Shown here: piece by piece, positions 1-64,000 of the stretch
Numbering within the stretch: position 1 is the first letter of the stretch
Layout of the letters: each line of letters starts with the position of its first letter
Source: Gordonia iterans
GTDB taxonomy: Bacteria > Actinomycetota > Actinomycetes > Mycobacteriales > Mycobacteriaceae
Reading direction: 5' to 3'
DNA: 64,000 bases
Assembly (NCBI RefSeq): GCF_002993285.1
Contig: NZ_CP027433.1
Location: 434,001 to 498,000, forward strand
Notes under the pieces: generated by a model
What the model was told of the DNA's origin: nothing
Seen by the model: only the letters and a program-made list of their open reading frames with translations
Database searches by the model: none
Translations under genes and position numbers: made by a program

Positions 1-92
1 CGGTCGAAACCAGATGCTCCTCGCCCGGGGCGCACAAACTGCCCGCCCTTCAGGCGGCACCGTCGCGAATCAATTCGATCTCGACACCTCAG

Positions 93-113
93 ACGACGAC
101 ACAGTGTCGTCGT
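93..113. promoter_or_regulatory. 21-bp perfect palindrome, possible operator
   Basis: Two 10-base arms (ACGACGACAC and GTGTCGTCGT) surround one central A. The palindrome lies 25 bases upstream of the start codon of the small membrane protein at 139. The position suits a repressor site or a short hairpin in the leader. I do not recognise the regulator. Confidence 0.35.
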
Positions 114-138
114 TGACCACACAGAAACGGAGCCTCTT

Positions 139-411
139 ATGACCGATCATCCCAACGGAGCGCCCGAGCAGCAGTCCGGGAAGGCCACGCTCGCCCTCGT
201 ACTGGCGATCGTCTCTCTGGTCCTGCCGTACGTCTGGTTCATCCTCGCGATCGCCGCGATAGTCGTGGCGCGGACCGCGCAGACGGAGATCACCCAATCC
301 GGCGGGCGCATCCTCGGGGCGGGGCGGGCACGCACGGCGGCCATCATCGGATGGATCTCCCTGGTGCTCGGTCTGCTGGCGACAATCGCCCTCCACACCG
401 TTCTGCAGTAG
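139..411 (+). CDS. small DUF4190-like membrane protein
   Basis: This 90-aa protein has two hydrophobic segments, roughly residues 18-44 and 66-88, separated by a short basic, Gly/Ala-rich loop. That layout resembles the small DUF4190-type membrane proteins common in actinobacteria. The start ATG has a GGAG ribosome site about 7 bases upstream. No catalytic motif is visible, so the function is unknown. It stands alone at the window edge, next to about 1.4 kb of decayed DNA. The family assignment rests on hydrophobic layout only. Confidence 0.6.
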   Translation: MTDHPNGAPEQQSGKATLALVLAIVSLVLPYVWFILAIAAIVVARTAQTEITQSGGRILGAGRARTAAIIGWISLVLGLLATIALHTVLQ

Positions 412-539
412 TCCAGGCAGGCCTCACCCGTCGGCGGCGGTCCTGCCGTGAAGGGGTGACGAGGAACACTAGTCTCCGCGGGGTGCTTCGGCAGGGCGTC
501 GTGGACGGCATTCAGGGCGCAGTGCGCTCTTTGAGGACC

Positions 540-835
540 GACTGCTGGGCTCTCGCACCGTGATGAAGTGGGGATTGTTCGGGTCGACCAGTGATGCGTG
601 GTTCGCGCCCGGAATCATCACGCACGTGGACTTCGCCGCGCTTCTTGGCCGCGGCGACGTAGGGTGATCGTCGGATGTCGGCGGATCGATGTTCTGAATC
701 GGATCGACCAGGCGTAGCGCCCAGCGATCTGTCGGAGCCGACGCCAGCGCCGACGGCATCGTGTCGAATTGAAGGCATGACTGACGGAGTGGGCGCGCCG
801 TCGGATCGGACTGGTTGGCGGCATACAGGCTGACC
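540..835 (-). pseudogene. decayed alpha/beta-hydrolase (esterase) remnant
   Basis: On the minus strand one frame reads VDPIQNIDPP and, further on, IPGANHASLVDPNNPHF. These are typical of the segment between the catalytic Asp and the catalytic His region of BD-FAE-like esterases. The intact lipoprotein esterase at 18991-19977 has the matching words MVDPIQNLDPEIPV and EDHGSIV. The piece between them reads sensibly only in another frame (SPYVAAAKKRGEVHV), so at least two frameshifts are present. The nucleophile elbow is missing. I read it as the C-terminal remnant of a hydrolase gene. Confidence 0.45.
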
Positions 836-1170
836 GGGGGGGGGGGGAGACCGCGTTGATCATTCCTCGCTGCAGTGCGGCGAAGGCGGCGTCCTGAATC
901 GAAGGAGATGATTCCAGTGGCTTTTCGGATATCGCTTCGCGGGCGCGGCTCTTTGCCGGAAGCTTCGAGGGTGAACTCCGCGGAGCCGGCTTCGGCGCCG
1001 ACCCGCAGTCCGTAGGTATGCCGGGGTCGACCTGCGGGCATGCGCCGACACGTGGCATCGACATTGACCAGTTGGCGATTTCGTTCACCAGGTCGACGTC
1101 GAGTCCGGTGGGCAACGTTTCGACAGGGCCAGTTTCAAAGGCTTGGCCATACAGGATCGAAATGCTGTGA
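836..1170. other. stretch without a recognisable gene
   Basis: Open frames exist on the minus strand but none gives a protein I recognise. One contains the words TGLDVDLVNEIANWS, so this may be more of the decayed DNA that flanks it. A run of ten G lies around 837-846. I see no RNA gene or clear promoter. Confidence 0.3.
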
Positions 1171-1876
1171 GCCCTCGAGTACGGGATCGAGGAGTACGAG
1201 ATCGAGCAGGCTGCGCTGAACCAGCTGCGCAACATCGCCTCGCTGGAGTCCGCCCGCCAGGTGGCCGTCATGCCCGACGTACACCTCGGTAAGGGCGCGA
1301 CGGTCGGGTCGGTGATCGCGATGGAGGACGCCGTCTCGGCGGCGCAACCACCTCATCGAGGTGTGCCTGGACGCCGACGACGCGGTGTGGCTGACGCCGC
1401 ACCCGGGTTCGCGGAACATCGGCAAGGAGCTCGCCGAGCGGGACATCGCGACAGTGAAGGGGCTGGCGCACAACCAGGATCTGCCCGATCGGGACCTGGC
1501 CTGCTTCCTGGCCCGCTCCGACGAGATGAACGCATACCTATACGACCTGCGGTGGGCCCAGGACTACGCGGCCCATTCGCGGACGGTGATGATCGGGCTG
1601 TTCCGCGTCGCCGTGGCCGGGCACTTCCGGCAAACCGGATTCGATGTACTCCGCGTCGCACGGAGCGGGCCTGCGAATGAGCCGGACCGCAGCCAAGAAG
1701 GCGTCACTGTCGACGATCTGCGTGCGCGGACCGACGGTGTCGAGTGCCGGAAGGATGCAGGCGCGGTCGACGAGATCCCGGGTGCCTGCAAGGACCTGAA
1801 CCAGGTGATCGAGGCGCAGTCCGGCCTGGTGGAGGTGGTCAACCGTCTGTGGACTGTCGTCTGCGTGAAGGTCTGA
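1171..1876 (+). pseudogene. rtcB: rtcB (RNA-splicing ligase) remnant
   Basis: Three pieces of an RtcB protein lie in the correct order but in different frames. The first (from 1171) reads QLRNIASLESARQVAVMPDVHLGKGATVGSVI. The second (from about 1352) carries TPHPGSRNIGKELAER, LAHNQDLPDRDLA and DLRWAQDYA. The third ends with VECRKDAGAVDEIPGACKDL and VVCVKV, the usual RtcB C terminus. In between, RMSRTAAKK reads only in another frame. The central metal-binding core and the HGAGR guanylylation-site segment are missing. RtcB normally has 400 or more residues; this copy has large internal deletions and cannot be functional. Confidence 0.8.
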
Positions 1877-1954
1877 GACTCCCTGCCCGGGGTGGTGTTG
1901 TCGACCGGGACGGCCGACAACACCACCTTCGGGCGATCTTCGCTCAGCGTCGGG

Positions 1955-2281
1955 TCAGCCCTCGCGGATGGTCATCTTGGCCAGCTTGTCGCCGGCGACG
2001 TCGAACACGAAGATCGACCGGCCGTTCGCGTGGTTCGAGCGCCAGTCGCCGGTCACGGTGATCTGGCCGGGTCCGGTCTGGACGTCCTCGACGGCGAGAG
2101 TGCCTCGCGAGCCGATGAACTCCTTGTCGCTCCAGAGCTTGATCGCTTCGCGGCCGGTGAAGATGCGACCCCAGTCGTCAACGGCTCCGTCGGGGACGAA
2201 GGCGTCGAGGAAGGCCTGCTCATCGTGGGCGTTGACGCGCTCGAGGAAGGACGCGACGGGTTCGGGAACTGCGGGTGTCAT
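1955..2281 (-). CDS. SnoaL/NTF2-like small protein
   Basis: This 108-aa protein has the pattern of the SnoaL/NTF2-like fold: an N-terminal helix with FLERVNAHDEQAFLDAFVPDGAVDDWG, then GREAIKLWSDKEF, then beta strands ending VFDVAGDKLAKMTIREG. Members are small hydrolases, isomerases or ligand-binding proteins; the substrate cannot be read from sequence. The start is ATG at 2281. It follows the SDR gene by 37 bases on the same strand, so the two are probably co-transcribed and share the control region at 3096-3118. Confidence 0.75.
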   Translation of the reverse strand: MTPAVPEPVASFLERVNAHDEQAFLDAFVPDGAVDDWGRIFTGREAIKLWSDKEFIGSRGTLAVEDVQTGPGQITVTGDWRSNHANGRSIFVFDVAGDKLAKMTIREG

Positions 2282-2318
2282 GGTGGCTCCTTGACCTGGT
2301 GTTTCAGTCGACGCTCGG

Positions 2319-3074
2319 TCAGCGGGTCGTGTAGCCGCCGTTGGCGAAGATGGTCTGGCCCGTGATCCACCAGCCGTCAGTAGCCAGGAAGAGGACGATG
2401 GGGGCGATGTCCTCGATGTGAGTGAGCCGGTTGCCCATGCCCTGGGACTTATGGAACTCGACGCGCTCGGGGGTCTCCTGCCCGTAGAAGAACGGGGTGT
2501 CCATCGGCCCGGGGGCCACCGAAGTGACCGAGATGCCGCGGTCGGCGAACTCCTTGGCCGCCGCCCGGGTGAAATGCTCCACCGGGGACTTGCCGCCGGC
2601 ATACGTCGAGTACCCGTCCGTGAACGCGGCCAGCAGCGCGGTGACGATTGTGATGACCTTGCCGTTGTCGGCGAGATGCGTCCCTGCCTCCTTCAGGAAG
2701 AAGTAGGCGGACTTGGCGTTGACGTCGAACATCGTGTCGTACTCGGCTTCGGTGGTCTCCACGATGGGTTTGCGCAGTACCTTGCCGACGGTGTTGACCG
2801 CGACGTCGATCGTGCCGATGGCGGCCTCGGCTTCGGTGAACAGCCGCGTGACGTTCTCGGGAACGGTGAGATCCGCCTGGATCAGCACGCCCTTGCCGCC
2901 ATTGGCCTCGACGGCGGCCAAGGTCTGCTCCGCGTCCGCCCGGCTGGAGTCGGAGTTGAAGTGGATGGCGACGTTCGCACCGGCTTCGGCGGATCTCCGT
3001 GCGATCAGTCCGCCGAGGTTCTTCGCGCCACCGGCGATGAGGACGTTCTTTCCCGCGAGGGTGTACTCAGTCAT
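2319..3074 (-). CDS. SDR-family oxidoreductase
   Basis: This is a 251-aa short-chain dehydrogenase/reductase. The Rossmann glycine motif is GGAKNLGGLIARR near residues 14-26. The catalytic Tyr-Lys pair is in YAGGK, and the C-terminal PGPMDTPFF loop is typical. The start chosen is the ATG at 3074, preceded by GGAG; the open frame continues 18 codons upstream without a ribosome site. The substrate is unknown. It is divergent from a TetR gene, and a 23-bp inverted repeat lies between them, so TetR control is likely. The NTF2-like gene lies downstream. Confidence 0.9.
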   Translation of the reverse strand: MTEYTLAGKNVLIAGGAKNLGGLIARRSAEAGANVAIHFNSDSSRADAEQTLAAVEANGGKGVLIQADLTVPENVTRLFTEAEAAIGTIDVAVNTVGKVLRKPIVETTEAEYDTMFDVNAKSAYFFLKEAGTHLADNGKVITIVTALLAAFTDGYSTYAGGKSPVEHFTRAAAKEFADRGISVTSVAPGPMDTPFFYGQETPERVEFHKSQGMGNRLTHIEDIAPIVLFLATDGWWITGQTIFANGGYTTR

Positions 3075-3095
3075 GAGGTCTCCGTAACGTAGGTA

Positions 3096-3118
3096 TGTAT
3101 CACCATATCGATGATACA
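3096..3118. promoter_or_regulatory. inverted repeat, likely TetR operator
   Basis: TGTATCA (3096-3102) and TGATACA (3112-3118) form a perfect 7-bp inverted repeat with a 9-base spacer. It sits in the 60-base gap between the SDR gene and the TetR gene. Size and place suit a TetR dimer site controlling both genes. Confidence 0.65.
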
Positions 3119-3134
3119 GGATTAGCATAGCAGT

Positions 3135-3821
3135 ATGACAACAGTGGCGGGAAGCGATACACGGGAGCGGATGATCGTGGCGGCGGCCGACCTGATCGCC
3201 TCCGCCCCGGGCGAAGACTTCTCACTGCGCGCGGTGTGCGACGCGGTGGGCGTCAAAATGCCCACGCTCTACCACTTCTTCGGCTCCAAGCAAGGCCTGA
3301 TCGAGGCGGTGATCGAGCGCGGCTTCGACCTCTACTTGGGGGAGAAGGCCGCGATGGAGTCGTCCGGGGACCCGATCCACGACATTCGCGCAGGGTGGGA
3401 CGCGCACGTGGCCTTCGGTCTCAGCAATCCGGGCTTCTACACACTGATGTACGGAAAGGTGCGGCCCGGCTACTCGCCCGCTGCACAGGCGAGGGCGAGC
3501 GCCCTCCTGCGCGCGTTGACGGCGAAAGCAGCCGACCAGGGTCGGCTGATTGTGCCCGCCGAACAGGCCGCGGCGCACGTGCTGGCTACGAATATCGGCG
3601 TCACCTTGCGCCAGATCATCGAGGCGTCGCCCGACCCGATCCTGTCGAGTGCCGTTCGGGAGGCCACCATCGCCGCGATCACCGGAACCGGTGCGCGCAC
3701 GGACGATTCGCTGGCCGCGGCGATCGAGATCGCGGCGTCCCGGCCCGAGGTGCTCGGTCCGACGCAGACGCGGCTGCTGGTCGAGTGGTTGACCGAGCTG
3801 GGCAACCGCGAACGCGGCTGA
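3135..3821 (+). CDS. TetR-family transcriptional regulator
   Basis: This 228-aa protein has an N-terminal TetR helix-turn-helix: RERMIVAAADLIAS, then FSLRAVCDAVGVKMPTLYHFFGSKQGL at about residues 31-57. The rest is the all-helical ligand-binding and dimer domain. It is divergent from the SDR/NTF2-like pair with the inverted repeat at 3096-3118 between. Local repression of both units is the simplest inference. The inducer cannot be read from the sequence. Confidence 0.9.
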   Translation: MTTVAGSDTRERMIVAAADLIASAPGEDFSLRAVCDAVGVKMPTLYHFFGSKQGLIEAVIERGFDLYLGEKAAMESSGDPIHDIRAGWDAHVAFGLSNPGFYTLMYGKVRPGYSPAAQARASALLRALTAKAADQGRLIVPAEQAAAHVLATNIGVTLRQIIEASPDPILSSAVREATIAAITGTGARTDDSLAAAIEIAASRPEVLGPTQTRLLVEWLTELGNRERG

Positions 3822-3833
3822 GTCGACTGCGGG

Positions 3834-5090
3834 TCAGCGCGGCTCGATGACCTGGAACCCGGTGAAGGTCGCGAGCTCGTTGGGGATCACCACGGAGCCG
3901 TCGGGCTGCTGGTGGTTCTCCAGGATCGCCACCAGCCAGCGGGTGGTCGCGAGGGTGCCGTTGAGCGTCGCGGCGATCTGCGCCTTGCCGTTCTCGTCGC
4001 GGTAGCGGGTGGCGAGTCGTCGTGCCTGGAAGGTGGTGCAGTTCGACGTCGAGGTCAGCTCGCGGTACGTGTTCTGCGTCGGGATCCAGGCCTCGCAGTC
4101 GAACTTGCGCGACGCCGAGCTGCCCAGGTCGCCGGCGGCGACGTCGATCACCCGGTACGGCACGTCGATGGCGGCCAGCATCGACTTCTCGAAGTCGAGC
4201 AGCCGCTGATGCTCGGCTTCGGCGTCTTCGGGACGGCAGTAGACGAAGCCCTCGACCTTGTCGAACTGATGCACGCGGATGATGCCCCGGGTGTCTTTGC
4301 CGTACGAGCCGGCCTCGCGGCGGAAGCACGTCGACCAGCCGGCGTAGCGCTTGGGGCCGTCCGAGAGGTCCAGGATCTCGTCGGCGTGGTAACCGGCGAG
4401 CGGCACCTCGGAGGTCCCGACGAGGTAGGCGTCGTCTTCTTCCAGGTGATAGACCTCGGCGGCGTGGGCACCGAGGAATCCGGTGCCGCCCATCACCTCG
4501 GGACGCACCAGTACGGGCGGGATCATCATCGTGAAGCCGGCCGCGGTGGCTTTGGCTGCCGCCATGTTCAGCAGTCCGAGCTGCAGCATGGCGCCCTGAC
4601 CGGTGAGGAAGTAGAAGCGCGAACCGGACACCTTGGCGCCGCGTCCCATGTCGATCAGGCCCAGGCTCTCACCGAGCTCCAGGTGGTCCTTCGGTTCGGC
4701 GATCTCGCGCGGGGTGCCGACGTGCTCGAGCACCACGTAATCGTCCTCGCCGCCGGGTGGGGTCTGCGCGGAGACGATGTTCGAGATCGCGCGATGCGCC
4801 TCGGCCGAAGTCTGCTCGGCGTCGTTCTGCCGGGATACCGCCGCCTTGACCAGGTCGGACAGCTCCTTCGCGCGGCTCAGTAACGCGGATTTCTCGTCCC
4901 CGGCGGCCTTGCCGACCTGCTTGCCGAGGCCCTTCTGCTCCGCCCGCAGCGCGTCGGCTTCGACGATGGCGGCGCGGCGCGCGGCATCGGCGTCGAGCAG
5001 CCGGTCGACCAGGGCCGGGTCCTCTCCGCGAGCGCGCTGGCTGTCCCGGACCAGATCGGGGTTCTCCCGCACAATCTTCAGGTCAATCAC
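3834..5090 (-). CDS. serS: seryl-tRNA synthetase
   Basis: This 418-aa class II synthetase attaches serine to tRNA-Ser in the cytoplasm. Its N-terminal coiled-coil arm (about residues 30-100) is rich in Ala, Arg and Glu. The class II core has [14 protein letters not shown], the motif 2 region [26 protein letters not shown] and the motif 3 region [15 protein letters not shown]. The start is GTG at 5090 ([12 protein letters not shown]), the usual SerRS N terminus, and length is normal. It is convergent with the TetR gene. Its place beside the septum-formation gene matches Rv3834c in M. tuberculosis. Confidence 0.97.
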
Positions 5091-5146
5091 GACTCAAACC
5101 CTACTCGGAACACACCGCGCGAGGTCAGCAGGCATGATGGACGACG

Positions 5147-6253
5147 ATGAGTGCTCCCGATGTTGACGCCACCGGCCCCGAGGATTCCGCCCCGGCCCGC
5201 CGGACTAGTGCCGCGCGCCTGGCCGCGGTGCTGGTCGCGGTCTTGGTCGGCGCCCTGGTGGCGGGAACCGTGATCTACACTCGCGGCGGGTTCTCCGAGG
5301 CCGGCGGCCTGGGCGAGACCGTGATCGGCGAAGGCGGCTCGTATGCCGAGACCGACTTCACCCGATCGGCGCCGGGCGACTGCCTGACCTGGAACGACGA
5401 CGCGGCCGAGACGCCCACCAAGGTGCCGTGCACCGAACCGCACCGGTTCGAGGTCGCCGGTACCGTCAACACCGCACAGTTCCCGGGATCCGAGTTCGGC
5501 CTCGATGCGCCGGCGCCCACCCCGGAACGGTACGCCGAACTCCGCGATGAGCACTGCGGAGTGATCGTCGAACGCTACCTCGGCGGCGGTCTGGATCCGC
5601 AGGGCCGCTTCGCGGTCGGTCTGATGTTCCCGTCGAAGGCGCAGTGGGATCGCGGCGCCCGGGTGTTGCGGTGCGGCATCGAACAGCCCGGCCCCGGCGG
5701 CGTCCATCAGGAGTTCGCCGGGCGCGTCGCCGACAGCGATCAGTCGTTCGCCTGGCCCGACGGGACCTGCATCGGGATCGACGACGCCACCCGCAAGCCG
5801 ACCGCCGAGCCGGTCAACTGTGCCGAACCGCACGCCTTTCAGACGACCGGGGTCGTCGACCTGTCGCAGCGCTTCGGCGCCCGCGACTCCGGCCGCCCGT
5901 GGCCGAGTGTGGCCGACCAGAACCAATACCTGCAGACCATCTGTCCCAATCGGACCAACCGCTTCTTCGGCGGCGTCCAGAAGTTCCGGGAGACGACGCT
6001 GAACGTGCAGTGGTCGGTGATCTCCGAGGTCAGCTGGAACACCGGCAGCCGTCGCGTCGTCTGCTACGTCGCCCTGCCCGACCGCGGGGGATTCGCCAAA
6101 CTCGTCGGCGATGCCCGCGAACAGGTGCTGATCAACGGCAAGATTCCGACTCCGCCCGCGCAGGGACCGCCCGGCCGCGCGCTGCCGACCCCGGTGCCGC
6201 TGCCCCCCGGCTACTCGCCGAACGATCAAGAGGTGCCGGCCCCGGCCGGCTGA
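5147..6253 (+). CDS. septum-formation family membrane protein
   Basis: This 368-aa protein matches the actinobacterial septum-formation family (Rv3835-like). It has a short cytoplasmic N terminus, one membrane helix (about residues 24-43, AARLAAVLVAVLVGALVAGTV), and an extracytoplasmic region with two related halves. Each half has a DCLTW- or GTCIG-type start followed by a CxEPHxFxxxG motif (PCTEPHRFEVAGTV and NCAEPHAFQTTGVV). The C terminus is Pro-rich. The enzymatic role is unknown. It is divergent from serS and 14 bases upstream of the metallopeptidase gene, a conserved pair. Confidence 0.85.
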   Translation: MSAPDVDATGPEDSAPARRTSAARLAAVLVAVLVGALVAGTVIYTRGGFSEAGGLGETVIGEGGSYAETDFTRSAPGDCLTWNDDAAETPTKVPCTEPHRFEVAGTVNTAQFPGSEFGLDAPAPTPERYAELRDEHCGVIVERYLGGGLDPQGRFAVGLMFPSKAQWDRGARVLRCGIEQPGPGGVHQEFAGRVADSDQSFAWPDGTCIGIDDATRKPTAEPVNCAEPHAFQTTGVVDLSQRFGARDSGRPWPSVADQNQYLQTICPNRTNRFFGGVQKFRETTLNVQWSVISEVSWNTGSRRVVCYVALPDRGGFAKLVGDAREQVLINGKIPTPPAQGPPGRALPTPVPLPPGYSPNDQEVPAPAG

Positions 6254-6267
6254 GGAGACGCACGCCC

Positions 6268-6618
6268 GTGGCCGTGAAGATGTCCGACGCCGACTTCGAG
6301 ATCCTCGTCGGCGAAGCCCTCGACCTGCTGCCCGCCGAACTCATGAACGCGATGGACAACGTCGTGATCATGATCGAGCCGTACAATCCGGAGAACCGGA
6401 ACCTGCTGGGGCTCTACACCGGCGTCGCGCTGACCGAACGCACCCACGATTACGCCGGCTTCCTTCCGGACACCATCGAGATCTACCGGGAGATCATCCT
6501 GTCGATCTGCCGCACACCCGACGAGGTGCGCGAGCAGGTGGCCGTCACGGTGCTGCACGAGATCGGGCATCACTTCGGCATCGACGACCACTGGCTCGAA
6601 GAGCACGGCTGGGGCTGA
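6268..6618 (+). CDS. minimal zincin-type metallopeptidase family protein
   Basis: This 116-aa protein has the zinc-peptidase helix HEIGHHFGIDD (HExxH plus a downstream Asp) near residue 96. It belongs to the short metallopeptidase family (DUF1025-like) found beside the septum-formation gene in mycobacteria (Rv3836). The GTG start at 6268 is chosen because GAGGAG lies about 10 bases upstream and the product begins MAVKMSD, the common N terminus; ATG at 6280 is the alternative. Substrate and role are unknown. Confidence 0.85.
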   Translation: MAVKMSDADFEILVGEALDLLPAELMNAMDNVVIMIEPYNPENRNLLGLYTGVALTERTHDYAGFLPDTIEIYREIILSICRTPDEVREQVAVTVLHEIGHHFGIDDHWLEEHGWG

Positions 6619-6635
6619 GCCCGGCCTGGTCCGGG

Positions 6636-6792
6636 TGGTCCTTTCGACTCGCCTCGTCGCTGCGCTCCTCGTCGGCTCAAGGGGCGGTTAGGCGGCTCCT
6701 CGACTCATGTAGCTCGTTGAGCCGGGTGAGGAACGAGCCCGTGTCGAAACGCCGGGAGTCCATCCTTTCGACTCGCCTCGTCGCTGCGCTCC
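6636..6792. repeat. REP-like repeat module, left part
   Basis: This contains a CTTTCGACTCGCCTCGTCGC unit twice (near 6641 and 6765), a CTCAAGGGGCGGTTAGGCGG unit, and the TAGCTCGTTGAGCC...GTGTCGAAACGCC unit at about 6712-6757. The same units occur at 8094-8308. The IS3 element at 6793 has split one copy. Confidence 0.8.
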
Positions 6793-6821
6793 TGGGGTTG
6801 ACCCCGTTTCGTGGACATCGG

Positions 6822-7768
6822 TTAAGCGGCCTGGCTGGTCGCTTCGCGAATCGTGATGTCTTCGAAGACTGCGGGAGCGATATTGCCCAGCGCGCTGTGT
6901 CGTCTTCGTTGATTATAGAATTGGTCGATCCACCGGGACACGGCGGTCACTGCGCTGGTGCGGGTGGCGAACTCGCGCCGGTCGTAGAATTCCGATTTCA
7001 GAGTCGACCAGAAGCTCTCTTGCTGGGCGTTGTCCCAGCACACCCCGGTACGCCCGACCGACTGGCGGACACCGAGTTCGCCGGCGACCGCAGCGAGTTG
7101 TGCGGAGGTGTACTGGCAGCCGCGGTCGGCATGGAAGATCACTCCGGCAGTCGCGCCGGTAGCCCGATCGCGGAAGGTGTGGGCGTTGCGTAACGCGGTC
7201 TCGACCAGGTCGGTGTGCAGCGAATCAGAGAATGCGTATCCGATGACTCGCCGTGAGCAGCCGTCGCGGACCGCACACAGGTACAGCCATCCCTGTCCGG
7301 TGCGCAGATACGTGATGTCCGAGGTCCACACCACGTTCAGTGCGCCCTGGTCGAAGTCACGGTTCACCAGGTCGGGGATCGAGTGCGGACTCTGGTCGGC
7401 GATGGTGGTCGCCGGCTTCCACGAGCGTGGACTGATTCCTTTAATTCCGTTGTTGCGCATGAGTTTTGCCACCGTCTTACGGGAGACGACCTCGCCATCG
7501 TCTCGTAGATCATCCACGATCCGCGGCGCCCCGTACACCCCTCCGGAGGCTTGGTGGGCGGCGGCGATCTTGGCCGTCAACTCGGCCTGTCGTTGCCGGC
7601 GTGGACTCGGGTCGCTGTCTCGGCGGGCACGCCAGGCGTAGTAGCCCGAGCGTGAGACGCCCAGGAGCCGAACGCACCGGCTGACGCTGTACTCGGCCTT
7701 CTCCGCCTCGATCAGTGCGAACGCCTCGACGGGTTCGACTGCTCGGCCGCGAAGAAGGCCGCTGCTTT
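6822..7768 (-). CDS. IS3-family transposase OrfB (frameshift product)
   Basis: This is the integrase-like catalytic part of the transposase. The DDE residues are visible in WTSDITYLRTG, FHADRGCQYTS and the Glu of AQQESFWSTLKSEF. An N-terminal HTH_21-like segment (HQASGGVYGAPRIVDDL) precedes them. The frame is open back to the A-run at 7766-7771 without a good start codon, and it lies -1 to OrfA. The product is therefore expected as an OrfAB fusion made by ribosomal frameshifting; the 5' limit given is that site. An internal start near 7580 is possible but less likely. Confidence 0.88.
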
Positions 7769-8035
7769 TTTCAAGAACTCCCGATCCAGCCGCAACTCGG
7801 CGACCTCGCGGCGCAGCCGCTCAAGCTCGGCACGTTCATCAGCGTCGATCGCTGGTGGCGGGTCAGCCATCTCCGCGCGTTCCTTGGCCACCCACTTGCC
7901 CAGGAGCTGCTCGCCCACACCGATCTCGCGGGCCACCTCAGCAATCGTGCGCCCGGTATCGATCACCAGACGCGCAGCATCGGTCTTGTACTTCGGGCTG
8001 TAGGTCTTACGTTGTCGAGAACCCATGAGGTCCAT
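7712..8035 (-). CDS. IS3-family transposase OrfA
   Basis: This 107-aa protein has an N-terminal helix-turn-helix (YSPKYKTDAARLVIDTG and TIAEVAREIGVGEQLLGKWV) and a C-terminal leucine-zipper-like coiled coil (ERAELERLRREVAELRLDREFLKKA). It binds the element ends and provides the N terminus of the OrfAB transposase after frameshifting. The start is ATG at 8035, close to the right inverted repeat. It overlaps the orfB frame. Confidence 0.9.
   Translation of the reverse strand: MDLMGSRQRKTYSPKYKTDAARLVIDTGRTIAEVAREIGVGEQLLGKWVAKERAEMADPPPAIDADERAELERLRREVAELRLDREFLKKAAAFFAAEQSNPSRRSH
7765..7771 (-). other. probable -1 ribosomal frameshift site of the IS
   Basis: The coding strand has AAAAAAG within the codons TTG AAA AAA GCA of orfA. 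A -1 slip here joins orfA to the open orfB frame. The register is AAA AAA G rather than the classical A AAA AAG, so slippage would be on tandem lysine codons. Confidence 0.6.
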
Positions 8036-8093
8036 CCTCTCGCGCCGGCACGAAACCGGCGATCAGGATGTCCACTCAACGGGGTCAACCTCA

Positions 8094-8308
8094 CTCCTCG
8101 TCGGCTCAAGGGGCGGTTAGGCGGCTCCTCGGCTCAAGGGGCGGTTAGGCGGCTCGTCGGCTCAAGGGGCGGTTGGGCGGCTCGTCGGCTCAAGGGGCGG
8201 TTGGGCTCCTCGTCGGCTCTAGGGGCGGTTGGGCTCCCTCGTCGGCTCAACGGGCGGTTGGGTAGCTCGTTGAGCCGGGTGAGGAACGAGCCCGTGTCGA
8301 AACGCCGG
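8094..8308. repeat. REP-like array, right part (about 28-bp tandem units)
   Basis: About six tandem units of the type CTCGTCGGCTCAAGGGGCGG plus TTRGGCGG run from 8094 to about 8262, with small differences between units. They are followed by the GTTGAGCC...TGTCGAAACGCC module also present left of the IS. No coding frame is supported here. Confidence 0.8.
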
Positions 8309-8319
8309 TGAACCGAAGG

Positions 8320-8964
8320 TCAACCCAGCGGTTCCACCTCGGGCGAGACGAAGTCGGTGACGCTGCCCCAGCGTTGCAGGGCCCATCCGTCGGACGTGCG
8401 TTCCAGTTCCACGGTGTCGGTGTTGCGCAAGTGGTTGCGCATGGCGAACTCGGGATCGACGCCGGCCAGGTGCGCGGCCACCAGCCGGATCGCCGCGCCG
8501 TGTGAGACCAGGTAGACGTCGCGCGGCTGGTCTCCGGTCAGATACTGCGCGTCGAGCCGTTCGATGACGGGCACGTACCGGCGATGAACCATCTCCAGTG
8601 ATTCGCCGCCGGGCATGGCGACGTCCAGGTCGCCGTGATGCCAGGCATGGACGACGTCGCGGAACTTCTCGTGGGCCTCCCGGTCGCTGCGCCCTTCAAG
8701 TTCGCCGACCTGGATCTCGTGGACGTCGTCGATCGGCGAGGTGTCCAGATCCCAGGCGGAGGCGATCAGCTCGGCGGTCTGGCGTGCACGGTTCGCCTGG
8801 GAGCTCAAGAGCACTGCGGGGACCTGCAGCGGGTTGCTCAATCCGAACCGAATCCCCTGGCGCGCACCGAAATCGGTGAGGTGAGCTCCGGGCAGTGCGG
8901 TATCGAGTTGCTGGAGGACGTTCGCGGTGGTCTCGCCGTGCCGGACCAGGTACAGGCGGCTCAT
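8320..8964 (-). CDS. histidine phosphatase family protein
   Basis: This 214-aa protein starts MSRLYLVRHGETTANV, the catalytic RHGE phosphohistidine motif. It also has SQANRARQTAELIA, the Glu-containing VGELEGRS segment and YLVSHGAAIRLVAAH with the second His. It is a phosphoglycerate-mutase-like phosphatase; the substrate is unknown. The start is ATG at 8964; the longer frame upstream lies inside pheA. Its start overlaps the pheA stop by four bases (ATGA), so the two are translationally coupled, as Rv3838c-Rv3837c are in M. tuberculosis. Confidence 0.9.
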   Translation of the reverse strand: MSRLYLVRHGETTANVLQQLDTALPGAHLTDFGARQGIRFGLSNPLQVPAVLLSSQANRARQTAELIASAWDLDTSPIDDVHEIQVGELEGRSDREAHEKFRDVVHAWHHGDLDVAMPGGESLEMVHRRYVPVIERLDAQYLTGDQPRDVYLVSHGAAIRLVAAHLAGVDPEFAMRNHLRNTDTVELERTSDGWALQRWGSVTDFVSPEVEPLG

Positions 8965-9899
8965 GTGCCCTCGCCTCCTCGGCGCAGCGCGGTGAACCAC
9001 GCGAGGCTCTCCTCGTGGTCGGGAGGCGGCGACGCTCCGCCGTTGCGGTCGGCGGGCCACGAACCGAGGAATAGGACGCGCTCGACGCTGCGGTGCAGTG
9101 CGCGGAGGGCCTCGCCGACGGCGGCGTCGTCGATATGGCCGGCGGCGTCGAGGTAGAAGCGGTACTGTCCGACGCCTCCCGCGCCGCGCGGGCGAGACTC
9201 GATCCGGGTGAGATCCACACCGCGCGTGGAGAACTCGGACATCGCGGAGACCAGGCTGCCGGGGCGGTTGGGAAGATCGAGGATCACCGAGGTGCGGTCG
9301 GCGCCGGTGCGCGGCGGAGGAGGCCCGGGCCGTCCGAGGAGCAGGAAGCGGGTGACCGCATCGTCGGCGTCGGCGACGTTCTTGGCCAGTGGGGTCAGAC
9401 CGTGGAGTTCGGCGGCGATCGGCGTGGTGACCGCTGCGTCTGCACGGCCTTCTGACACATCAAGCGCCGCACCGGAATTCGACGATGCGGGGACGAACTG
9501 CGCGTTCGGGAACCGCTCGCCGACGGTTCTCCGCACTTGAGCGGAGGCCACCGGGTACGCGGCGACGGTGCGGACCTGTTCGGCGGGCAGCGTCGTGCGC
9601 GCGGCGATGGTGAACGCGATGTCGAGGGCGACCTCGGCGTAGGCCTGGACCCGGTGTTCGCCCGCGCGGGGGACGAGCGCGTCCATCGTCGCCGGGACCG
9701 ACCCTTCGAGTGAACTGTCGATGGGCACGCACGCGTAGTCGACCGCACCGCTGCGGAGCATGGCGATGGCAGCAGCCGGGGAGTCGGCGGGCACCGCCTG
9801 TGCGTCGTCGTCGAACGTCACGGCCCGCGCGTCGAGCAGTCGTTTCAGGGCCATCTCGGTGAAGGTTCCGGCGGGTCCGAAGTAAGCGAAGACGGGCAC
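8961..9899 (-). CDS. pheA: prephenate dehydratase
   Basis: This 312-aa enzyme converts prephenate to phenylpyruvate in phenylalanine synthesis. The catalytic PDT domain starts FAYFGPAGTFTEMALKRL and has the VPIDSSLEGSVPATMDAL segment and TRFLLLGRP, with the conserved Thr-Arg-Phe. The C-terminal ACT domain (about residues 203-280) has VILDLPNRPGSLVSAMSEF and the regulatory ESRP motif. It is monofunctional, with no chorismate mutase part. The start is GTG at 9899. The downstream phosphatase gene is coupled to it. Confidence 0.96.
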   Translation of the reverse strand: MPVFAYFGPAGTFTEMALKRLLDARAVTFDDDAQAVPADSPAAAIAMLRSGAVDYACVPIDSSLEGSVPATMDALVPRAGEHRVQAYAEVALDIAFTIAARTTLPAEQVRTVAAYPVASAQVRRTVGERFPNAQFVPASSNSGAALDVSEGRADAAVTTPIAAELHGLTPLAKNVADADDAVTRFLLLGRPGPPPPRTGADRTSVILDLPNRPGSLVSAMSEFSTRGVDLTRIESRPRGAGGVGQYRFYLDAAGHIDDAAVGEALRALHRSVERVLFLGSWPADRNGGASPPPDHEESLAWFTALRRGGEGT

Positions 9900-9964
9900 A
9901 GGTCCAGAGTATCTGGTCGGCGATCTGGTCCGTGCTGTTGACGAGAGACCGAGGGCACCCTAAG

Positions 9965-9995
9965 TTAGGTAACCATAACTAAGGCTTGCCTAAAG
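9965..9995 (+). promoter_or_regulatory. IdeR/DtxR-like iron boxes
   Basis: TTAGGTAACCATAACTAAG (9965-9983) has the dyad form of the actinobacterial iron-repressor box (consensus type TTAGGTTAGSCTAACCTAA). A second partly overlapping match, in the other orientation, follows with core AAGGCTTGCCTAA. They lie 40-70 bases before the DUF2470 gene. The homologous Rv3839 is known to be IdeR-repressed, so iron repression is a good inference. Confidence 0.75.
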
Positions 9996-10033
9996 GGTCC
10001 GAGCGACGGGCCCGACGATCCAGGAGGACCCGG

Positions 10034-10774
10034 ATGCAGGGAACCGAACCCGTGGCCATGCCCGTCCCGTGCGACGCCGAGCGCATCCAGACCGCATGCC
10101 GCCGCGCGCACGAGGGCACGCTCTCGGTCGACGGTTGTACGCCCGCAGCGGTCGGCATGGTGCATCTCTTCGAGTCTGAGGCGTTCATGGTGGTGCCCGA
10201 CGACGGTGAGGTCCGCGAGCAGGCCGAGACCGCGCTGGACGGGCTCCCGGCCATGCTCGAATTGGCCGACTGCGCGCCGATCAGCCTCCGCGAGCGAGTG
10301 CGATCGCTGATCTGGCTCTCCGGGCGCGTGCACGCCGTCCCGGCCGAACTGGAGCGCGAACTGGCCGTGGAGATTGCGGGCGATCACCCGGATGCCCGGC
10401 TCCTCGACATCGGCCACGGTCATTGCCTGCTCCGTCTCCACCTGGACAACGCGGTGATCGCCACCGCCGCCGGGGCCGCCGCGGTCGACGCCGCAGCGCT
10501 CTCGTCGGCCGAGCCGGATCCGTTCTGGGAGTACGAAGGTCAGTGGCTCAGCCACCTCGACGCCGATCATCAGGATCTGGTCTACCGGCTCGCCAGCAAG
10601 TTCCCCGAACATCTCCAGCGTGGCCGCGTCCGCCCGCTCGGGCTCGACCGTTTCGGCATCACGTTCCGGATCGAGACCCCCGACTCGGACTCGGACGTCC
10701 GTCTCTCGTTCGAGCGTCCGTGCCAGGCGGTCGGCGACCTGTCCGAGGCCCTGCACGACCTCGTCGAGCAGTGA
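10034..10774 (+). CDS. DUF2470-domain protein, probably iron-regulated
   Basis: This 246-aa protein resembles Rv3839-type proteins. The C-terminal DUF2470 part (from about residue 165) has HLDADHQDLVYRLASKFP and GLDRFGITFRIETPDSDSDVRLSF, like the heme-oxygenase-associated and pyridoxamine-oxidase-like families. The start is ATG at 10034 with AGGAGG six bases upstream. Tandem IdeR-like boxes lie just upstream. The stop overlaps the next start by GTGA, so it is coupled to the methyltransferase. Binding of heme or an iron-related ligand is only inferred. Confidence 0.85.
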   Translation: MQGTEPVAMPVPCDAERIQTACRRAHEGTLSVDGCTPAAVGMVHLFESEAFMVVPDDGEVREQAETALDGLPAMLELADCAPISLRERVRSLIWLSGRVHAVPAELERELAVEIAGDHPDARLLDIGHGHCLLRLHLDNAVIATAAGAAAVDAAALSSAEPDPFWEYEGQWLSHLDADHQDLVYRLASKFPEHLQRGRVRPLGLDRFGITFRIETPDSDSDVRLSFERPCQAVGDLSEALHDLVEQ

Positions 10775-11451
10775 CCTCCACCGTGTCGCGGCGCTTCGCC
10801 GAGCAGAATGCCCTGGGGTACGACGCCCGGATAGTGAACCTGGTTCCGGGGTACGCCGAGCTGCATGAGATCAGCGCGGCCGTCCTCGCCGCCCGGATGC
10901 CAGAACGCGCTCGCGTTCTGGTGGTCGGCGCCGGGACCGGAACCGAGACGCTCGCCCTCGCGCGGACCAGCCCGGGCTGGGAGCTGGTCGGCGTCGATCC
11001 GTCGCCGGACATGCTGTCGATCGCACGCCGTCGTGCCGCCGCGGAGTCGCTGACCGGAGTCACGTTCCACGAGGGGTACGTGGACGACCTGCCCCTCGAC
11101 GAGCCCTTCGACGCCGCCGTCAGCCTGCTGGTGATGCACTTCGTGGCAGGGGCCGAGGCCAAACGCGCCTATCTCGGATCGATCGCCGCCCGGCTCCGGT
11201 CGGGTGCGCCGCTGCTGCTCTGCGACCTGATGGAGCACGACGAGGACGATCTGGACGTGATGGCCGAGTACGCCGCTGCCCGCGGTGTGGGCGAAGAGGC
11301 ACTCGCCGGGATCGCGCAGCGGCTGCGGAACGACTTCCACCCGCTGAACGACGACGGACTGGCTGCGCTCGCCGACGAGACGGGCTTCGCCCGGCCCCGG
11401 CCGTACTTCCGGGGCGTCGCCTTCGTCGCGAACGAGTTGCGCCGGGGGTGA
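10771..11451 (+). CDS. class I SAM-dependent methyltransferase
   Basis: This 226-aa protein has the SAM-binding motif VLVVGAGTGTETLALA (residues ~47-62), then the acidic motif 2 VGVDPSPDMLSIA and EPFDAAVSLLVMHF as motif 4. The substrate is unknown. The start is GTG at 10771, overlapping the upstream stop; GTG at 10783 is an alternative. Co-transcription with the IdeR-controlled DUF2470 gene suggests iron-linked expression. The 182 bases after it hold nothing I recognise. Confidence 0.88.
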   Translation: MTSTVSRRFAEQNALGYDARIVNLVPGYAELHEISAAVLAARMPERARVLVVGAGTGTETLALARTSPGWELVGVDPSPDMLSIARRRAAAESLTGVTFHEGYVDDLPLDEPFDAAVSLLVMHFVAGAEAKRAYLGSIAARLRSGAPLLLCDLMEHDEDDLDVMAEYAAARGVGEEALAGIAQRLRNDFHPLNDDGLAALADETGFARPRPYFRGVAFVANELRRG

Positions 11452-11633
11452 GCCGGTCAGGGGGCGGAATCGTGGTCGCCAGGTGACTTCGACGCCGCCT
11501 CGTCGGTCGTGGACGAGGATTGCCGCGACCTGCCATCGGCGAACCCGTCATACTCACCGACCGGAATCTGCCCCGCCACCAACACTCCGAGCCAGCTCAG
11601 GCCGGACGCCTCCTCGGCAGCAGGCGAATCGGC

Positions 11634-13040
11634 CTATTTGACGCCGAGCCTGGTGCCCGCCTGGGACCGTTCACGCTGCTGGCGCAGGCACTCGTCGAAA
11701 TCAGTGCGCCATGATTCTTCGACCGGGAGGCCCCGGCTTGCGGCCTCGTCCGTGGAGAGCTCGACCGGGAAACCGTAACGGTCGTAGAGAATATAGAAAT
11801 CGTCGCCGGTGAGCGGACGATTCTCCTTGCTCAGGCGGCGCAGTTCACGCAGTCCTTTACCCATCGTCCGGCGGAATGCGCGCTCTTCTTTGGTGAGCGC
11901 TTCGAGGATCTCATCCGACGCGCCGGCCAGGGCCGGATAGGCGTCGGCGTACGTCTGGATCACCACGCGTGCGACCTCACCGATCGCCCCCGCGCCGAGT
12001 TCCAGCGAATGTGCGAACCGGATTGCGCGTCGCAGCAATCTGCGCAAGACGTACCCGTGCTCCTTGCTGCCCGGTGCGACTCCGTCGGCGATGAGGAACA
12101 CCGCCCCACGCACGTGGTCGGCGATGATGCGCATGGCACGGGTCTGCTCGTCGTAGGAGGCGCCGGAGAGCTCCTGCAGCTTCACGATCAGCGGCCAGAG
12201 CGTTCCGACCCGGTACACGTCCGGACTGTCGAGGGCTGCGGCGGCGATCCGCTCCAGCCCGCCGCCGTAGTCGACGTTGCGACGCCCCAGCGGGCGCAGG
12301 CCCGACTCGGTGCGCGAGTACTGCATGAAGACGGAGTTCCCGATCTCCAGAAACTGGCCGCCGTCTGAGTTCGGGTGCGAGCACGGACCGAACGAGGTGT
12401 CGTGTTCCACCTGCGGGAAGTAGTAGAAGATCTCGGTGTCGGGTCCACCCGGATCCCCGAGCGGCATACTCTCCGGTCCACCAGCCCGCGACCACCAGTT
12501 CTTGTCGCGGTAGAAGCAGATCCTTGCGCCCCCGTGCCCCTCCGCGTTTCCCCGTTCTTCGGTCTCCAGGTCGACGCGGTCGCAGCTCACCCCGGCCGCC
12601 GTGAACAACTCCGCCCAGACGTCGGCGCTCTCGTCGTCCCGAGTGATGCCCAGCGCAGGGTCCCCGGAGTAGACGCTCACATACAGCCGATCCGGGTCCA
12701 GCCCGACGTAGTCGACGAGAAAGCCCCACACCATCTCGATCTGCTCGCGCTTGAAGTAGCTTCCCAGACTCCAGTTGCCGAGCATCTCGAAGAAGGTCGT
12801 ATGCCGGTTGTCGCCGACCTCCTCGATGTCCTGCGAGCGCACGCACGGCTGCACGTCGGCGAGACGCTCGCCGGACGGGTGCTCGGCACCGAGCAGATAC
12901 GGCACCAGAGGCTGCATACCACTTCCCGTGAAGAGCGTCGTCGAGTCGCCTCTTAGAACCAGCGGAGCCCGCTCCAGGATGACGTGACCAGACCCTTCCG
13001 TCCGTTCGAGGAATCCCCTGCGAATATCGTCTATGTCCAC
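11634..13040 (-). CDS. stand-alone alanyl-tRNA synthetase catalytic core
   Basis: This 468-aa protein matches the N-terminal half of AlaRS only. Visible parts are the motif 2 region RHTTFFEMLGNWSLG (residues 79-93), the SHPNSDGGQFLEIGNSVFMQY loop (221-241), motif 3 VDYGGGLER (257-265), the acceptor-stem recognition helices RIIADHVRGAVFLIADGV to YVLRRLLRRAIR (304-341), and the conserved Asp in LYDRYGFP (420). It ends 48 residues later. The editing domain and C-Ala (another ~420 residues in normal AlaRS) are absent with no trace downstream, so this is a finished short protein. The GTG start at 13040 is chosen for GGAAGGA upstream and the normal AlaRS N terminus; the frame's other start is a TTG at 13079. 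A mini-tRNA lies upstream on the same strand, and a DUF2156 lipid-transferase operon is divergent. Known AlaRS fragments of about 461 residues charge minihelices with G3.U70, which is what the neighbour RNA offers. Confidence 0.93.
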   Translation of the reverse strand: MDIDDIRRGFLERTEGSGHVILERAPLVLRGDSTTLFTGSGMQPLVPYLLGAEHPSGERLADVQPCVRSQDIEEVGDNRHTTFFEMLGNWSLGSYFKREQIEMVWGFLVDYVGLDPDRLYVSVYSGDPALGITRDDESADVWAELFTAAGVSCDRVDLETEERGNAEGHGGARICFYRDKNWWSRAGGPESMPLGDPGGPDTEIFYYFPQVEHDTSFGPCSHPNSDGGQFLEIGNSVFMQYSRTESGLRPLGRRNVDYGGGLERIAAAALDSPDVYRVGTLWPLIVKLQELSGASYDEQTRAMRIIADHVRGAVFLIADGVAPGSKEHGYVLRRLLRRAIRFAHSLELGAGAIGEVARVVIQTYADAYPALAGASDEILEALTKEERAFRRTMGKGLRELRRLSKENRPLTGDDFYILYDRYGFPVELSTDEAASRGLPVEESWRTDFDECLRQQRERSQAGTRLGVK

Positions 13041-13307
13041 TCCGACAATGTCCTTCCACGACCATAGTTCAGCGTTCAAGCGGTCCTCGATCAGGCCACT
13101 TCAAAGCGCCAGGGCGATAATGTGATGAGGACGGTACAGCACTCTCCGATCACGCTGCAAGCACTTGGTTTCGATTGGCGGAAATGGCTCCTGGGGAGTC
13201 TTTATAGATTCCAGTGAAGGTGCATCGATGCCTGCCGGCATGCTCCCGAACGAACTGTAAACCTGCAGCTCATCTCGGCCTTTGCAAGAAGTATGAGGCC
13301 AGCTCAG
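13041..13307 (-). other. leader between mini-tRNA and AlaRS-core gene
   Basis: This 267-base stretch separates the mini-tRNA from the AlaRS-core start on the same strand. I see no strong terminator, and GGCC arms near 13279 and 13298 form only a weak hairpin. The RNA could therefore be the 5' part of one long transcript that is processed, or a regulatory leader. No coding frame looks real. Confidence 0.4.
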
Positions 13308-13360
13308 TGGAGGACATACGGATCGAACGTATCGAAGGCGCCCCGTCCGGCGCATCCCCC
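13308..13360 (-). ncRNA. alanine mini-tRNA-like RNA, copy 1 (CCA not encoded)
   Basis: On the minus strand from 13360 the parts are: acceptor 5' strand GGGGGAT (13354-13360), a 5-bp hairpin GCGCC/GGCGC with six-base loop GGACGG (13338-13353), linker CTTCG, a T arm ATACG/CGTAT with loop TTCGATC (13316-13332), acceptor 3' strand GTCCTCC (13309-13315) and discriminator A (13308). All seven acceptor pairs form, with G3.U70 and U7.G66 as wobbles. G1-C72, G2-C71, G3.U70, G4-C69 and A73 are the alanine identity set. There is no D arm, no 17-base anticodon arm and no alanine anticodon. The second copy at 31417 is identical except for two loop bases. It lies 267 bases upstream of the AlaRS-core gene, with a promoter-like TAATAT nine bases before its 5' end. 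Confidence 0.82.
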
Positions 13361-13369
13361 TCGCCCCTC

Positions 13370-13399
13370 ATATTAGGGTGCCGATAACACTACCGATAA
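13370..13399 (-). promoter_or_regulatory. promoter of mini-tRNA copy 1, with TTATCGG direct repeats
   Basis: On the minus strand TAATAT (13370-13375) is a good -10 element, and TTATCG (13394-13399) lies 18 bases further up as a possible -35. Transcription would start at about the first base of the mini-tRNA. TTATCGG occurs twice, 12 bases apart (near 13394 and 13382), which could be a regulator site. Confidence 0.5.
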
Positions 13400-13467
13400 G
13401 TTCCGTGGTCGGCAAGCGCTAATGTCGATCAGGCTATCCGGGGAATAACACATCTCACTTGCATTGA

Positions 13468-13486
13468 GTACAAATCGCGCTTGTAC
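13468..13486. promoter_or_regulatory. inverted repeat in the divergent control region
   Basis: GTACAA (13468-13473) and TTGTAC (13481-13486) form a perfect inverted repeat with a 7-base spacer. It lies between the mini-tRNA/AlaRS-core unit and the divergent transferase operon, so it is a candidate operator for both. Confidence 0.45.
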
Positions 13487-13548
13487 CGCCTGTTCATCGG
13501 ATCTCTTTGATATATCGCCCTCCTCAGGGTCGACGGCACCCCGGAATC

Positions 13549-15720
13549 ATGCCCTATGATCCACTCATGCTCGATGGTGATGCACTGCCGAAATCCCCCG
13601 ATCAAGCCGAATCGGCGGCCTCGAACCCTCTCCGGCAATCGATCGGAAGGCTTATTCGCAGAGCCCGGGTGATCGTCACGCACGCCCCCCTCTCCCTCGC
13701 CGCCGCGGGCGTCGTGCTGATCGCCGGCATCGCGTCCGGAACGCTTTGGCAGAGCATCCAGCTGAAGGCGTGGTTCGACGACGTCGCCTACGGTGTGCCC
13801 GCCCTCCGCGAGGGCCAGTGGTGGACTGTGCTGAGCGGTACCGTCTTCGGTCTGACGCCTGCGCAGGTGGTGAGCATCCTGGTGCTGGCGGTCACGGTGC
13901 TGGCCTGGTCCGAATGGCGCTTGGGAACGCTTCGCACCGCGCTGGTGATGCTGCTCTCGCAAGTTCTCGGAGTACTGGCCACCGCGCTGTTCGCCTGGGC
14001 TTTGAGCGACAGCGTCATCTCGGGCATTCACTGGCAGTGGCCGACGCACCTGGCGACGATCCGCGACGTCGGCATGACGACTGCGATCGTCGGAGCGGTC
14101 ACCGCGGCGACTGCTACGCTCCGCTCCCCGTGGCGCCTCCGCATGCGGTTGGTCATCGTCGCCTACGTGGCACTGAGCCTGTTGTTCCGCGGTTCCTTCG
14201 CCGATGTCAGTCATCTGGTCGCGTTCGCGGTGATGCTGCCGGCCGGCGAACGCCTATTCAGCACAGCCGAGCACGGATTCGCCCCGCGTACACGCCGTGA
14301 AGTCCGGTTGTTGGGATTCAGCGGGCTGATCGTGATCGCGGCGGCTGCAGTACTGGTCTGGTTCTTCCCGGGATCCGGTCCCCTCGGTCCCACCGATTCC
14401 GAGGACTCGTCGATCTGGGCGATGTGGATCCACGTGGGCGTTATCGTCTTCGTCGCCCTAGGTCTGCGCCGCGGACGTCGATGGGCGTGGTGGGTCACCG
14501 TGGTCTTCGGCCTGCTCAACGTCGTGGGACTGATTGTCACCGTCGTCCTGCTCCTTACGACGGACTTCGTGCCCCAGGGCGGCGTCACGCTCGGGACCAG
14601 CATTCTGTGGCTCGCCGAAGTGGCGATTCTATTCTCCGGACGCTTCGCGTTCCGCGGCCGGTTGCGTGTCCCGGCGACCGACGGGCCGGGCGCCCCGCTG
14701 GCCAAGGACCTGATCCGGAACTACGGCGGCGGAACCATGTCCTGGATGACGATATGGCCCGGCAATCACTACCTGTTCGACGACGTCGACGCGCCCTCCA
14801 CCGTGGTCGCCTATCAACGTCACGCGGGCACGATGATCGCCCTGACCGACCCGGTCGGTCCGCCGGAACTCCTGGACCAGTCCGTCCGCGAGTTCACGAA
14901 GTTCGCCGAAGCGAGCGGGCTGACACCGTGCTGGTTCTCGATCGATGCGGAGACGGCCGCGTCTGCCGAGCGCATGGGATGGCGCACGGCCCAGATCGCC
15001 GAGGACGCCATCGTCGATCTGCCCGGTCTCGCGTTCAAGGGAAAGCCGTGGCAGCACGTCCGCACCGCAATGAACAAGGCCAAGAAGGAAGGGCTCCGCC
15101 ACCGCCTGGTCCGCCTCGCCGACGAGCCGTTCTCGGTACGCGCCCAAGTTCAGGCCATCTCCGAGGAGTGGGTCGGCGACAAAGGGCTGCCAGAGATGGG
15201 CTTCACCCTCGGCGGCGTCGACGAGGCCCTCGACCCGGAGACCGTCGTCTCATTGGCCGTCGACGGAGACGGCAGCGTGCACGGCGTCCTGTCGTGGCTG
15301 CCTGTCTACGGTCGCCACGGTGTGGTCCAGGGCTGGACGCTCGACGTCATGCGGAGGCGGTCCGACGGATTCGGTCCGGTCATCGAGTTCATGCTCGGCT
15401 CTGCGTTCCTCGAGTTCCAGGCGCAGGGCGCACTGTTCGCCTCGCTGTCGGGAGCTCCACTCGCAAGTTCCACCGGCGAGGTCAGCGCTTCGGCGACCGA
15501 CCGATTGCTCGACGCGCTAGGCGGGGCACTCGAGCCGTTCTACGGATTCCGGTCGCTGCACGCGTTCAAGAAGAAGTTCCAGCCCCGCTACCAAGGCGTG
15601 TACCTCGCCTTCCGCGACGAGGCTGACCTGCCCCGCATCGGGATCGCGATCTCCCGCGCTTACCTTCCCGATGCGACTCCGCGGCAACTGGCTCAACTGG
15701 CAATGAGCGCCGAACGATGA
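13549..15720 (+). CDS. MprF-like membrane aminoacyl-tRNA:lipid transferase
   Basis: This protein of about 723 aa has an N-terminal membrane half and a C-terminal DUF2156 domain (about residues 385-705). The membrane half begins like a rhomboid-type domain (ALREGQWWTVLSGTVFG) and continues through several helices. The DUF2156 part has KDLIRNYGGGTMSWMTIWPGN, GTMIALTDPVG, RTAMNKAKKEG and a C-terminal FYGFRSLHAFKKKFQPRYQ segment, as in aminoacyl-phosphatidylglycerol synthases of the MprF/LysX type. Such enzymes move an amino acid from charged tRNA to PG or diacylglycerol on the inner face of the membrane. Alanine as donor is inferred from the divergent AlaRS core and mini-tRNA. The start is uncertain: ATG at 13549 is used; 13567 is possible and TTG at 13507 unlikely. 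The next gene follows after four bases. Confidence 0.88.
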   Translation: MPYDPLMLDGDALPKSPDQAESAASNPLRQSIGRLIRRARVIVTHAPLSLAAAGVVLIAGIASGTLWQSIQLKAWFDDVAYGVPALREGQWWTVLSGTVFGLTPAQVVSILVLAVTVLAWSEWRLGTLRTALVMLLSQVLGVLATALFAWALSDSVISGIHWQWPTHLATIRDVGMTTAIVGAVTAATATLRSPWRLRMRLVIVAYVALSLLFRGSFADVSHLVAFAVMLPAGERLFSTAEHGFAPRTRREVRLLGFSGLIVIAAAAVLVWFFPGSGPLGPTDSEDSSIWAMWIHVGVIVFVALGLRRGRRWAWWVTVVFGLLNVVGLIVTVVLLLTTDFVPQGGVTLGTSILWLAEVAILFSGRFAFRGRLRVPATDGPGAPLAKDLIRNYGGGTMSWMTIWPGNHYLFDDVDAPSTVVAYQRHAGTMIALTDPVGPPELLDQSVREFTKFAEASGLTPCWFSIDAETAASAERMGWRTAQIAEDAIVDLPGLAFKGKPWQHVRTAMNKAKKEGLRHRLVRLADEPFSVRAQVQAISEEWVGDKGLPEMGFTLGGVDEALDPETVVSLAVDGDGSVHGVLSWLPVYGRHGVVQGWTLDVMRRRSDGFGPVIEFMLGSAFLEFQAQGALFASLSGAPLASSTGEVSASATDRLLDALGGALEPFYGFRSLHAFKKKFQPRYQGVYLAFRDEADLPRIGIAISRAYLPDATPRQLAQLAMSAER

Positions 15721-15724
15721 TGCG

Positions 15725-16525
15725 ATGACTTCCTGGTTCTCCCACACGATCGTCGCGAGCGGGCGCCTGCCCCTGTTCCTGATGGCCGTCGGCTTTCTGC
15801 TGACTTTCCTCTTCATCCGCTTCAGCACCCGGATGATCCGGGCCCAGGTGCGCTGGTGGCCGGGAAACATCACCCCGGGCGGACTCCACATCCACCACGT
15901 CGTGTTCGGCCTAGTCACCGTCCTGGCCAGCGGATTCTCGCTGGTCGCACTCGCGAACTATCACACCCCCGTCACCAACGCAGTGCTCGGCACGTCGTTC
16001 GGGATCGGTGCGGCGCTGGTCCTGGACGAGTTCGCAATGGTCCTGCATCTGCGCGACGTGTATTGGACAAGGGAAGGCCGCTCCAGCATCGACGCCGTGT
16101 TCGCGGCGCTCGCCATCACCGTCCTGTTCGTCTTGGGACTGCACCCGGTGGGACTGTCCGGCGAGTTCGCCGAATACGAGACTGACCGTCAGGCTTCCAC
16201 ACTTGCGACGACGCTGGCCGTCCTCTGCGTGCAGTACCTGCTCGCTGTCGTGGTTCTCGTCAAAGGGAAGATCTGGACTGGTCTCCTCGGCCTGTTTCTT
16301 CCGGTCCTGTTGGTGGTCGGAGCGATCCGACTCGCTCGCCCGGCATCACCCTGGGCGCGCCGCTTCTACCGGGATCGGCCGGCCAAACGGGGCCGCGCCG
16401 AGCGACGGGAGCTGCGCTATCGCGAGCCGGTACGCCGTTCCAAAATCCGACTCCAGGAAGCCGTCGCGGGTCGCTTCGACCTGGACGGGCACGACGACCC
16501 CGTGCCCCGATCGGAGCAGCGGTGA
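15725..16525 (+). CDS. multi-pass membrane protein with HIHH and DE motifs
   Basis: This 266-aa protein has about six membrane helices and a basic cytoplasmic tail (RRFYRDRPAKRGRAERRELR). Conserved-looking polar residues lie at membrane edges: GGLHIHHVVFG (H55, H57, H58) and, after a helix with GTSFGIGAALVLDEFAM, D101-E102. The product of 17802-18899 repeats this layout (LHIAHALYGG, then FGLFIDEVGKF), so the two look like distant paralogues. The His and Asp/Glu arrangement could bind a metal; that is inference. The family is not one I can name. The gene sits in a coupled operon with the DUF2156 transferase and the hydrolase, so a role in flipping or remodelling the modified lipid is plausible. 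Confidence 0.7.
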   Translation: MTSWFSHTIVASGRLPLFLMAVGFLLTFLFIRFSTRMIRAQVRWWPGNITPGGLHIHHVVFGLVTVLASGFSLVALANYHTPVTNAVLGTSFGIGAALVLDEFAMVLHLRDVYWTREGRSSIDAVFAALAITVLFVLGLHPVGLSGEFAEYETDRQASTLATTLAVLCVQYLLAVVVLVKGKIWTGLLGLFLPVLLVVGAIRLARPASPWARRFYRDRPAKRGRAERRELRYREPVRRSKIRLQEAVAGRFDLDGHDDPVPRSEQR

Positions 16526-17805
16526 AGGCTCTGCTCGACCTGGATATCTCCACCGGATGGGTTCCGGTGGCGCTGACTGCCGTCGGCGCTGTGGCACTGT
16601 GCTGGCTTCTGCTGCTGCGCCCGGTCCGCGCTGCGGTCATGCTGATCGGCGGCGCACTGGTGGGCACCGTGGTGGTGATCGTCGTCGCCCGATGGCTCAT
16701 CGAGGATGTGATCGCGCTGGTGCCCGATCCGATTCCGCTCGCCGTGTACGCGTGGTCCGCGGCGATCCTGTTCGGGACGATCACCGGAGTCATCCGGCTC
16801 GTCCGCGACCGGGGTGTGTGGCGCCGGGTCGTGACATTGCTGGCCGTACTGTGCGTCACCGTCGCCGGCCTCGCCCAGATCAACGCCCACTTCGGCGAGT
16901 ACCCCACGGTCCGGAGCCTGCTCGGCATCACCGGTGCGCCGTCGGTCGATCTCGGCGCCCTCTCCCCGTCCCGCACGGTGCCGCTGGCGAGCTGGCGGCC
17001 ACCGCCTGGTCTACCGGCCGAGGGCCGCGTCGCGACCGTGGACATTCCTGCCACGAAGTCCAAGTTCTCGGCACGGCCGGCGCAGGTGTACCTGCCTCCG
17101 GCCTACTTCGCCGATCCCAGACCAGTCCTTCCGGTGCTCGTCCTGATCGCGGGCCAGCCGGGCTCCCCGGAGGATTGGGCCTTGCGGGCCGCCTCGGTGC
17201 AGTCGCTCAACGATTTCGCCGCCCAGCATCACGGCGTGGCGCCCATTGTCATCGCCGCTGACGGGACCGGAACCGAATTGGGGAATCCCCTGTGCATGGA
17301 CTCTCGACTCGGCAACGCCGCGACCTACCTGACCGCAGACATCGCGGAGTGGGCGCGTACTGGACTCGACGCGGAGACCGACCGTCGCAAGTGGGCCGTC
17401 GGCGGCCTCTCGTACGGGGGAACCTGCGCGCTGCAACTTGTGACCAACTTCCCCGACCAGTACCCGACCTTCCTGAACATGTCCGGGCAGTACGAACCCA
17501 CTCTCGGCGACCGCAGTCGGACGATCAGCGAAGCCTTCGGCGGCGACGCATCCGCGTTCGCGGCGGTGAACCCGGCCGACTTGCTGCGCCACCGCAGGTA
17601 TCCCGGAGTCGCCGGTGTCTTTGTCATCGGTGCCGACGACCACGCCTTCCGGCCCGGGCTCGAGCGGTTGGCACCCCTCGCCCGACAGTCCGGCATGGAC
17701 GTGCGGCTGTCCGTGATTCCCGGCGGCCACGATTTCCGAGTGTGGGCCGCCGGGCTCCGGGAGCAGCTGCCTTGGCTCGGCCGGCGAATGGGCATCGACT
17801 CGTGA
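16522..17805 (+). CDS. membrane-anchored alpha/beta-hydrolase (esterase)
   Basis: This 427-aa protein has about four N-terminal membrane helices (residues 10-125) and an outward esterase-D/antigen-85-like hydrolase domain. The nucleophile is S297 in GGLSYGG, the acid is probably in GADDHAF (about 370) and the His is H403 in PGGHDFRVW. The GTG start overlaps the upstream stop, showing coupling. In other bacteria, aminoacyl-PG synthases have partner hydrolases that remove the amino acid from the lipid (for example AhyD of Enterococcus faecium). By position this gene is the candidate for that role. It could instead be an acyl- or mycolyl-transferase-like enzyme. Confidence 0.82.
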   Translation: MKALLDLDISTGWVPVALTAVGAVALCWLLLLRPVRAAVMLIGGALVGTVVVIVVARWLIEDVIALVPDPIPLAVYAWSAAILFGTITGVIRLVRDRGVWRRVVTLLAVLCVTVAGLAQINAHFGEYPTVRSLLGITGAPSVDLGALSPSRTVPLASWRPPPGLPAEGRVATVDIPATKSKFSARPAQVYLPPAYFADPRPVLPVLVLIAGQPGSPEDWALRAASVQSLNDFAAQHHGVAPIVIAADGTGTELGNPLCMDSRLGNAATYLTADIAEWARTGLDAETDRRKWAVGGLSYGGTCALQLVTNFPDQYPTFLNMSGQYEPTLGDRSRTISEAFGGDASAFAAVNPADLLRHRRYPGVAGVFVIGADDHAFRPGLERLAPLARQSGMDVRLSVIPGGHDFRVWAAGLREQLPWLGRRMGIDS

Positions 17806-18899
17806 CCCACACGGACGAGACGACCGCCCGGGTAGCGGGATTCGTGCGCGAGCGCGGCGGCACCACATCGGTGACCGCCTTCCTCACCACGACCGTGGTC
17901 ACTGTGCTGGTGACCCGTGTCTACCTCCAAGCGACCGGATACCCGCAGATAGGAGGTGGTTCGCTGCACATCGCTCACGCGCTGTACGGCGGAGCCCTGA
18001 TGGTTGCGGCGCTGGTCGCCCAGTGGTTGTTTCTAGGGTTTCGAGTCCGCAACTTCTCGATCGCCGTCGGTGGGATCGGCTTCGGACTGTTCATCGACGA
18101 GGTCGGAAAGTTCGTGACCAAGTCGAACGACTACTTCTTCCACCCTGCCGCCGACATCATCTACGTCACGGTGGTCGCCGTCATCGGCGCCGGCAATGCA
18201 GTCCGGTTGATACGTCGCCCGACCCCGCACGAGGCACTGTCGAACGCGGCGGACATCGCCGCCCGGGGAGTCGCTCGAGGGCTGTCGCAACGACGCCGGC
18301 AGGACGCCGAGAACCTGTTGCGGCGAGCACTCGACGGCGGCGCCGATCCTGCGGTAGTCCGTACCGTCGGCGTCCTGGTTCGCTCGTGCCCCGCCGCGAC
18401 CGATCGGGGTGCCGAGGTGCGGGCGGCCCTGTCCGAACTGGTGCCGCCGGCGGTGCGCTCCCCTTTCTGGGTCACCTTCCTCGGATGGCTCCTCGTGGCG
18501 ACGTCTCTCGCGACGTGCCTCACTTCCGCCGTTGACCTTCCGTGGCGGCCTTCGGAACTCCTCTTCCACGCGGTCTCCGACAGGCACTTGCAGACCATCT
18601 CGAACACGACGTACATCGTGCTGGGCGGAGCGGTCTTCCTCACCGCCGGGGCCGGGATGATCGGCCGGGCGCATGCTCGCCGCCGGCGACTTCACTGGGA
18701 ATGGCCGTTGCGGGCCTTACAGACGGCGATAGTCGTCTTCACCCTGGTGGGCGGCTTGGTTGACTTCGCACAGTTCGGATTCGCCGCCCTGGCGAGCATC
18801 GCCGTCGGACTGATCACCCTCGCTGCCGTCAACAGTGAACTCACCCGTCTCCGCCGATGCGAATCTCCCGAGGAACGAGCCGATCGAATTCTCATGTGA
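17802..18899 (+). CDS. membrane protein, HxxH/DE type, paralogue of 15725-16525
   Basis: This 365-aa protein has an N-terminal membrane block, a soluble middle (about residues 145-220, RRQDAENLLRRALDGG) and a C-terminal block of about four helices. The first block repeats the motif layout of the 15725 product: GGSLHIAHALYGG (H56, H59), then GGIGFGLFIDEVGKFVT with D99-E100, at nearly the same spacing. The GTG start overlaps the hydrolase stop, so it is the last gene of the coupled run. I do not recognise the family. The two proteins may act as a pair in export or modification of the lipid product. Confidence 0.7.
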   Translation: MTHTDETTARVAGFVRERGGTTSVTAFLTTTVVTVLVTRVYLQATGYPQIGGGSLHIAHALYGGALMVAALVAQWLFLGFRVRNFSIAVGGIGFGLFIDEVGKFVTKSNDYFFHPAADIIYVTVVAVIGAGNAVRLIRRPTPHEALSNAADIAARGVARGLSQRRRQDAENLLRRALDGGADPAVVRTVGVLVRSCPAATDRGAEVRAALSELVPPAVRSPFWVTFLGWLLVATSLATCLTSAVDLPWRPSELLFHAVSDRHLQTISNTTYIVLGGAVFLTAGAGMIGRAHARRRRLHWEWPLRALQTAIVVFTLVGGLVDFAQFGFAALASIAVGLITLAAVNSELTRLRRCESPEERADRILM

Positions 18900-18990
18900 C
18901 TAGACACTGCGGCAATGACCATTCTGCTTCCACCATTCCGCCGATTCCAGAACCGGATTTCGGCAGTCAACAAGAAAGAACGGACAAACT

Positions 18991-19977
18991 ATGAAAACTC
19001 GGCCGACTACACGCTCGATGGCTGTCCTGAGCGCCGGCGCAATCCTCCTCTCCGGCTGCGGGTCCGATAGCGGTGATGTGCCGGGCGACCCGTCCGCCAC
19101 CGCGCAGACGTCCGTCGCCGAGTCCGCGGCGTCGAGCACCGACGTCTCCGGGAAGGTGACCAAGAAGCGTGTCCAGTACTACACCGGCGCCGACGCCGAC
19201 CCGGATCAGAACTGGGCCGACCTCTATCTGCCCGCCGGCGACCATCGTCCCGGGTCGATTCCGCTGGTGGTTCTGATCCACGGCGGGGCCTGGCGGATGC
19301 CGCTGGGCGCGGAGATCTTCAACGACCTCGCCGAAGACATCGCCGCCCGGGGAATGGCGGTGTACAACGTCGAGTACCGGCGGGTGGGCGCCGGTGGGGG
19401 CTGGCCTGCGACGTTCCACGACGTCGCCCGCGCGCTCGATCACGTCACCGAACTCAATCGCGAGCATCCGGAGTTCACCGTCGACGACGAACTCGTCGTG
19501 GGCCACTCGGCCGGGGCTCAGCTGGCGACGTGGGCGGGCACGCGCCACAAGCGGGCAGACGACGAGGTCGGCAGCAAGCCGGCGTTCCGGCCCAAGCGCG
19601 CGATCTCGCTCGCCGGACCGCTGGACATGACCCAGGCGGTCAAGGACGGCGACGACCGGATCGTCGCCGCGCTCGGCGGAACGCCCGAGGAGCAACCTGA
19701 CCGGTACAAGATGGTGGACCCGATCCAGAACCTCGATCCGGAGATCCCCGTCGCCGCCGTTCACGGCACGGCTGATCGAGTCGTCTTCCCGCACAACTCG
19801 ACGCGGTACGTGTCGGCGCTGAACGCTCGCGGAGGTCACGGCCGGTTGCTGATCTTCGACGGTGAGGATCACGGATCTATCGTCAAGCGCGGCACCGACC
19901 CGTACAACCAGATCCTCGACCTGGTGAGCGAGTTCGCCGACACCCCGATCGAGAAGATCAAGCAAGGCGGCCGATGA
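18991..19977 (+). CDS. secreted lipoprotein esterase, BD-FAE/kynurenine-formamidase-like
   Basis: This 328-aa alpha/beta-hydrolase has a lipoprotein signal: a basic start, a hydrophobic stretch, and lipobox LLSGC with Cys at about residue 25. The oxyanion motif is LIHGGAW, the nucleophile S173 in VGHSAGAQ, the acid D262 in HGTADRVV and the His H294 in GEDHGSI. It would act on the outer face of the membrane. It lies 91 bases after the coupled operon on the same strand, so it may belong to the same pathway or be independent. A decayed relative is at 540-835. Confidence 0.88.
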   Translation: MKTRPTTRSMAVLSAGAILLSGCGSDSGDVPGDPSATAQTSVAESAASSTDVSGKVTKKRVQYYTGADADPDQNWADLYLPAGDHRPGSIPLVVLIHGGAWRMPLGAEIFNDLAEDIAARGMAVYNVEYRRVGAGGGWPATFHDVARALDHVTELNREHPEFTVDDELVVGHSAGAQLATWAGTRHKRADDEVGSKPAFRPKRAISLAGPLDMTQAVKDGDDRIVAALGGTPEEQPDRYKMVDPIQNLDPEIPVAAVHGTADRVVFPHNSTRYVSALNARGGHGRLLIFDGEDHGSIVKRGTDPYNQILDLVSEFADTPIEKIKQGGR

Positions 19978-20011
19978 CCTCGCGGTAGTGCTCCAAGGCC
20001 AGTCGGGAGCC

Positions 20012-20671
20012 TCACGTCGTCGTGTCGCCCCTGCGTGCATAGCGTGGCTGGGGGCCGTGCCAGCCAAACCTCAGCGACGCCAGTCGCAGCGCGATGGCGG
20101 CCGCAGCGCAGATCATGCCCATCCACTCCTGGTAGTCCGCGTAACGCACGAGCAGCGACACCGCCGAGGCGCACAGGAGAGCGGGTATCGCGTAGAGGTG
20201 CTCGCCGGGCCGCAGCACACTCGGAACGGAACCGGACAGGACGTCGCGGATCACACCGCCGCCGATGGCGCTCGTCATGCCGAGCAACGCTGCGCCCGGC
20301 GTCGACAGACCGGCGTCATGGGCCAGGATCGTTCCGGTCACGGCGAACAGTCCGAGCCCGATCGCGTCGGCGATGTCCAATGGCCATGCAGTGAGGCGTG
20401 CGGGCGGATTCCAGAGAAAGACGAGGAATCCCGCCGCGACGGCGATCGCAAGCAGATGCATGTCACGAAATGCGTAGGGCGGAGTAGTTCCGCTGATCAC
20501 GTCGCGGACGATGCCGCCGCCCAGAGCGGTCACCGCGGAGAGCATCAGGATTCCGACCACGTCCATCTGGCGCCGGACCGCTACCAGAGCTCCAGCCGCG
20601 CCGAAGGCGGCGACCGCCGCCCCTTCGCCGAAATGGTGTACCACCGACAGAGTCTCGTTGATTCCTGCCAT
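20012..20671 (-). CDS. TRIC-type cation channel family membrane protein
   Basis: This 219-aa protein is made of two repeated halves, each with three helices. It carries the family signature twice: LGGGIVRDVISG and IGGGVIRDVLSG. This is the UPF0126/TRIC (YadS-like) family of small trimeric channels, reported to pass monovalent cations or, in some bacteria, glycine. The start is ATG at 20671. It faces the lipoprotein esterase convergently and has no obvious functional partner nearby. Confidence 0.9.
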   Translation of the reverse strand: MAGINETLSVVHHFGEGAAVAAFGAAGALVAVRRQMDVVGILMLSAVTALGGGIVRDVISGTTPPYAFRDMHLLAIAVAAGFLVFLWNPPARLTAWPLDIADAIGLGLFAVTGTILAHDAGLSTPGAALLGMTSAIGGGVIRDVLSGSVPSVLRPGEHLYAIPALLCASAVSLLVRYADYQEWMGMICAAAAIALRLASLRFGWHGPQPRYARRGDTTT

Positions 20672-21130
20672 AATATTTGGACGTTACACTGAATTCCCGT
20701 GCGCGGTTTCTGTCTCCGTCGAACAACGCATTAGGGGCCTACTCCCGGACCATTTGAACTGGATTCTCGTTTCTTTCACAATCGTGGTTTGTCGGCGGCC
20801 AATAGCTGTATGTCCGAACGCCCCGATCAGTGCCCTCACCCGTGCTCGCGTCTGCGCCCGGGGGTTGGCGAGCGGCAGTCGGGGTCGTTGCCAGGTTCTT
20901 GGTCAGTCGCGACGCCGTCGAGTCCGGCGCGACGAGCCCGACCACCGCTGCCCGCCCTCGCAAGGTGCGATGTCGCTGGGGCAGTCGCCGCCGGACAGGT
21001 GTTCCTTCGCCTGTCGGAATCTCTGTGTCTCGACTCCAATTATCACAGGTGAGAGCACCTTTCTTCATCGTCCAGGCCAGGCATGTTCAACTCAATCATG
21101 AAATGTCGAGCTAGTAAGTAGGCTGGCGGC
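20672..21130. other. 459-base intergenic region, no gene seen
   Basis: No open frame here resembles a known protein and I find no tRNA-like or terminator-like structure. It separates the divergent TRIC and CPBP genes, so it must hold both promoters. I could not assign -10 or -35 elements confidently. Confidence 0.4.
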
Positions 21131-21934
21131 GTGACCTTCTGGGCCCGGCTGCGCAGTGCGTCCGAACCTGCGGTGCCTGTCGAACCGGACCGCACCCAGC
21201 GACGTGCCCTGATCATCGAGCTAGTCATCGTCGGGATCCTCACCTTCGGATTCTCCGCGGTGTCGGCGGCCCTGGCCCTGCTCGACGCACAGCTCACCGG
21301 CGGCATCGGCGCGCAGACCGTCGCGTTGAACCCGAGCGAGTCCGATGTCGGCGCCATCGACTTCCTCCGGCAGTGGATGCGCGCGACCCGCCTGATCGCG
21401 ATCGGTGCGCTCGGCGTGTATCTGTTGTGGCGCAGCGGGGTCCTGCTGTCGCGCGTGGGCCTCGGCCGGCCGCGGTGCGACGACGTGCCGCCCGGGCTCG
21501 CGTTGGCCGCACTGATCGGACTGCCCGGTCTCGCGCTCGTCGCCCTCGCGCGGTACCTCGGGCTCAACGCCGACCTGGTGGCCAGCGGCACCGGAATCCC
21601 CTGGTGGCAGTACCTCACCCTGATTCTGATCGCGGTCGGCAACGCGGTCGCCGAAGAGGTGATCGTGGTCGCGTACTTCCTGATCCGCCTGAAGCAGCTC
21701 GGTGTCGGACCGAATGCGGCACTCGCTTGGTCGGCGCTCCTGCGCGGCGGCTATCACCTGTATCAGGGCTTCGGCGCCGGGCTGGGCAACGTGGTGATGG
21801 GCGTGGTCTTCGCGCGGTGGTATCAGGCCACGGGCCGGGTATGGCCGCTGGTCGTCGCGCATGCGGTGATCGACGTCGTTGCGTTTGTCGGATACGCACT
21901 GCTGGCTCCGCACCTCGGGTGGCTGACCGGCTGA
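21131..21934 (+). CDS. CPBP-family intramembrane metalloprotease
   Basis: This protein of about 267 aa has six to eight membrane helices. Its C-terminal half has the CPBP (ABI) motifs: paired glutamates in NAVAEEVIVVAYF, then RGGYHLYQGFGAGLGN with the first His, and VVAHAVIDVVAF with the second His. Relatives include Rce1-type CAAX proteases and bacteriocin-immunity proteins. The usual second-motif FxxxR is less clear here. The substrate is unknown. The start is GTG at 21131. Confidence 0.88.
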   Translation: MTFWARLRSASEPAVPVEPDRTQRRALIIELVIVGILTFGFSAVSAALALLDAQLTGGIGAQTVALNPSESDVGAIDFLRQWMRATRLIAIGALGVYLLWRSGVLLSRVGLGRPRCDDVPPGLALAALIGLPGLALVALARYLGLNADLVASGTGIPWWQYLTLILIAVGNAVAEEVIVVAYFLIRLKQLGVGPNAALAWSALLRGGYHLYQGFGAGLGNVVMGVVFARWYQATGRVWPLVVAHAVIDVVAFVGYALLAPHLGWLTG

Positions 21935-22104
21935 TCTCCCGGCCTTCAGCCGATCTCACCGGCGGTGATCTGCCGGTGTGCAGCTTCTCTCTCCCACACG
22001 GCTCGCCGAGTGCGTGCCTTGTGACCTCGCCGACGCGTTCGCCGTAACTCGGCCGGAACAGCGGTGCCTTTGGATCAGGAGGGCAGATCTGAAGGAGCAG
22101 AACA

Positions 22105-22971
22105 TTGTCGTATGTGAAACCGGCGGACTTCGTCCGCTCGATGGTCGACGCCGGCGAGAGCAAGGCGTTCCTGGCCACGCGGGACACCCTGGTGCGCTCG
22201 TACATGGCGGGAGCGATTCTCGCGCTTGCCGCTGCTTTCGCGGTCACCGTGACCGTCCGCACCGGAGAGCCCCTGCTGGGCGCGCTGCTGTTCCCGGTCG
22301 GCTTCTGTCTGCTCTACCTGATGGGCTTCGACTTGCTCACCGGCGTGTTCACGCTGGTGCCGCTGGCGCTCCTGGACAAGCGCCGCGGCATGACGGTGGG
22401 GCGGATGTTCCGCAACTGGGGTCTGGTGTTCGTCGGGAACCTGGCCGGTGCGCTCACCGTGGCGGTGATGATGGCGATCGTGGTGACGTACGGCTTCAGC
22501 GTGCCCCCGGACGAGATCGGCCAGCGCCTCGCGGAGATCGGCCACGAACGAACCCTCGGCTATGCCGAGCACGGCGCTGCCGGCATGCTCACGCTCTTCA
22601 TCCGGGCGGTCCTGTGCAACTGGATGGTCTCGACCGGCGTGGTCGGTGCGATGATGTCGAAGTCGTTGGGCGGCAAGGTGATCGCGATGTGGATGCCGAT
22701 CATGCTGTTCTTCTACATGGGCTTCGAGCACTCGATCGTCAACATGTTCCTGTTCCCGTCCGGCCTCATGCTGGGCGGCGACTTCAACCTCGCCGACTAC
22801 ATGATCTGGAACGAGATCCCGACCGTGGTCGGCAATCTGGTCGGCGGGCTGACCTTCGTCGGCCTGGCGCTGTACGTGACGCACGGCAGGACTCGACCGG
22901 CGTTCGAGCCGGAGACCCCGGCGCCGCGGGCGCAGGCCGACCGGACTGAGGACGCGGACCCGACGGCCTGA
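22105..22971 (+). CDS. formate/nitrite transporter (FNT) family channel
   Basis: This 288-aa protein has six membrane helices and a disordered acidic C terminus. FNT features include YVKPADFVRSMVDAGESKA at the start, GFDLLTGVFTLVPLA, and the NWMVSTGVVGAMMSKSLGGK and GFEHSIVNMFLFP loops; the latter holds the conserved pore His. It should conduct formate, nitrite or a related small anion. The TTG start at 22105 is supported by GAAGGAG eight bases upstream. No nitrite reductase or formate enzyme gene is nearby. Confidence 0.9.
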   Translation: MSYVKPADFVRSMVDAGESKAFLATRDTLVRSYMAGAILALAAAFAVTVTVRTGEPLLGALLFPVGFCLLYLMGFDLLTGVFTLVPLALLDKRRGMTVGRMFRNWGLVFVGNLAGALTVAVMMAIVVTYGFSVPPDEIGQRLAEIGHERTLGYAEHGAAGMLTLFIRAVLCNWMVSTGVVGAMMSKSLGGKVIAMWMPIMLFFYMGFEHSIVNMFLFPSGLMLGGDFNLADYMIWNEIPTVVGNLVGGLTFVGLALYVTHGRTRPAFEPETPAPRAQADRTEDADPTA

Positions 22972-23061
22972 CGCCGAACAGGCGCGAGGCAGGTCCGGCC
23001 GCCGCCCGGCTTGTGGGAGACGGTCGGACCTTTCGACTCGGGCCTCGTTCCTCGGCCCGGC

Positions 23062-24057
23062 TCAAGGAGCGGGTCGGGCGGCCGCGGCCAGCTTCGGCGT
23101 GATCTGCTCCAGCGAGAACTTCAGCGAGACCGGGGTGCCGGCGGCCAGACCCTGGTTGGCGGGGCCGTCCTCGGGGATCTCCACGGCGCGGCCGTCGCGG
23201 ACCACCGCGAGCGAGTTCAGCCGGGCGTCGTTCTGCAGCTCAGCGAACGGCAGGCCGATCGTCGAGAAGAGGGCGACCTGGGCGTTGAGATCGGACACCC
23301 GCTCCACCGGAACACTGGCGAAGAATCCCGAGCTCTGCAACCGCGTGACCGGCGGGTTCTGTACGAAGCCGAGCGCGGCGAAGACGTCGAACCGGGCATC
23401 CCCCTCCAGGTAGGCGCCGTAGGCGTTGCCGAACTTCACGGCGCTGACGAAGGTCTTGCCCGTGAACTCGGGGTTCTCGTTCTTCAGCCGGTTCGACGTC
23501 GCCTCGGTGTCGGCGATCAGCTTCGCGGCCTCGTCGCCCTTGCCGAGCGCCTTGCCGATCAGCTCGGTCTGGGTCTTCCAGTTCACCGCGAAGTCTCCGG
23601 CGCCGTCGGGCGCGGTGACCACCGGCGCGATCTTCGAGAGGCGTTCGGTCACCGCCGGATCGTTCTTGGCGCGGACGTTCAGGATCAGGTCGGGCTCGAG
23701 CTCCTCGATCTGCTGGTAGTTGAACTCGCCCTGGCTCTGCGCCGAGAGCAGGGTGGGGGTGACGTCGCCGAACTTCGGCGCATCCCACTCGCCCACACCC
23801 TTGGTCGCCTCGCCGAAGGCCATCCAGTCGTAGACGGCGACCGGCTTCACCCCGAGTTCCAGCGCGACGGCGCCGTCGGACCAGCCCAGGCCGACCACGC
23901 GCGGATTGTCACCGAGCGTGAAGCCCGGGCTCGCCGCCGGGTCGTTGTAGACCCGCTCTCCGTCGACGCCGTCGTCGCCGGTTTGAACGCACGCGGTGAG
24001 GGCCACCAGGAGCGCGGCGACGAGGGCCACAAGCGCTCCGATTCGCCTGGTCGGCAT
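23062..24057 (-). CDS. iron-siderophore ABC transporter substrate-binding lipoprotein
   Basis: This 331-aa protein has a lipoprotein signal (LVALVAALLVALTAC) and a FepB/FhuD-type periplasmic-binding fold: RVVGLGWSDGAVALELGVKPVAV, then YQQIEELEPDLILNV, then FGNAYGAYLEGDARFDVFAALGF. It would bind an Fe(III)-siderophore outside the membrane. The ATG at 24057 has AAAGGA upstream; the frame runs 16 codons further without support. It is last in an iron-uptake operon whose upstream control region has an IdeR-like box. A REP-like repeat follows its stop at about 23028-23065. Confidence 0.93.
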   Translation of the reverse strand: MPTRRIGALVALVAALLVALTACVQTGDDGVDGERVYNDPAASPGFTLGDNPRVVGLGWSDGAVALELGVKPVAVYDWMAFGEATKGVGEWDAPKFGDVTPTLLSAQSQGEFNYQQIEELEPDLILNVRAKNDPAVTERLSKIAPVVTAPDGAGDFAVNWKTQTELIGKALGKGDEAAKLIADTEATSNRLKNENPEFTGKTFVSAVKFGNAYGAYLEGDARFDVFAALGFVQNPPVTRLQSSGFFASVPVERVSDLNAQVALFSTIGLPFAELQNDARLNSLAVVRDGRAVEIPEDGPANQGLAAGTPVSLKFSLEQITPKLAAAARPAP

Positions 24058-24085
24058 GATCGATTCCTTTCGTCGGGGGTGCAAT

Positions 24086-24952
24086 TCAGTGGTCCTGTGC
24101 CGCATGGAGATTCGCGGTGTCTCCCGGCAGGGTGGTGAAGTCGACGGGGTTCTCCGCGAGCGGGATGATCATCGGCGTCCCGGTCTCCGGGTCGGGCACC
24201 ACCTGCGAGCGCACGCCGAAGACCTGCTCGACCAGGCCGGCGTCGAGGATGTCCGCCGGGGCTCCGCTGGCGAGGATCGATCCGCTCCGCATGGCGATGA
24301 GATGCGTGGCGAAGCGGGCGGCCTGGTTCAGGTCGTGCAGGACGGCGACCAGGGTCTTGCCCTCGGCGTTCAGCTCGGCACACAGCTGCAGCACCTCGAG
24401 TTGATGTGCCAGATCCAAGTAGGTGGTGGGCTCGTCGAGCAGCAGGATCGGGGTCTCCTGAGCGAGCGCCATCGCTATCCAGACGCGTTGACGCTGACCG
24501 CCGGAGAGGGCCTCGACGGTGCGCGTCGAGAGTTCGGTGAGGCGGGTCGCGGCGAGTGCGTTGTCGACGGCGCGCTGGTCGTCGTCGGTCCACTGCTGGA
24601 ACATCGACTGGTAGGGGAAGCGGCCCCGGGACACCAGGTCGATCACCGTGATCCCCTCGGGGGCGATCGACTGCTGCGGCAGCAGGCCGATCTCGCGGGC
24701 GAAGTGCTTGCCCTTGTACGAGCCCACCGGCCGGCCGTCGAGCAGCACCTCGCCCTGGGTCGGCTTCAGCAGCCGTGACAGCGCGCGCAAGAGCGTCGAC
24801 TTGCCGCAGGCATTGGGGCCGACGATCACCGTGAACGAGCCGTCCGGGATCGTCGTGTCGAGGCGTTCGATGACGATGCGCTCGCCGTAGCCCACCCGGA
24901 GGCCGGAGACGGAGAGCCGGTGAGCCGGGGCGGTGGGCGCGGAAGGGTTCAC
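24086..24952 (-). CDS. iron-siderophore ABC transporter ATP-binding protein
   Basis: This 288-aa ATPase is of the FecE/FepC type. It has Walker A GPNACGKSTLLRA, the Q-loop LLPQQS, signature LSGGQRQRVWIAMAL, Walker B ILLLDEPTTYLD and the switch His in VLHDLNQAARF. It powers siderophore import with the two permeases. The start is GTG at 24952, overlapping the permease stop by four bases; the longer frame upstream is a shadow of the permease gene. It lies 28 bases before the binding-protein gene. Confidence 0.95.
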   Translation of the reverse strand: MNPSAPTAPAHRLSVSGLRVGYGERIVIERLDTTIPDGSFTVIVGPNACGKSTLLRALSRLLKPTQGEVLLDGRPVGSYKGKHFAREIGLLPQQSIAPEGITVIDLVSRGRFPYQSMFQQWTDDDQRAVDNALAATRLTELSTRTVEALSGGQRQRVWIAMALAQETPILLLDEPTTYLDLAHQLEVLQLCAELNAEGKTLVAVLHDLNQAARFATHLIAMRSGSILASGAPADILDAGLVEQVFGVRSQVVPDPETGTPMIIPLAENPVDFTTLPGDTANLHAAQDH

Positions 24953-26049
24953 AGTCGGGCCTTTCTCGCCTGGGCGATGAGCAGGAACAGCAGGTAGACG
25001 CCGCCGAGCGCGGTGGTCACGACGCCGACCGGCAGCGCGGTGGTGGGCGCCAGAATCGTTCGCGCGATCGCGTCGCTGGAGACCAGCAGCGCGGCGCCCA
25101 CGGCCGCCGAAGTGATCAGGGGGATGCCGGCACTCGGAGTCAGCCGCGCGGCCAGCTGCGGGGCGACCAGCGCGACGAAGGCGATCGGTCCGGCCACCGC
25201 GGTGGTGGCGGCGGCGAAGCCCACGCCCACCACCAGCAGCAGCAACTCGGTGCGCGCGGTGTCGACGCCCTTGCTCTGCGCCGAGTCCGGGCCGAGCTCG
25301 AACATGCGCATGCGCGGCGTCGCGACGACGAGCGCGGGGACCAGGATCGCCAGCACCACGAACACCGGGATGGTGTCGGTCATCGACAGATTCCGGAGAT
25401 TGCCCATGCCCCACGCGGCCGCCGCACCGGCGTTCTGCACGTTGGCGGTGGCGATCAGATAGCCGTTGAAGGAGATGAGCATCGCCGAGATCCCGATGCC
25501 CACGACGATGAACCGATAGTTACCGGTGCCACCGCGCATGCCGAGGAAGTAGACGGCGACGCCGGTGGCCAGGCAGCCGATCAGCGCGCCGGCCGTGGTC
25601 CCCGCACTGCCCAGGCCGAAGACCAGCATGGCGATCAGCGCGCCCGTGTATGCGCCGGTGGTGAAGCCGATGATGTCCGGGCTGCCGAGCGGGTTGCGGG
25701 TGACGGTTTGGAAGATCGCGCCCGACAGCGCCAGCGAGATGCCGCCCAGCACCGCCACGATCACCGCTGGAGCCGCAGACACCACGCGCCGCGCGGCCGC
25801 GCCGCCCTCGTGACCGGAGAGCACCCGGAAGAGCTCGCCGAAGCCGAGATGCGGTGACGAGGTGGTGGAGATGCCCAGCGACCAGAGTGCGATCAGGGCC
25901 GTGACCAGCACCAGCACGATCGTCACGGCGCTCGCGAGCAGGTCCACTCGGAGGCTGATCGGCCCCGCGCGGAGGAAGCGGATACGGCCGGGCCAGCGGG
26001 CCGGCGGCGGCGTGGTCTCGACTCCGCTCGACCAGCGTGTGGTGCTCAC
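24949..26049 (-). CDS. iron-siderophore ABC transporter permease (second FecCD-type)
   Basis: This 366-aa FecCD-family permease has about nine or ten helices. Family marks are SGAIFQTVTRNPLGSPDIIGFTTGA and GPIAFVALVAPQLAARL. It should pair with the upstream permease product to form the channel. The GTG at 26049 overlaps the upstream stop. Residues about 5-12 (RWSSGVET) are encoded by a copy of a dispersed 24-bp REP-like repeat, so the extreme N terminus looks acquired or re-started. The rest is a normal family member. Confidence 0.92.
   Translation of the reverse strand: MSTTRWSSGVETTPPPARWPGRIRFLRAGPISLRVDLLASAVTIVLVLVTALIALWSLGISTTSSPHLGFGELFRVLSGHEGGAAARRVVSAAPAVIVAVLGGISLALSGAIFQTVTRNPLGSPDIIGFTTGAYTGALIAMLVFGLGSAGTTAGALIGCLATGVAVYFLGMRGGTGNYRFIVVGIGISAMLISFNGYLIATANVQNAGAAAAWGMGNLRNLSMTDTIPVFVVLAILVPALVVATPRMRMFELGPDSAQSKGVDTARTELLLLVVGVGFAAATTAVAGPIAFVALVAPQLAARLTPSAGIPLITSAAVGAALLVSSDAIARTILAPTTALPVGVVTTALGGVYLLFLLIAQARKARL
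26014..26037. repeat. dispersed 24-bp REP-like repeat inside a permease gene
   Basis: The 24 bases are the exact reverse complement of 55889-55912 in pks13 and differ by one base from 55797-55820. Here they encode part of the N terminus of the second siderophore permease. Confidence 0.8.
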
Positions 26050-27097
26050 AGTTGCGGCCCCTGGTCCTTGCGGGCGAGCCAGATCAGCAGCGGTGCACCC
26101 AAGAACGCCGTCACCATGCCGACCGGGAGTTCGCTGGGCGTGGCGACGCGCGCGATCAGGTCGGAGCCGACCAGGACGATCGACCCACCGATCATCGAGA
26201 TCGGGATCACCCAGCGATTGTCGGGGCCGAGGAGCATGCGGACTGCGTGCGGGACCATCAGGCCGACGAAGGTGATCGGTCCGACCGCCGCGGTAGCCGC
26301 GCCGCAGAGCAGTGTCACCGCGACGAAGCCCACGGCCCGGACCGCGGTGACGGGCACCCGAGGGCGGACGCGCGGTCGTCGCCGAAGGCGAGGGCGTTCA
26401 GGTAGCCGACCAGGGCGACCGACATCGCGAGGCCGATGATCACCGGGATCCACGCCACCGCGAGCTGATCCCAGCCGCGCCCGTCGAGCGTACCGATCAG
26501 CAGACCGCGGATGGCGTCGAAAGTGCTCGGATGGATCATGGTCAGCCCGAACGCCAGACCGCTGAGCATGGCCGCGACAGCGACGCCGGTGAGCACCAGT
26601 TTGGCCGGGCTCGCGCCACCCGCCCCGCGCGAGCCGACGAAGTAGACGAGCACCGCCGCGGCGAAGGCGCCGAGCATCGCCCACCAGGTGTAGTCGGTGC
26701 CGGCGGCGCCGAAGGCCACCGAGCCGACCACCATCGCGAAGTAGGCGCCGGCGTTGACGCCGAGGATGCCGGGGTCGGCCAGGGGATTGCGCGTGAGCGC
26801 CTGCATCACGGCGCCGGAGACGCCGAGCGCCGCGCCGACCACCGCGCAGAGCAGGGTCCGGGGGACGCGGTCGTCACGGATGATGATCACGTCCGTCGGG
26901 TCGCCGCCGCCCCATAACGCGCTCCACGCCTGGACGACGGTGATGTCGCCGCTGCCGACGAACAGTCCACCCAGGAGCAGCAGCACCAGCAGGGCGGTCA
27001 GGCCGAGGATCGCCGTCGTGCGCGTCAACGCCCCCCGGCGCCCGGGCGCCGGGTTCGGCGACGACGGCGCCGGAGCGCGGACGGTTGCCTGGGTCAC
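26046..27097 (-). pseudogene. iron-siderophore permease (first FecCD-type), frameshifted
   Basis: The first two thirds run in one frame from GTG at 27097 (VTQATVRAP), with AAGGA upstream, through SGAVMQALTRNPLADPGILGVNAG to FGDDRASALG. The frame then stops soon. The expected continuation (PVTAVRAVGFVAVTLLCGAATAAVGPITFVGLMVPH) lies in another frame and runs to the normal end at 26046. One missing G in the run at 26357-26359 accounts for this. Either the gene is freshly inactivated or this is a one-base sequence error; the rest shows no decay. If real, import by this ABC system should fail or need a partner permease from elsewhere. Confidence 0.85.
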
Positions 27098-27135
27098 GTC
27101 GTCCTTCCGCCTGGGGACTGTGGTCCGGATCTGAC

Positions 27136-27154
27136 TGAGTAAGCCTAGCCTTGT
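27136..27154 (-). promoter_or_regulatory. IdeR-like iron box before the siderophore uptake operon
   Basis: The minus strand reads ACAAGGCTAGGCTTACTCA, which keeps the AGG..TAGGCT.AC core of the iron-repressor consensus. It lies about 40 bases upstream of the first permease start, and iron repression of the operon is expected. Confidence 0.6.
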
Positions 27155-27214
27155 CTTGGTCGAGGTGGAAGACGTTTGGCGGGCGGCCCGCCGCCCGCCC
27201 GATAGGGTCGCCCC

Positions 27215-28060
27215 ATGGAAGAGATTCGGCTCAGCGAGCATGTGGTGTTGCTGCGGGGAACCGACGCCGGCGCCTACCCGCACGGGAATCCGCTGCGGGT
27301 GACCGGCGGCGACACGACGGTCCAGATCGACTCCTCGCTCGAATCCGGTTGTGCCGATGCCGATCTGGTCGTGCTCAGTCACTACCACGAGGATCACGTC
27401 GTCGGCTTGGGTGAGACGTCCGCACCGGTGACGGTCCATCGCCGCGATCTGCCGCCGGTGACGTCGTGGGACGAGTTCGGCCGCTACATGAACGTGCCGG
27501 ACGTCGCGATCGGCGAGGAGCTCAAGCGCACGTTCCGGTGGTGCGAGCGGCCCGATGCGACGGCCTTCGACGACGACACCGTGATCGAGGTCGGGGGCGG
27601 GGTCAGGATCCTCGTCGTCCCGCTGCCCGGGCACACCGGCGGGCACTGCGGATTCTTCGTCGAGCCCGACGGCGTGTTCTTCACCGCGGACGTCGACCTC
27701 TCGTCGTTCGGTCCGGTGTACGCCGACCTGGACTCCACGCTCCCGGACGTGCGGGCCTCGCTGGCACGGTGCGCCGAGATCGACGCCGCTGTCTACACCA
27801 CGTTCCACCACAAGGGTCCGTACACGGACCGGGCGGCGTTCCTGGCCGACCTGGCCGCGCACGCCGCCGCGCTCGACGCCCGCGACCAGCGGGTCCGCGC
27901 GTTGCTCGCGGAGGGGCCGGCGACCGCTCGCGATCTGGTGGGCCGCGGTGTGGTCTACCGAGTCGGAGGACGTCGTCCTTGGTACGCCGACGCGGTGGAG
28001 GAGGTCATCGTCGGGCAGCACCTGGCCGAGATCGGCGAGGCGACCGGGGCCGGTAGCTGA
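27215..28060 (+). CDS. MBL-fold metallo-hydrolase
   Basis: This 281-aa metallo-beta-lactamase-fold protein has the metal motif SHYHEDHVVG (HxHxDH), then LPGHTGGHCGFFV, FTADVDLS with the bridging Asp, and TTFHHKGPY near the end. A C-terminal helical region (about 215-270) may be a small winged-helix-type domain. The substrate is unknown; hydrolysis of an ester or thioester is typical. It is divergent from the siderophore operon and shares that gap with the IdeR-like box. A tandem repeat and a strong hairpin follow. Confidence 0.9.
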   Translation: MEEIRLSEHVVLLRGTDAGAYPHGNPLRVTGGDTTVQIDSSLESGCADADLVVLSHYHEDHVVGLGETSAPVTVHRRDLPPVTSWDEFGRYMNVPDVAIGEELKRTFRWCERPDATAFDDDTVIEVGGGVRILVVPLPGHTGGHCGFFVEPDGVFFTADVDLSSFGPVYADLDSTLPDVRASLARCAEIDAAVYTTFHHKGPYTDRAAFLADLAAHAAALDARDQRVRALLAEGPATARDLVGRGVVYRVGGRRPWYADAVEEVIVGQHLAEIGEATGAGS

Positions 28061-28113
28061 CCTCGCCGGACCTTTCGACTCGCCTCGTCACTGCGTTCCT
28101 CGGCGGCTCAAGG

Positions 28114-28240
28114 GGCTGGTGGTCGCTGTGTTCCTCGGGGGCTTGGGGGGCTGGTGGTCGCTGTGTTCCTCGGGGGCTTGGGGGGCTGGTGGTCGCTGTG
28201 TTCCTCGGGGGCTTGAGGGGCTAGTGGTCACTGTGTTGTC
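28114..28240. repeat. 35-bp tandem repeat, about 3.6 copies
   Basis: Units start at 28114, 28149, 28184 and 28219 with a period of exactly 35 bases and contain GGTGGTCGCTGTGTTCCTCG. The array is preceded by one copy of the CTTTCGACTCGCCTCGTC repeat (from about 28074), as also seen at 6641, 6765 and, in part, 23028. It looks like expansion of a REP-like unit. Confidence 0.85.
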
Positions 28241-28279
28241 GGCGGCCGTCCGGGGTGACTCGTTGGCCGCTCGGAAACT

Positions 28280-28320
28280 TGTCTTCCTTTTGTCCCGGAA
28301 ACCGGCACAAAAGGAAGACA
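28280..28320. terminator. strong bidirectional hairpin
   Basis: A perfect 14-bp stem (28280-28293 and 28307-28320, arm core GTCTTCCTTTTGT) encloses a 13-base loop. It lies between the convergent MBL and Rieske genes. The T-rich and A-rich arms would suit termination in both directions. Confidence 0.7.
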
Positions 28321-28354
28321 GATCTCCCGGAAGCGAGCAGCGGGGAGGTGCCGA

Positions 28355-29944
28355 TCAGCTCGTGACCGACTCGCCGGCCTTCTCCGCACGGAGTTCGTGG
28401 CCTTTGGAGGTGAGGCAGCGGCCCGAAGCCAGATCCCATTCCCAGCCGTGCAGGTTGCAGGTGAGCTTGTTGCCCTCGACCACGCCGAACTTGCCCAGGT
28501 CGGCCTTGAGGTGCGGGCAGCGGCGCTGGATCACCCAGCCGTCGAGCTCCACCGAGGCGTCGTCGTCGTGCGCCTCGGAGAACCAGCCGTCGGCGTACGC
28601 GATCCGCTCGTCGGTGAGGCACTTGAAGAAGGTGTACAGGTACTCGTTGTAACCGCCGATCCGCCAGGTGGTGAAGCGGGTCGAGAGAAAGATCGTGTTG
28701 ACCCAGTCCGGCTCGTTGTCGCGCAGCACGGTGCGTACCAGTTCGGGGGCGATCCGGAAGCCGTAGCGGTACTTCCCGTCGCCGTCCTGCTTCATCCGGA
28801 CCTCGCGCCGCGGGAAATCCAGGACGAAGGTCTGGTCGCCGACCACCAGGCCGACTGGATAGCCGATGCCGTCGCAGATCAGGTCGGACTGCTTCATGAT
28901 CGGCTCGAACAGCTCTTTGAGCTGCGGCAGCAGCGGGTCACCGTCGGCGGACGCCCACGTGGCCTTCTCGGCCGCGATGATGGGGGCGAACTTCTCCTTC
29001 ATCCGGTCCAGGTAGGGCTTCTTGTTCTCGCCGAAGACCTGCTCGGGCGGGTACGGGTGCTCGATCTGATTCAGCTCGGAACCGGTGAACGTCGCCGTGG
29101 AGCCCGACACCATCATCAGGCCGCGGTGACGCACGCCGTCGTCGGTGCCGTGGGCCTTCATCTGCTCCAAGAACTCGGCCTGGTCGGGGAAGATGGACGC
29201 CTGGTCGGCCTCGCTGCCGGTGTTGAAGTCGTTGAGGACGTAGAGGTCGTCGTCGAGGAACATCGGCGGGCCGGCCGACGGGACCACCCACGTGGCGCCG
29301 ACCTGCTCGATGTAGCTGCGCGCCCGGTCCATGCCGCGCTGGCGTTTCTGCTTGGCGAAGTTGGCCTTCGACTTGCGGGGGATGTCGTAGACCATCGGGT
29401 ACCAGATGGCGCCCGAGTACTGAAGCAGGTGCACGTCCACGTGGCCGAACTCCTCCCGGACCACGTCGAGGTCGACGGGGCGGGCGTCGTTCATGTTGAA
29501 CACGACGGTCTCGCCGTCGTCGATCAGAATTCCCGAGTCGCCAATGGGGCCGTCGGCCGGCGCGCGCAGGGCGATGATCATCACGTCCAGGTCGCCCTTG
29601 GGGCCGGAGACCTTGTGCTTGACCGAGTCGGTGGTCTCGACGAACGTGTGGAAGCCCAGGCGCTCGAGGTCGCGCTTCAGGTCGGGGACCGGGTAGTCGG
29701 GGAGCAGGACGGTGGCGTCCTTGTTGACGTTCTCGATCAGGTTCTGCTCGTCGTAGTGGTCGCGGTGCAGGTGCGACACGTACAGGTAGTCGCAGTCGCC
29801 GAGGGCCTTCCAGTCCAGCTCGGTGTTGTCCGGGAACGGGATCCACGAGGCGAAGTAGGCGGGGTTGACCCACGGGTCGCAGAGGATCGATCCGGCCGCG
29901 GTCTCGATGTGGAATCCGGCATGGCCGATGGAGGTGATCTGCAC
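28355..29944 (-). CDS. fused MBL-fold and Rieske [2Fe-2S] protein
   Basis: This 529-aa protein has an N-terminal metallo-beta-lactamase-type domain: GHAGFHIE at the start, SHLHRDHYDE metal motif, DYPVPDLKRDLERLG. A long middle region follows, then a C-terminal Rieske domain (about 445-510) with ligands in RCPHLKADLG (CxH) and CNLHGWEWDL (CxxH). It resembles the conserved Rv3818-type protein of mycobacteria, which also lies near this cell-wall region. A hydroxylase or oxygenase-like function is possible, but no substrate is known to me. The start is GTG at 29944, with GAAAGG about 12 bases upstream. Confidence 0.88.
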   Translation of the reverse strand: MQITSIGHAGFHIETAAGSILCDPWVNPAYFASWIPFPDNTELDWKALGDCDYLYVSHLHRDHYDEQNLIENVNKDATVLLPDYPVPDLKRDLERLGFHTFVETTDSVKHKVSGPKGDLDVMIIALRAPADGPIGDSGILIDDGETVVFNMNDARPVDLDVVREEFGHVDVHLLQYSGAIWYPMVYDIPRKSKANFAKQKRQRGMDRARSYIEQVGATWVVPSAGPPMFLDDDLYVLNDFNTGSEADQASIFPDQAEFLEQMKAHGTDDGVRHRGLMMVSGSTATFTGSELNQIEHPYPPEQVFGENKKPYLDRMKEKFAPIIAAEKATWASADGDPLLPQLKELFEPIMKQSDLICDGIGYPVGLVVGDQTFVLDFPRREVRMKQDGDGKYRYGFRIAPELVRTVLRDNEPDWVNTIFLSTRFTTWRIGGYNEYLYTFFKCLTDERIAYADGWFSEAHDDDASVELDGWVIQRRCPHLKADLGKFGVVEGNKLTCNLHGWEWDLASGRCLTSKGHELRAEKAGESVTS

Positions 29945-30060
29945 GGGGCTGAGACCTTTCGGGTAGAGCAGGGCTGTGCACCTTAGCCTATCCGGGCGGC
30001 ACCGCACTCTGCCCGGGGCTTAGGTCTCTGCCGCCACCGCCGGTGCGGTGGCGGCAGCCG

Positions 30061-31224
30061 TCAACGGTCGGCGTCGACGGCGACCGGCGCCAGCTTCTGC
30101 CATTTCGCGAGGAGTGCGGGATCCTGGAGTTCCATCCAGGCGATGACGTCTTGGTACGTGGCGCAGATGGTCTCCGGCCGACCGCATGTGCTGCGCATGA
30201 AATCCCAGGTCGCAGGATTGAACGCGTTGCCGCTCCAGTCGTTGAAGTGGTTGGCGATCACGATCGGAGCACGGTTCCCCTCGAAGGCGCGTCGATACAT
30301 GTACTCGTAGGTCTGCCGCACGATGCGCCGAATGCGCGGCGCGTCCCGCGGCCGGTCCTTCGCGCCGTTGTAGGTGGCCCAGAAGTTGTAGTCGAGGGCC
30401 GTCTGGCTTCGTCTCAGCGGCGGCGAGTAGACATATGGCACCGGGAACTCCCAGATGCCGTGCTGCCGGTAGGGCCAGTAGATCCCGGTCCGCTGCGCAG
30501 GCATGGACGAGTCCCAGGTCATATCGTGGTCACGCAGCGCTGGGAAGAGTGCGCGCGGCGCCCCCTCCAGGCATTGGGTGCGTCCGCCTTTGACCACCTC
30601 GGTACCGAAAGCCAGATCCGGTCCCTCGGTGATCCCGGTGTTCCGGCGCCAGTTCTTCATCAGTGAGAAAAACTGGTCGAGCTCGTGATTCCAATCCGAC
30701 CTCGTCCAGTCCCTGCCCGGGTGCTTGGTGCCGGCGCAGAAGTGGCCGACATAGTGGGTGCCCATCTCATGACCCGCGTACCAGGTCCGATTGAGGTACC
30801 CGATCTGTTCGATCACCTCGGACTCGGTGCCGCCGAACGCGAGCGCCGCTTCTCCGGGTCGGTGCCCCGGACCGCGGTACTCGGTGCGCGCGTCGTCGGT
30901 GAGGAAGTAGAGCCCGGTCATGAGTGCGGTGAAGCGTGAGTCGGTCTCCTCGGCGGCCTTCAGGAACTCGTCCCAGTTGGGTGTGACGCCGACGCCGTCA
31001 AAGGAGAACAGGATGAACTGGGGCGGTCGTTCGCCGGGCGTCAGCTTCTTCATCGGGACGTTCGAGGGACGCCGGGTCTGCCCGGCCGAATCGGTGGTCG
31101 ACGACGCGATACCTGGATGGCGTCGGGGTTCCCCGTCGATCTCTGCGGTGCAAGCGGTAACGAGGAGGGCAATGACAGCGCTCAGTGAAGCGATCATTCG
31201 CTTGACGACAGGGGGCAGCGGCAT
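30061..31224 (-). CDS. polysaccharide-deacetylase-like lipoprotein
   Basis: This 387-aa protein has a lipoprotein signal (IASLSAVIALLVTAC) and a divergent polysaccharide deacetylase (NodB-like) fold. Visible are FSFDGVG (the catalytic and metal Asp region), GHEMGTHYVGH (the metal His pair) and, near the C terminus, VIANHFNDW. It would act on a carbohydrate outside the membrane. The start is ATG at 31224; a second ATG at 31197 lies inside the signal. A terminator at 31382 and the second mini-tRNA lie upstream on the same strand as separate units. Confidence 0.82.
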   Translation of the reverse strand: MPLPPVVKRMIASLSAVIALLVTACTAEIDGEPRRHPGIASSTTDSAGQTRRPSNVPMKKLTPGERPPQFILFSFDGVGVTPNWDEFLKAAEETDSRFTALMTGLYFLTDDARTEYRGPGHRPGEAALAFGGTESEVIEQIGYLNRTWYAGHEMGTHYVGHFCAGTKHPGRDWTRSDWNHELDQFFSLMKNWRRNTGITEGPDLAFGTEVVKGGRTQCLEGAPRALFPALRDHDMTWDSSMPAQRTGIYWPYRQHGIWEFPVPYVYSPPLRRSQTALDYNFWATYNGAKDRPRDAPRIRRIVRQTYEYMYRRAFEGNRAPIVIANHFNDWSGNAFNPATWDFMRSTCGRPETICATYQDVIAWMELQDPALLAKWQKLAPVAVDADR

Positions 31225-31381
31225 GCAGTGTCCAGACGGTCGGGTGCGGCACCGGCGCTTTGAGCCGGTGACGTCGACAGTAGTTTTCCGGAGCCTATGA
31301 ACACCAATCCATGACATTTTCCCGAGCACAAGTCTGAATTGATTGAAGGAAGTTCGAGCAGTTCCAGGCCGAACAATAGTG

Positions 31382-31414
31382 AAAGGCCGCCGGACGACAG
31401 TTCCGGCGGCCTTT
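31382..31414 (-). terminator. intrinsic terminator of mini-tRNA copy 2
   Basis: A perfect 13-bp stem (31382-31394 and 31402-31414) with GGCCGCCGGA/TCCGGCGGCC arms and a 7-base loop ends in TTT on the minus strand. It begins two bases after the encoded CCA of the mini-tRNA. Confidence 0.85.
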
Positions 31415-31416
31415 CC

Positions 31417-31472
31417 TGGTGGAGGACATACGGATCGAACGTATCGAAGGCGCCCCAACCGGCGCATCCCCC
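31417..31472 (-). ncRNA. alanine mini-tRNA-like RNA, copy 2 (CCA encoded)
   Basis: On the minus strand from 31472 the parts are: GGGGGAT (31466-31472), hairpin GCGCC/GGCGC with loop GGTTGG (31450-31465), CTTCG (31445-31449), T arm ATACG-TTCGATC-CGTAT (31428-31444), GTCCTCC (31421-31427), then A and CCA (31417-31420). The total is 56 bases. Acceptor stem, G3.U70, A73 and T arm are identical to copy 1; only the two middle loop bases differ (TT for AC). An encoded CCA followed at once by a terminator shows a finished tRNA-like 3' end. No D arm or usable anticodon arm exists, so it should not decode. The transcript is free-standing, with no AlaRS or transferase gene beside it. Confidence 0.82.
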
Positions 31473-31601
31473 TCGTATGTGCCAAGGTGGCTATTGAGAT
31501 TTAAGCAAATGGCACCGGAGAAGGCAACCCACGGGCAAATGTACAAGCAAGTATTGTGTCCACGAAAGCATGATGTGTGGGATTCGGGCGCGGTGACGGG
31601 T

Positions 31602-32048
31602 GGCGGTGTCATAGCGTCGTAGCAACATTGCTGGTCTGAGAGGGTTGCTGGGTGGGACGCAGGGCACTGACTGAGGAGGACCGCGCCGAGATCGCGGTCG
31701 GGGTGAAAGCCGGGTGGACGCTGACGAAGATCGCCGATGGGATCGGGCGGTGTAAGTCGATCGTGTCCCGGGAGGTACGCCGCAACGCGACCGCGACGGG
31801 ACGGTATCGGCCGGTTCATGCGGGCAGGGCCGCCGCGGCGCGACGGTCCCGTCCCCAGCTTCATGCTGTGGCTGCTGATCCGCGAGTACCTGCCCAAGGG
31901 CACCGAGATCACCAGCCACCAGCCCTACCTCGAGGCGATCGCCCACGAGCTCAACGAACGCCCCCGCGCGTGCCTGGGCTACTACACGCCAGGGAGAAGT
32001 TCGAAATCCTGCTACGCAGCCACGTTGCTTCCACGGCTTGACACCGCC
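31602..32048 (+). mobile_element. IS30-family deletion derivative with both ends
   Basis: The inverted ends (31602-31626 and 32024-32048) share GGCGGTGTCA at the tips and AGCAAC at the inner edge. GGT flanks both sides (31599-31601 and 32049-32051) as a 3-bp target duplication. Only 447 bp remain of an element normally over 1 kb. It may still be moved by a complete IS30 elsewhere. Confidence 0.8.
31652..32041 (+). pseudogene. IS30 transposase remnant
   Basis: The N-terminal helix-turn-helix is intact (GRRALTEEDRAEIAVGVKAG and ITRIADGIG-like KIADGIGRCKSIVSREVRRN). The C-terminal signature (REYLPKGTEITSHQPYL and LNERPRACLGYYTP) is present in a different frame. The DDE catalytic centre is deleted and the frames do not join, so it cannot act alone. 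It sits inside the element 31602-32048. Confidence 0.85.
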
Positions 32049-32081
32049 GGTAACGGTATTGGCTGACGAGGTGACTGCGGT

Positions 32082-32984
32082 ATGCTGGTGGCTGTGCCAG
32101 TGTGCCTCCAGGGACCGTATGCGGCGCCGCACGGGGGAGACGGCGGCCTGCCCGCGGAGAACACGCAGGAGCGCGAGCTGACGTTCGCGAACGCGGGACT
32201 CGGCGTCGGCATCGAGGTCGTTCGACACGGCCGCTGTGATTCCATCGATTGGGATATGACTCATCCTCAGCATAAGCTGCTGGTCTGGCGGCGCGGGGTG
32301 ATGAAGTCGAAAGAGGCCGAGTTCGAGGGATGTGGCCCACGTGGGCGCATCGTTCCACGGCCCAGCAATTTGTGGATCATCCCCGCGGGAATGCGATCGT
32401 CCGGTGGCGCGAGGGACGCGGCCCTCGAATACGTTGATCTGACAATCCCTACGTCCGCCGTCCGCGATGCAGAACTCAAACCCGTTCTCGGTCGGCGTGA
32501 TCCCCTGGTCCACCAGTTGGTCGAGCGATTGTGCAGCACCGCTGGCCGCGACGACGTCGTGTCGCGTTTGCTGCGCGAATCGCTGACCGACAGCCTCCGG
32601 CTCCACCTGCTCGACGCCTACGGAAGCTCTCCCGCCCAACCAGAGCGAGCTATCCGCGAGTTCGACGACGCCGCCAAACAGCAGCTGATCGACTTCCTCC
32701 ACGATTCGGTTGATCAGGACATCTGCACGGAGTCGCTGGCCGAACTCATGGGAATTCCGGTGGCCCGCTTCCGGCGAGCCTTCGCGCGTTCCTTCCGTGT
32801 CACGCCGCATCAGTTCGTCCTCGACCTGCGGATCGAGAAGGCCAAGTCGCTCCTGGTGAGCTCTGCGCTGCCCGTGGCTGCGGTCGCGGAGAGAACGGGG
32901 TTCGCCAGCCCGAGTCACTTCGCCACCACATTCAAATCCCGCGTCGGGGTAACGCCGACGGCGTACCGTGCCGGCAGGCGATAG
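32082..32984 (+). CDS. AraC-family transcriptional regulator
   Basis: This 300-aa protein has a C-terminal AraC/XylS DNA-binding domain (about residues 205-297) with two helix-turn-helix units: LAELMGIPVARFRRAFARSF, then VAAVAERTGFASPSHFATTFK and VTPTAYR. The N-terminal half is a cupin-like sensor region with no recognised ligand. It lies 33 bases after the IS30 remnant, and the ATG at 32082 lacks a clear ribosome site, so the true start could be a little downstream. The target is unknown. Confidence 0.87.
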   Translation: MLVAVPVCLQGPYAAPHGGDGGLPAENTQERELTFANAGLGVGIEVVRHGRCDSIDWDMTHPQHKLLVWRRGVMKSKEAEFEGCGPRGRIVPRPSNLWIIPAGMRSSGGARDAALEYVDLTIPTSAVRDAELKPVLGRRDPLVHQLVERLCSTAGRDDVVSRLLRESLTDSLRLHLLDAYGSSPAQPERAIREFDDAAKQQLIDFLHDSVDQDICTESLAELMGIPVARFRRAFARSFRVTPHQFVLDLRIEKAKSLLVSSALPVAAVAERTGFASPSHFATTFKSRVGVTPTAYRAGRR

Positions 32985-33194
32985 CCGGACCAGGCAGGGA
33001 GTGACGAATCGTTCACGCCGCAGTGGTCATCACCTATGTCCTCAAAATGACCCGCGATCGTGCGGGTCGAATCGACTTTCGAAAAGCGGCGGCACTTTCA
33101 AAATAGCGGTAACGGCGGACCGATCGCGATCAAGCGGTGTTAACCTGCCCGGAGTGATGAAGATCAGGACCGCCGCTACTGTGGATAGTGTGCG

Positions 33195-34208
33195 ATGAGT
33201 CGACAGCGCAAGAACATGGGTTCTCAGAACATGACGACTGATGATCTTCCCGCGGATCGCCGTCGAAGGGCCGTGCCCGATCTGCATCGCCTGGAGCAAT
33301 TCGTCGCCGTGGTCGAGCGGGGATCGCTGACCGAAGCGGCGGCGGACCTCGGAGTCACTCAGCAGGCTCTGTCAGTGGCGATCCGGGGCCTCGAGGAACA
33401 TGTGGGCGCCCAGCTCTTCGCGCGATCACGCGGTATGCGGCCCTCGGCCGCCGGACTCCGGCTGTACGAATCGGCACGGGTCCTGCTGGCGGGTGCGCAA
33501 CGGATGATCCCGGATGTGCAGGCGGTCGCCAACGGACACCCAGAAGTGCTCCGTATCGGTTACTCGCCGGCGATCTCATCGCTGGATGTGTTCGATGTGG
33601 TCCGCGATCACCTCCCGTCGGGCGCGCGTCTCCATCTGGAGCGACTGTTCCCCGGTGCCCTGCGCGCGCGACTCGAGTCCGGTGGAATCGACGTCGCCTT
33701 CCGTCGAGGCGTGACCGCAGCGGAAGGCCTTGAGAGTGTGGTCGTGGGTTTCGGCCGGCTGAACGTAGCGGTCCGGTCGCAGACTGCGCTGTCGATCGCC
33801 CCGGCTGAACTCCACCTGCAGGATCTGTCGGGGCACCCGCTGATCCTGTGGGCGCCCGAGAGCCGGTCGAGTTACGCGGCGTTTCTGCTAGCCCAGTGCC
33901 GCCGCGTCGGCTTTGAGCCGCAGGTCGAGGTGAGCCCGTTCCAAGGTCTGGATCAGGTCGCGGCTCCGTTGGCGATGGGGTGGGGATACTCGCTGGTGGC
34001 GGTGGACCCCGGTGCCTACTGCGGTGGGCGGGTCACGGTGCGGCCGTTACTGGAGGAGATCAAGGCGCCGCTGCAGGCGCAGTGGTTGCCGACCTCCCGG
34101 ACAGGGCTGGTCGGCAACGTGACGAGAGCTCTAGCAGCGCTGCCACGGGCATCTTCGACGAACTCGGGATCTGGCGTCTCCGGGCACGCGGCGGAGCACG
34201 TTCTGTAG
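33195..34208 (+). CDS. LysR-family transcriptional regulator
   Basis: This 337-aa protein has the N-terminal LysR winged helix: LHRLEQFVAVVERGSLTEAA, LGVTQQALSVAIRGLEEHVG and LFARSRG (about residues 30-90). The rest is the two-lobed effector-binding domain (VLRIGYSPAISSLDVF onward). ATG at 33195 is used; internal ATGs at 33219 and 33234 are alternatives. It is convergent with the PGPGW membrane protein gene, with a small TGAAGAC/GTCTTCA hairpin between them. No LysR-type divergent target is visible, so its regulon is unknown. Confidence 0.88.
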   Translation: MSRQRKNMGSQNMTTDDLPADRRRRAVPDLHRLEQFVAVVERGSLTEAAADLGVTQQALSVAIRGLEEHVGAQLFARSRGMRPSAAGLRLYESARVLLAGAQRMIPDVQAVANGHPEVLRIGYSPAISSLDVFDVVRDHLPSGARLHLERLFPGALRARLESGGIDVAFRRGVTAAEGLESVVVGFGRLNVAVRSQTALSIAPAELHLQDLSGHPLILWAPESRSSYAAFLLAQCRRVGFEPQVEVSPFQGLDQVAAPLAMGWGYSLVAVDPGAYCGGRVTVRPLLEEIKAPLQAQWLPTSRTGLVGNVTRALAALPRASSTNSGSGVSGHAAEHVL

Positions 34209-34253
34209 CGGGCCGCGGTACCGCTGGTCGAGCAGTGAAGACCGTCCGCGTCT

Positions 34254-34673
34254 TCAGCGCCGGTACGGGGGACGCAGCCAATCCCACTCCAGTCCGACCC
34301 AGCCGCCGGCCAGGTTCAGCGCGCCGGTGACCCACAGCGTCGCCAGCACGATCGCACAGGTCCCGATCGCGAGCACGGCCTGCGCCAGGCGGTTGCCGTC
34401 GATGTAGCGCGAGTAGAAGTGGTTGAGCTTGCCCATGATCCAGTGCCGGAGCCGCGCGGCCCATTCGAGCTCCTGGGAGAGGATCAGCAGGCCGAGGAAG
34501 ACGATCGCCCAGCCGGGACCCGGATAGGGGATCGCGATGATCCCGACGGCGGTCACCAGCGTGCCGACGCCGATCGTCAGATAGCGCAGGGTCCAGCCGA
34601 ACCGGTGATTGTGCCGGATGTGGTGATAGCGGCTGCCCAGGCCTCTGACCGCATTGGCTACTGAAGACATCAT
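34254..34673 (-). CDS. TIGR02611-type (PGPGW) membrane protein
   Basis: This 139-aa protein has three or four membrane helices and the family mark IPYPGPGWAIVFLGLLIL, matching the actinobacterial PGPGW/TIGR02611 family of unknown function. Two ATGs in a row (34673 and 34670) could start it. It is divergent from the plsC genes. Confidence 0.85.
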   Translation of the reverse strand: MMSSVANAVRGLGSRYHHIRHNHRFGWTLRYLTIGVGTLVTAVGIIAIPYPGPGWAIVFLGLLILSQELEWAARLRHWIMGKLNHFYSRYIDGNRLAQAVLAIGTCAIVLATLWVTGALNLAGGWVGLEWDWLRPPYRR

Positions 34674-34811
34674 CTCGCCTGATGATACCGAGGGTCGCGC
34701 AGAACGTCCGGTCTGAGTGGTTCGGCGGAGTCCGTGTCCGGGTGAGGCGCAGGGACAGGGCTGCGCCGGCGAGGAGTGCATCGTCGTACGTCCCGACTAA
34801 GGTCGGTAGGC

Positions 34812-35618
34812 ATGGAACCCGTCTACGACACCGTGATCGGCATGGCCCGCACCCTGTGGCTCGCACAGGGCCTCAAGTTCAAGATCTCCGGCGTCGAGAA
34901 CGTGCCGGTCGACGGGCCGGGCGTGGTGGCGATCAACCACACCGGCTACCTCGACTTCACGCTCGCGGGCATCCCGGCGTTCCTGCAGGGCAAGCGCAAG
35001 GTCCGGTTCATGGCGAAGAAGGAGGTCTTCGACAACAAGGTCGGCGGCCCCGTCATGCGGGCGCTCAAGCACATCCCCGTCGATCGCGGCAGCGGCGCGG
35101 AGAGCTACCAGGCGGCGGTCGAGTACCTGAAGAACGGCGAACTGGTCGGGGTCTACCCGGAGGCGACCATCAGCCGCAGCTTCGAGATCAAGACACTCAA
35201 GTCGGGCGCGGCGCGGATGGCGCTCGAGTCGGGTGCACCGATCATCCCGACCGTCATCTGGGGCGCCCAGCGGATCTGGACCAAGGGTCACCCGAAAGCG
35301 CTCGGACGCCACAACTTCAAGATCGCGATCGGCGTGTGCGAGCCGATCGTGCCCGACGGCACCGCCGAGGAGATCACCCGGCGGCTGCACGATTCGATGT
35401 CGGCCAAGCTCGACGAACTACAGGAGTTCTACGCCGAGTGGAACGGGCCGTACCCGGCGGGGGAGTTCTGGGTGCCGGCCAAGTTCGGCGGCGGAGCGCC
35501 GACGCTGGAGGAGGCGAACGCGATGGACGCCGCCGATGCGGAGGCGAAGGCGAAGAAGCGGGCCGAACAGCCTGCGGACGGCCGGGCCGGCGAACAGCGA
35601 GACGAAGGCGACCGATAG
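34812..35618 (+). CDS. PlsC-type lysophospholipid acyltransferase (first of two)
   Basis: This 268-aa protein is a 1-acylglycerol-3-phosphate O-acyltransferase family member. Its HX4D catalytic box is INHTGYLDF (about residue 39), the glycerophosphate site is YPEATISRSFEIK, and a PTVIWGAQR block follows. It lacks strong membrane helices. The C terminus is an acidic/basic helical tail. The start is ATG at 34812. The next gene is a paralogue, and the pair corresponds to the Rv3816c/Rv3815c-type genes beside the mycobacterial galactan cluster. The acyl acceptor is not established. Confidence 0.9.
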   Translation: MEPVYDTVIGMARTLWLAQGLKFKISGVENVPVDGPGVVAINHTGYLDFTLAGIPAFLQGKRKVRFMAKKEVFDNKVGGPVMRALKHIPVDRGSGAESYQAAVEYLKNGELVGVYPEATISRSFEIKTLKSGAARMALESGAPIIPTVIWGAQRIWTKGHPKALGRHNFKIAIGVCEPIVPDGTAEEITRRLHDSMSAKLDELQEFYAEWNGPYPAGEFWVPAKFGGGAPTLEEANAMDAADAEAKAKKRAEQPADGRAGEQRDEGDR

Positions 35619-35665
35619 CGACGCCGGGCCGCGTGCCGACGGCGCCGCCACGGGAGAGGATGGCG

Positions 35666-36445
35666 ATGGAACCGGTGTTCCGCACACTGGAGATCACCGC
35701 GGGTGCGCTGGTGCGGTTGCAGGGGACCACGCGCCGCTACTTCGGTCTGGAGAACGTTCCGAGGATCGGAGGCTTCGTGCTCGCGCTCAACCACAACGGC
35801 TACCTGGACTTCCTGGTCCCGGGTCTCGGGTTGTACCGGGCGGGCCGGCGGGGCCGATTCATGATCAAGTCCGAGGTCATGGACATCGGGATCATGCGTT
35901 TCCTGGTCAACCACACCGGTTCGGTGCCCGTCGACCGGTCGGCGGGCGCGGACGCTTTCCGCGCCGCCGTCGACGCTCTCCGGGCGGGACGCGTCGTGGT
36001 CGTCTACCCGGAGACGACGATCAGCCGCAGCTTCGAACTCAAGGCGTTCAAGACCGGCGCCGTCCGGATGGCCGCGGAGGCCGGTGTCCCCGTGGTTCCC
36101 GCCGTGCACTGGGGTGCGCAGCGCCAGCTGAGCAAGGGCACCCGCCGGCGGATGGGGTTCTCGAGGACTCCTGTCGACGTGAAGTTCGGCGAGCCGATCC
36201 ATTACCCGGACGACGTCGACGTCGAACAGGCCACGCTGGTGCTGCACGACGTGATGGCGCAACTGCTGCGCGACGTCCAGGACGAGTACCCCGATGCGCC
36301 CGCCGGTGCCGACTGGCTCCCCGCCCGCCTCGGCGGCGGAGCGCCGACCCCCGAGGAGGCGCTGGTGATCGAGAACGCCGAGGCGCAGGAGAAGGCGCGG
36401 CGTCGTGCCGAGAAGGCTGCGCGGAAAGCGAGGAAGTCCCGATGA
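35666..36445 (+). CDS. PlsC-type lysophospholipid acyltransferase (second of two)
   Basis: This 259-aa paralogue of the preceding gene has HX4D box LNHNGYLDF, then YPETTISRSFELK and PAVHWGAQR. It ends in a Lys/Arg/Ala-rich helix (KARRRAEKAARKARKSR), likely for membrane or acidic-partner contact. ATG at 35666 is chosen because GGGAGAGG lies at good distance; ATG at 35660 is two codons earlier. Its stop overlaps the HAD start (ATGA), so the two are coupled. Confidence 0.9.
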   Translation: MEPVFRTLEITAGALVRLQGTTRRYFGLENVPRIGGFVLALNHNGYLDFLVPGLGLYRAGRRGRFMIKSEVMDIGIMRFLVNHTGSVPVDRSAGADAFRAAVDALRAGRVVVVYPETTISRSFELKAFKTGAVRMAAEAGVPVVPAVHWGAQRQLSKGTRRRMGFSRTPVDVKFGEPIHYPDDVDVEQATLVLHDVMAQLLRDVQDEYPDAPAGADWLPARLGGGAPTPEEALVIENAEAQEKARRRAEKAARKARKSR

Positions 36446-37287
36446 CGGCCGACTGGGGACCCCCGAGCCTCGTGGTGTCCGACGTCGACGGCACCCTGCT
36501 CGACCCGGCCGACGTCATCACCGCGCGGACCCGGGCGGTGCTCGAGCGTGCCCGAGGAGCCGGGGTGGAGCTGGTCCTCGCGACCGGGCGGCCGCCGCGG
36601 TGGATCCCGCAGGTCGCCGATCAGCTCGCCGACTCGCCGGCCGCCGTGCGATTCGCGGTCTGCGCCAACGGGGCGATCGTGTACGACATCCGCGCCGACG
36701 AGATCCTGCACGTCCAGGCACTCGAGCCGGAGGTGCTCCGGCTGCTCGCCGAGGCGGTGGCCGAGCGGCTGCCGGGCGCCGGACTGGCCGCCGAACGCGC
36801 GGGGACGGTCGGTCGCGGCGCAGGCGACGCGGCCACCGCGCCCTTCGTCGCCACCGCCGGATACGAGCACGCGTGGCTCAATCCCGACCACGTCGAGGTG
36901 AGCGACGAGCAGGTCTTCGCCGTGCCGGCGGTGAAGATGCTGGCCCGGGTCCCCGGGATGACCTCGCGGGAGATGGCGCATCGGCTGCGCCCGGCGGTCG
37001 GGGACCTCGCCGAAGTGACCTTCTCGATCGACACCGGACTGATCGAACTCTCCGTGCCGAACGTGCACAAGGCCAGCGGCCTGGCTTGGCTGGCCGCGCA
37101 CACAGACGTGGCCGCGCACGCTCCGATCGCCTTCGGCGACATGCCCAACGACATCGAGATGCTGCGTTGGGCGGGGCTCGGGGTGGCCATGGGACACGGT
37201 GACCCGGCCGCGATCGGTGCTGCCGACGACGTCGCGCCGTCGAACGCCGAAGACGGCCTGGCGCAAGTCCTCGAGCGCTGGTTCTGA
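36442..37287 (+). CDS. HAD-superfamily (Cof-type, IIB) phosphatase
   Basis: This 281-aa protein has HAD motif I VVSDVDGTLLD (nucleophile Asp and acid Asp), motif II VLATGRPP, a IIB cap in the middle, the KASGLAWL motif III Lys and motif IV AFGDMPNDIEML. It likely removes phosphate from a sugar phosphate or similar small molecule in the cytoplasm. It is coupled to plsC 2, as the HAD gene is in mycobacteria (Rv3813c). The substrate is unknown. Confidence 0.9.
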   Translation: MTADWGPPSLVVSDVDGTLLDPADVITARTRAVLERARGAGVELVLATGRPPRWIPQVADQLADSPAAVRFAVCANGAIVYDIRADEILHVQALEPEVLRLLAEAVAERLPGAGLAAERAGTVGRGAGDAATAPFVATAGYEHAWLNPDHVEVSDEQVFAVPAVKMLARVPGMTSREMAHRLRPAVGDLAEVTFSIDTGLIELSVPNVHKASGLAWLAAHTDVAAHAPIAFGDMPNDIEMLRWAGLGVAMGHGDPAAIGAADDVAPSNAEDGLAQVLERWF

Positions 37288-37525
37288 CCGCACCTGTGCT
37301 CGTGGGCGCGCGGACGTCGACGGCCCTGTTGGTTCTGTCCGCTGTCCGCCGCGCTGCCGGCCCGCCGGTTCCTCCGGGCTGTTCGATTCGATGTTCGAGA
37401 AGCGTGACCTGGTTGTGACCGCGTCGGGTTGGCGAGACGGCGCATCGCCACTACTGTCACATGAGTCCCACTAATCACACGGGCCACAGGCTGCAGCTGC
37501 GGTCCCGCGCGAATGAGGTAGAGCA

Positions 37526-40584
<3,059 letters not shown>

Positions 40585-40598
40585 CGGAGCGATACCTG

Positions 40599-42536
40599 GT
40601 GATGAGTTCTTCTGACGCAGTGCAACCGGAGAGCCGGGCGGTCGCCCTGCTGCAACGCGTGATCTTCCCGCGGCCCGGCGAGCCGCTCGACGTCCGGTCG
40701 CTGTACCTGGAGGAGTCCGACCGCAACGAGTCTCGGGCTCACGCCCCCGACCGCACCAGCGTGCGCATCGGCGGCGAATCGCAGATCAGCTTCGCGACCT
40801 ACTTCAACGCGTTCGCCGCGTCGTACTGGCGACGCTGGTCGGTGCTGAAGAGCGTGGTGCTGCGCATCGAGCTGACGGGCGTCGCCCGGGTCGACCTGTA
40901 CCGGTCCAAGATCGACGGTTCGCGCATCGCCATCGGCGGCGACCTCGTGGAGGTCGACGACCAGGGCAGGGGCGTCTTCGAGTTCGAGACGGACCTGGGC
41001 CCGTTCGAGGACGGCGGATGGATCTGGTTCGACGTCACCACCGACACCGCCACCGAGATCACCGCCGCCGGCTGGTACGCGCCGATCGACGTGCCCTCGA
41101 CGGCCGCGGGGAGCGGAACCGCGCCCGACAAGCGCATCACCGTCGGCATCCCGACCTTCAACCGTCCCGCGGATGCGGTCGCGGCGCTCGCCGCGCTCAC
41201 TTCGGACCCGCTGGTCGACGAGGTGATCGACGCGGTGATCATGCCCGATCAGGGCACCCGCAAAGTCCGCGACGAGGACGGCTTCGCCGAGGCGGCGGCG
41301 GCGCTGGGCGACCGGCTGCACATGTTCGACCAGGGCAACCTCGGAGGCTCGGGCGGCTACTCGCGCATCATGTTCGAGGCGCTGCGTCTGACCGACAGCC
41401 CGTACGTCTTGTACATGGACGACGACATCATGATCGAGCCGGACGCGATCCTGCGCGCCTTGGCGATGTCCCGGTTCGCCAAGACCCCGATGCTGGTCGG
41501 CGGTCAGATGCTGAACCTCCAGGACCGGAGCCACCTGCACTGCATGGGCGAGGTGATCGACCACCGCAAGTTCATGTGGACCGCCGCGCCCTTCGTCGAG
41601 TACGACCACGACTTCGCCAAGTACCCGCTGAGCGACCGGGACAACTCGAAGAACCTGCACCGCCGGATTGACGTCGAGGGCAACGGCTGGTGGATGTGCA
41701 TGATCCCGCGTCAGTGCGCCGAGCAGATCGGACTGCCGCTGCCGTTGTTCATCAAGTGGGACGACTGGGAGTACGCGCTGCGCGCGGCCCGCGCCGGATA
41801 CCCGACCGCGACTGTGCCGGGCATCGCGATCTGGCACATGGCGTGGTCGGACAAGGACGACGCGATCGACTGGCAGGCCTACTTCCATCTGCGGAACCGG
41901 CTGGTGGTCGCCGCGCTGTACACAGACGGCCCGATCACGGGCATCCTCAGCTCGATGGCCAAGGCCACCGCCAAGCATCTGCTCTGCCTCGAATACTCGA
42001 CCGTCGCGATCCAGAACGAGGCGATCCGGGACTTCCTCGCCGGCCCGCAGCACATCCGCGAGATCCTGCCGACCGCGCTGGGCAAGGTCGCCGCGATCCG
42101 CGCCGGATACCCGGATGCCGTCGTGCTGCCCTCGGCCACCGAACTGCCGCGCACCTCGGGCGAGGCGACCCACCTGGGCGTCAACGAGCCCAAGGGCAAG
42201 ATCGCCAAGGTGAAGGCGCTGCTCGGCGCGATACGCAACAACGCGCGGCCGGCAGATCCCCGGCACCACGAAGTGCCGCAGGCCAATTATCCGCCGGTCG
42301 AGGCGCGCTGGTACTCGCTCGGCCGGGTCGACGGAGTCACCGTCACCACGGCCGACGGCCGGGGCGTGGTCTACCGGCAGCGCGACCGGGAGAAGATGCT
42401 CGACCTGGGCACCGAGTCCGCGCGACTGCACAAGGAGCTGCGCGGGCGGTTCGACGAGATGCGTGCGATGTACCGGGACGCGCACGAGGAACTGGCGAGC
42501 AAGGAGAGCTGGGCACGTGTCTACGGAATCGACTGA
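40599..42536 (+). CDS. glfT2: galactofuranosyltransferase GlfT2
   Basis: This 645-aa cytoplasmic-side GT-2 enzyme extends the galactan with alternating beta-1,5 and beta-1,6 Galf residues. An N-terminal beta-sandwich (about 1-170) precedes the GT-A domain. This has TVGIPTFNRPADAV, the metal-binding YMDDDIMIE (D274-D276), GQMLNL and WDDWEYALRAARAGY with the catalytic base region, then HMAWSDKDDAIDWQ. The C-terminal helical part binds membrane and partners. The start is GTG 40599 or ATG 40602. The end overlaps the PAP2 gene by 20 bases. Confidence 0.96.
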   Translation: MMSSSDAVQPESRAVALLQRVIFPRPGEPLDVRSLYLEESDRNESRAHAPDRTSVRIGGESQISFATYFNAFAASYWRRWSVLKSVVLRIELTGVARVDLYRSKIDGSRIAIGGDLVEVDDQGRGVFEFETDLGPFEDGGWIWFDVTTDTATEITAAGWYAPIDVPSTAAGSGTAPDKRITVGIPTFNRPADAVAALAALTSDPLVDEVIDAVIMPDQGTRKVRDEDGFAEAAAALGDRLHMFDQGNLGGSGGYSRIMFEALRLTDSPYVLYMDDDIMIEPDAILRALAMSRFAKTPMLVGGQMLNLQDRSHLHCMGEVIDHRKFMWTAAPFVEYDHDFAKYPLSDRDNSKNLHRRIDVEGNGWWMCMIPRQCAEQIGLPLPLFIKWDDWEYALRAARAGYPTATVPGIAIWHMAWSDKDDAIDWQAYFHLRNRLVVAALYTDGPITGILSSMAKATAKHLLCLEYSTVAIQNEAIRDFLAGPQHIREILPTALGKVAAIRAGYPDAVVLPSATELPRTSGEATHLGVNEPKGKIAKVKALLGAIRNNARPADPRHHEVPQANYPPVEARWYSLGRVDGVTVTTADGRGVVYRQRDREKMLDLGTESARLHKELRGRFDEMRAMYRDAHEELASKESWARVYGID

Positions 42537-43269
42537 ACCCCTCGACGACGCTCGGGTGGCGAACGACGACGCTCGGGTGGCGAACGACGACGCTCGGGTG
42601 GCGAACGACGACGCTCGGGTGGCGAGCGACGACGCTCGGGTGGCGAACGACGACGCTCGGGTGGCGAACGACGAGGCGCGCTCGCCGCGCGGCGAAGAGC
42701 TGATCCTGATCGGCGTGCAGAAATCCGTGGGTGCGGTGCCGGGCGTGATCCGGGGCGCCCGCGGGTTGAGCCACCTCGGTGAGCACGCGCTGGGTTGGAT
42801 GGGCCTGGCGGCCGCGGGTGCGGTGTTGGCCGCGCGACGTCACGACGACGCCGGCGTCCGCCGGTATGCCGAAGCCGGAGTAGGCGCGTTCGGTGCACAC
42901 GCCGCTTCGGTGGTGATCAAGCGGATCGTCCGCCGCAAGCGGCCCCACCACCCCGCCGTCACCGTGGGCGTGGGCACCCCGAGCAAGCTCAGCTTCCCGT
43001 CCAGCCACGCGACGTCGACCACCGCTGCGGCGATCCTGCTGGGCCGGGCCCTGGCCGGCGACAGCCCAGCCGGCATCCGGCGGCTGGCCCCGGTGGCGAT
43101 CCCCGCGGTGATCGTCCCGCCCATGCTGGCGTCCCGGCTGGTGCTGGGCGTCCATTACCCTTCCGATGTAGCGGCGGGCGCGCTGATCGGCGCGCTCAGC
43201 GCCGGCGCGATCGTCGCGGCCGACAAGCTCTACACCGATCGGCTCTCGCCGGCGGCATCGACCAAGTGA
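42517..43269 (+). CDS. PAP2-type phosphatase, probable decaprenyl-phosphoribose-5-phosphate phosphatase
   Basis: This 250-aa membrane protein has the PAP2 motifs KRIVRRKRP, PSSHATST and SRLVLGVHYPSD. Its place between glfT2 and ubiA matches Rv3807c, the proposed phosphatase of the DPA (decaprenyl-phosphoryl-arabinose) pathway. GTG at 42517 is chosen for AAGGAG ten bases upstream and overlaps the glfT2 end. Residues about 10-52 are an unusual acidic tail of six heptapeptides of the type DARVAND, encoded by a 21-bp tandem repeat; the catalytic part starts after it. Confidence 0.9.
   Translation: MSTESTEPLDDARVANDDARVANDDARVANDDARVASDDARVANDDARVANDEARSPRGEELILIGVQKSVGAVPGVIRGARGLSHLGEHALGWMGLAAAGAVLAARRHDDAGVRRYAEAGVGAFGAHAASVVIKRIVRRKRPHHPAVTVGVGTPSKLSFPSSHATSTTAAAILLGRALAGDSPAGIRRLAPVAIPAVIVPPMLASRLVLGVHYPSDVAAGALIGALSAGAIVAADKLYTDRLSPAASTK
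42547..42672. repeat. 21-bp tandem repeat, six units, inside the PAP2 gene
   Basis: The unit GACGCTCGGGTGGCGAACGA plus C repeats six times in frame, with one A-to-G change in the fourth unit, then degenerates. Each unit encodes DARVAND. Confidence 0.92.
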
Positions 43270-43279
43270 GGAACAGCTG

Positions 43280-44197
43280 ATGAGCGAGGAGCCGATCGAG
43301 GGCAAGGTCGCCGGGCCCCCGAAGAACTTGGTGACCGGACTGATCAAGGCGCTGCGCCCGCGGCAGTGGGTCAAGAACGTCTTGGTGCTGGCGGCGCCCC
43401 TGGCGGCCGGCGCCGACACGCTGACCGATGCGGACAAGATGGCGAACGTCGGCATCGCGTTCGTCGCGTTCTGTCTGGCGGCGTCGTCGATCTACCTGAT
43501 CAACGACGCGCTCGACGTCGAGGCCGACCGCGCGCATCCGACCAAGCGTTTCCGGCCCATCGCCGCCGGGGTGGTTCCGCGGAACCTGGCCTTCGCCCTG
43601 GCGATCGCGCTGATCGCCGGGTCGATCGCGGTCTCGTTCGTCGCGAACTGGCAGACCGCCGTGACCATCGCCGTGTACATCGGCATTCAGCTCGGCTACT
43701 GCTTCGGTCTCAAGCACCAGGCCGTGGTCGACATCTGCATCGTGTCCTCGGGCTTCCTGCTGCGGGCGATCGCCGGTGGTGTGGCGGCCGAGATCGAGCT
43801 GTCCAAGTGGTTCTTGCTGGTAATGGCCTTCGGCTCGCTGTTCATGGCGGCGGGCAAGCGCTACGCCGAATTGCAGCTGGCCGAGCGGACCGGCGCCAAG
43901 ATCCGCAAGTCCCTGGAGTACTACACCACCACCTACCTGCGCTTCGTCTGGACGCTTTCGGCCACGGCCGTCGTCCTCTGCTACGGCCTGTGGGCGTTCG
44001 ACGGCGCGCGCGGCGAGAACGTGTGGTACGCCATCTCGATGGTCCCGTTCACCGTGGCGATCCTGCGGTATGCGGTCGACGTCGACGGCGGGGAGGCCGG
44101 GGAGCCCGAGGAGATCGCGCTCGGCGATCGAGTCCTGCAGTTCCTCGCGGTGGCGTGGATCGTCTTCGTCGCGGTCGCGGTCTATGTCCCGTCGTGA
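43280..44197 (+). CDS. ubiA: decaprenyl-phosphate phosphoribosyltransferase (DPPR synthase)
   Basis: This 305-aa UbiA-superfamily membrane enzyme transfers phosphoribose from PRPP to decaprenyl phosphate, the first committed step to the arabinose donor DPA. It has about nine helices. The first Asp-rich motif is NDALDVEADR (N75, D76, D79, D83), and KRYAELQLAE is in the second loop region. Order after the PAP2 phosphatase matches Rv3806c. The aftB start overlaps its 3' end by 14 bases. Confidence 0.96.
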   Translation: MSEEPIEGKVAGPPKNLVTGLIKALRPRQWVKNVLVLAAPLAAGADTLTDADKMANVGIAFVAFCLAASSIYLINDALDVEADRAHPTKRFRPIAAGVVPRNLAFALAIALIAGSIAVSFVANWQTAVTIAVYIGIQLGYCFGLKHQAVVDICIVSSGFLLRAIAGGVAAEIELSKWFLLVMAFGSLFMAAGKRYAELQLAERTGAKIRKSLEYYTTTYLRFVWTLSATAVVLCYGLWAFDGARGENVWYAISMVPFTVAILRYAVDVDGGEAGEPEEIALGDRVLQFLAVAWIVFVAVAVYVPS

Positions 44198-46229
44198 TCT
44201 GGATTCCGCGCCCGCGGCGACCGTAGAGCCGGCCGCCGATGCCGCCGCCGCTCCTCGGTGGTGGCGGGATCGCCGTCTGGCCGTGCCCGGACTGAGCTGG
44301 CTGATCGGCACCACGGTGGTGACGGTCTTCTTCGCGATCGGGGCCTGGCAGCGCCGGTGGATCGCTGACGACGGCCTGATCGTGCTGCGCACCGTCAAGA
44401 ATCTCTTCGCTGGGAACGGCCCGGTGTTCAACGCCGGCGAACGAGTGGAGGCCAACACCTCGACCGCGTGGACCTATGTGAACTGGTTCTGGGCGTGGGT
44501 CACCGGTGGACAGCTGGAGTACGTGGTGCTGTGGGTCGCGCTGGTCCACTCCGTGCTGGCCATCCCGATCGCCATGTACGGCACCGCGCGGCTCTACCGG
44601 CGTCGCTGGCTGCCGGCACCCGGCAAGAAGGCGCTCGGGATCACGTTGTTGCTGCCGCTCGGGTCGGTGGTCTACATCGCCCTCCCGCCGGCCCGCGACT
44701 TCGCCACCAGCGGCCTGGAGAACGGCCTGGTGATCTTCTGGATCGCCTGTCTCTGGTGTCTGTTCCTCGCGTGGGCACAGCGCGACCCCGAGCGCACCGA
44801 CGCGCGGGCGCGCGCCGCCTTTCTGTTCCTGGCGTTCTTCGCCGGTCTGGCGCCGCTGATCCGCCCGGAGATCACGCTCCTGGGTGCGCTGGTCTTGCTC
44901 GTTCTGTTCTGCGCCCCCATCGGGTGGAAGATGCGGGTGGCCATGGTGGCGGTCGCGGCGGTGCTGCCGGTGGGCTATCAGATCTTCCGGATGGGCTACT
45001 ATGCCATCCTGGTGCCGAACCCGGCGATCGCCAAGGATGCGAGCGGGTCCAAGTGGGATCAGGGCTATGTCTATCTGACCAACCTGTTCTCGCCGTACCT
45101 CCTGCTGATTCCGGTGATCCTGGCGATCCTGGTCGGCATCGTGCTGGTGCTCACCCGGCCGCGGGGTTCGACGCCCGAGGAGATCGATCCCCACGATCAC
45201 GTCGCCGACGACCTCCCGGACATTCTCGATCCAGTCGGCGAGTACAAGCGCAGCCACGCCGAGCGCTGGGTGGACTTCCAGGCGCGGCTGCAACAGCCGT
45301 CGACTGTGGTGACCACCGTGCTGCTGGCGGGCATCCTGCTGACCCTGTACTGGACCCGGCAGGGCGGAGACTTCATGCACGGCCGGGTTCTGCTGGCCCC
45401 GCTGTTCATTCTGCTGCTGCCGGTGATGGCGGTGCCGGCGACGTTCCCGGCGACGGCCCGGAGCGCACTCTCCCGCTGGCGGCTGGCCGCCGCGGGCTTC
45501 ATCGTTCTGGTGGTCGGCGGCACCGCCTGGTGGGGTGCGGCGATCTCTCAGGAAGTGGTTGCGGCTTCGCCGATGGACATCGGCCGGGAGGGCATCGTCG
45601 ACGAGCGGCGGTTCTACGTCGCGAACATGGGCAATCCGAACCCGATCACCGCGGAGGACTACCTGGACTATCCGCGCATGCGGGCGATGGTGGAGACGCT
45701 CGAAGAGGTACGCGACACCGGCGGGATCGTGCTGCCGTCGGGCAGTTACGATCACTGGTTCGTCGCGCAGCTCCGCAAGAACCTTCCCGAGGACATGCAG
45801 GGGCAGACCACGCTGTACTTCCTGAACCTCGGTATGACCGGCATGCTCGCTCCGCTGGACGTGCGGGTGGTGGATCAGATGGGCCTGGCCTACCCGCTCG
45901 CGGCGCACACAGACCGGCTGCAGGACGGCAGGATCGGTCACGACAAGAATCTGCCGACGGCGTGGGTGATCGCCGAATCCGGCGGCGTGGCCGGTGGCCG
46001 CGGACTGCCCGGATTCATCCAGACGATCGACGTGCGGCGGGCGAACGTCGCGCTCACCTGTCCGGACACCCAGGACCGGTTCGTCTCGTATAAGGGGACG
46101 TGGTCGTTCGGCCGGTTCGCCCGCAATCTCCGGGACGCCGTGGGCTTCAACGGCTACCGGATCGTCCGGCAGCCGGAGTACGAGATCCTGCGGTGTGGGC
46201 TGGAACCGGTGCCCGAGCCGTCGCGTTGA
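44184..46229 (+). CDS. aftB: terminal beta-1,2-arabinofuranosyltransferase AftB
   Basis: This 681-aa GT-C enzyme has about ten membrane helices and a C-terminal periplasmic domain. The first periplasmic loop carries the GT-C acidic pair in IADDGLIVLRTVKN (D62, D63). It adds the terminal beta-1,2-arabinofuranose of arabinogalactan (and lipoarabinomannan) from DPA. The C-terminal domain (from about 470) has DIGREGIVDERRFYVANMGNP and LPTAWVIAESG. ATG at 44184 is the start, inside the ubiA end. Order matches Rv3805c. Confidence 0.94.
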   Translation: MSRRDLDSAPAATVEPAADAAAAPRWWRDRRLAVPGLSWLIGTTVVTVFFAIGAWQRRWIADDGLIVLRTVKNLFAGNGPVFNAGERVEANTSTAWTYVNWFWAWVTGGQLEYVVLWVALVHSVLAIPIAMYGTARLYRRRWLPAPGKKALGITLLLPLGSVVYIALPPARDFATSGLENGLVIFWIACLWCLFLAWAQRDPERTDARARAAFLFLAFFAGLAPLIRPEITLLGALVLLVLFCAPIGWKMRVAMVAVAAVLPVGYQIFRMGYYAILVPNPAIAKDASGSKWDQGYVYLTNLFSPYLLLIPVILAILVGIVLVLTRPRGSTPEEIDPHDHVADDLPDILDPVGEYKRSHAERWVDFQARLQQPSTVVTTVLLAGILLTLYWTRQGGDFMHGRVLLAPLFILLLPVMAVPATFPATARSALSRWRLAAAGFIVLVVGGTAWWGAAISQEVVAASPMDIGREGIVDERRFYVANMGNPNPITAEDYLDYPRMRAMVETLEEVRDTGGIVLPSGSYDHWFVAQLRKNLPEDMQGQTTLYFLNLGMTGMLAPLDVRVVDQMGLAYPLAAHTDRLQDGRIGHDKNLPTAWVIAESGGVAGGRGLPGFIQTIDVRRANVALTCPDTQDRFVSYKGTWSFGRFARNLRDAVGFNGYRIVRQPEYEILRCGLEPVPEPSR

Positions 46230-46594
46230 CCGGGCATGTTCCCGGCAGATGCCGCGAGGAACCGGTCTTATCGGGCGAACAGGACGTCGCGTGACGGCCG
46301 TCACGAATGGAAATATTGGTCTCGGAACGGTAACGTCTCCGCGCGACAGCCCGATGGTATCGATGAAGAGTCGCTGTACGGACTTGCGCCGTACGGTGCT
46401 CGACGCTGAGATGCCAGTAGCGACACTGTGATCGCCGTCACAGTTTTGGAACCGCGCACGAGGTCCGGATAGGCTAGCCGAATCGGATACGGGTGTGACG
46501 TGAGTTCTGTTGCGAGGCAGCTGGCACGGACGAGTCGGCCGTGATGAGCCTGAGAAGGTTCTGATGGCTGGATAAGCGAAGGAAGAGAGCAGTA
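46230..46594. other. 365-base intergenic region before mycolyltransferase genes
   Basis: No gene or repeat is supported here. It must contain the promoter of the first mycolyltransferase. GAAGGAAGAG just before 46595 is the ribosome site. I could not assign promoter boxes. Confidence 0.5.
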
Positions 46595-47593
46595 ATGCGC
46601 TTTGGTAAGAAGAAGCCCGGCGGGCGCCGGCTGACAGCGATCGCGGTCGCTGCGGCGACCACGATGGGCCTCCTGGGCACCGCGATCGGTGTGGGCGCAG
46701 CTGACGCCAACCCGAACCGGTTCTACAAGGAGTTCCGCGTCAACTCGTGCGGCATGCCGACCGGCAATCCGCTGGGCGCCTACAACCCGAACGGCACCGT
46801 CAAGGTGCAGTCCTGGTTCAAGCCGGGCAACACCCGCACCGTCATCCTGCTCGACGGCATGCGTGCCCAGTACGACCGCAGCGGCTGGGCCATCAACACC
46901 AATGCGCGCAACCTGGTGAACCAGGGCGTCAACGTCGTGATGCCGGTCGGCGGCCCGGCCAGCTTCTACACCAACTGGGACGCCCCCTCGAACTTCAACG
47001 GGCAGAAGACCCGGTACCGCTGGGCCTGTGTCCTGAACGACCGCCTCGTCCCGGCACTGCGGGCCCGCGGTTACAAGGGCAAGGGCGGCAAGTACGCCAT
47101 CATGGGCCTCTCGTCCGGCGGCAACGCCGCGCTCACCAATGCCGCGCAGAACCGCAGCAAGTACTACGCCGCCGCCTCGCTCTCGGGCTACAACTTCCTG
47201 AGCGCACCCGGCATGCGCACCATGTTGCGGGTCGCCATGCTCGACGTGGCGCCGGCGCCGTGGAACATCGACGCGATGTGGGGTCCGCCGTGGAGTCCGC
47301 GCTGGACCCAGAACGACCCGGCGATGCTGATCAACCGCATGCACGGCCTCAAGCTCTACATCGGCTCGGGCAACGGCTTCTTCGGCCGCTACAACTACCC
47401 GCAGAACATCGGTGACGACCTCCTGAAGGGCACGCCTCTGGAGATGCTCGCCCTCACTCAGACCGCGGCCTTCGAGGCCAGCGCGCGGCTCCAGGGTCTG
47501 AACCCGATGAGCTACTACGCCAACGGCACCCACGCCTGGGGCTACTGGCAGGACATGCTCTGGAACGCGAAGAACCGCGGCTTCTTCCGCTGA
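46595..47593 (+). CDS. antigen-85-type mycolyltransferase
   Basis: This 332-aa secreted esterase-fold enzyme has a signal peptide (GGRRLTAIAVAAATTMGLLGTAIGVGAADA). The mature part has the Ag85 pattern VILLDGMRAQYDRSGWAINT, VNVVMPVGGPASFYTNW, nucleophile S173 in GLSSGGNAAL, and ANGTHAWGYWQDML with the catalytic His. It transfers mycolate between trehalose monomycolates and to arabinogalactan outside the membrane. Ag85 normally has GLSMSG; the Ser-Gly change after the nucleophile is mild. It matches the fbpA position; which paralogue is not decided. A terminator follows. Confidence 0.93.
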   Translation: MRFGKKKPGGRRLTAIAVAAATTMGLLGTAIGVGAADANPNRFYKEFRVNSCGMPTGNPLGAYNPNGTVKVQSWFKPGNTRTVILLDGMRAQYDRSGWAINTNARNLVNQGVNVVMPVGGPASFYTNWDAPSNFNGQKTRYRWACVLNDRLVPALRARGYKGKGGKYAIMGLSSGGNAALTNAAQNRSKYYAAASLSGYNFLSAPGMRTMLRVAMLDVAPAPWNIDAMWGPPWSPRWTQNDPAMLINRMHGLKLYIGSGNGFFGRYNYPQNIGDDLLKGTPLEMLALTQTAAFEASARLQGLNPMSYYANGTHAWGYWQDMLWNAKNRGFFR

Positions 47594-47664
47594 TCGGTGT
47601 GACGTGGCTATGAAACTTTAGTCACACAATTCACACGCGTCACAGCGTGGCGCACAGACATCGG

Positions 47665-47698
47665 AGCGCCCCACGTGTAAGAACACACGTGGGGCGCT
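47665..47698 (+). terminator. terminator after first mycolyltransferase gene
   Basis: Perfect 14-bp arms (47665-47678 and 47685-47698, core GCGCCCCACGTGT) enclose the six-base loop AAGAAC. It lies 72 bases after the stop and separates the two mycolyltransferase genes. Confidence 0.8.
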
Positions 47699-47755
47699 TC
47701 GCATCTCTGCGCGACGCCCGTCGGGTCGGGGACTTTGGACGAAGGAGCACGGAAC

Positions 47756-49192
47756 GTGACGCAGTGGAGTTGGAGGATGCGCCAGGGACGCGCGCAGCAG
47801 CAGGACCGGTCTGCTCGTCGCCGTCTTCGAGCCGGTGCCGTCGTTGCCGCGCTGACGCTCACTCTCATCGCACCGCTCGCCGGCACCGCGGTCGCCGAGC
47901 CGGCACCGGCCGCCCCGGCTCCCGGTGCGCCGCCGGCCGCCGACCGCCCGGAGGCCCCGGCCGCGCCCGCACCGGCCGTCCGGGTGACTCGCACGCACTG
48001 GTACACCGATCGGCGGGTCGCGCTCTGGGTGTACTCGCCGGCCATGAAGACCGAGATCCAGGTCCAGCTGCTGCTGGCCCGGGACTGGTGGTACAAGTCG
48101 ACCGCCAAGTTCCCGCAGCTGCTCACGTTGGACGGCCTGCGCGCCCAGGATGACCAGAGCGGCTGGATCCTGAACACCGACATCGAGCGCTTCTATCAGG
48201 ACAAGAACGTCAACGTGGTGCTGCCTGTCGGCGGCGAGTCCAGCTTCTACACCGACTGGAAGCAGCCCGATCGCGGGAAGAACTACCAGTGGGAGACGTT
48301 CCTCATCAAGGAACTGCCGCCGATCCTGCAGGATCAGTGGCGCTCGACAGACGTCCGCGGAGTCCAAGGGCTCTCGATGGGCGGGACCGCCGCGATGATG
48401 CTCGCCGCCCGCAACCCCGGCTTCTTCAAGTTCGCCGCGTCGTACTCGGGAATTCTCCAACTCACCTCGTACGGCATGCCGCAGGCCATCCAGTTCGCGC
48501 TGCGCGACGGGGGCGGCTACGACTCGATGAAGATGTTCGGCGCGCCCAGTGACCCGGCGTGGGCCGAGCACGATCCCTACGTGCTCGCCGACCGTCTGCA
48601 GGGCACGAGTCTCTACATCTCGTCCGGAAACGGCGTCGTCGGGCCACACGACAGTCCAAGTGACATCCCGCTGCTGGCCACCAACTACTCCGGCGTCGGC
48701 CTGGAGGCGCTGTCGCGGACTACCAGCCAGCAGTTCGCGAGCAAGCTCAACGCTGAGGGCATCCCCGCCCAGGCCGTGTACCGCCCGTCCGGCACGCACA
48801 CCTGGCCGTACTGGCAGTTCGAGATGAAGCAGGCGTGGCCGCAGGCCGCCAGCGCCCTCGGTCTGGCGGGCGACCGAGTCGCCTGCAAGGTCGGACCGGC
48901 GTTCAAGAAGGCGAAGCAACTGCGCAGCCTCGGCGGCTGCCTGACGCCGCAGTACGCGGTACCCGGCGGACACGCCCAGGACTTCCGCAACGGTCGGATC
49001 TTCACCGGACCGAAGGGGCCGAAGGTGGTCTCCGGCGCGATCGGCGGCGCGTACGTGCCGAACTTCCATCGCCTCGGTCTGCCCACCAGTGACGAGCTCA
49101 CCAGTCGAGACGGAAAGGTGAAGTACAACACCTTCGAGCGCGGCCGGATCAACTGGACGCCGCGGGGCGGGGCGCGGGTCGTCGCGCGGTAA
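47756..49192 (+). CDS. antigen-85-type mycolyltransferase with LGFP-type C terminus
   Basis: This 478-aa protein has a signal peptide, a Pro/Ala-rich linker (to about residue 78) and an Ag85-type domain. Key parts are LLTLDGLRAQDDQSGWILNT, VNVVLPVGGESSFYTDW, nucleophile S207 in QGLSMGGTAAM, and PSGTHTWPYWQFEM. The last 100 residues resemble LGFP wall-anchoring repeats (NGRIFTGPKGPKVVSGAIGG and FHRLGLPTSDEL), as in Cmt1/Csp1-like mycolyltransferases. The GTG start at 47756 has AAGGAG eight bases upstream. The C terminus probably holds it in the wall. Confidence 0.93.
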   Translation: MTQWSWRMRQGRAQQQDRSARRRLRAGAVVAALTLTLIAPLAGTAVAEPAPAAPAPGAPPAADRPEAPAAPAPAVRVTRTHWYTDRRVALWVYSPAMKTEIQVQLLLARDWWYKSTAKFPQLLTLDGLRAQDDQSGWILNTDIERFYQDKNVNVVLPVGGESSFYTDWKQPDRGKNYQWETFLIKELPPILQDQWRSTDVRGVQGLSMGGTAAMMLAARNPGFFKFAASYSGILQLTSYGMPQAIQFALRDGGGYDSMKMFGAPSDPAWAEHDPYVLADRLQGTSLYISSGNGVVGPHDSPSDIPLLATNYSGVGLEALSRTTSQQFASKLNAEGIPAQAVYRPSGTHTWPYWQFEMKQAWPQAASALGLAGDRVACKVGPAFKKAKQLRSLGGCLTPQYAVPGGHAQDFRNGRIFTGPKGPKVVSGAIGGAYVPNFHRLGLPTSDELTSRDGKVKYNTFERGRINWTPRGGARVVAR

Positions 49193-49283
49193 TTGATAAT
49201 CCCCTGAGTATCTGCCGTGTTTATGCAGGTGAATACCCGCCTGCGGTACGGAATCGCCAGAATCGGAAGGTAGCCTGAAGACC

Positions 49284-49823
49284 ATGACTGGCAAGATCTC
49301 CCGCGGCCTCATCGTGCTCACCGCGACCGCGGCCGCTGCGCTCGCGCTCTGCGCGTGCGGCGACTCGTCCACGGCGAGCGCTCCGCTCACGCAGGACGTC
49401 ACCACCACGAGCATGTCCGGCAGCGCGCCGACTGATCCCTCGGCCGAGGCCGAGGCGTCGAGCCAGGCTGCGGCGGGTGCATCGGAGGCCACCAAGACTC
49501 TCCCGGCCACCAAGCCGCAGTCGTCGACCAAGGTGCCCGGCAACTTCCCGGGCTCGCGCCAGGGCAGCCCCCAGCTCACCGGCAAGGACAAGGCCTACCT
49601 CGATCAGCTGAAGAAGGACCAGGTCTCGTTCCTGGGCGACGACGAGAACCACATCGCGCTCACCTGGGGCCACTACGTCTGCAGCGAGAAGCAGAAGAAG
49701 ACCGATCCGGCGATGATCAAGACCTATGTGCGCGCCGGCCTGGGACCGGCCACCAAGAGCGAGAACGAGGCGGGCAGCAAGGCCGACAAGCTGATCTCCG
49801 CCGCCGAGAAGAACCTCTGCTAG
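49284..49823 (+). CDS. DUF732-type lipoprotein
   Basis: This 179-aa protein has a lipoprotein signal ending ALALCAC, then a Ser/Thr/Ala-rich stretch (about 27-95). The C-terminal domain DKAYLDQLKKDQVSFLGDDENHIALTWGHYVCSEKQ with two Cys is typical of small actinobacterial DUF732 proteins. Function unknown. It lies 16 bases before the cutinase-type gene and is probably co-transcribed. Confidence 0.82.
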   Translation: MTGKISRGLIVLTATAAAALALCACGDSSTASAPLTQDVTTTSMSGSAPTDPSAEAEASSQAAAGASEATKTLPATKPQSSTKVPGNFPGSRQGSPQLTGKDKAYLDQLKKDQVSFLGDDENHIALTWGHYVCSEKQKKTDPAMIKTYVRAGLGPATKSENEAGSKADKLISAAEKNLC

Positions 49824-49839
49824 TAAGGACGACCCACCT

Positions 49840-50805
49840 GTGAAACGCCACTTCCGCAAGGTGGCGTTCGGTTTCGGGTTCCTGGCGCTTGTCGCCCTGA
49901 TCCTGGTGGTCGTTCTGATCATCCAATTCCTGAAGCCGACGCCGCCCCCGCCCGGCCCGCCCAGCAGCCCGCCGGTGCCCACTGAGCGGCCCGAGGCCCA
50001 GCCCGCCGACTGCCCCGACGTCCTCGTCGTCTCGATTCCCGGCACCTGGGAGTCCAAGGCGAACGACGACCCCTACCGGCCGACCGCCAACTCGCGCTCG
50101 CTGATGCTGCGCATCACCAAGGCGCTCCAGAGCAAGTTCCCGCGTTCGCGCGCCGAGGTCTACACCGTCCCGTACGTGGCACAGTTCCGGAATCCGACGG
50201 TTCTGAACGACCGCCAGCGCGACTACAACGACTCCCGCGCGCAGGGGACCCGCCGCACCAACGCCAAGATCGCGAAGACCCACGAGCGTTGCCCGCTGAC
50301 CAGCTACATCCTGATGGGCTTCTCGCAGGGTGCCGTGATCGCCGGTGACGTAGCCAGCGACATCGGCAACGACCGCGGTCCGATCCCGGCCGCCGATCAG
50401 GACCTGGTCCTGGGAGTCGGCCTGATCGCCGACGGCCGCCGGCAAGCCGGTCAGCAGCACGACGTCGGACCGAGTCCGGCGGGTGTGGGTGCGGAGATCG
50501 CGCTGTCCGGGTTCAGTTCGCTGGTGCCCGGGATCACGATGACCGGGCCGCGCACCGGGGGCTTCGGCCAGTTGCAGGACCGCACCTACAGTCTCTGCGC
50601 GCCGGGCGACCTGATCTGTGATTCGCCGACGGTGTCGAACGGGCTCGGCGCCATCGGCCGGCTCGCCGGCGCGGTGAACAATCCGGTGCACGCGATGTAC
50701 GCCACGAAGCGGTACTGGGAGACCGGCGGTCAGAGCGCCACGCAATGGATGTACGCCTGGTCGGTGCGGCTGATCGAGGATGCGCCGCACCCGGAACACA
50801 CGTGA
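49840..50805 (+). CDS. cutinase-family hydrolase, Rv3802c-like
   Basis: This 321-aa protein has one N-terminal membrane helix (about 8-31), a Pro-rich linker and a cutinase-fold domain. The nucleophile is S162 in MGFSQGAVIAGD, the acid lies in PGDLICDSP and the His in NNPVHAMY. Position between the mycolyltransferases and fadD32 matches Rv3802c, an essential cell-envelope phospholipase/thioesterase linked to mycolate metabolism. The start is GTG at 49840. Confidence 0.92.
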   Translation: MKRHFRKVAFGFGFLALVALILVVVLIIQFLKPTPPPPGPPSSPPVPTERPEAQPADCPDVLVVSIPGTWESKANDDPYRPTANSRSLMLRITKALQSKFPRSRAEVYTVPYVAQFRNPTVLNDRQRDYNDSRAQGTRRTNAKIAKTHERCPLTSYILMGFSQGAVIAGDVASDIGNDRGPIPAADQDLVLGVGLIADGRRQAGQQHDVGPSPAGVGAEIALSGFSSLVPGITMTGPRTGGFGQLQDRTYSLCAPGDLICDSPTVSNGLGAIGRLAGAVNNPVHAMYATKRYWETGGQSATQWMYAWSVRLIEDAPHPEHT

Positions 50806-50908
50806 CGCTTTGAGCTGAGCTCACCTGCTGCGTTAACCTTTTCGTGACCTTGCGGTGTCCCTCGTCCAGACGACGGAGCCCGCACGCCGAAGCACAAGGA
50901 GATTGTCG

Positions 50909-51955
50909 GTGACCTCAGCCCAGCACGCGGAGGGCCGCCACCCGGCGACGGACGCCGAGCGGGCGGCCCGACCGCCCGCCGGGGGCCTGCGCGCGTTCCG
51001 GTTCGGCGCCGGAGGCGAGGGGAACAAGGACGAGGGCGGCGCCCGCCGATTCATCAAGCTCGCGCAGACCGCCGAGGAGTACGGCTTCGACACCTTCGCG
51101 GTGCCCGACCATCTCGGCAACCAGGTCGGGCCGCTGGCCGCGCTCGGCGCTCTCTCGCAGGCCACCGATCGGATCCGGCTGGCCACGTCGGTCCTGGCCA
51201 ACGGCTTCCGCCACCCCGCCATCCTGGCCAAGGAGGCCACCACCATCGACGTCCTGTCCCGCGGCCGCCTGGAGCTGGGCATCGGGGCGGGCTGGCTCAA
51301 GGACGAGTTCGACAAGGCGGGGCTGGAGTTCGGCACGCCGGGCGAGCGCATCCGCAAGCTCGACGAGGCGCTGACCGTCCTGGATCGCCTGATGCGCGGT
51401 GAGACCGTCGACTTCGACGGCGAGTTCTACCAGATCAAGGGCCTGGAAGGGTCCCCGCGCCCGCGGCAGGGACCGCGTCCGCCGATCGCGGTCGGCGGCG
51501 GCGGTCCCAGAATGCTGGCGCTGGCCGCCAAGCACGCCGACATCATCTCGGTGGCGACCGGCTCCACGCCCGACGGGAAGCTGCGCCTCTCGGACATGAC
51601 GATGGAGAAGACGATCGAGCGCGTCGCCCGGATCCGGGAGGCCGCCGGCGACCGTTTCGACCAGATCGAGCTCAACTGGACCATCGCCACCATCGTCGTC
51701 ACCGACGACCGGGTCGCCACCGCGGAGATGGCGCTCAAGGCCCTCGACTCGGGGTATCCGCCCAACATCGCGCGGGACGTCGACCTGACCGTCGACGACA
51801 TTCTCTCCTCGCCGTACCTGGCCTTCGGGACCTTCGAGGAGATCGCCGAACAGATCCGCGAGGTACGGCGCCGGACCACGATGAGCTACGTCGGAGTGTT
51901 CCCGACGCAGATGGATGCGTTCGCACCCGTCATCCCGCTCTTGCGGGAGGAGTAG
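50909..51955 (+). CDS. LLM-class F420-dependent oxidoreductase
   Basis: This 348-aa luciferase-like TIM barrel has FIKLAQTAEEYGFDTFAVPDHLG, LATSVLANGFRHPAILAKEATTIDVLSRGR, LGIGAGWLKDEFDKAG and PPIAVGGGGPRMLALAAKHADI, as in the TIGR03621 group of mycobacterial F420 enzymes. It reduces or oxidises an unknown substrate using F420. GTG at 50909 has AAGGAGA upstream; a longer frame to 50855 lacks this. It is an insertion relative to the M. tuberculosis order. Confidence 0.88.
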   Translation: MTSAQHAEGRHPATDAERAARPPAGGLRAFRFGAGGEGNKDEGGARRFIKLAQTAEEYGFDTFAVPDHLGNQVGPLAALGALSQATDRIRLATSVLANGFRHPAILAKEATTIDVLSRGRLELGIGAGWLKDEFDKAGLEFGTPGERIRKLDEALTVLDRLMRGETVDFDGEFYQIKGLEGSPRPRQGPRPPIAVGGGGPRMLALAAKHADIISVATGSTPDGKLRLSDMTMEKTIERVARIREAAGDRFDQIELNWTIATIVVTDDRVATAEMALKALDSGYPPNIARDVDLTVDDILSSPYLAFGTFEEIAEQIREVRRRTTMSYVGVFPTQMDAFAPVIPLLREE

Positions 51956-52104
51956 AATCAGACCGGTTTTGCGCACCCAGGTCCGGTGAGTGAGAAGCAC
52001 CGGACGTGGATATGACAGGGCGCCGACGCTGCGGGGCGGCTGGGCGGTGCCGACACTGTGACGACAGAAGAGAGTCGCGATCACTCGCGACGAGGAGTTA
52101 TTCA

Positions 52105-54006
52105 ATGCTGAAGACCGAGTTCGAGCAGTTCCTCGACGAAGACGGCAACCTCCGGTTCACCGAGGACGCCACGCTCGTCGATTACGTCGAACGCAACGTG
52201 CGGGAGCAGGCAGACACGCTCGCGTACCGGTACATCGACTACAGCCGGGAGCGAGACGGCGAGCGGATAGATCTGACCTGGGCCCAGTTCGGCAAGCGCC
52301 TGCGGGCGGTGGCCGCGCGCCTGCAGCAGGTGACCAAGCACGGCGACCGGGTGGCGATCCTCGCGCCGCAGTCGCTCGAGTACGTCATCGGCTTCTTCGC
52401 CTCGATGTACGCCTCCAACATCGCGGTGCCGCTGTTCAGCCCCGACGAGCCCGGCCACCACGATCGGCTGCACGCGGTCCTGGCCGACTGTGAGCCGACC
52501 GCGATCCTGACGTCCACCAAGTCCGCCGAAGCGGTGCGCGACTTCTTCTCCGATCGGCCGGCCAAGGAACGCCCCCGCGTCATCGCTGTCGACGCCGTGC
52601 CCGACTCGGTGGGCGAGACCTGGGTGCCGCCGGTCGCCGGCGAGGATCACAACCGCGACACCGTGGCTTACCTGCAGTACACCTCCGGCTCCACCCGGGT
52701 GCCGGCCGGCGTGGAGATCACCTATGAGGCGGTGGCTGCGAACGTCCTGCAGATCTACGACTGCATCGAGATCGATCGCAACGCCCGCGGCGTCACCTGG
52801 CTGCCGATGTTCCACGACATGGGGCTGCTGACGGTGATCCTGCCCGCGCTGGGCGGCCGCTACATCACGATCATGAGCCCGATGGCGTTCGTGCGCCGCC
52901 CGGGCCGCTGGATCCGGGAGCTCGCCGCCGACGACGATCACGCGCCGACCTTCGCCGCCGCTCCCAACTTCGCCTACGAGCACGCCGCGGCCCGCGGTCT
53001 GCCGAAGGAGGGCGAGGATCTCGACCTGTCCAACGTGATCGGTCTGATCAACGGTTCCGAGCCGGTCACCGTCAGCTCGATGCGCAAGTTCAACGATGCT
53101 TTCGCGCCGTACGGACTCTCGCCGAAGGCCATCAAGCCCTGCTACGGGATGGCCGAGGCGACCTTGTTCGTCTCTGCGACGCAGCGTGACAACGCCGCCA
53201 AGATCTCCTACGTCGACCGCGACAAGCTGAACGCGGGCTACTTCTCTCCGGTGGAGGAGGGATCGGAGAACTCGGTCGCGCAGGTGTCCTGCGGCCAGGT
53301 CGCCGTCAGCCAGTGGGCCGCCATCGTCGATCCGGAGACCGGTACCGAACTCGAGGACGGCCGGGTCGGCGAGATCTGGCTGCACGGCCTGAACATCGGC
53401 AAGGGCTACTGGAACAAGGACGACGAGACCGAGGCGACCTTCCACAACAAGCTCGCTCATCCGCTGGCCGAGGGCAGCCATGCCGCAGGCGCCCCGGAGA
53501 ACTGCGATTGGATGTCCACCGGGGACTTCGGCGTCTTCTACGACGGCGAGTTGTACATCACCGGCCGGGTGAAGGATCTGGTGATCGTCGACGGTCGCAA
53601 CCACTACCCGCAAGACCTGGAGAGCAGCGCGGAGGAGGCGAGCGAAGCGATCCGCCCGGGCTTCGTCGCCGCGTTCGCGGTGCCGGCCAACCAGCTGCCG
53701 GCGGAGGTGTTCGCCGGCGGTTTCTCCGGGCTCACCTTCGACGCCGACGACGCATCCGAGCAGCTCGTGATCGTCGCCGAACGCCCCGGCAAGAAAGCCG
53801 ACCCGCAGGAGGTCGCCGATGCGGTGCGGGCCACCATCGCCGGTCGCCACGGAGTGATGGTCCGCGACGTGCTGCTGGTCCCGAACGGGTCCATTCCGCG
53901 TACCTCCAGCGGCAAGATCGCTCGCCGCGCCACGAAGGCCGCCTACATCGACGGCACGCTGCGGGGCGGGTATCAGCAGACCGCGTTCCCGGACGCCGGC
54001 GACTAG
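52105..54006 (+). CDS. fadD32: long-chain fatty-acid--AMP ligase FadD32
   Basis: This 633-aa adenylate-forming enzyme activates the meromycolic acid as acyl-AMP and loads it on the N-terminal ACP of Pks13. Motifs are YLQYTSGSTRVPAGVEIT (P-loop-like), WLPMFHDMGLL, CYGMAEATLF, WMSTGDFGVFYDGELYITGRVKDLVIVDGRNHYPQD and the C-terminal SGKIAR Lys. The FAAL-type insertion is consistent with AMP-ester rather than CoA formation. The start is ATG at 52105 with GAGGAG upstream. Pks13 follows after a hairpin. Confidence 0.97.
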   Translation: MLKTEFEQFLDEDGNLRFTEDATLVDYVERNVREQADTLAYRYIDYSRERDGERIDLTWAQFGKRLRAVAARLQQVTKHGDRVAILAPQSLEYVIGFFASMYASNIAVPLFSPDEPGHHDRLHAVLADCEPTAILTSTKSAEAVRDFFSDRPAKERPRVIAVDAVPDSVGETWVPPVAGEDHNRDTVAYLQYTSGSTRVPAGVEITYEAVAANVLQIYDCIEIDRNARGVTWLPMFHDMGLLTVILPALGGRYITIMSPMAFVRRPGRWIRELAADDDHAPTFAAAPNFAYEHAAARGLPKEGEDLDLSNVIGLINGSEPVTVSSMRKFNDAFAPYGLSPKAIKPCYGMAEATLFVSATQRDNAAKISYVDRDKLNAGYFSPVEEGSENSVAQVSCGQVAVSQWAAIVDPETGTELEDGRVGEIWLHGLNIGKGYWNKDDETEATFHNKLAHPLAEGSHAAGAPENCDWMSTGDFGVFYDGELYITGRVKDLVIVDGRNHYPQDLESSAEEASEAIRPGFVAAFAVPANQLPAEVFAGGFSGLTFDADDASEQLVIVAERPGKKADPQEVADAVRATIAGRHGVMVRDVLLVPNGSIPRTSSGKIARRATKAAYIDGTLRGGYQQTAFPDAGD

Positions 54007-54051
54007 AGACCCGGATCCGAGCAACCGAAACCGTGAACCACGCCGCCGACG

Positions 54052-54078
54052 GCCCGGTATGTCCTCGACATACCGGGC
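54052..54078 (+). terminator. hairpin between fadD32 and pks13
   Basis: GCCCGGTATGTC (54052-54063) and GACATACCGGGC (54067-54078) form a perfect 12-bp stem with a 3-base loop. No T tract follows, so it may be a partial terminator or an mRNA-stability element between two genes that must act together. Confidence 0.55.
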
Positions 54079-54123
54079 TCGACGCGTACCGACCCATCGA
54101 CGAGATCTCCTAGGCTGTAGACG

Positions 54124-57100
54124 ATGTCTGACACTGAGAACACCGGAACCGATTCGCCCGCCGAGTCCCCGAACACCGCGGGCGAGACCGCCGGCGGCAT
54201 GACCGTGGAGGAACTGCGCGACTGGCTCCGCGAGTGGGTCGCCACCACCACGGGCCTGCCCGTCGAGCAGATCTCGGTGGACCGCCCGATGGAGGAGTTC
54301 GGGCTTGCGTCCCGCGATGCGGTCGCGCTGGCCGCCGACGTGGAGGATCGCACCGGCGTGATCCTCACTGCGACGGCTGCGTACAACCATCCGACCATCG
54401 CGATGCTCGCCAAGCGCATCATCGAGGGCGACCCCGAGGAGGGCCTGGACGTCGACGCCGACCGCTTCTGGGAACGCGAACGCAGCGCCGACGACGACAT
54501 CGCGATCATCGGTCTGGCGACTCGCTTCCCGAAGGCGGGTGAGACGCCGGAGTCCACCTGGGAGGCGCTGATCACCGGCGTCGACGGCATCACGGACCTG
54601 CCGGAAGACCGGTGGAGCGAGTTCAAGGCCGATCCCCGGCTGGCTCAGATCATCGCCGAGGCCAACGTGCACGGCGGCTATCTGGACGACGTCGCTGGGT
54701 TCGACGCCGACTTCTTCCAGATGAGCCCGCGCGAGGTCGAGATGGTCGACCCGCAGCAGCGGCTGGCGCTCGAACTGACCTGGGAGGCGCTGGAGAATGC
54801 GCATCTGCCGGCCAGCGACCTCAAGGGCGCGCCGGTCGGCGTGTTCCTGGGCACGTCGACCAACGACTATCAGATGCTCGCCACCCTCGGTCTCGGCGAA
54901 GGCGCGAGCGAGACGGCGGCGTACGCCCTGACCGGCACCGCGACGTCGATCATCGCCAATCGCGTCTCCTACTTCTACGACTTCCGCGGGCCGTCGCTGT
55001 CGATCGACACGGCGTGCTCCTCATCGCTGGTCGCCGTGCATCAGGCGGTGCGCAGCCTGCGTACCGGCGAGACCGACGTCGCGATCGCCGGCGGCGTCAA
55101 CATGATCATCACGCCGGCTGTGACGCTCGGCTTCGACAGCATCGGTGCGCAGGCGCCGAACGGCAAGATCAAGGCGTTCTCGTCGGACGCCGACGGCATG
55201 ATCCGCGCCGAGGGCGGCGGCGTGTTCGTCCTGAAGCGTCTCTCGGCCGCGCGCGCCGACGGCGACCAGATCCTCGCCGTGATCGCCGGCAGTGCGGTGA
55301 ACTCGGACGGCCGCTCCAACGGCATCTTCGCACCCAACCCGGAAGCGCAGGTCGACGTGCTGCGCGACGCGTACGCCGATGCGGCCATCGATCCGCGCAC
55401 GGTCGACTACATCGAGGCGCACGGCACCGGCACCGTGCTCGGCGACCCGATCGAGGCCGATGCGCTCGGCCGCGTGGTGGGCCGCGGACGGACACCGGAT
55501 CGCCCCGCGCTGCTCGGTTCGGCGAAGACCAACTACGGCCACATGGAGTCCGCAGCCGGCGCCGGCGCGCTCGCCAAGGTGGTGCTCGGACTGCAGCACG
55601 ACAAGATCCCGGCCTCGCTGAACTACGTCGGCCCCAATCCGTACATCCAGTTCGAGGCGACCAACCTGAAGGTGACCGCCGAGAACACCGACTGGCCGCG
55701 CTACAGCGGCCACGCCGTGGCCGGTCTGTCCGGCTTCGGCTTCGGCGGCACCAACGCGCACGTCGTCGTGCGCGAGGTGCTGCCCTCCGACCTGGTGGTC
55801 TCGACTTCGCTCGACCAGCGAGGGGATGACTCGTCGGCTGAGCATTCCGGCTCGGTGGCCGAGCCTTCCTCGCTGGTCGAGTCTTCCTCGCTGGTCGAGC
55901 GGAGTCGAGACCCCGAGGACGACGACGAGTACCTGACCGACGCCGAGCGCGCGCTCCTCGCCGCGCAGGCGCCGAAGACCGAGACCGTCGCCGAGTCCGT
56001 GGCGGCCGATCCGGCCGAGGGCTTCGCGCCCTGTGCGCAGGACGGCGCGGTGGTGCCCCTGGTGATCTCCGGGTTCCTGCCGTCGCGCCGCCGGAAGGCC
56101 GCCGCGGAACTGGCGGAGTGGCTTTCCTCGGACGAGGGCCGGGCGACGCCCCTCGCCGAGATCGGCCGGGCGCTGGCCAGGCGGAACCACGGGCGCACCC
56201 GGTCGGTGGTGATGGCCCGCACGCACGAGGACGCGCTCAAGGGTGTGCAGGCCGTCGCCGACGGCAAGGCGCTGCCCTTCGTGTACACCGCGGACTCGCC
56301 CGATGCGGCCTCGGCGGTGTGGCTGCTCAGCGGCTTCGGGTCGCAGCACCGCAAGATGGCCAAGCAGCTGTACACCGAGAACCCGGTGTTCGCCAAGCAC
56401 GTCGACCGCGTCGACGAGTGCGTCCAGAACGAGCTCGGGTACTCCGTCAGCGAGTTGTTCCTGGACGATTCCCAGACCTACGGCATCGAGACCAGCCAGG
56501 TGGGCATCTACACCATCCAGGTGGCCCTCGCCGAGACCATGCGCCACTACGGGGCCGAGCCCGGCGTGCTGGTGCCGCACTCGATGGGCGAGGCGTCCGC
56601 CGCCTACATCAGCGGCGGACTGTCGCTGGAGGATGCGACCCGAGTGATCTGTCAGCGCTCGCGCCTGATGGGTGAGGGCGAGTCCATGCTCGCCGGCGAC
56701 GACATCCGGCTGATGGCCATCGTCGAGTACTCGGCCGACGACATCACCGCGGTCCTGGGCGACTACCCTGATCTGGAGATCTGCGTCTACGCGGCCCCGA
56801 CGCACACGGTGATCGGCGGCCCGGAGTCGCAGGTGGACGCGATCGTGGCGCGCGCGGAGGCCGAGGGCAAGCTCGGCCGCAAGCTGCAGACCAAGGGCGC
56901 CAGCCATACCTCGCAGATGGATCCGCTGCTGGGCGAGCTCGCCTACGAGCTCACCGGCCTCGATCCGCAGAGCCCGAAGGTCGGTTTCTACAGCTCGGTC
57001 GACCGCGAGGTGTTCTACCGCCCGGGCGCTGAGCCGGTGCACACCATCGAGTACTTCACCAAGGGGCTGCGGCACAGCGTCTGGTTCGCGCAGGCCATCG

Positions 57101-59757
57101 CCAAGACGGTCGAGAACGGCCACCGGACTTTCGTGGAGCTCTCGCCGAATCCCGCGGTGCTGATCTCGGTTGCGGCCTCGGCCTTCGGCGCCGGCGTGCA
57201 CAACGCGGAGTTGATCGAGACGCTCCGCCGCAAGGAGGACGAGAGCTACGGCCTGGTGAATGCGCTGATGAAGCTATGGGTGCACGGTCACCCGGTGGAC
57301 GTCGGCTCGCTGTTCGGCACCGGTCAGGATCTGCCGTACGCGAGCATCCCGCGCACTCGCTTCGACCGCAAGCCGTACTGGCTGACCGCCTCGGTGAGCA
57401 GCTCGGCCGGCCTGTCGGCCGTGCCCGGTGCACACGTCGCGCTGCCGGACGGGCGTCACGCCTGGGAGGTGGCCGTGAGTGCGGTCACCGACCCGCGTGA
57501 CCTGGTGCTGGCTGCCGCGAAGCAGGTGCTCGTCGATCCCGCCGTGGTCGCGGTCGATGCGACCGGCGAGTTCCCACGCGAGGGCACCGTGACGACGATC
57601 TTCACTCGCCATCCGGGCGGCGGAGCACTGACCGTCTACGCCGATGCCGCGCACGGCAACCGCCTGGTCTACGAGGCCGCCGTCACCGGGACTGCTCCCG
57701 GCCGTGCCCCCGTCTCGCCGGAATCGTCCGCTGCGGTCGGAGACCCCGATGCGATGGTCGAGCCCGGTGACGACACGCGATCGGCCGGAGCCGGTGTCGA
57801 GGCCGCCCCGCATGCGGGGGAGTCCTTCGCCGGCGGCCCCGTCGTCGACGAAGACGAAGTGGTCGACGACATCGGGCGGAAGTTCGAGCCCGGGCAGGGC
57901 GAGACCGTCGAGCAGCGCCTGGCGGTGATCGTCGGCGAGTCGATGGGCTACGACCCGGACGACCTTCCCCGGGAGATCCCGCTGATCGAACTGGGTCTGG
58001 ACTCGCTGATGGCGGTGCGTATCAAGAACCGCGTCGAGTACGAGTTCGACATCCCGCAGCTCCAGCTCCAGGCGATGCGTCAGGCGAATCTGATGGACGT
58101 CACCAAGTTCGTGACTTTCGCCGTGGAGAACCGCGATCAGGTGGACGTGCTGGCGCAAGGGGCCGCGGACGGCCAGGAACTCGACACCGCCGCGCTCTCG
58201 GCCTTGATCGACGAGGTGAACGCCCGCAAGGCCGCTCCGGGAGCGGCTCAGCCCGGCGAGCTGGCCCAGCCCGTTGAGCTGGCCCAGCCCGTTGAGCCTG
58301 TCGAAACGTCGTCTGCAGCGGCCCAGCCCGTTGAGCCTGTCGAAACGTCGGCCGAGTCTGCGCAGCCCGTTGAGCCTGTCGAAACGTCCTCCGAGTCGAC
58401 CCTTCGACAAGCTCAGGGGGCGACGGAAGCTCAGGGCGCGATCCAGCCCGTTGAGCCTGTCGAAACGTCGGCCGAGTCGACCCTTCGACAAGCTCAGGGG
58501 GCGACGGAAGCTCAGGGGGCGACGGAAGCTCAGGGGGCGACGGAAGCTCAGGGGGCGATCCAGCCCGTTGAGCTTGTCGAAACGCCTGCCCCGAAGGCTG
58601 ACCTGACCGACCAGGCCGAGGTGGCCGCGGCGGCCGGGACCGACGTGCCCCCGCGGGATGCGCCCGAGCGTCTCACTTTCGGCGCCTACGCCGTGGTCAC
58701 CGGCAAGTCGGCCGGCGGCGTCTTCAACAAGCTTCCGGTGCTCGACGAGGAGACCGCCCAGAAGCTGACCGACCGCCTCAACGAGCGGACCGGCGGCGAC
58801 ATCGACGTGGAAGACGTGCTCGCCGCGGAGACCATCGAGGAGATGTCCGACTACGTCCGGAAGCACATGGATGCGGCCGCGGACGTCGACGGCTTCGTAC
58901 GGTATCTGCGGGTTCCGGAGAAGCAAGGGCAGCGGCAGCACGTCTTCGACACGACGGCCGGCGATCCGATGCCGATGCTGGTGTTCCATCCGGCCGGCGG
59001 CAACACCTCGGCCTACGAGGCGCTGCTGAAGCGGCTGCCGGACGACCAGCCGGTGGTCGGCTTCGACCGCGTGGAGGGCTCGATCGAGGAGCGGGTGCGG
59101 CAGTATCTGCCGAAGCTCCGCGAGATCCAGCCACACGGCCCGTATGTCCTGGTCGGCTGGTCGCTCGGCGGTGCGCTCGCCTACGGCGCGGCGCAGTTGC
59201 TCAGCGAACACGGTGAAGAGGTCGCCTTCGTCGGCCTGATCGACGTCGTGCGTCCACGCGAGGACGTGGTGGAGACCCCGGAGACCAAGCGTGCGCGTCT
59301 GGAACGCTGGCGCGACTTCGCGGTGAAGACCTACGACCTCGACGCCGACACCCCGATCCCGATGGACCGGCTGGTCGAGGCCGACGACGACGAGCAGTTC
59401 GCGATCATCATGGAGATGATCCAGATGTCCGGCACCAAGATCCCCGGCGGGATCATCGAGCACCAGCGGACGTCGTTCCTGGACAACCGCGCGCTCACGA
59501 ACATCGATCCGAGTCCGTACGACGGCAAGGTGGTCCTCTACCGCGCCGACAAGATGCACGACGGCGCCATCGAGCTGGAGCCGCAGTGGGCCGAGATCGA
59601 CGAGGACGGCCGCTGGAGCGAGGTGGTCGACGATCTGGAGATCGTCCACATCGGCGGCGATCACCTGTCGATCGTCGACGAACCGTATGTGGCCAAGGTG
59701 GCCGCGGACCTGTCCGACCGGATCGCGGACCTGAACGAGAGGGGTGCCGGCGTATGA
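54124..59757 (+). CDS. pks13: polyketide synthase Pks13, mycolic acid condensase
   Basis: This 1877-aa enzyme condenses a meromycoloyl chain with a carboxyacyl chain and releases the product. Domains in order: ACP1 (Ser63 in FGLASRDAV), ketosynthase (Cys298 in DTACSSSL, then EAHGTGT and [10 protein letters not shown]), acyltransferase (Ser820 in PHSMGEASA), ACP2 (Ser1294 in LGLDSLMAV) and thioesterase (Ser1680 in [10 protein letters not shown]). The order is the normal Pks13 one, and it lies between fadD32 and accD4. Two linkers are odd. Residues about 559-598 (KS-AT) and 1382-1488 (ACP2-TE) are encoded by REP-like DNA repeats, the latter giving QPVEPVET and [15 protein letters not shown] words. 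The catalytic motifs are all intact. The stop overlaps the accD4 start. Confidence 0.97.
55797..55912. repeat. REPIN-like inverted pair inside pks13 (KS-AT linker)
   Basis: The 24 bases at 55797-55820 recur inverted at 55889-55912 with one mismatch, about 68 bases apart. The same 24-mer is at 26014-26037. The reading frame stays open through it. Confidence 0.8.
58266..58586. repeat. REP-like repeat cluster inside pks13 (ACP2-TE linker)
   Basis: CAGCCCGTTGAGC occurs six times, mostly continuing CTGTCGAAACG. The inverse form CCTTCGACAAGCTCAGGG occurs twice, followed by CGACGGAAGCTCAGGG units in tandem (58507-58558). All are in frame and encode a Pro/Glu/Gln/Ala-rich linker. Confidence 0.9.
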
Positions 59758-61307
59758 CCGACAACACCACCGCGGGCAAGCTTGCGGATCTGCGCGCGAA
59801 GCTGGAACTGGCCAAGGAGCCGGGCGGCGAGAAGGCGGTCGCCAAGCGAGCGAAGAAGGGCATCTGCTCGCCGCGTCAACGACTCGAGATGCTGTTCGAT
59901 CCGGGGACCTTCGTGGAGGTCGGCGCGCTGGTGAAGGCGCCCGGGGCTGGCGAGACCGGTTACGGCGACGGTGTGGTGACCGGCCACGGACTGGTGCACG
60001 GTCGCCCGGTCGCGGCCTTCAGTCACGACCAGACCGTGATGGGCGGCAGCGTGGGCGAGATGTTCGGCCGCAAGGTGTCCGCGCTGATGGAATGGGCGGG
60101 CAAGCTCGGCTGCCCGATGGTCGGCATCAACGACTCGGCCGGCGCCCGCATCCAGGACGCCGTCACCTCGCTCGCGTGGTACGCGGAGATGGGCCGTCGC
60201 AACGATCTGCTGTCCGGTCTGTCCCCGCAGGTCTCGGTGATCCTCGGCAAGTGCGCCGGCGGCGCCGTCTACACCCCGGCCAACACCGACATCCTGGTCG
60301 GGGTCGAGGACAAGAGCTACATGTTCGTCACCGGCCCGGACATCCTCAAGGCGGTGAACGGCGAGGACACATCGGCCGAGGACCTGGGCAGCGCCCACAA
60401 TCAGGCGCGGTGGGGGAACATCCACCACGTCGCGCCCGACGAGCAGGCGGCCTTCGAGTGGGTGCGCGAGTACCTGCAGTACATGCCGTCGAGCACCCAT
60501 GAGAAGCCGCCGGTGATCAATCCGGGCCTGGAGCCGGAGATTACCGAGTCCGACCTCGCGCTGAACGAGTTCATGCCCGACAACGACAACGCCGGGTACG
60601 ACATGCGGGACCTGATCGTGCGGCTGTTCGACGACGGCTCGTTCCATGAGATCGGCGAGCTGTTCGCGCCGAACATCCTGACCGGCTTCTCGCGCGTCGA
60701 CGGGCACAGCGTCGGGATCGTCGCGAACCAGCCGTCGGTGATGGCCGGCACCATCGACACCGACGCCTCCGAGAAGGCGACGCGCTTCGTCCGGATCTGC
60801 AACGCCTACAATATTCCGCTGATCTTCCTGGTCGACACCCCCGGCATCCTTCCGGGAGTCGCCGAGGAGGCCAAGGGCACCATCCGCCGTTCGGGCAAGT
60901 TCCTGTACGCCTATGTGGAGGCCGACGTCCCCAAGATCACCGTGGTGCTGCGCAAGGCGTACGGCGGCGCGTACGCGGTGATGGGCTGCAAGCAGCTGGG
61001 CGCCGACATCAACTTCGCGTGGCCGACGGCCAAGATCGCAGTGATGGGCGCGGAGTCCGCGGCGGTGCTGCTGACCCGCCGTCAGACCGAGGGCCTGTCG
61101 GTGCACGACGCCGACAAGGTGCGCCGGGACTTCATCGACTTCTACAACGTGATGATGGCGAATCCGTACCTGGCGGCCGAGAAGGGGTACATCGACGCGG
61201 TGATCGAGCCGGCGCAGACGCGGCTGCAGCTGCGCAAGGCGCTCGCGCAGCTCCGCGACAAGCAGGTGCTGCGCGCCCCGCGCAAGCACTACCTGATGCC
61301 GATCTGA
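59754..61307 (+). CDS. accD4: acyl-CoA carboxylase beta subunit AccD4
   Basis: This 517-aa carboxyltransferase, with AccA3 and partners, makes the carboxylated acyl-CoA that Pks13 uses as extender in mycolate condensation. Marks are [64 protein letters not shown] and [12 protein letters not shown] (oxyanion Gly-Ala pairs). Length is normal. The start overlaps the pks13 stop (ATGA), so they are translationally coupled. Order matches Rv3799c. Confidence 0.96.
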
Positions 61308-61323
61308 CCGGGACGAGGACCGC

Positions 61324-62445
61324 ATGACCGGACAGCTGCCCATCGGCACCCGCCTGGGCGAGCACGCCGACGCGCACCTGCTGGCCACCAAGCTCAACCG
61401 GCACACGTTCTGGTGCGGACAGAGCGGTTCGGGGAAAACCTACGCGCTCGGGGTGCTGCTGGAGCAGGTCCTGCTGCACACTCGGCTGCCGATGGTGATC
61501 CTGGACCCGAACAGCGACTTTGTGCACCTGAACTCCGTGCGCGACGACGCCCCCGCCGCCGTCGCCGGGGAACTGGCGCGCCGGGACGTCCGCATCTGCC
61601 GGCGCGGTGCCGAAGGCGGGGAACCGCTGCACGTGCGCTTCGTCGACATGGACGTGCCGTCGCGGGCGGCCGTGATGCGCATCGATCCCCTCGCCGATGC
61701 GGACGACTTCAACGTGATGGTCCGGCACGAGGCGCAACTGCGCGAGGCGATCGCCGGCCTGGGACTGGGGAACGACGACGCGACCGGTCTGCGCGCGTCC
61801 GTCGTCACGCTGCTGCGGTCCCGGCCCGAGCCCGAGTACACCAGGCTCGCGGTCCGCCTGGAGAACCTCGGCATCGCGGACTGGGACCTCTGGGCGTGGG
61901 GCAACCGGACGCTGATCGACATCATCGACGAACAGCCGGATGCGACCGTCGTGGATCTGGGCGAGGTGGCCGTCGCCGAAGAGGCACAGGCCGCTGCCCT
62001 GGCCGTGCTCGATCACCTGTGGGCGCGGCGCCACGAGCGGATCGGCCGCCTCATCGTGATCGACGAGGCGCACAATCTGTGCTCGCCGACGCCCGCGACG
62101 CCGGTACAGCGCCTGCTGACCGAACGAATCGTGCAGATCGCCGCGGAAGGCCGCAAGTACGGCCTGTGGCTGCTGATGTCCACCCAGCGTCCGTCGAAAG
62201 TCCATCCGAACGCGCTGTCGCAGTGCGACAACCTCGGCCTGATGAAGATGAGCGCACCGCGTGATCTGGCCGAGCTGGGTTCGGTCTTCGGTTACGCGCC
62301 GGAATCGTTGCTCGCCCGCGCCACGGAGTTCGGGCAGGGGGAGGTGCTGTTCGCGGGCGGCTTCGCGCCGGCACCGATGATCGTGCAGGTCGCACCGCGG
62401 CTGACCCGCGAGGGCGGTGCCGACGTCCCGATCGCCTTGCGCTGA
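61324..62445 (+). CDS. HerA/DUF87-type ATPase
   Basis: This 373-aa P-loop ATPase of the HerA/FtsK clan has Walker A GQSGSGKTYALG (about residues 32-43), VILDPNSDFVHL after it, Walker B RLIVIDEAHNLC, and the sensor/arginine segment GLWLLMSTQRPSKVHPNAL. Relatives pump DNA or act with nucleases; others form defence modules, but no partner nuclease (NurA) is beside it. It lies 16 bases after accD4 on the same strand, so it may be expressed with the mycolate genes. Role unknown. Confidence 0.85.
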   Translation: MTGQLPIGTRLGEHADAHLLATKLNRHTFWCGQSGSGKTYALGVLLEQVLLHTRLPMVILDPNSDFVHLNSVRDDAPAAVAGELARRDVRICRRGAEGGEPLHVRFVDMDVPSRAAVMRIDPLADADDFNVMVRHEAQLREAIAGLGLGNDDATGLRASVVTLLRSRPEPEYTRLAVRLENLGIADWDLWAWGNRTLIDIIDEQPDATVVDLGEVAVAEEAQAAALAVLDHLWARRHERIGRLIVIDEAHNLCSPTPATPVQRLLTERIVQIAAEGRKYGLWLLMSTQRPSKVHPNALSQCDNLGLMKMSAPRDLAELGSVFGYAPESLLARATEFGQGEVLFAGGFAPAPMIVQVAPRLTREGGADVPIALR

Positions 62446-62529
62446 CGCGCGGGCGTCAGGCGCGACAACCGGCGCCCAAGCGCGACGACCGACCGCAGAA
62501 GCGACCACTACGGGTGTCGCGTCCGCGGT

Positions 62530-62567
62530 CCGTCGTCGCGACGGCGTTGCGGCTGTCGCGACGACGG
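62530..62567. terminator. bidirectional terminator between ATPase and emb genes
   Basis: CCGTCGTCGCGAC (62530-62542) and GTCGCGACGACGG (62555-62567) form a perfect 13-bp stem with a 12-base loop between two convergent genes. Confidence 0.75.
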
Positions 62568-62571
62568 GACA

Positions 62572-64000
62572 CTAGTAACCTGCCGACCGCATCGGGGCCG
62601 GCGTCCACAGTCCGTTCACCGTGCGATAGCCGAGCTCGAGGTCGGCAGGCTGCGCATCCGGAACCAGGGGCGTGTAGCGGGCCAGAGCGCCCCAATCGCG
62701 TCCCCAGTTGTTCCGCAGGTAGCTCGGGACCAGGGTCTGCGTCAGCAGCGCATCGGTGATGCCGAGCGGGCCGCCGAACTTGCCGGCCATCCAGGTCTGA
62801 CTGTTGCGCTGGGTGCCTTCGGCGTCCGGCATGATCCGCCAGTCGGGCAACTCGAGCACGCCGTTGCGCACCGCCATCGGGCGCTGGCACGGGAAGACCA
62901 GACCGGGCAGCCAGTCGATGAACACCGGGTCGGTGCGTCCGACGACGTCGTTCAGCGTGCGCAGCGCCGGTACCCGAGGCGGGGTGAAGGCCACCCACTC
63001 GGTGGCGGCGGCACCGTCGTCGACCACGTCCAGGCGCACCAGAGTGGCGCCGGGGGGCGCCGCGGCGAGCGGGAAGCGCAGCGTCCGCCACTCGGCGTTG
63101 ACCTCCATCGCGTCGATCGGGATCTGCGGCGCGCCGACCGGGATCACCCGGCCGTCGGGGCCGAGCCGCGCATAGCGCGCGACCAGCTTGCGCCCGGCCG
63201 TCGTCGCGCCCAGACCGTTCACCGCGGCGATCGATCCGGCCGCGGCCACCGCCAGCAGTGGCGACTCCTCGGGCGCCTGGCCGGCGGCGAACGGCAGCTG
63301 GTACCAGTCGGTCAGCACCGACGCGGTGCCGGTGGCGCCGTAGCTGCCCAGCACCGGAGTGGTCGCCGGGTCGAGGCCGTACGGCAGCCGCACCTGCGAG
63401 AACGGCGGGGTGCTCTCGGTGGCGGTCTCGGTGGCCGTCTCGTCGTCGTTCTCGCTCTCTCCGGTGACCTCCTCCTCGGTGGGCAGCGCCGTCTGCGATT
63501 CCTCCTCGGTGGAGCTGCTGCTGGTCCTGCGTTCCACCGGGTCGATCAGCGTCGACGACGGGACTCCGTCCGGGGTGAACCCCGTGTTCTCGCCGGACAG
63601 CGCCGCCCTCGGCGAGGGCGCGGGTCGGCCCTCGACGGCGGCGGGCGAGAGGATGGATCCCTGCGGATCGCTCTCCACCAGCACGTCGTTCGCCAGGCCG
63701 CACTCGTCGCCGGTGAGGGCGCGCGCATTCGAGATCGCCCAGGACCAGCTGTCCCGTTGCGTCCAGGCGCCCTTGGCGAACGACAGGAGCATGAACAGCA
63801 CGACCAGTCCGGCGATCACCGGCAGCGGCGACACCTTGAAACGGTTGAGGCCGGTTCGCTGATACCCGGTGCGCTTGTCGTCGTCGACGTAGTCGTTGCG
63901 GAAGTAATACCAGAGACCGAACAGCGCGCAGATCCCGGAGAGGACCAGCACTACCCAGCCGAGGCGGACGCCGGCGACCGCGATGGGCCGGTCCCACCAG
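62572..64000 (-). CDS. Emb arabinosyltransferase, C-terminal part (runs off window)
   Basis: About 476 residues of an EmbA/B/C-type membrane arabinosyltransferase; the N-terminal catalytic membrane part lies beyond the window edge. Seen from the edge: WDRPIAVAGVRLG, one helix (GWVVLVLSGICALFGLWYYF), a second helix (VSPLPVIAGLVVLFMLLSFAKG), then the periplasmic C-terminal carbohydrate-binding domain. That domain has SWSWAISNARALTGDECGLANDVLVE, FIDWLPGLVFPCQRP, and WGRDWGALARYTPL near the end. A Ser/Glu/Thr-rich low-complexity insert (about 40 residues, coding 63407-63535) precedes FSQVRLPYGLDP. Which Emb paralogue it is cannot be told from this part. Confidence 0.93.
   Translation of the reverse strand, partial: WWDRPIAVAGVRLGWVVLVLSGICALFGLWYYFRNDYVDDDKRTGYQRTGLNRFKVSPLPVIAGLVVLFMLLSFAKGAWTQRDSWSWAISNARALTGDECGLANDVLVESDPQGSILSPAAVEGRPAPSPRAALSGENTGFTPDGVPSSTLIDPVERRTSSSSTEEESQTALPTEEEVTGESENDDETATETATESTPPFSQVRLPYGLDPATTPVLGSYGATGTASVLTDWYQLPFAAGQAPEESPLLAVAAAGSIAAVNGLGATTAGRKLVARYARLGPDGRVIPVGAPQIPIDAMEVNAEWRTLRFPLAAAPPGATLVRLDVVDDGAAATEWVAFTPPRVPALRTLNDVVGRTDPVFIDWLPGLVFPCQRPMAVRNGVLELPDWRIMPDAEGTQRNSQTWMAGKFGGPLGITDALLTQTLVPSYLRNNWGRDWGALARYTPLVPDAQPADLELGYRTVNGLWTPAPMRSAGY

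Follow-up and report, generated by a model that had tools for sequence, protein, structure and literature searches.

The window, a stretch of 64,000 nt from Gordonia iterans (contig NZ_CP027433.1, positions 434,001 to 498,000), contains a stand-alone AlaRS catalytic core, two copies of a small tRNA-like RNA gene (the mini-tRNA), and an operon encoding an aminoacyl-tRNA transferase, an esterase and two membrane proteins. In the window, the mini-tRNA and the transferase operon lie on opposite strands:

11634..13040, minus strand: stand-alone AlaRS catalytic core, 468 aa from a GTG start (PF01411, E 2.8e-99)
13308..13360, minus strand: mini-tRNA copy 1, 53 nt, or 56 nt with CCA (84.1 bits with model R1, 80.1 with R2)
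13370..13375, minus strand: weak candidate for a −10 box (TAATAT) ahead of copy 1, read from the sequence
13549..15720, plus strand: DUF2156/LPG_synthase_C aminoacyl-tRNA transferase (PF09924, E 4.3e-68) with a membrane N-terminus
15725..16525, plus strand: membrane protein without a Pfam match; homologue in 1 of 15 loci (L018)
16522..17805, plus strand: esterase (PF00756, E 1.8e-10) with a GLSYGG motif; homologue in 9 of 15 loci
17802..18899, plus strand: membrane protein without a Pfam match; homologues in three of 15 loci (L018, L019, L020)
31381..31415, minus strand: terminator-like hairpin with a 14-bp stem, directly 3′ of mini-tRNA copy 2
31420..31472, minus strand: mini-tRNA copy 2, 53 nt (86.6 bits, the top score in its genome)

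The core is as originally predicted, a 468-aa AlaRS without the editing and C-Ala domains, although its ORF extends to 13079 with a TTG start. Across the family, 30 core rows (one a duplicate) stop 0–12 residues past the AlaRS match, whereas seven canonical AlaRS rows continue for 445–476 residues past the same match; the housekeeping AlaRS of G. iterans is encoded at a separate site (C1:2230226, a 932-aa frame). An AF2 model of the core (pLDDT 87.7) has AlaRS structures as its best predicted fold matches. The alanine- and ATP-binding residues are kept, and the active site is intact in 41/41 cores, while the residues presumed to read G3:U70 are less uniform, with Asn in 32/41 and Asp in 38/41; the core in the window has Ser in place of this Asn and keeps the Asp. 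It is very improbable that the core is instead an alanyltransferase acting on Ala-tRNA in the manner of AcmF, which is also a truncated AlaRS-like protein clustered with a hydrolase (PMC12945691, in the part available). AcmF has the substitutions N219Q and D232E, whereas the presumed equivalent Asn and Asp, together with the Arg residues of motifs 2 and 3 and a Trp, are kept in all 41 cores, and the AcmF-like reading was rejected because these catalytic residues are retained. The core family is much wider, reaching Microbacterium, Agromyces, Terrabacter and others, a breadth that weighs against the preferred reading given below. Plasmid carriage was considered and rejected, with no core above 39% identity and no mini-tRNA found.

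Copy 1 of the mini-tRNA shares its strand with the core gene and is located 267 nt upstream of it. Its acceptor (GGGGGAT/GTCCTCC, 7 bp) carries G3:U70 and A73, and is followed by a D-like hairpin with an unusual loop and a 5-bp T stem with a TTCGATC loop; the anticodon arm is absent. A tRNA-like RNA of about 56 nt with the alanine signature had been predicted and was found at 13308–13360; it had been described as a minihelix, but since a D-arm-like hairpin stands beside the acceptor and T arm, it is a tRNA lacking the anticodon arm. No CCA is encoded in copy 1, where CTG comes next, and neither a terminator nor a consensus promoter was found for it, a consensus scan of its upstream region giving no promoter-like site. 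Copy 2, absent from the original prediction, is cleaner: it is close to the family consensus and has an encoded CCA at 31417–31419. Transposase-like ORF fragments adjoin it. The mini-tRNA pattern has two matches in the window and none in 100 shuffles. Neither copy was detected when the window was scanned with ARAGORN and Rfam at gathering thresholds, and Rfam at E 10 over 13200–13500 gave no match, tmRNA included; across five loci, the sole Rfam overlap with a mini-tRNA was istR (E 0.94, below its gathering score).

The mini-tRNA is a conserved RNA gene. An alignment of 42 copies (31 distinct rows; 22 rows came from a pattern that fixed the acceptor, the other 20 from model searches) shows pairing in 99.8% of cells and both-sided changes in six pairs. 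Its covariation score was reached by 0/500 shuffles, although on two other measures the alignment does not beat its shuffles (59/500 for pairs changed on both sides, 301/500 for pair types). Covariation is seen in the T stem, conservation is highest in the acceptor helix, and RNAalifold recovers all three helices from the 42-row alignment unaided; single-sequence folding of five copies did not outperform shuffles (z −1.2 to 0.3). The acceptor and T stem are separated by 19–21 nt holding one hairpin of 4–5 bp, whose loop ends in GGG, and an alanine anticodon arm, looked for in the mini-tRNA, is absent. G3:U70 and A73 are present in 42/42 rows, 22 of them chosen by the acceptor-fixing pattern, and the acceptor is identical to that of canonical tRNA-Ala(UGC) save for pair 7–66. 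Canonical tRNAs from the fetched loci (24 found, 21 usable) have G-C at T-stem pair 52–62 in 21/21 cases, versus C-G in 32/42 mini-tRNAs. Escape from EF-Tu through T-stem pair 51–63 was considered and dropped: this pair is A-U in 42/42 mini-tRNAs, but is not distinctive because it is also A-U in 7/21 canonical tRNAs.

A terminator-like hairpin stands 3′ of 70/123 mini-tRNA contexts, versus 1–10 of 120–123 at six other offsets, and CCA is encoded in 61/123 copies; no clear consensus emerged for a promoter motif upstream. These features weigh against the mini-tRNA being a regulator (a decoy, leader or AlaRS sensor) and not an amino-acid donor, as do the strong conservation of the acceptor and a location that varies between near the core, near the esterase, near the transferase and distant from all three. 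Some synthetases are regulated by tRNA mimics (PMC9976931, in the part available), and the placement of copy 1 ahead of the core gene, in the same orientation, would fit such a role, which we nevertheless regard as improbable. That the mini-tRNA is a tRNA relic or an integration scar is scarcely credible: the transposase-like fragments beside copy 2 and the unusual D loop of copy 1 are set against a full two-sided acceptor, compensatory changes, terminators and strict co-occurrence with the core.

The tightly coupled operon with a DUF2156 transferase was borne out, with one 4-base gap and two 4-base overlaps between genes, given a start for the last gene at GTG 17802, picked inside the listed ORF 17292–18899. 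The transferase ORF begins at 13507 (737 aa), the start at 13549 being chosen by eye. The nearest solved structures to the transferase are LpiA and LysPGS, and its N-terminus has a sub-threshold Rhomboid_2 match; no LysRS domain was found in the 737-aa ORF, nor was the MprF flippase N-terminus matched, NF033480 covering only positions 445–836 of its 841 and falling below cut-off. The proposed membrane-anchored hydrolase is recovered as the esterase, its anchor being a hydrophobic N-terminus read by eye. Two related membrane proteins had also been proposed; both are present, and their relatedness is weak (E 0.043). The transferase tree left out L028 and L216 as short matches, and L138 and L180 as duplicates.

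Coupling of the mini-tRNA to the AlaRS core, the DUF2156 transferase and the esterase is supported by comparison across genomes. Covariance models found the mini-tRNA in 15/151 relatives: it is present in 15/16 relatives with the core versus 0/135 without (p 9e-20, uncorrected for kinship). The model searches of relatives, phylum and Micrococcaceae used strict filters that drop weak matches, so absence in them is no proof. Counting against the preferred reading, 4 of 23 core genomes have no detectable mini-tRNA (G129, G842, G926 and G679, the last at 88% completeness). Near the core in L029, L239, L240 and L241, a strict G3:U70 scan found no diverged mini-tRNA, and ARAGORN no Ala tRNA. In linked loci, no more than 0.35 kb separates the mini-tRNA from one of three genes (core, MprF-like transferase, esterase): it is 104–349 nt upstream of the esterase, on the same strand, in 9/10 Gordonia-family loci (window excluded), roughly 0.1 kb away from the transferase in Pseudonocardia (L072, L076) and in G137, and in the order mini-tRNA, transferase, esterase in one Micrococcaceae genome (G615). 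Coupling to the core extends to six family f4 genomes (G137, G144, G150, G630, G636, G666) that carry both mini-tRNA and core, distant from each other or on separate contigs. Against the preferred reading, 21 relatives without the core possess a transferase homologue of full length but no mini-tRNA. A scan of the phylum gave matches in 19/396 genomes at E <= 0.1, convincing only in G000 and G158; six of the 17 others were inspected (L051, L053, L057, L062, L066, L067) and proved to be either hairpins or fragments of tRNAs, ordinary or Sec-type. Phage origin was rejected, none of three viral matches having a paired T stem.

The Micrococcaceae alter the picture of the core as the invariable charging enzyme, as 26/80 of these genomes carry the mini-tRNA and 0/80 the core; one core protein does bear the name Paenarthrobacter nicotinovorans. 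A transferase homologue (E < 1e-50) occurs in 18/26 mini-tRNA-bearing genomes versus 13/54 others (p 1.8e-4), or 9/11 versus 5/21 at genus level (p 0.003). Eight of the 26 have no such homologue at this threshold, one of them having a weak one, and these would suit a mini-tRNA that is a real alanine carrier serving mainly some other Ala-tRNA-dependent reaction, such as cell-wall cross-bridge formation or metabolite alanylation, with the DUF2156 enzyme as one user. The pattern search, which gave 120 matches, of which 17 with an unpaired T stem were removed and 103 kept, also favours this, 87/103 falling on stretches without a core, transferase or esterase homologue or outside the linked set; most of these 87 share flanking ORFs, in families found in up to 82 loci. 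Aminoacyl-tRNA is also used by the related, GNAT-fold Fem ligases (PMC2922099, in the part available). We consider this explanation unlikely, given that the recognisable linkages of the mini-tRNA all involve the transferase, esterase or core, and that the transferase is enriched even in Micrococcaceae.

The co-inheritance of a conserved mini-tRNA with the core and a lipid-modifying enzyme in several genera of soil actinobacteria suggests a private alanine carrier outside, and never serving, protein synthesis. The RNA gene, its structure, conservation, co-occurrence and linkage, and the catalytic residues of the core are computed; expression, charging, transfer, the acceptor and reversal we infer. 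The reading preferred here, to which we assign a probability of about 0.6, is that the product of this conserved small gene is a tRNA-Ala lacking the anticodon arm, which would be charged by the core in Gordonia, Williamsia, Pseudonocardia and Nakamurella, and by the housekeeping AlaRS where the core is absent, as in most Micrococcaceae. The membrane DUF2156 transferase would then move alanine from the mini-tRNA onto an acceptor in the envelope, of which a phospholipid is the likeliest, and the esterase could take it off again. As the mini-tRNA has no anticodon it cannot decode, so its alanine would be committed to the envelope pathway. The lipid-alanylation scheme of the original prediction stands in its conserved RNA gene and its coupling to core, transferase and esterase, and gives way in the minihelix shape and the core as constant charger. 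More broadly, actinobacteria probably possess a class of anticodon-less tRNAs working outside translation and feeding membrane transferases, charged at first by housekeeping enzymes and later by a private core, with two Ala-RNA pools per genome.

Laboratory minihelices have served in the argument that tRNA's acceptor half predates the anticodon half, and the mini-tRNA, if its proposed role is true, would be their natural counterpart. One genome would then hold two separate aminoacyl-RNA pools for the same amino acid, and the mini-tRNA adds an RNA family missed here by ARAGORN and Rfam. How MprF-type enzymes obtain aminoacyl-tRNA against EF-Tu is an open question (PMC9976931; raised too in PMC4052509, both in the parts available), to which a private non-decoding RNA would be a direct answer, and one open to testing in soil bacteria that are not pathogens. 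No description of the mini-tRNA was found among the literature matches listed, in a search whose coverage leaves aside bioRxiv and most subscription journals.

Among known systems, MprF and LysX are lysyl- and alanyl-PG synthases, LysX being a transferase fused to a LysRS paralogue, whereas here the synthetase is a separate AlaRS core. The tRNA-like domain of tmRNA accepts alanine naturally in bacteria and has no anticodon; the mini-tRNA differs in being a free 53-nt RNA with no message part and no Rfam match. The non-proteinogenic tRNA-Gly species of staphylococci are full tRNAs with an anticodon, in contrast to the mini-tRNA, which has no anticodon arm. The likeness lies in an altered tRNA that escapes EF-Tu and is used outside translation (PMC9976931, in the part available). 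With MprF and LysX, the locus shares a GNAT-fold PF09924 transferase that, in actinobacteria, is paired with a synthetase paralogue of its own (PMC2922099, likewise in part), and the available text of one review has MprF1 using minihelix-Ala (PMC4052509); unlike in MprF, a dedicated RNA without an anticodon appears to be the donor here, and the N-terminus has no flippase match. The AcmF/AcmD pair of ascamycin synthesis also combines a truncated AlaRS-like protein with a hydrolase in non-translational alanylation, but the catalytic residues are retained in the present core, and the available part of the AcmF account mentions no special RNA (PMC12945691). Armless mitochondrial tRNAs resemble the mini-tRNA in being both natural and short, with lengths down to 44 nt (PMC9976931, PMC7609411, in the parts available); they have lost the D or T arm and kept the anticodon, whereas the mini-tRNA is the reverse.

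The stand-alone AlaRS catalytic core, the DUF2156 transferase, the esterase and the two membrane proteins of the original prediction were found as described, and so was a mini-tRNA with an alanine acceptor signature. The latter is a 53-nt tRNA-like gene with two copies in the window.

11634–13040: stand-alone AlaRS core, 468 aa
13308–13360, reverse strand: mini-tRNA copy 1, GGGGGAT-GCGC(CGGACGGG)GCGC-CTTCG-ATACG(TTCGATC)CGTAT-GTCCTCC-A, read from the window sequence
31420–31472, reverse strand: mini-tRNA copy 2, with CCA encoded and a 14-bp terminator-like hairpin

In the window sequence, copy 1 has no anticodon arm. Its acceptor is complete (7 bp, with G3:U70 and A73), and its 5′ strand is followed by a hairpin of 4–5 bp whose D-loop-like loop ends in GGG; a short linker then leads to a T arm of textbook form. 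The RNA had been envisaged as a minihelix, a form that does not apply, as the D-like hairpin stands between acceptor and T arm. Searching for the pattern gave two hits in the window and none in any of 100 shuffles, and neither copy was reported by ARAGORN or Rfam (window; for Rfam, 13200–13500 also at E 10). Copy 2, which the original prediction did not include, may be the main gene of the two. Transposase- or integrase-like ORF fragments (assigned by eye) adjoin it at 31490–32066, and it may have arrived by duplication. Canonical tRNA-Ala genes from further actinobacterial loci (most of them UGC) carry GGGGGAT/ATCCTCC as acceptor and CAGCTGGG as D loop, and by this sequence comparison the mini-tRNA looks like a tRNA-Ala from which U8–A9, the anticodon arm and the greater part of the variable loop have been lost. 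Pair 52–62 is C52–G62 in 32 of 42 mini-tRNA rows, versus G52–C62 in 21/21 usable canonical tRNAs.

The mini-tRNA is a gene. A covariance model built on eight copies (R1) was widened to R2 and R3, giving a final alignment of 42 copies, 31 of them distinct, in which standard pairs make up 99.8% of cells and six pairs, located in the D-like arm (GCGC/GCGC, CCAC/GTGG, GCAC/GTGC, GCGT/ACGC) and the T stem (ATACG/CGTAT, CCAGG/CCTGG), are changed on both sides. The covariation score, the percentage paired and the number of doubly changed cells were each reached by 0/500 shuffles, and pairing collapsed when partners were slid; the count of doubly changed pairs (59/500) and the pair types (301/500) were unremarkable. 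RNAalifold predicted the same three helices from this alignment, which is itself fitted to the structure, and the folding energy of single sequences gave no support. A terminator-like hairpin lies directly 3′ of the RNA end in 70 of 123 distinct contexts, related strains included, versus 1–10 of 120–123 at six alternative offsets, and 31 of 615 windows after shuffling; CCA is encoded in 61/123.

Among 151 relatives the core was found in 16 and the RNA in 15, every one of them among the 16 (p 9e-20, uncorrected); the exception, G129, has the core and yielded no RNA even with lenient filters. Proximity is not general, with 940 kb between RNA and core in genome G137 and different contigs in G144 and G150. 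An order-wide sample of 397 genomes held the core in 14, seven of them new; the RNA was found in four of the seven (G630, G636, G666 and G731, in the first three at a great distance from the core or on a separate contig) and not in G842, G926 or G679. The expectation that relatives of the short AlaRS carry the RNA thus held in 19 of 23 core genomes, all samples together, and failed in G129, G842, G926 and G679. The RNA was found in 0/28 further-tested core-less genomes, 15 of which were shared with the 135 core-less relatives.

The RNA is also linked to the transferase and esterase. Nine of the 10 Gordonia-family loci, window excluded, have the RNA on the esterase strand, 104–349 nt before the aligned esterase start. 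In seven the transferase comes next, likewise on this strand, with the core close by. The window has RNA and core on one strand, opposite the transferase operon. The RNA lies 77 nt after the core match in G120, and ~0.1 kb after the transferase in G137, as in two Pseudonocardia loci (L072 and L076). A pattern scan of named genomes gave at least 120 matches on at least 118 stretches. Among the matches listed, the T stem is paired in 103/120, and 15 of these 103, on 14 stretches including Gordonia, Williamsia, Pseudonocardia, Kitasatospora and a Rhodococcus MAG, have a core, transferase or esterase homologue on the same stretch; Pseudonocardia stretch L122 has none of the three. The remaining 87 listed matches lie mostly at one syntenic place, with families of neighbouring ORFs shared by up to 82 loci, and where named belong mostly to Arthrobacter and kin. 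On a tree of 46 transferases, linkage to the RNA requires five changes (at least four forced), versus 15 when shuffled, so the link has arisen or been lost on several occasions. A related transferase is retained by two Gordonia genomes that lack the RNA (L226, L227), in a neighbourhood of ribosomal-protein/secY type (named by eye); it belongs to a separate subfamily and may draw on ordinary aa-tRNA.

The RNA was found in 26 of 80 Micrococcaceae genomes and the core in none of the 80 at E 1e-75, with a query that does recover cores in the 151- and 397-genome samples; a housekeeping enzyme (G158) scores 6.5e-61. Paenarthrobacter nicotinovorans is the named source of one core protein, so the absence is incomplete. 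In core-less genomes, charging would fall to the housekeeping AlaRS. A transferase homologue (E < 1e-50, matches mostly to the catalytic domain alone) is present in 18/26 RNA-bearing versus 13/54 other Micrococcaceae genomes (p 1.8e-4; by genus 9/11 versus 5/21, p 0.003), and G615 has RNA, DUF2156 gene and esterase consecutively, the esterase 32% identical to that of the window. This enrichment and arrangement support extension of the triad to a second order. Eight RNA-bearing genomes have no transferase homologue, and there either the RNA has another user or the transferase is too distant. One Micrococcaceae-type locus (L155) carries an identical pair of mini-tRNAs ~0.75 kb apart (4515–4566 and 5261–5312). 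Micrococcaceae-type mini-tRNAs also occur in records labelled Vibrio cholerae and Acidobacteria (L091, L146), likely through mislabelling or contamination.

The core proteins (n = 30, one duplicate) end 0–12 residues past the match, where seven canonical AlaRSs run 445–476 further. The AF2 model of the core (pLDDT 87.7) best matches AlaRS structures, including the E. coli catalytic fragment 3HXU. All 41 of 41 relatives keep the Arg of motifs 2 and 3, an alanine-site Asn and Asp, and a Trp. At two positions aligned through 3HXU, which we take to be Asn303 and Asp400 in E. coli, Asn occurs in 32/41 cores and Asp in 38/41; the window core has Ser and Asp, respectively. In AcmF, the truncated AlaRS-like protein of ascamycin biosynthesis, changes are reported (PMC12945691), whereas the core keeps the alanine-site Asn/Asp, the equivalence of positions being our reading. 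The wider family, 'alanine--tRNA ligase-related protein' (about 465 aa), is found in many actinobacteria, and E 1e-80 is passed by at least 7991 members, among the 8000 candidates scored. Two cores without the RNA have, by eye, cobalamin-like (L239) or unrelated (L240) neighbours, hinting at another role. For the transferase domain, LpiA and LysPGS are closest among solved structures and AlaPGS also matched; amino-acid specificity is not readable from these matches. The esterase is nearest to that of xylanase Z, with PS1 also matched, and the membrane proteins (15725–16525 and 17802–18899) have a GGxLHIxHxxxG-like motif in common and resemble each other weakly (E 0.043).

For charging, transfer and acceptor, the scheme that we infer as most likely is one in which the core would load alanine onto the mini-tRNA, the transferase would hand it on to an acceptor in the envelope, and the esterase would reverse the transfer. 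According to review excerpts, MprF1 accepts minihelix-Ala (PMC4052509), and the diversion of aa-tRNA to MprF is an open question (PMC9976931). Literature searches found no description of the mini-tRNA, an RNA of a kind that we cannot place: short natural tRNAs, in the portions of PMC7609411 and PMC9976931 available, have lost D or T arms and kept the anticodon arm, whereas the mini-tRNA is without it. As for the enzymes, they add new members to known families, and the pairing of a synthetase paralogue with an MprF-like enzyme is already known from LysX and VlmL/VlmA (PMC2922099).
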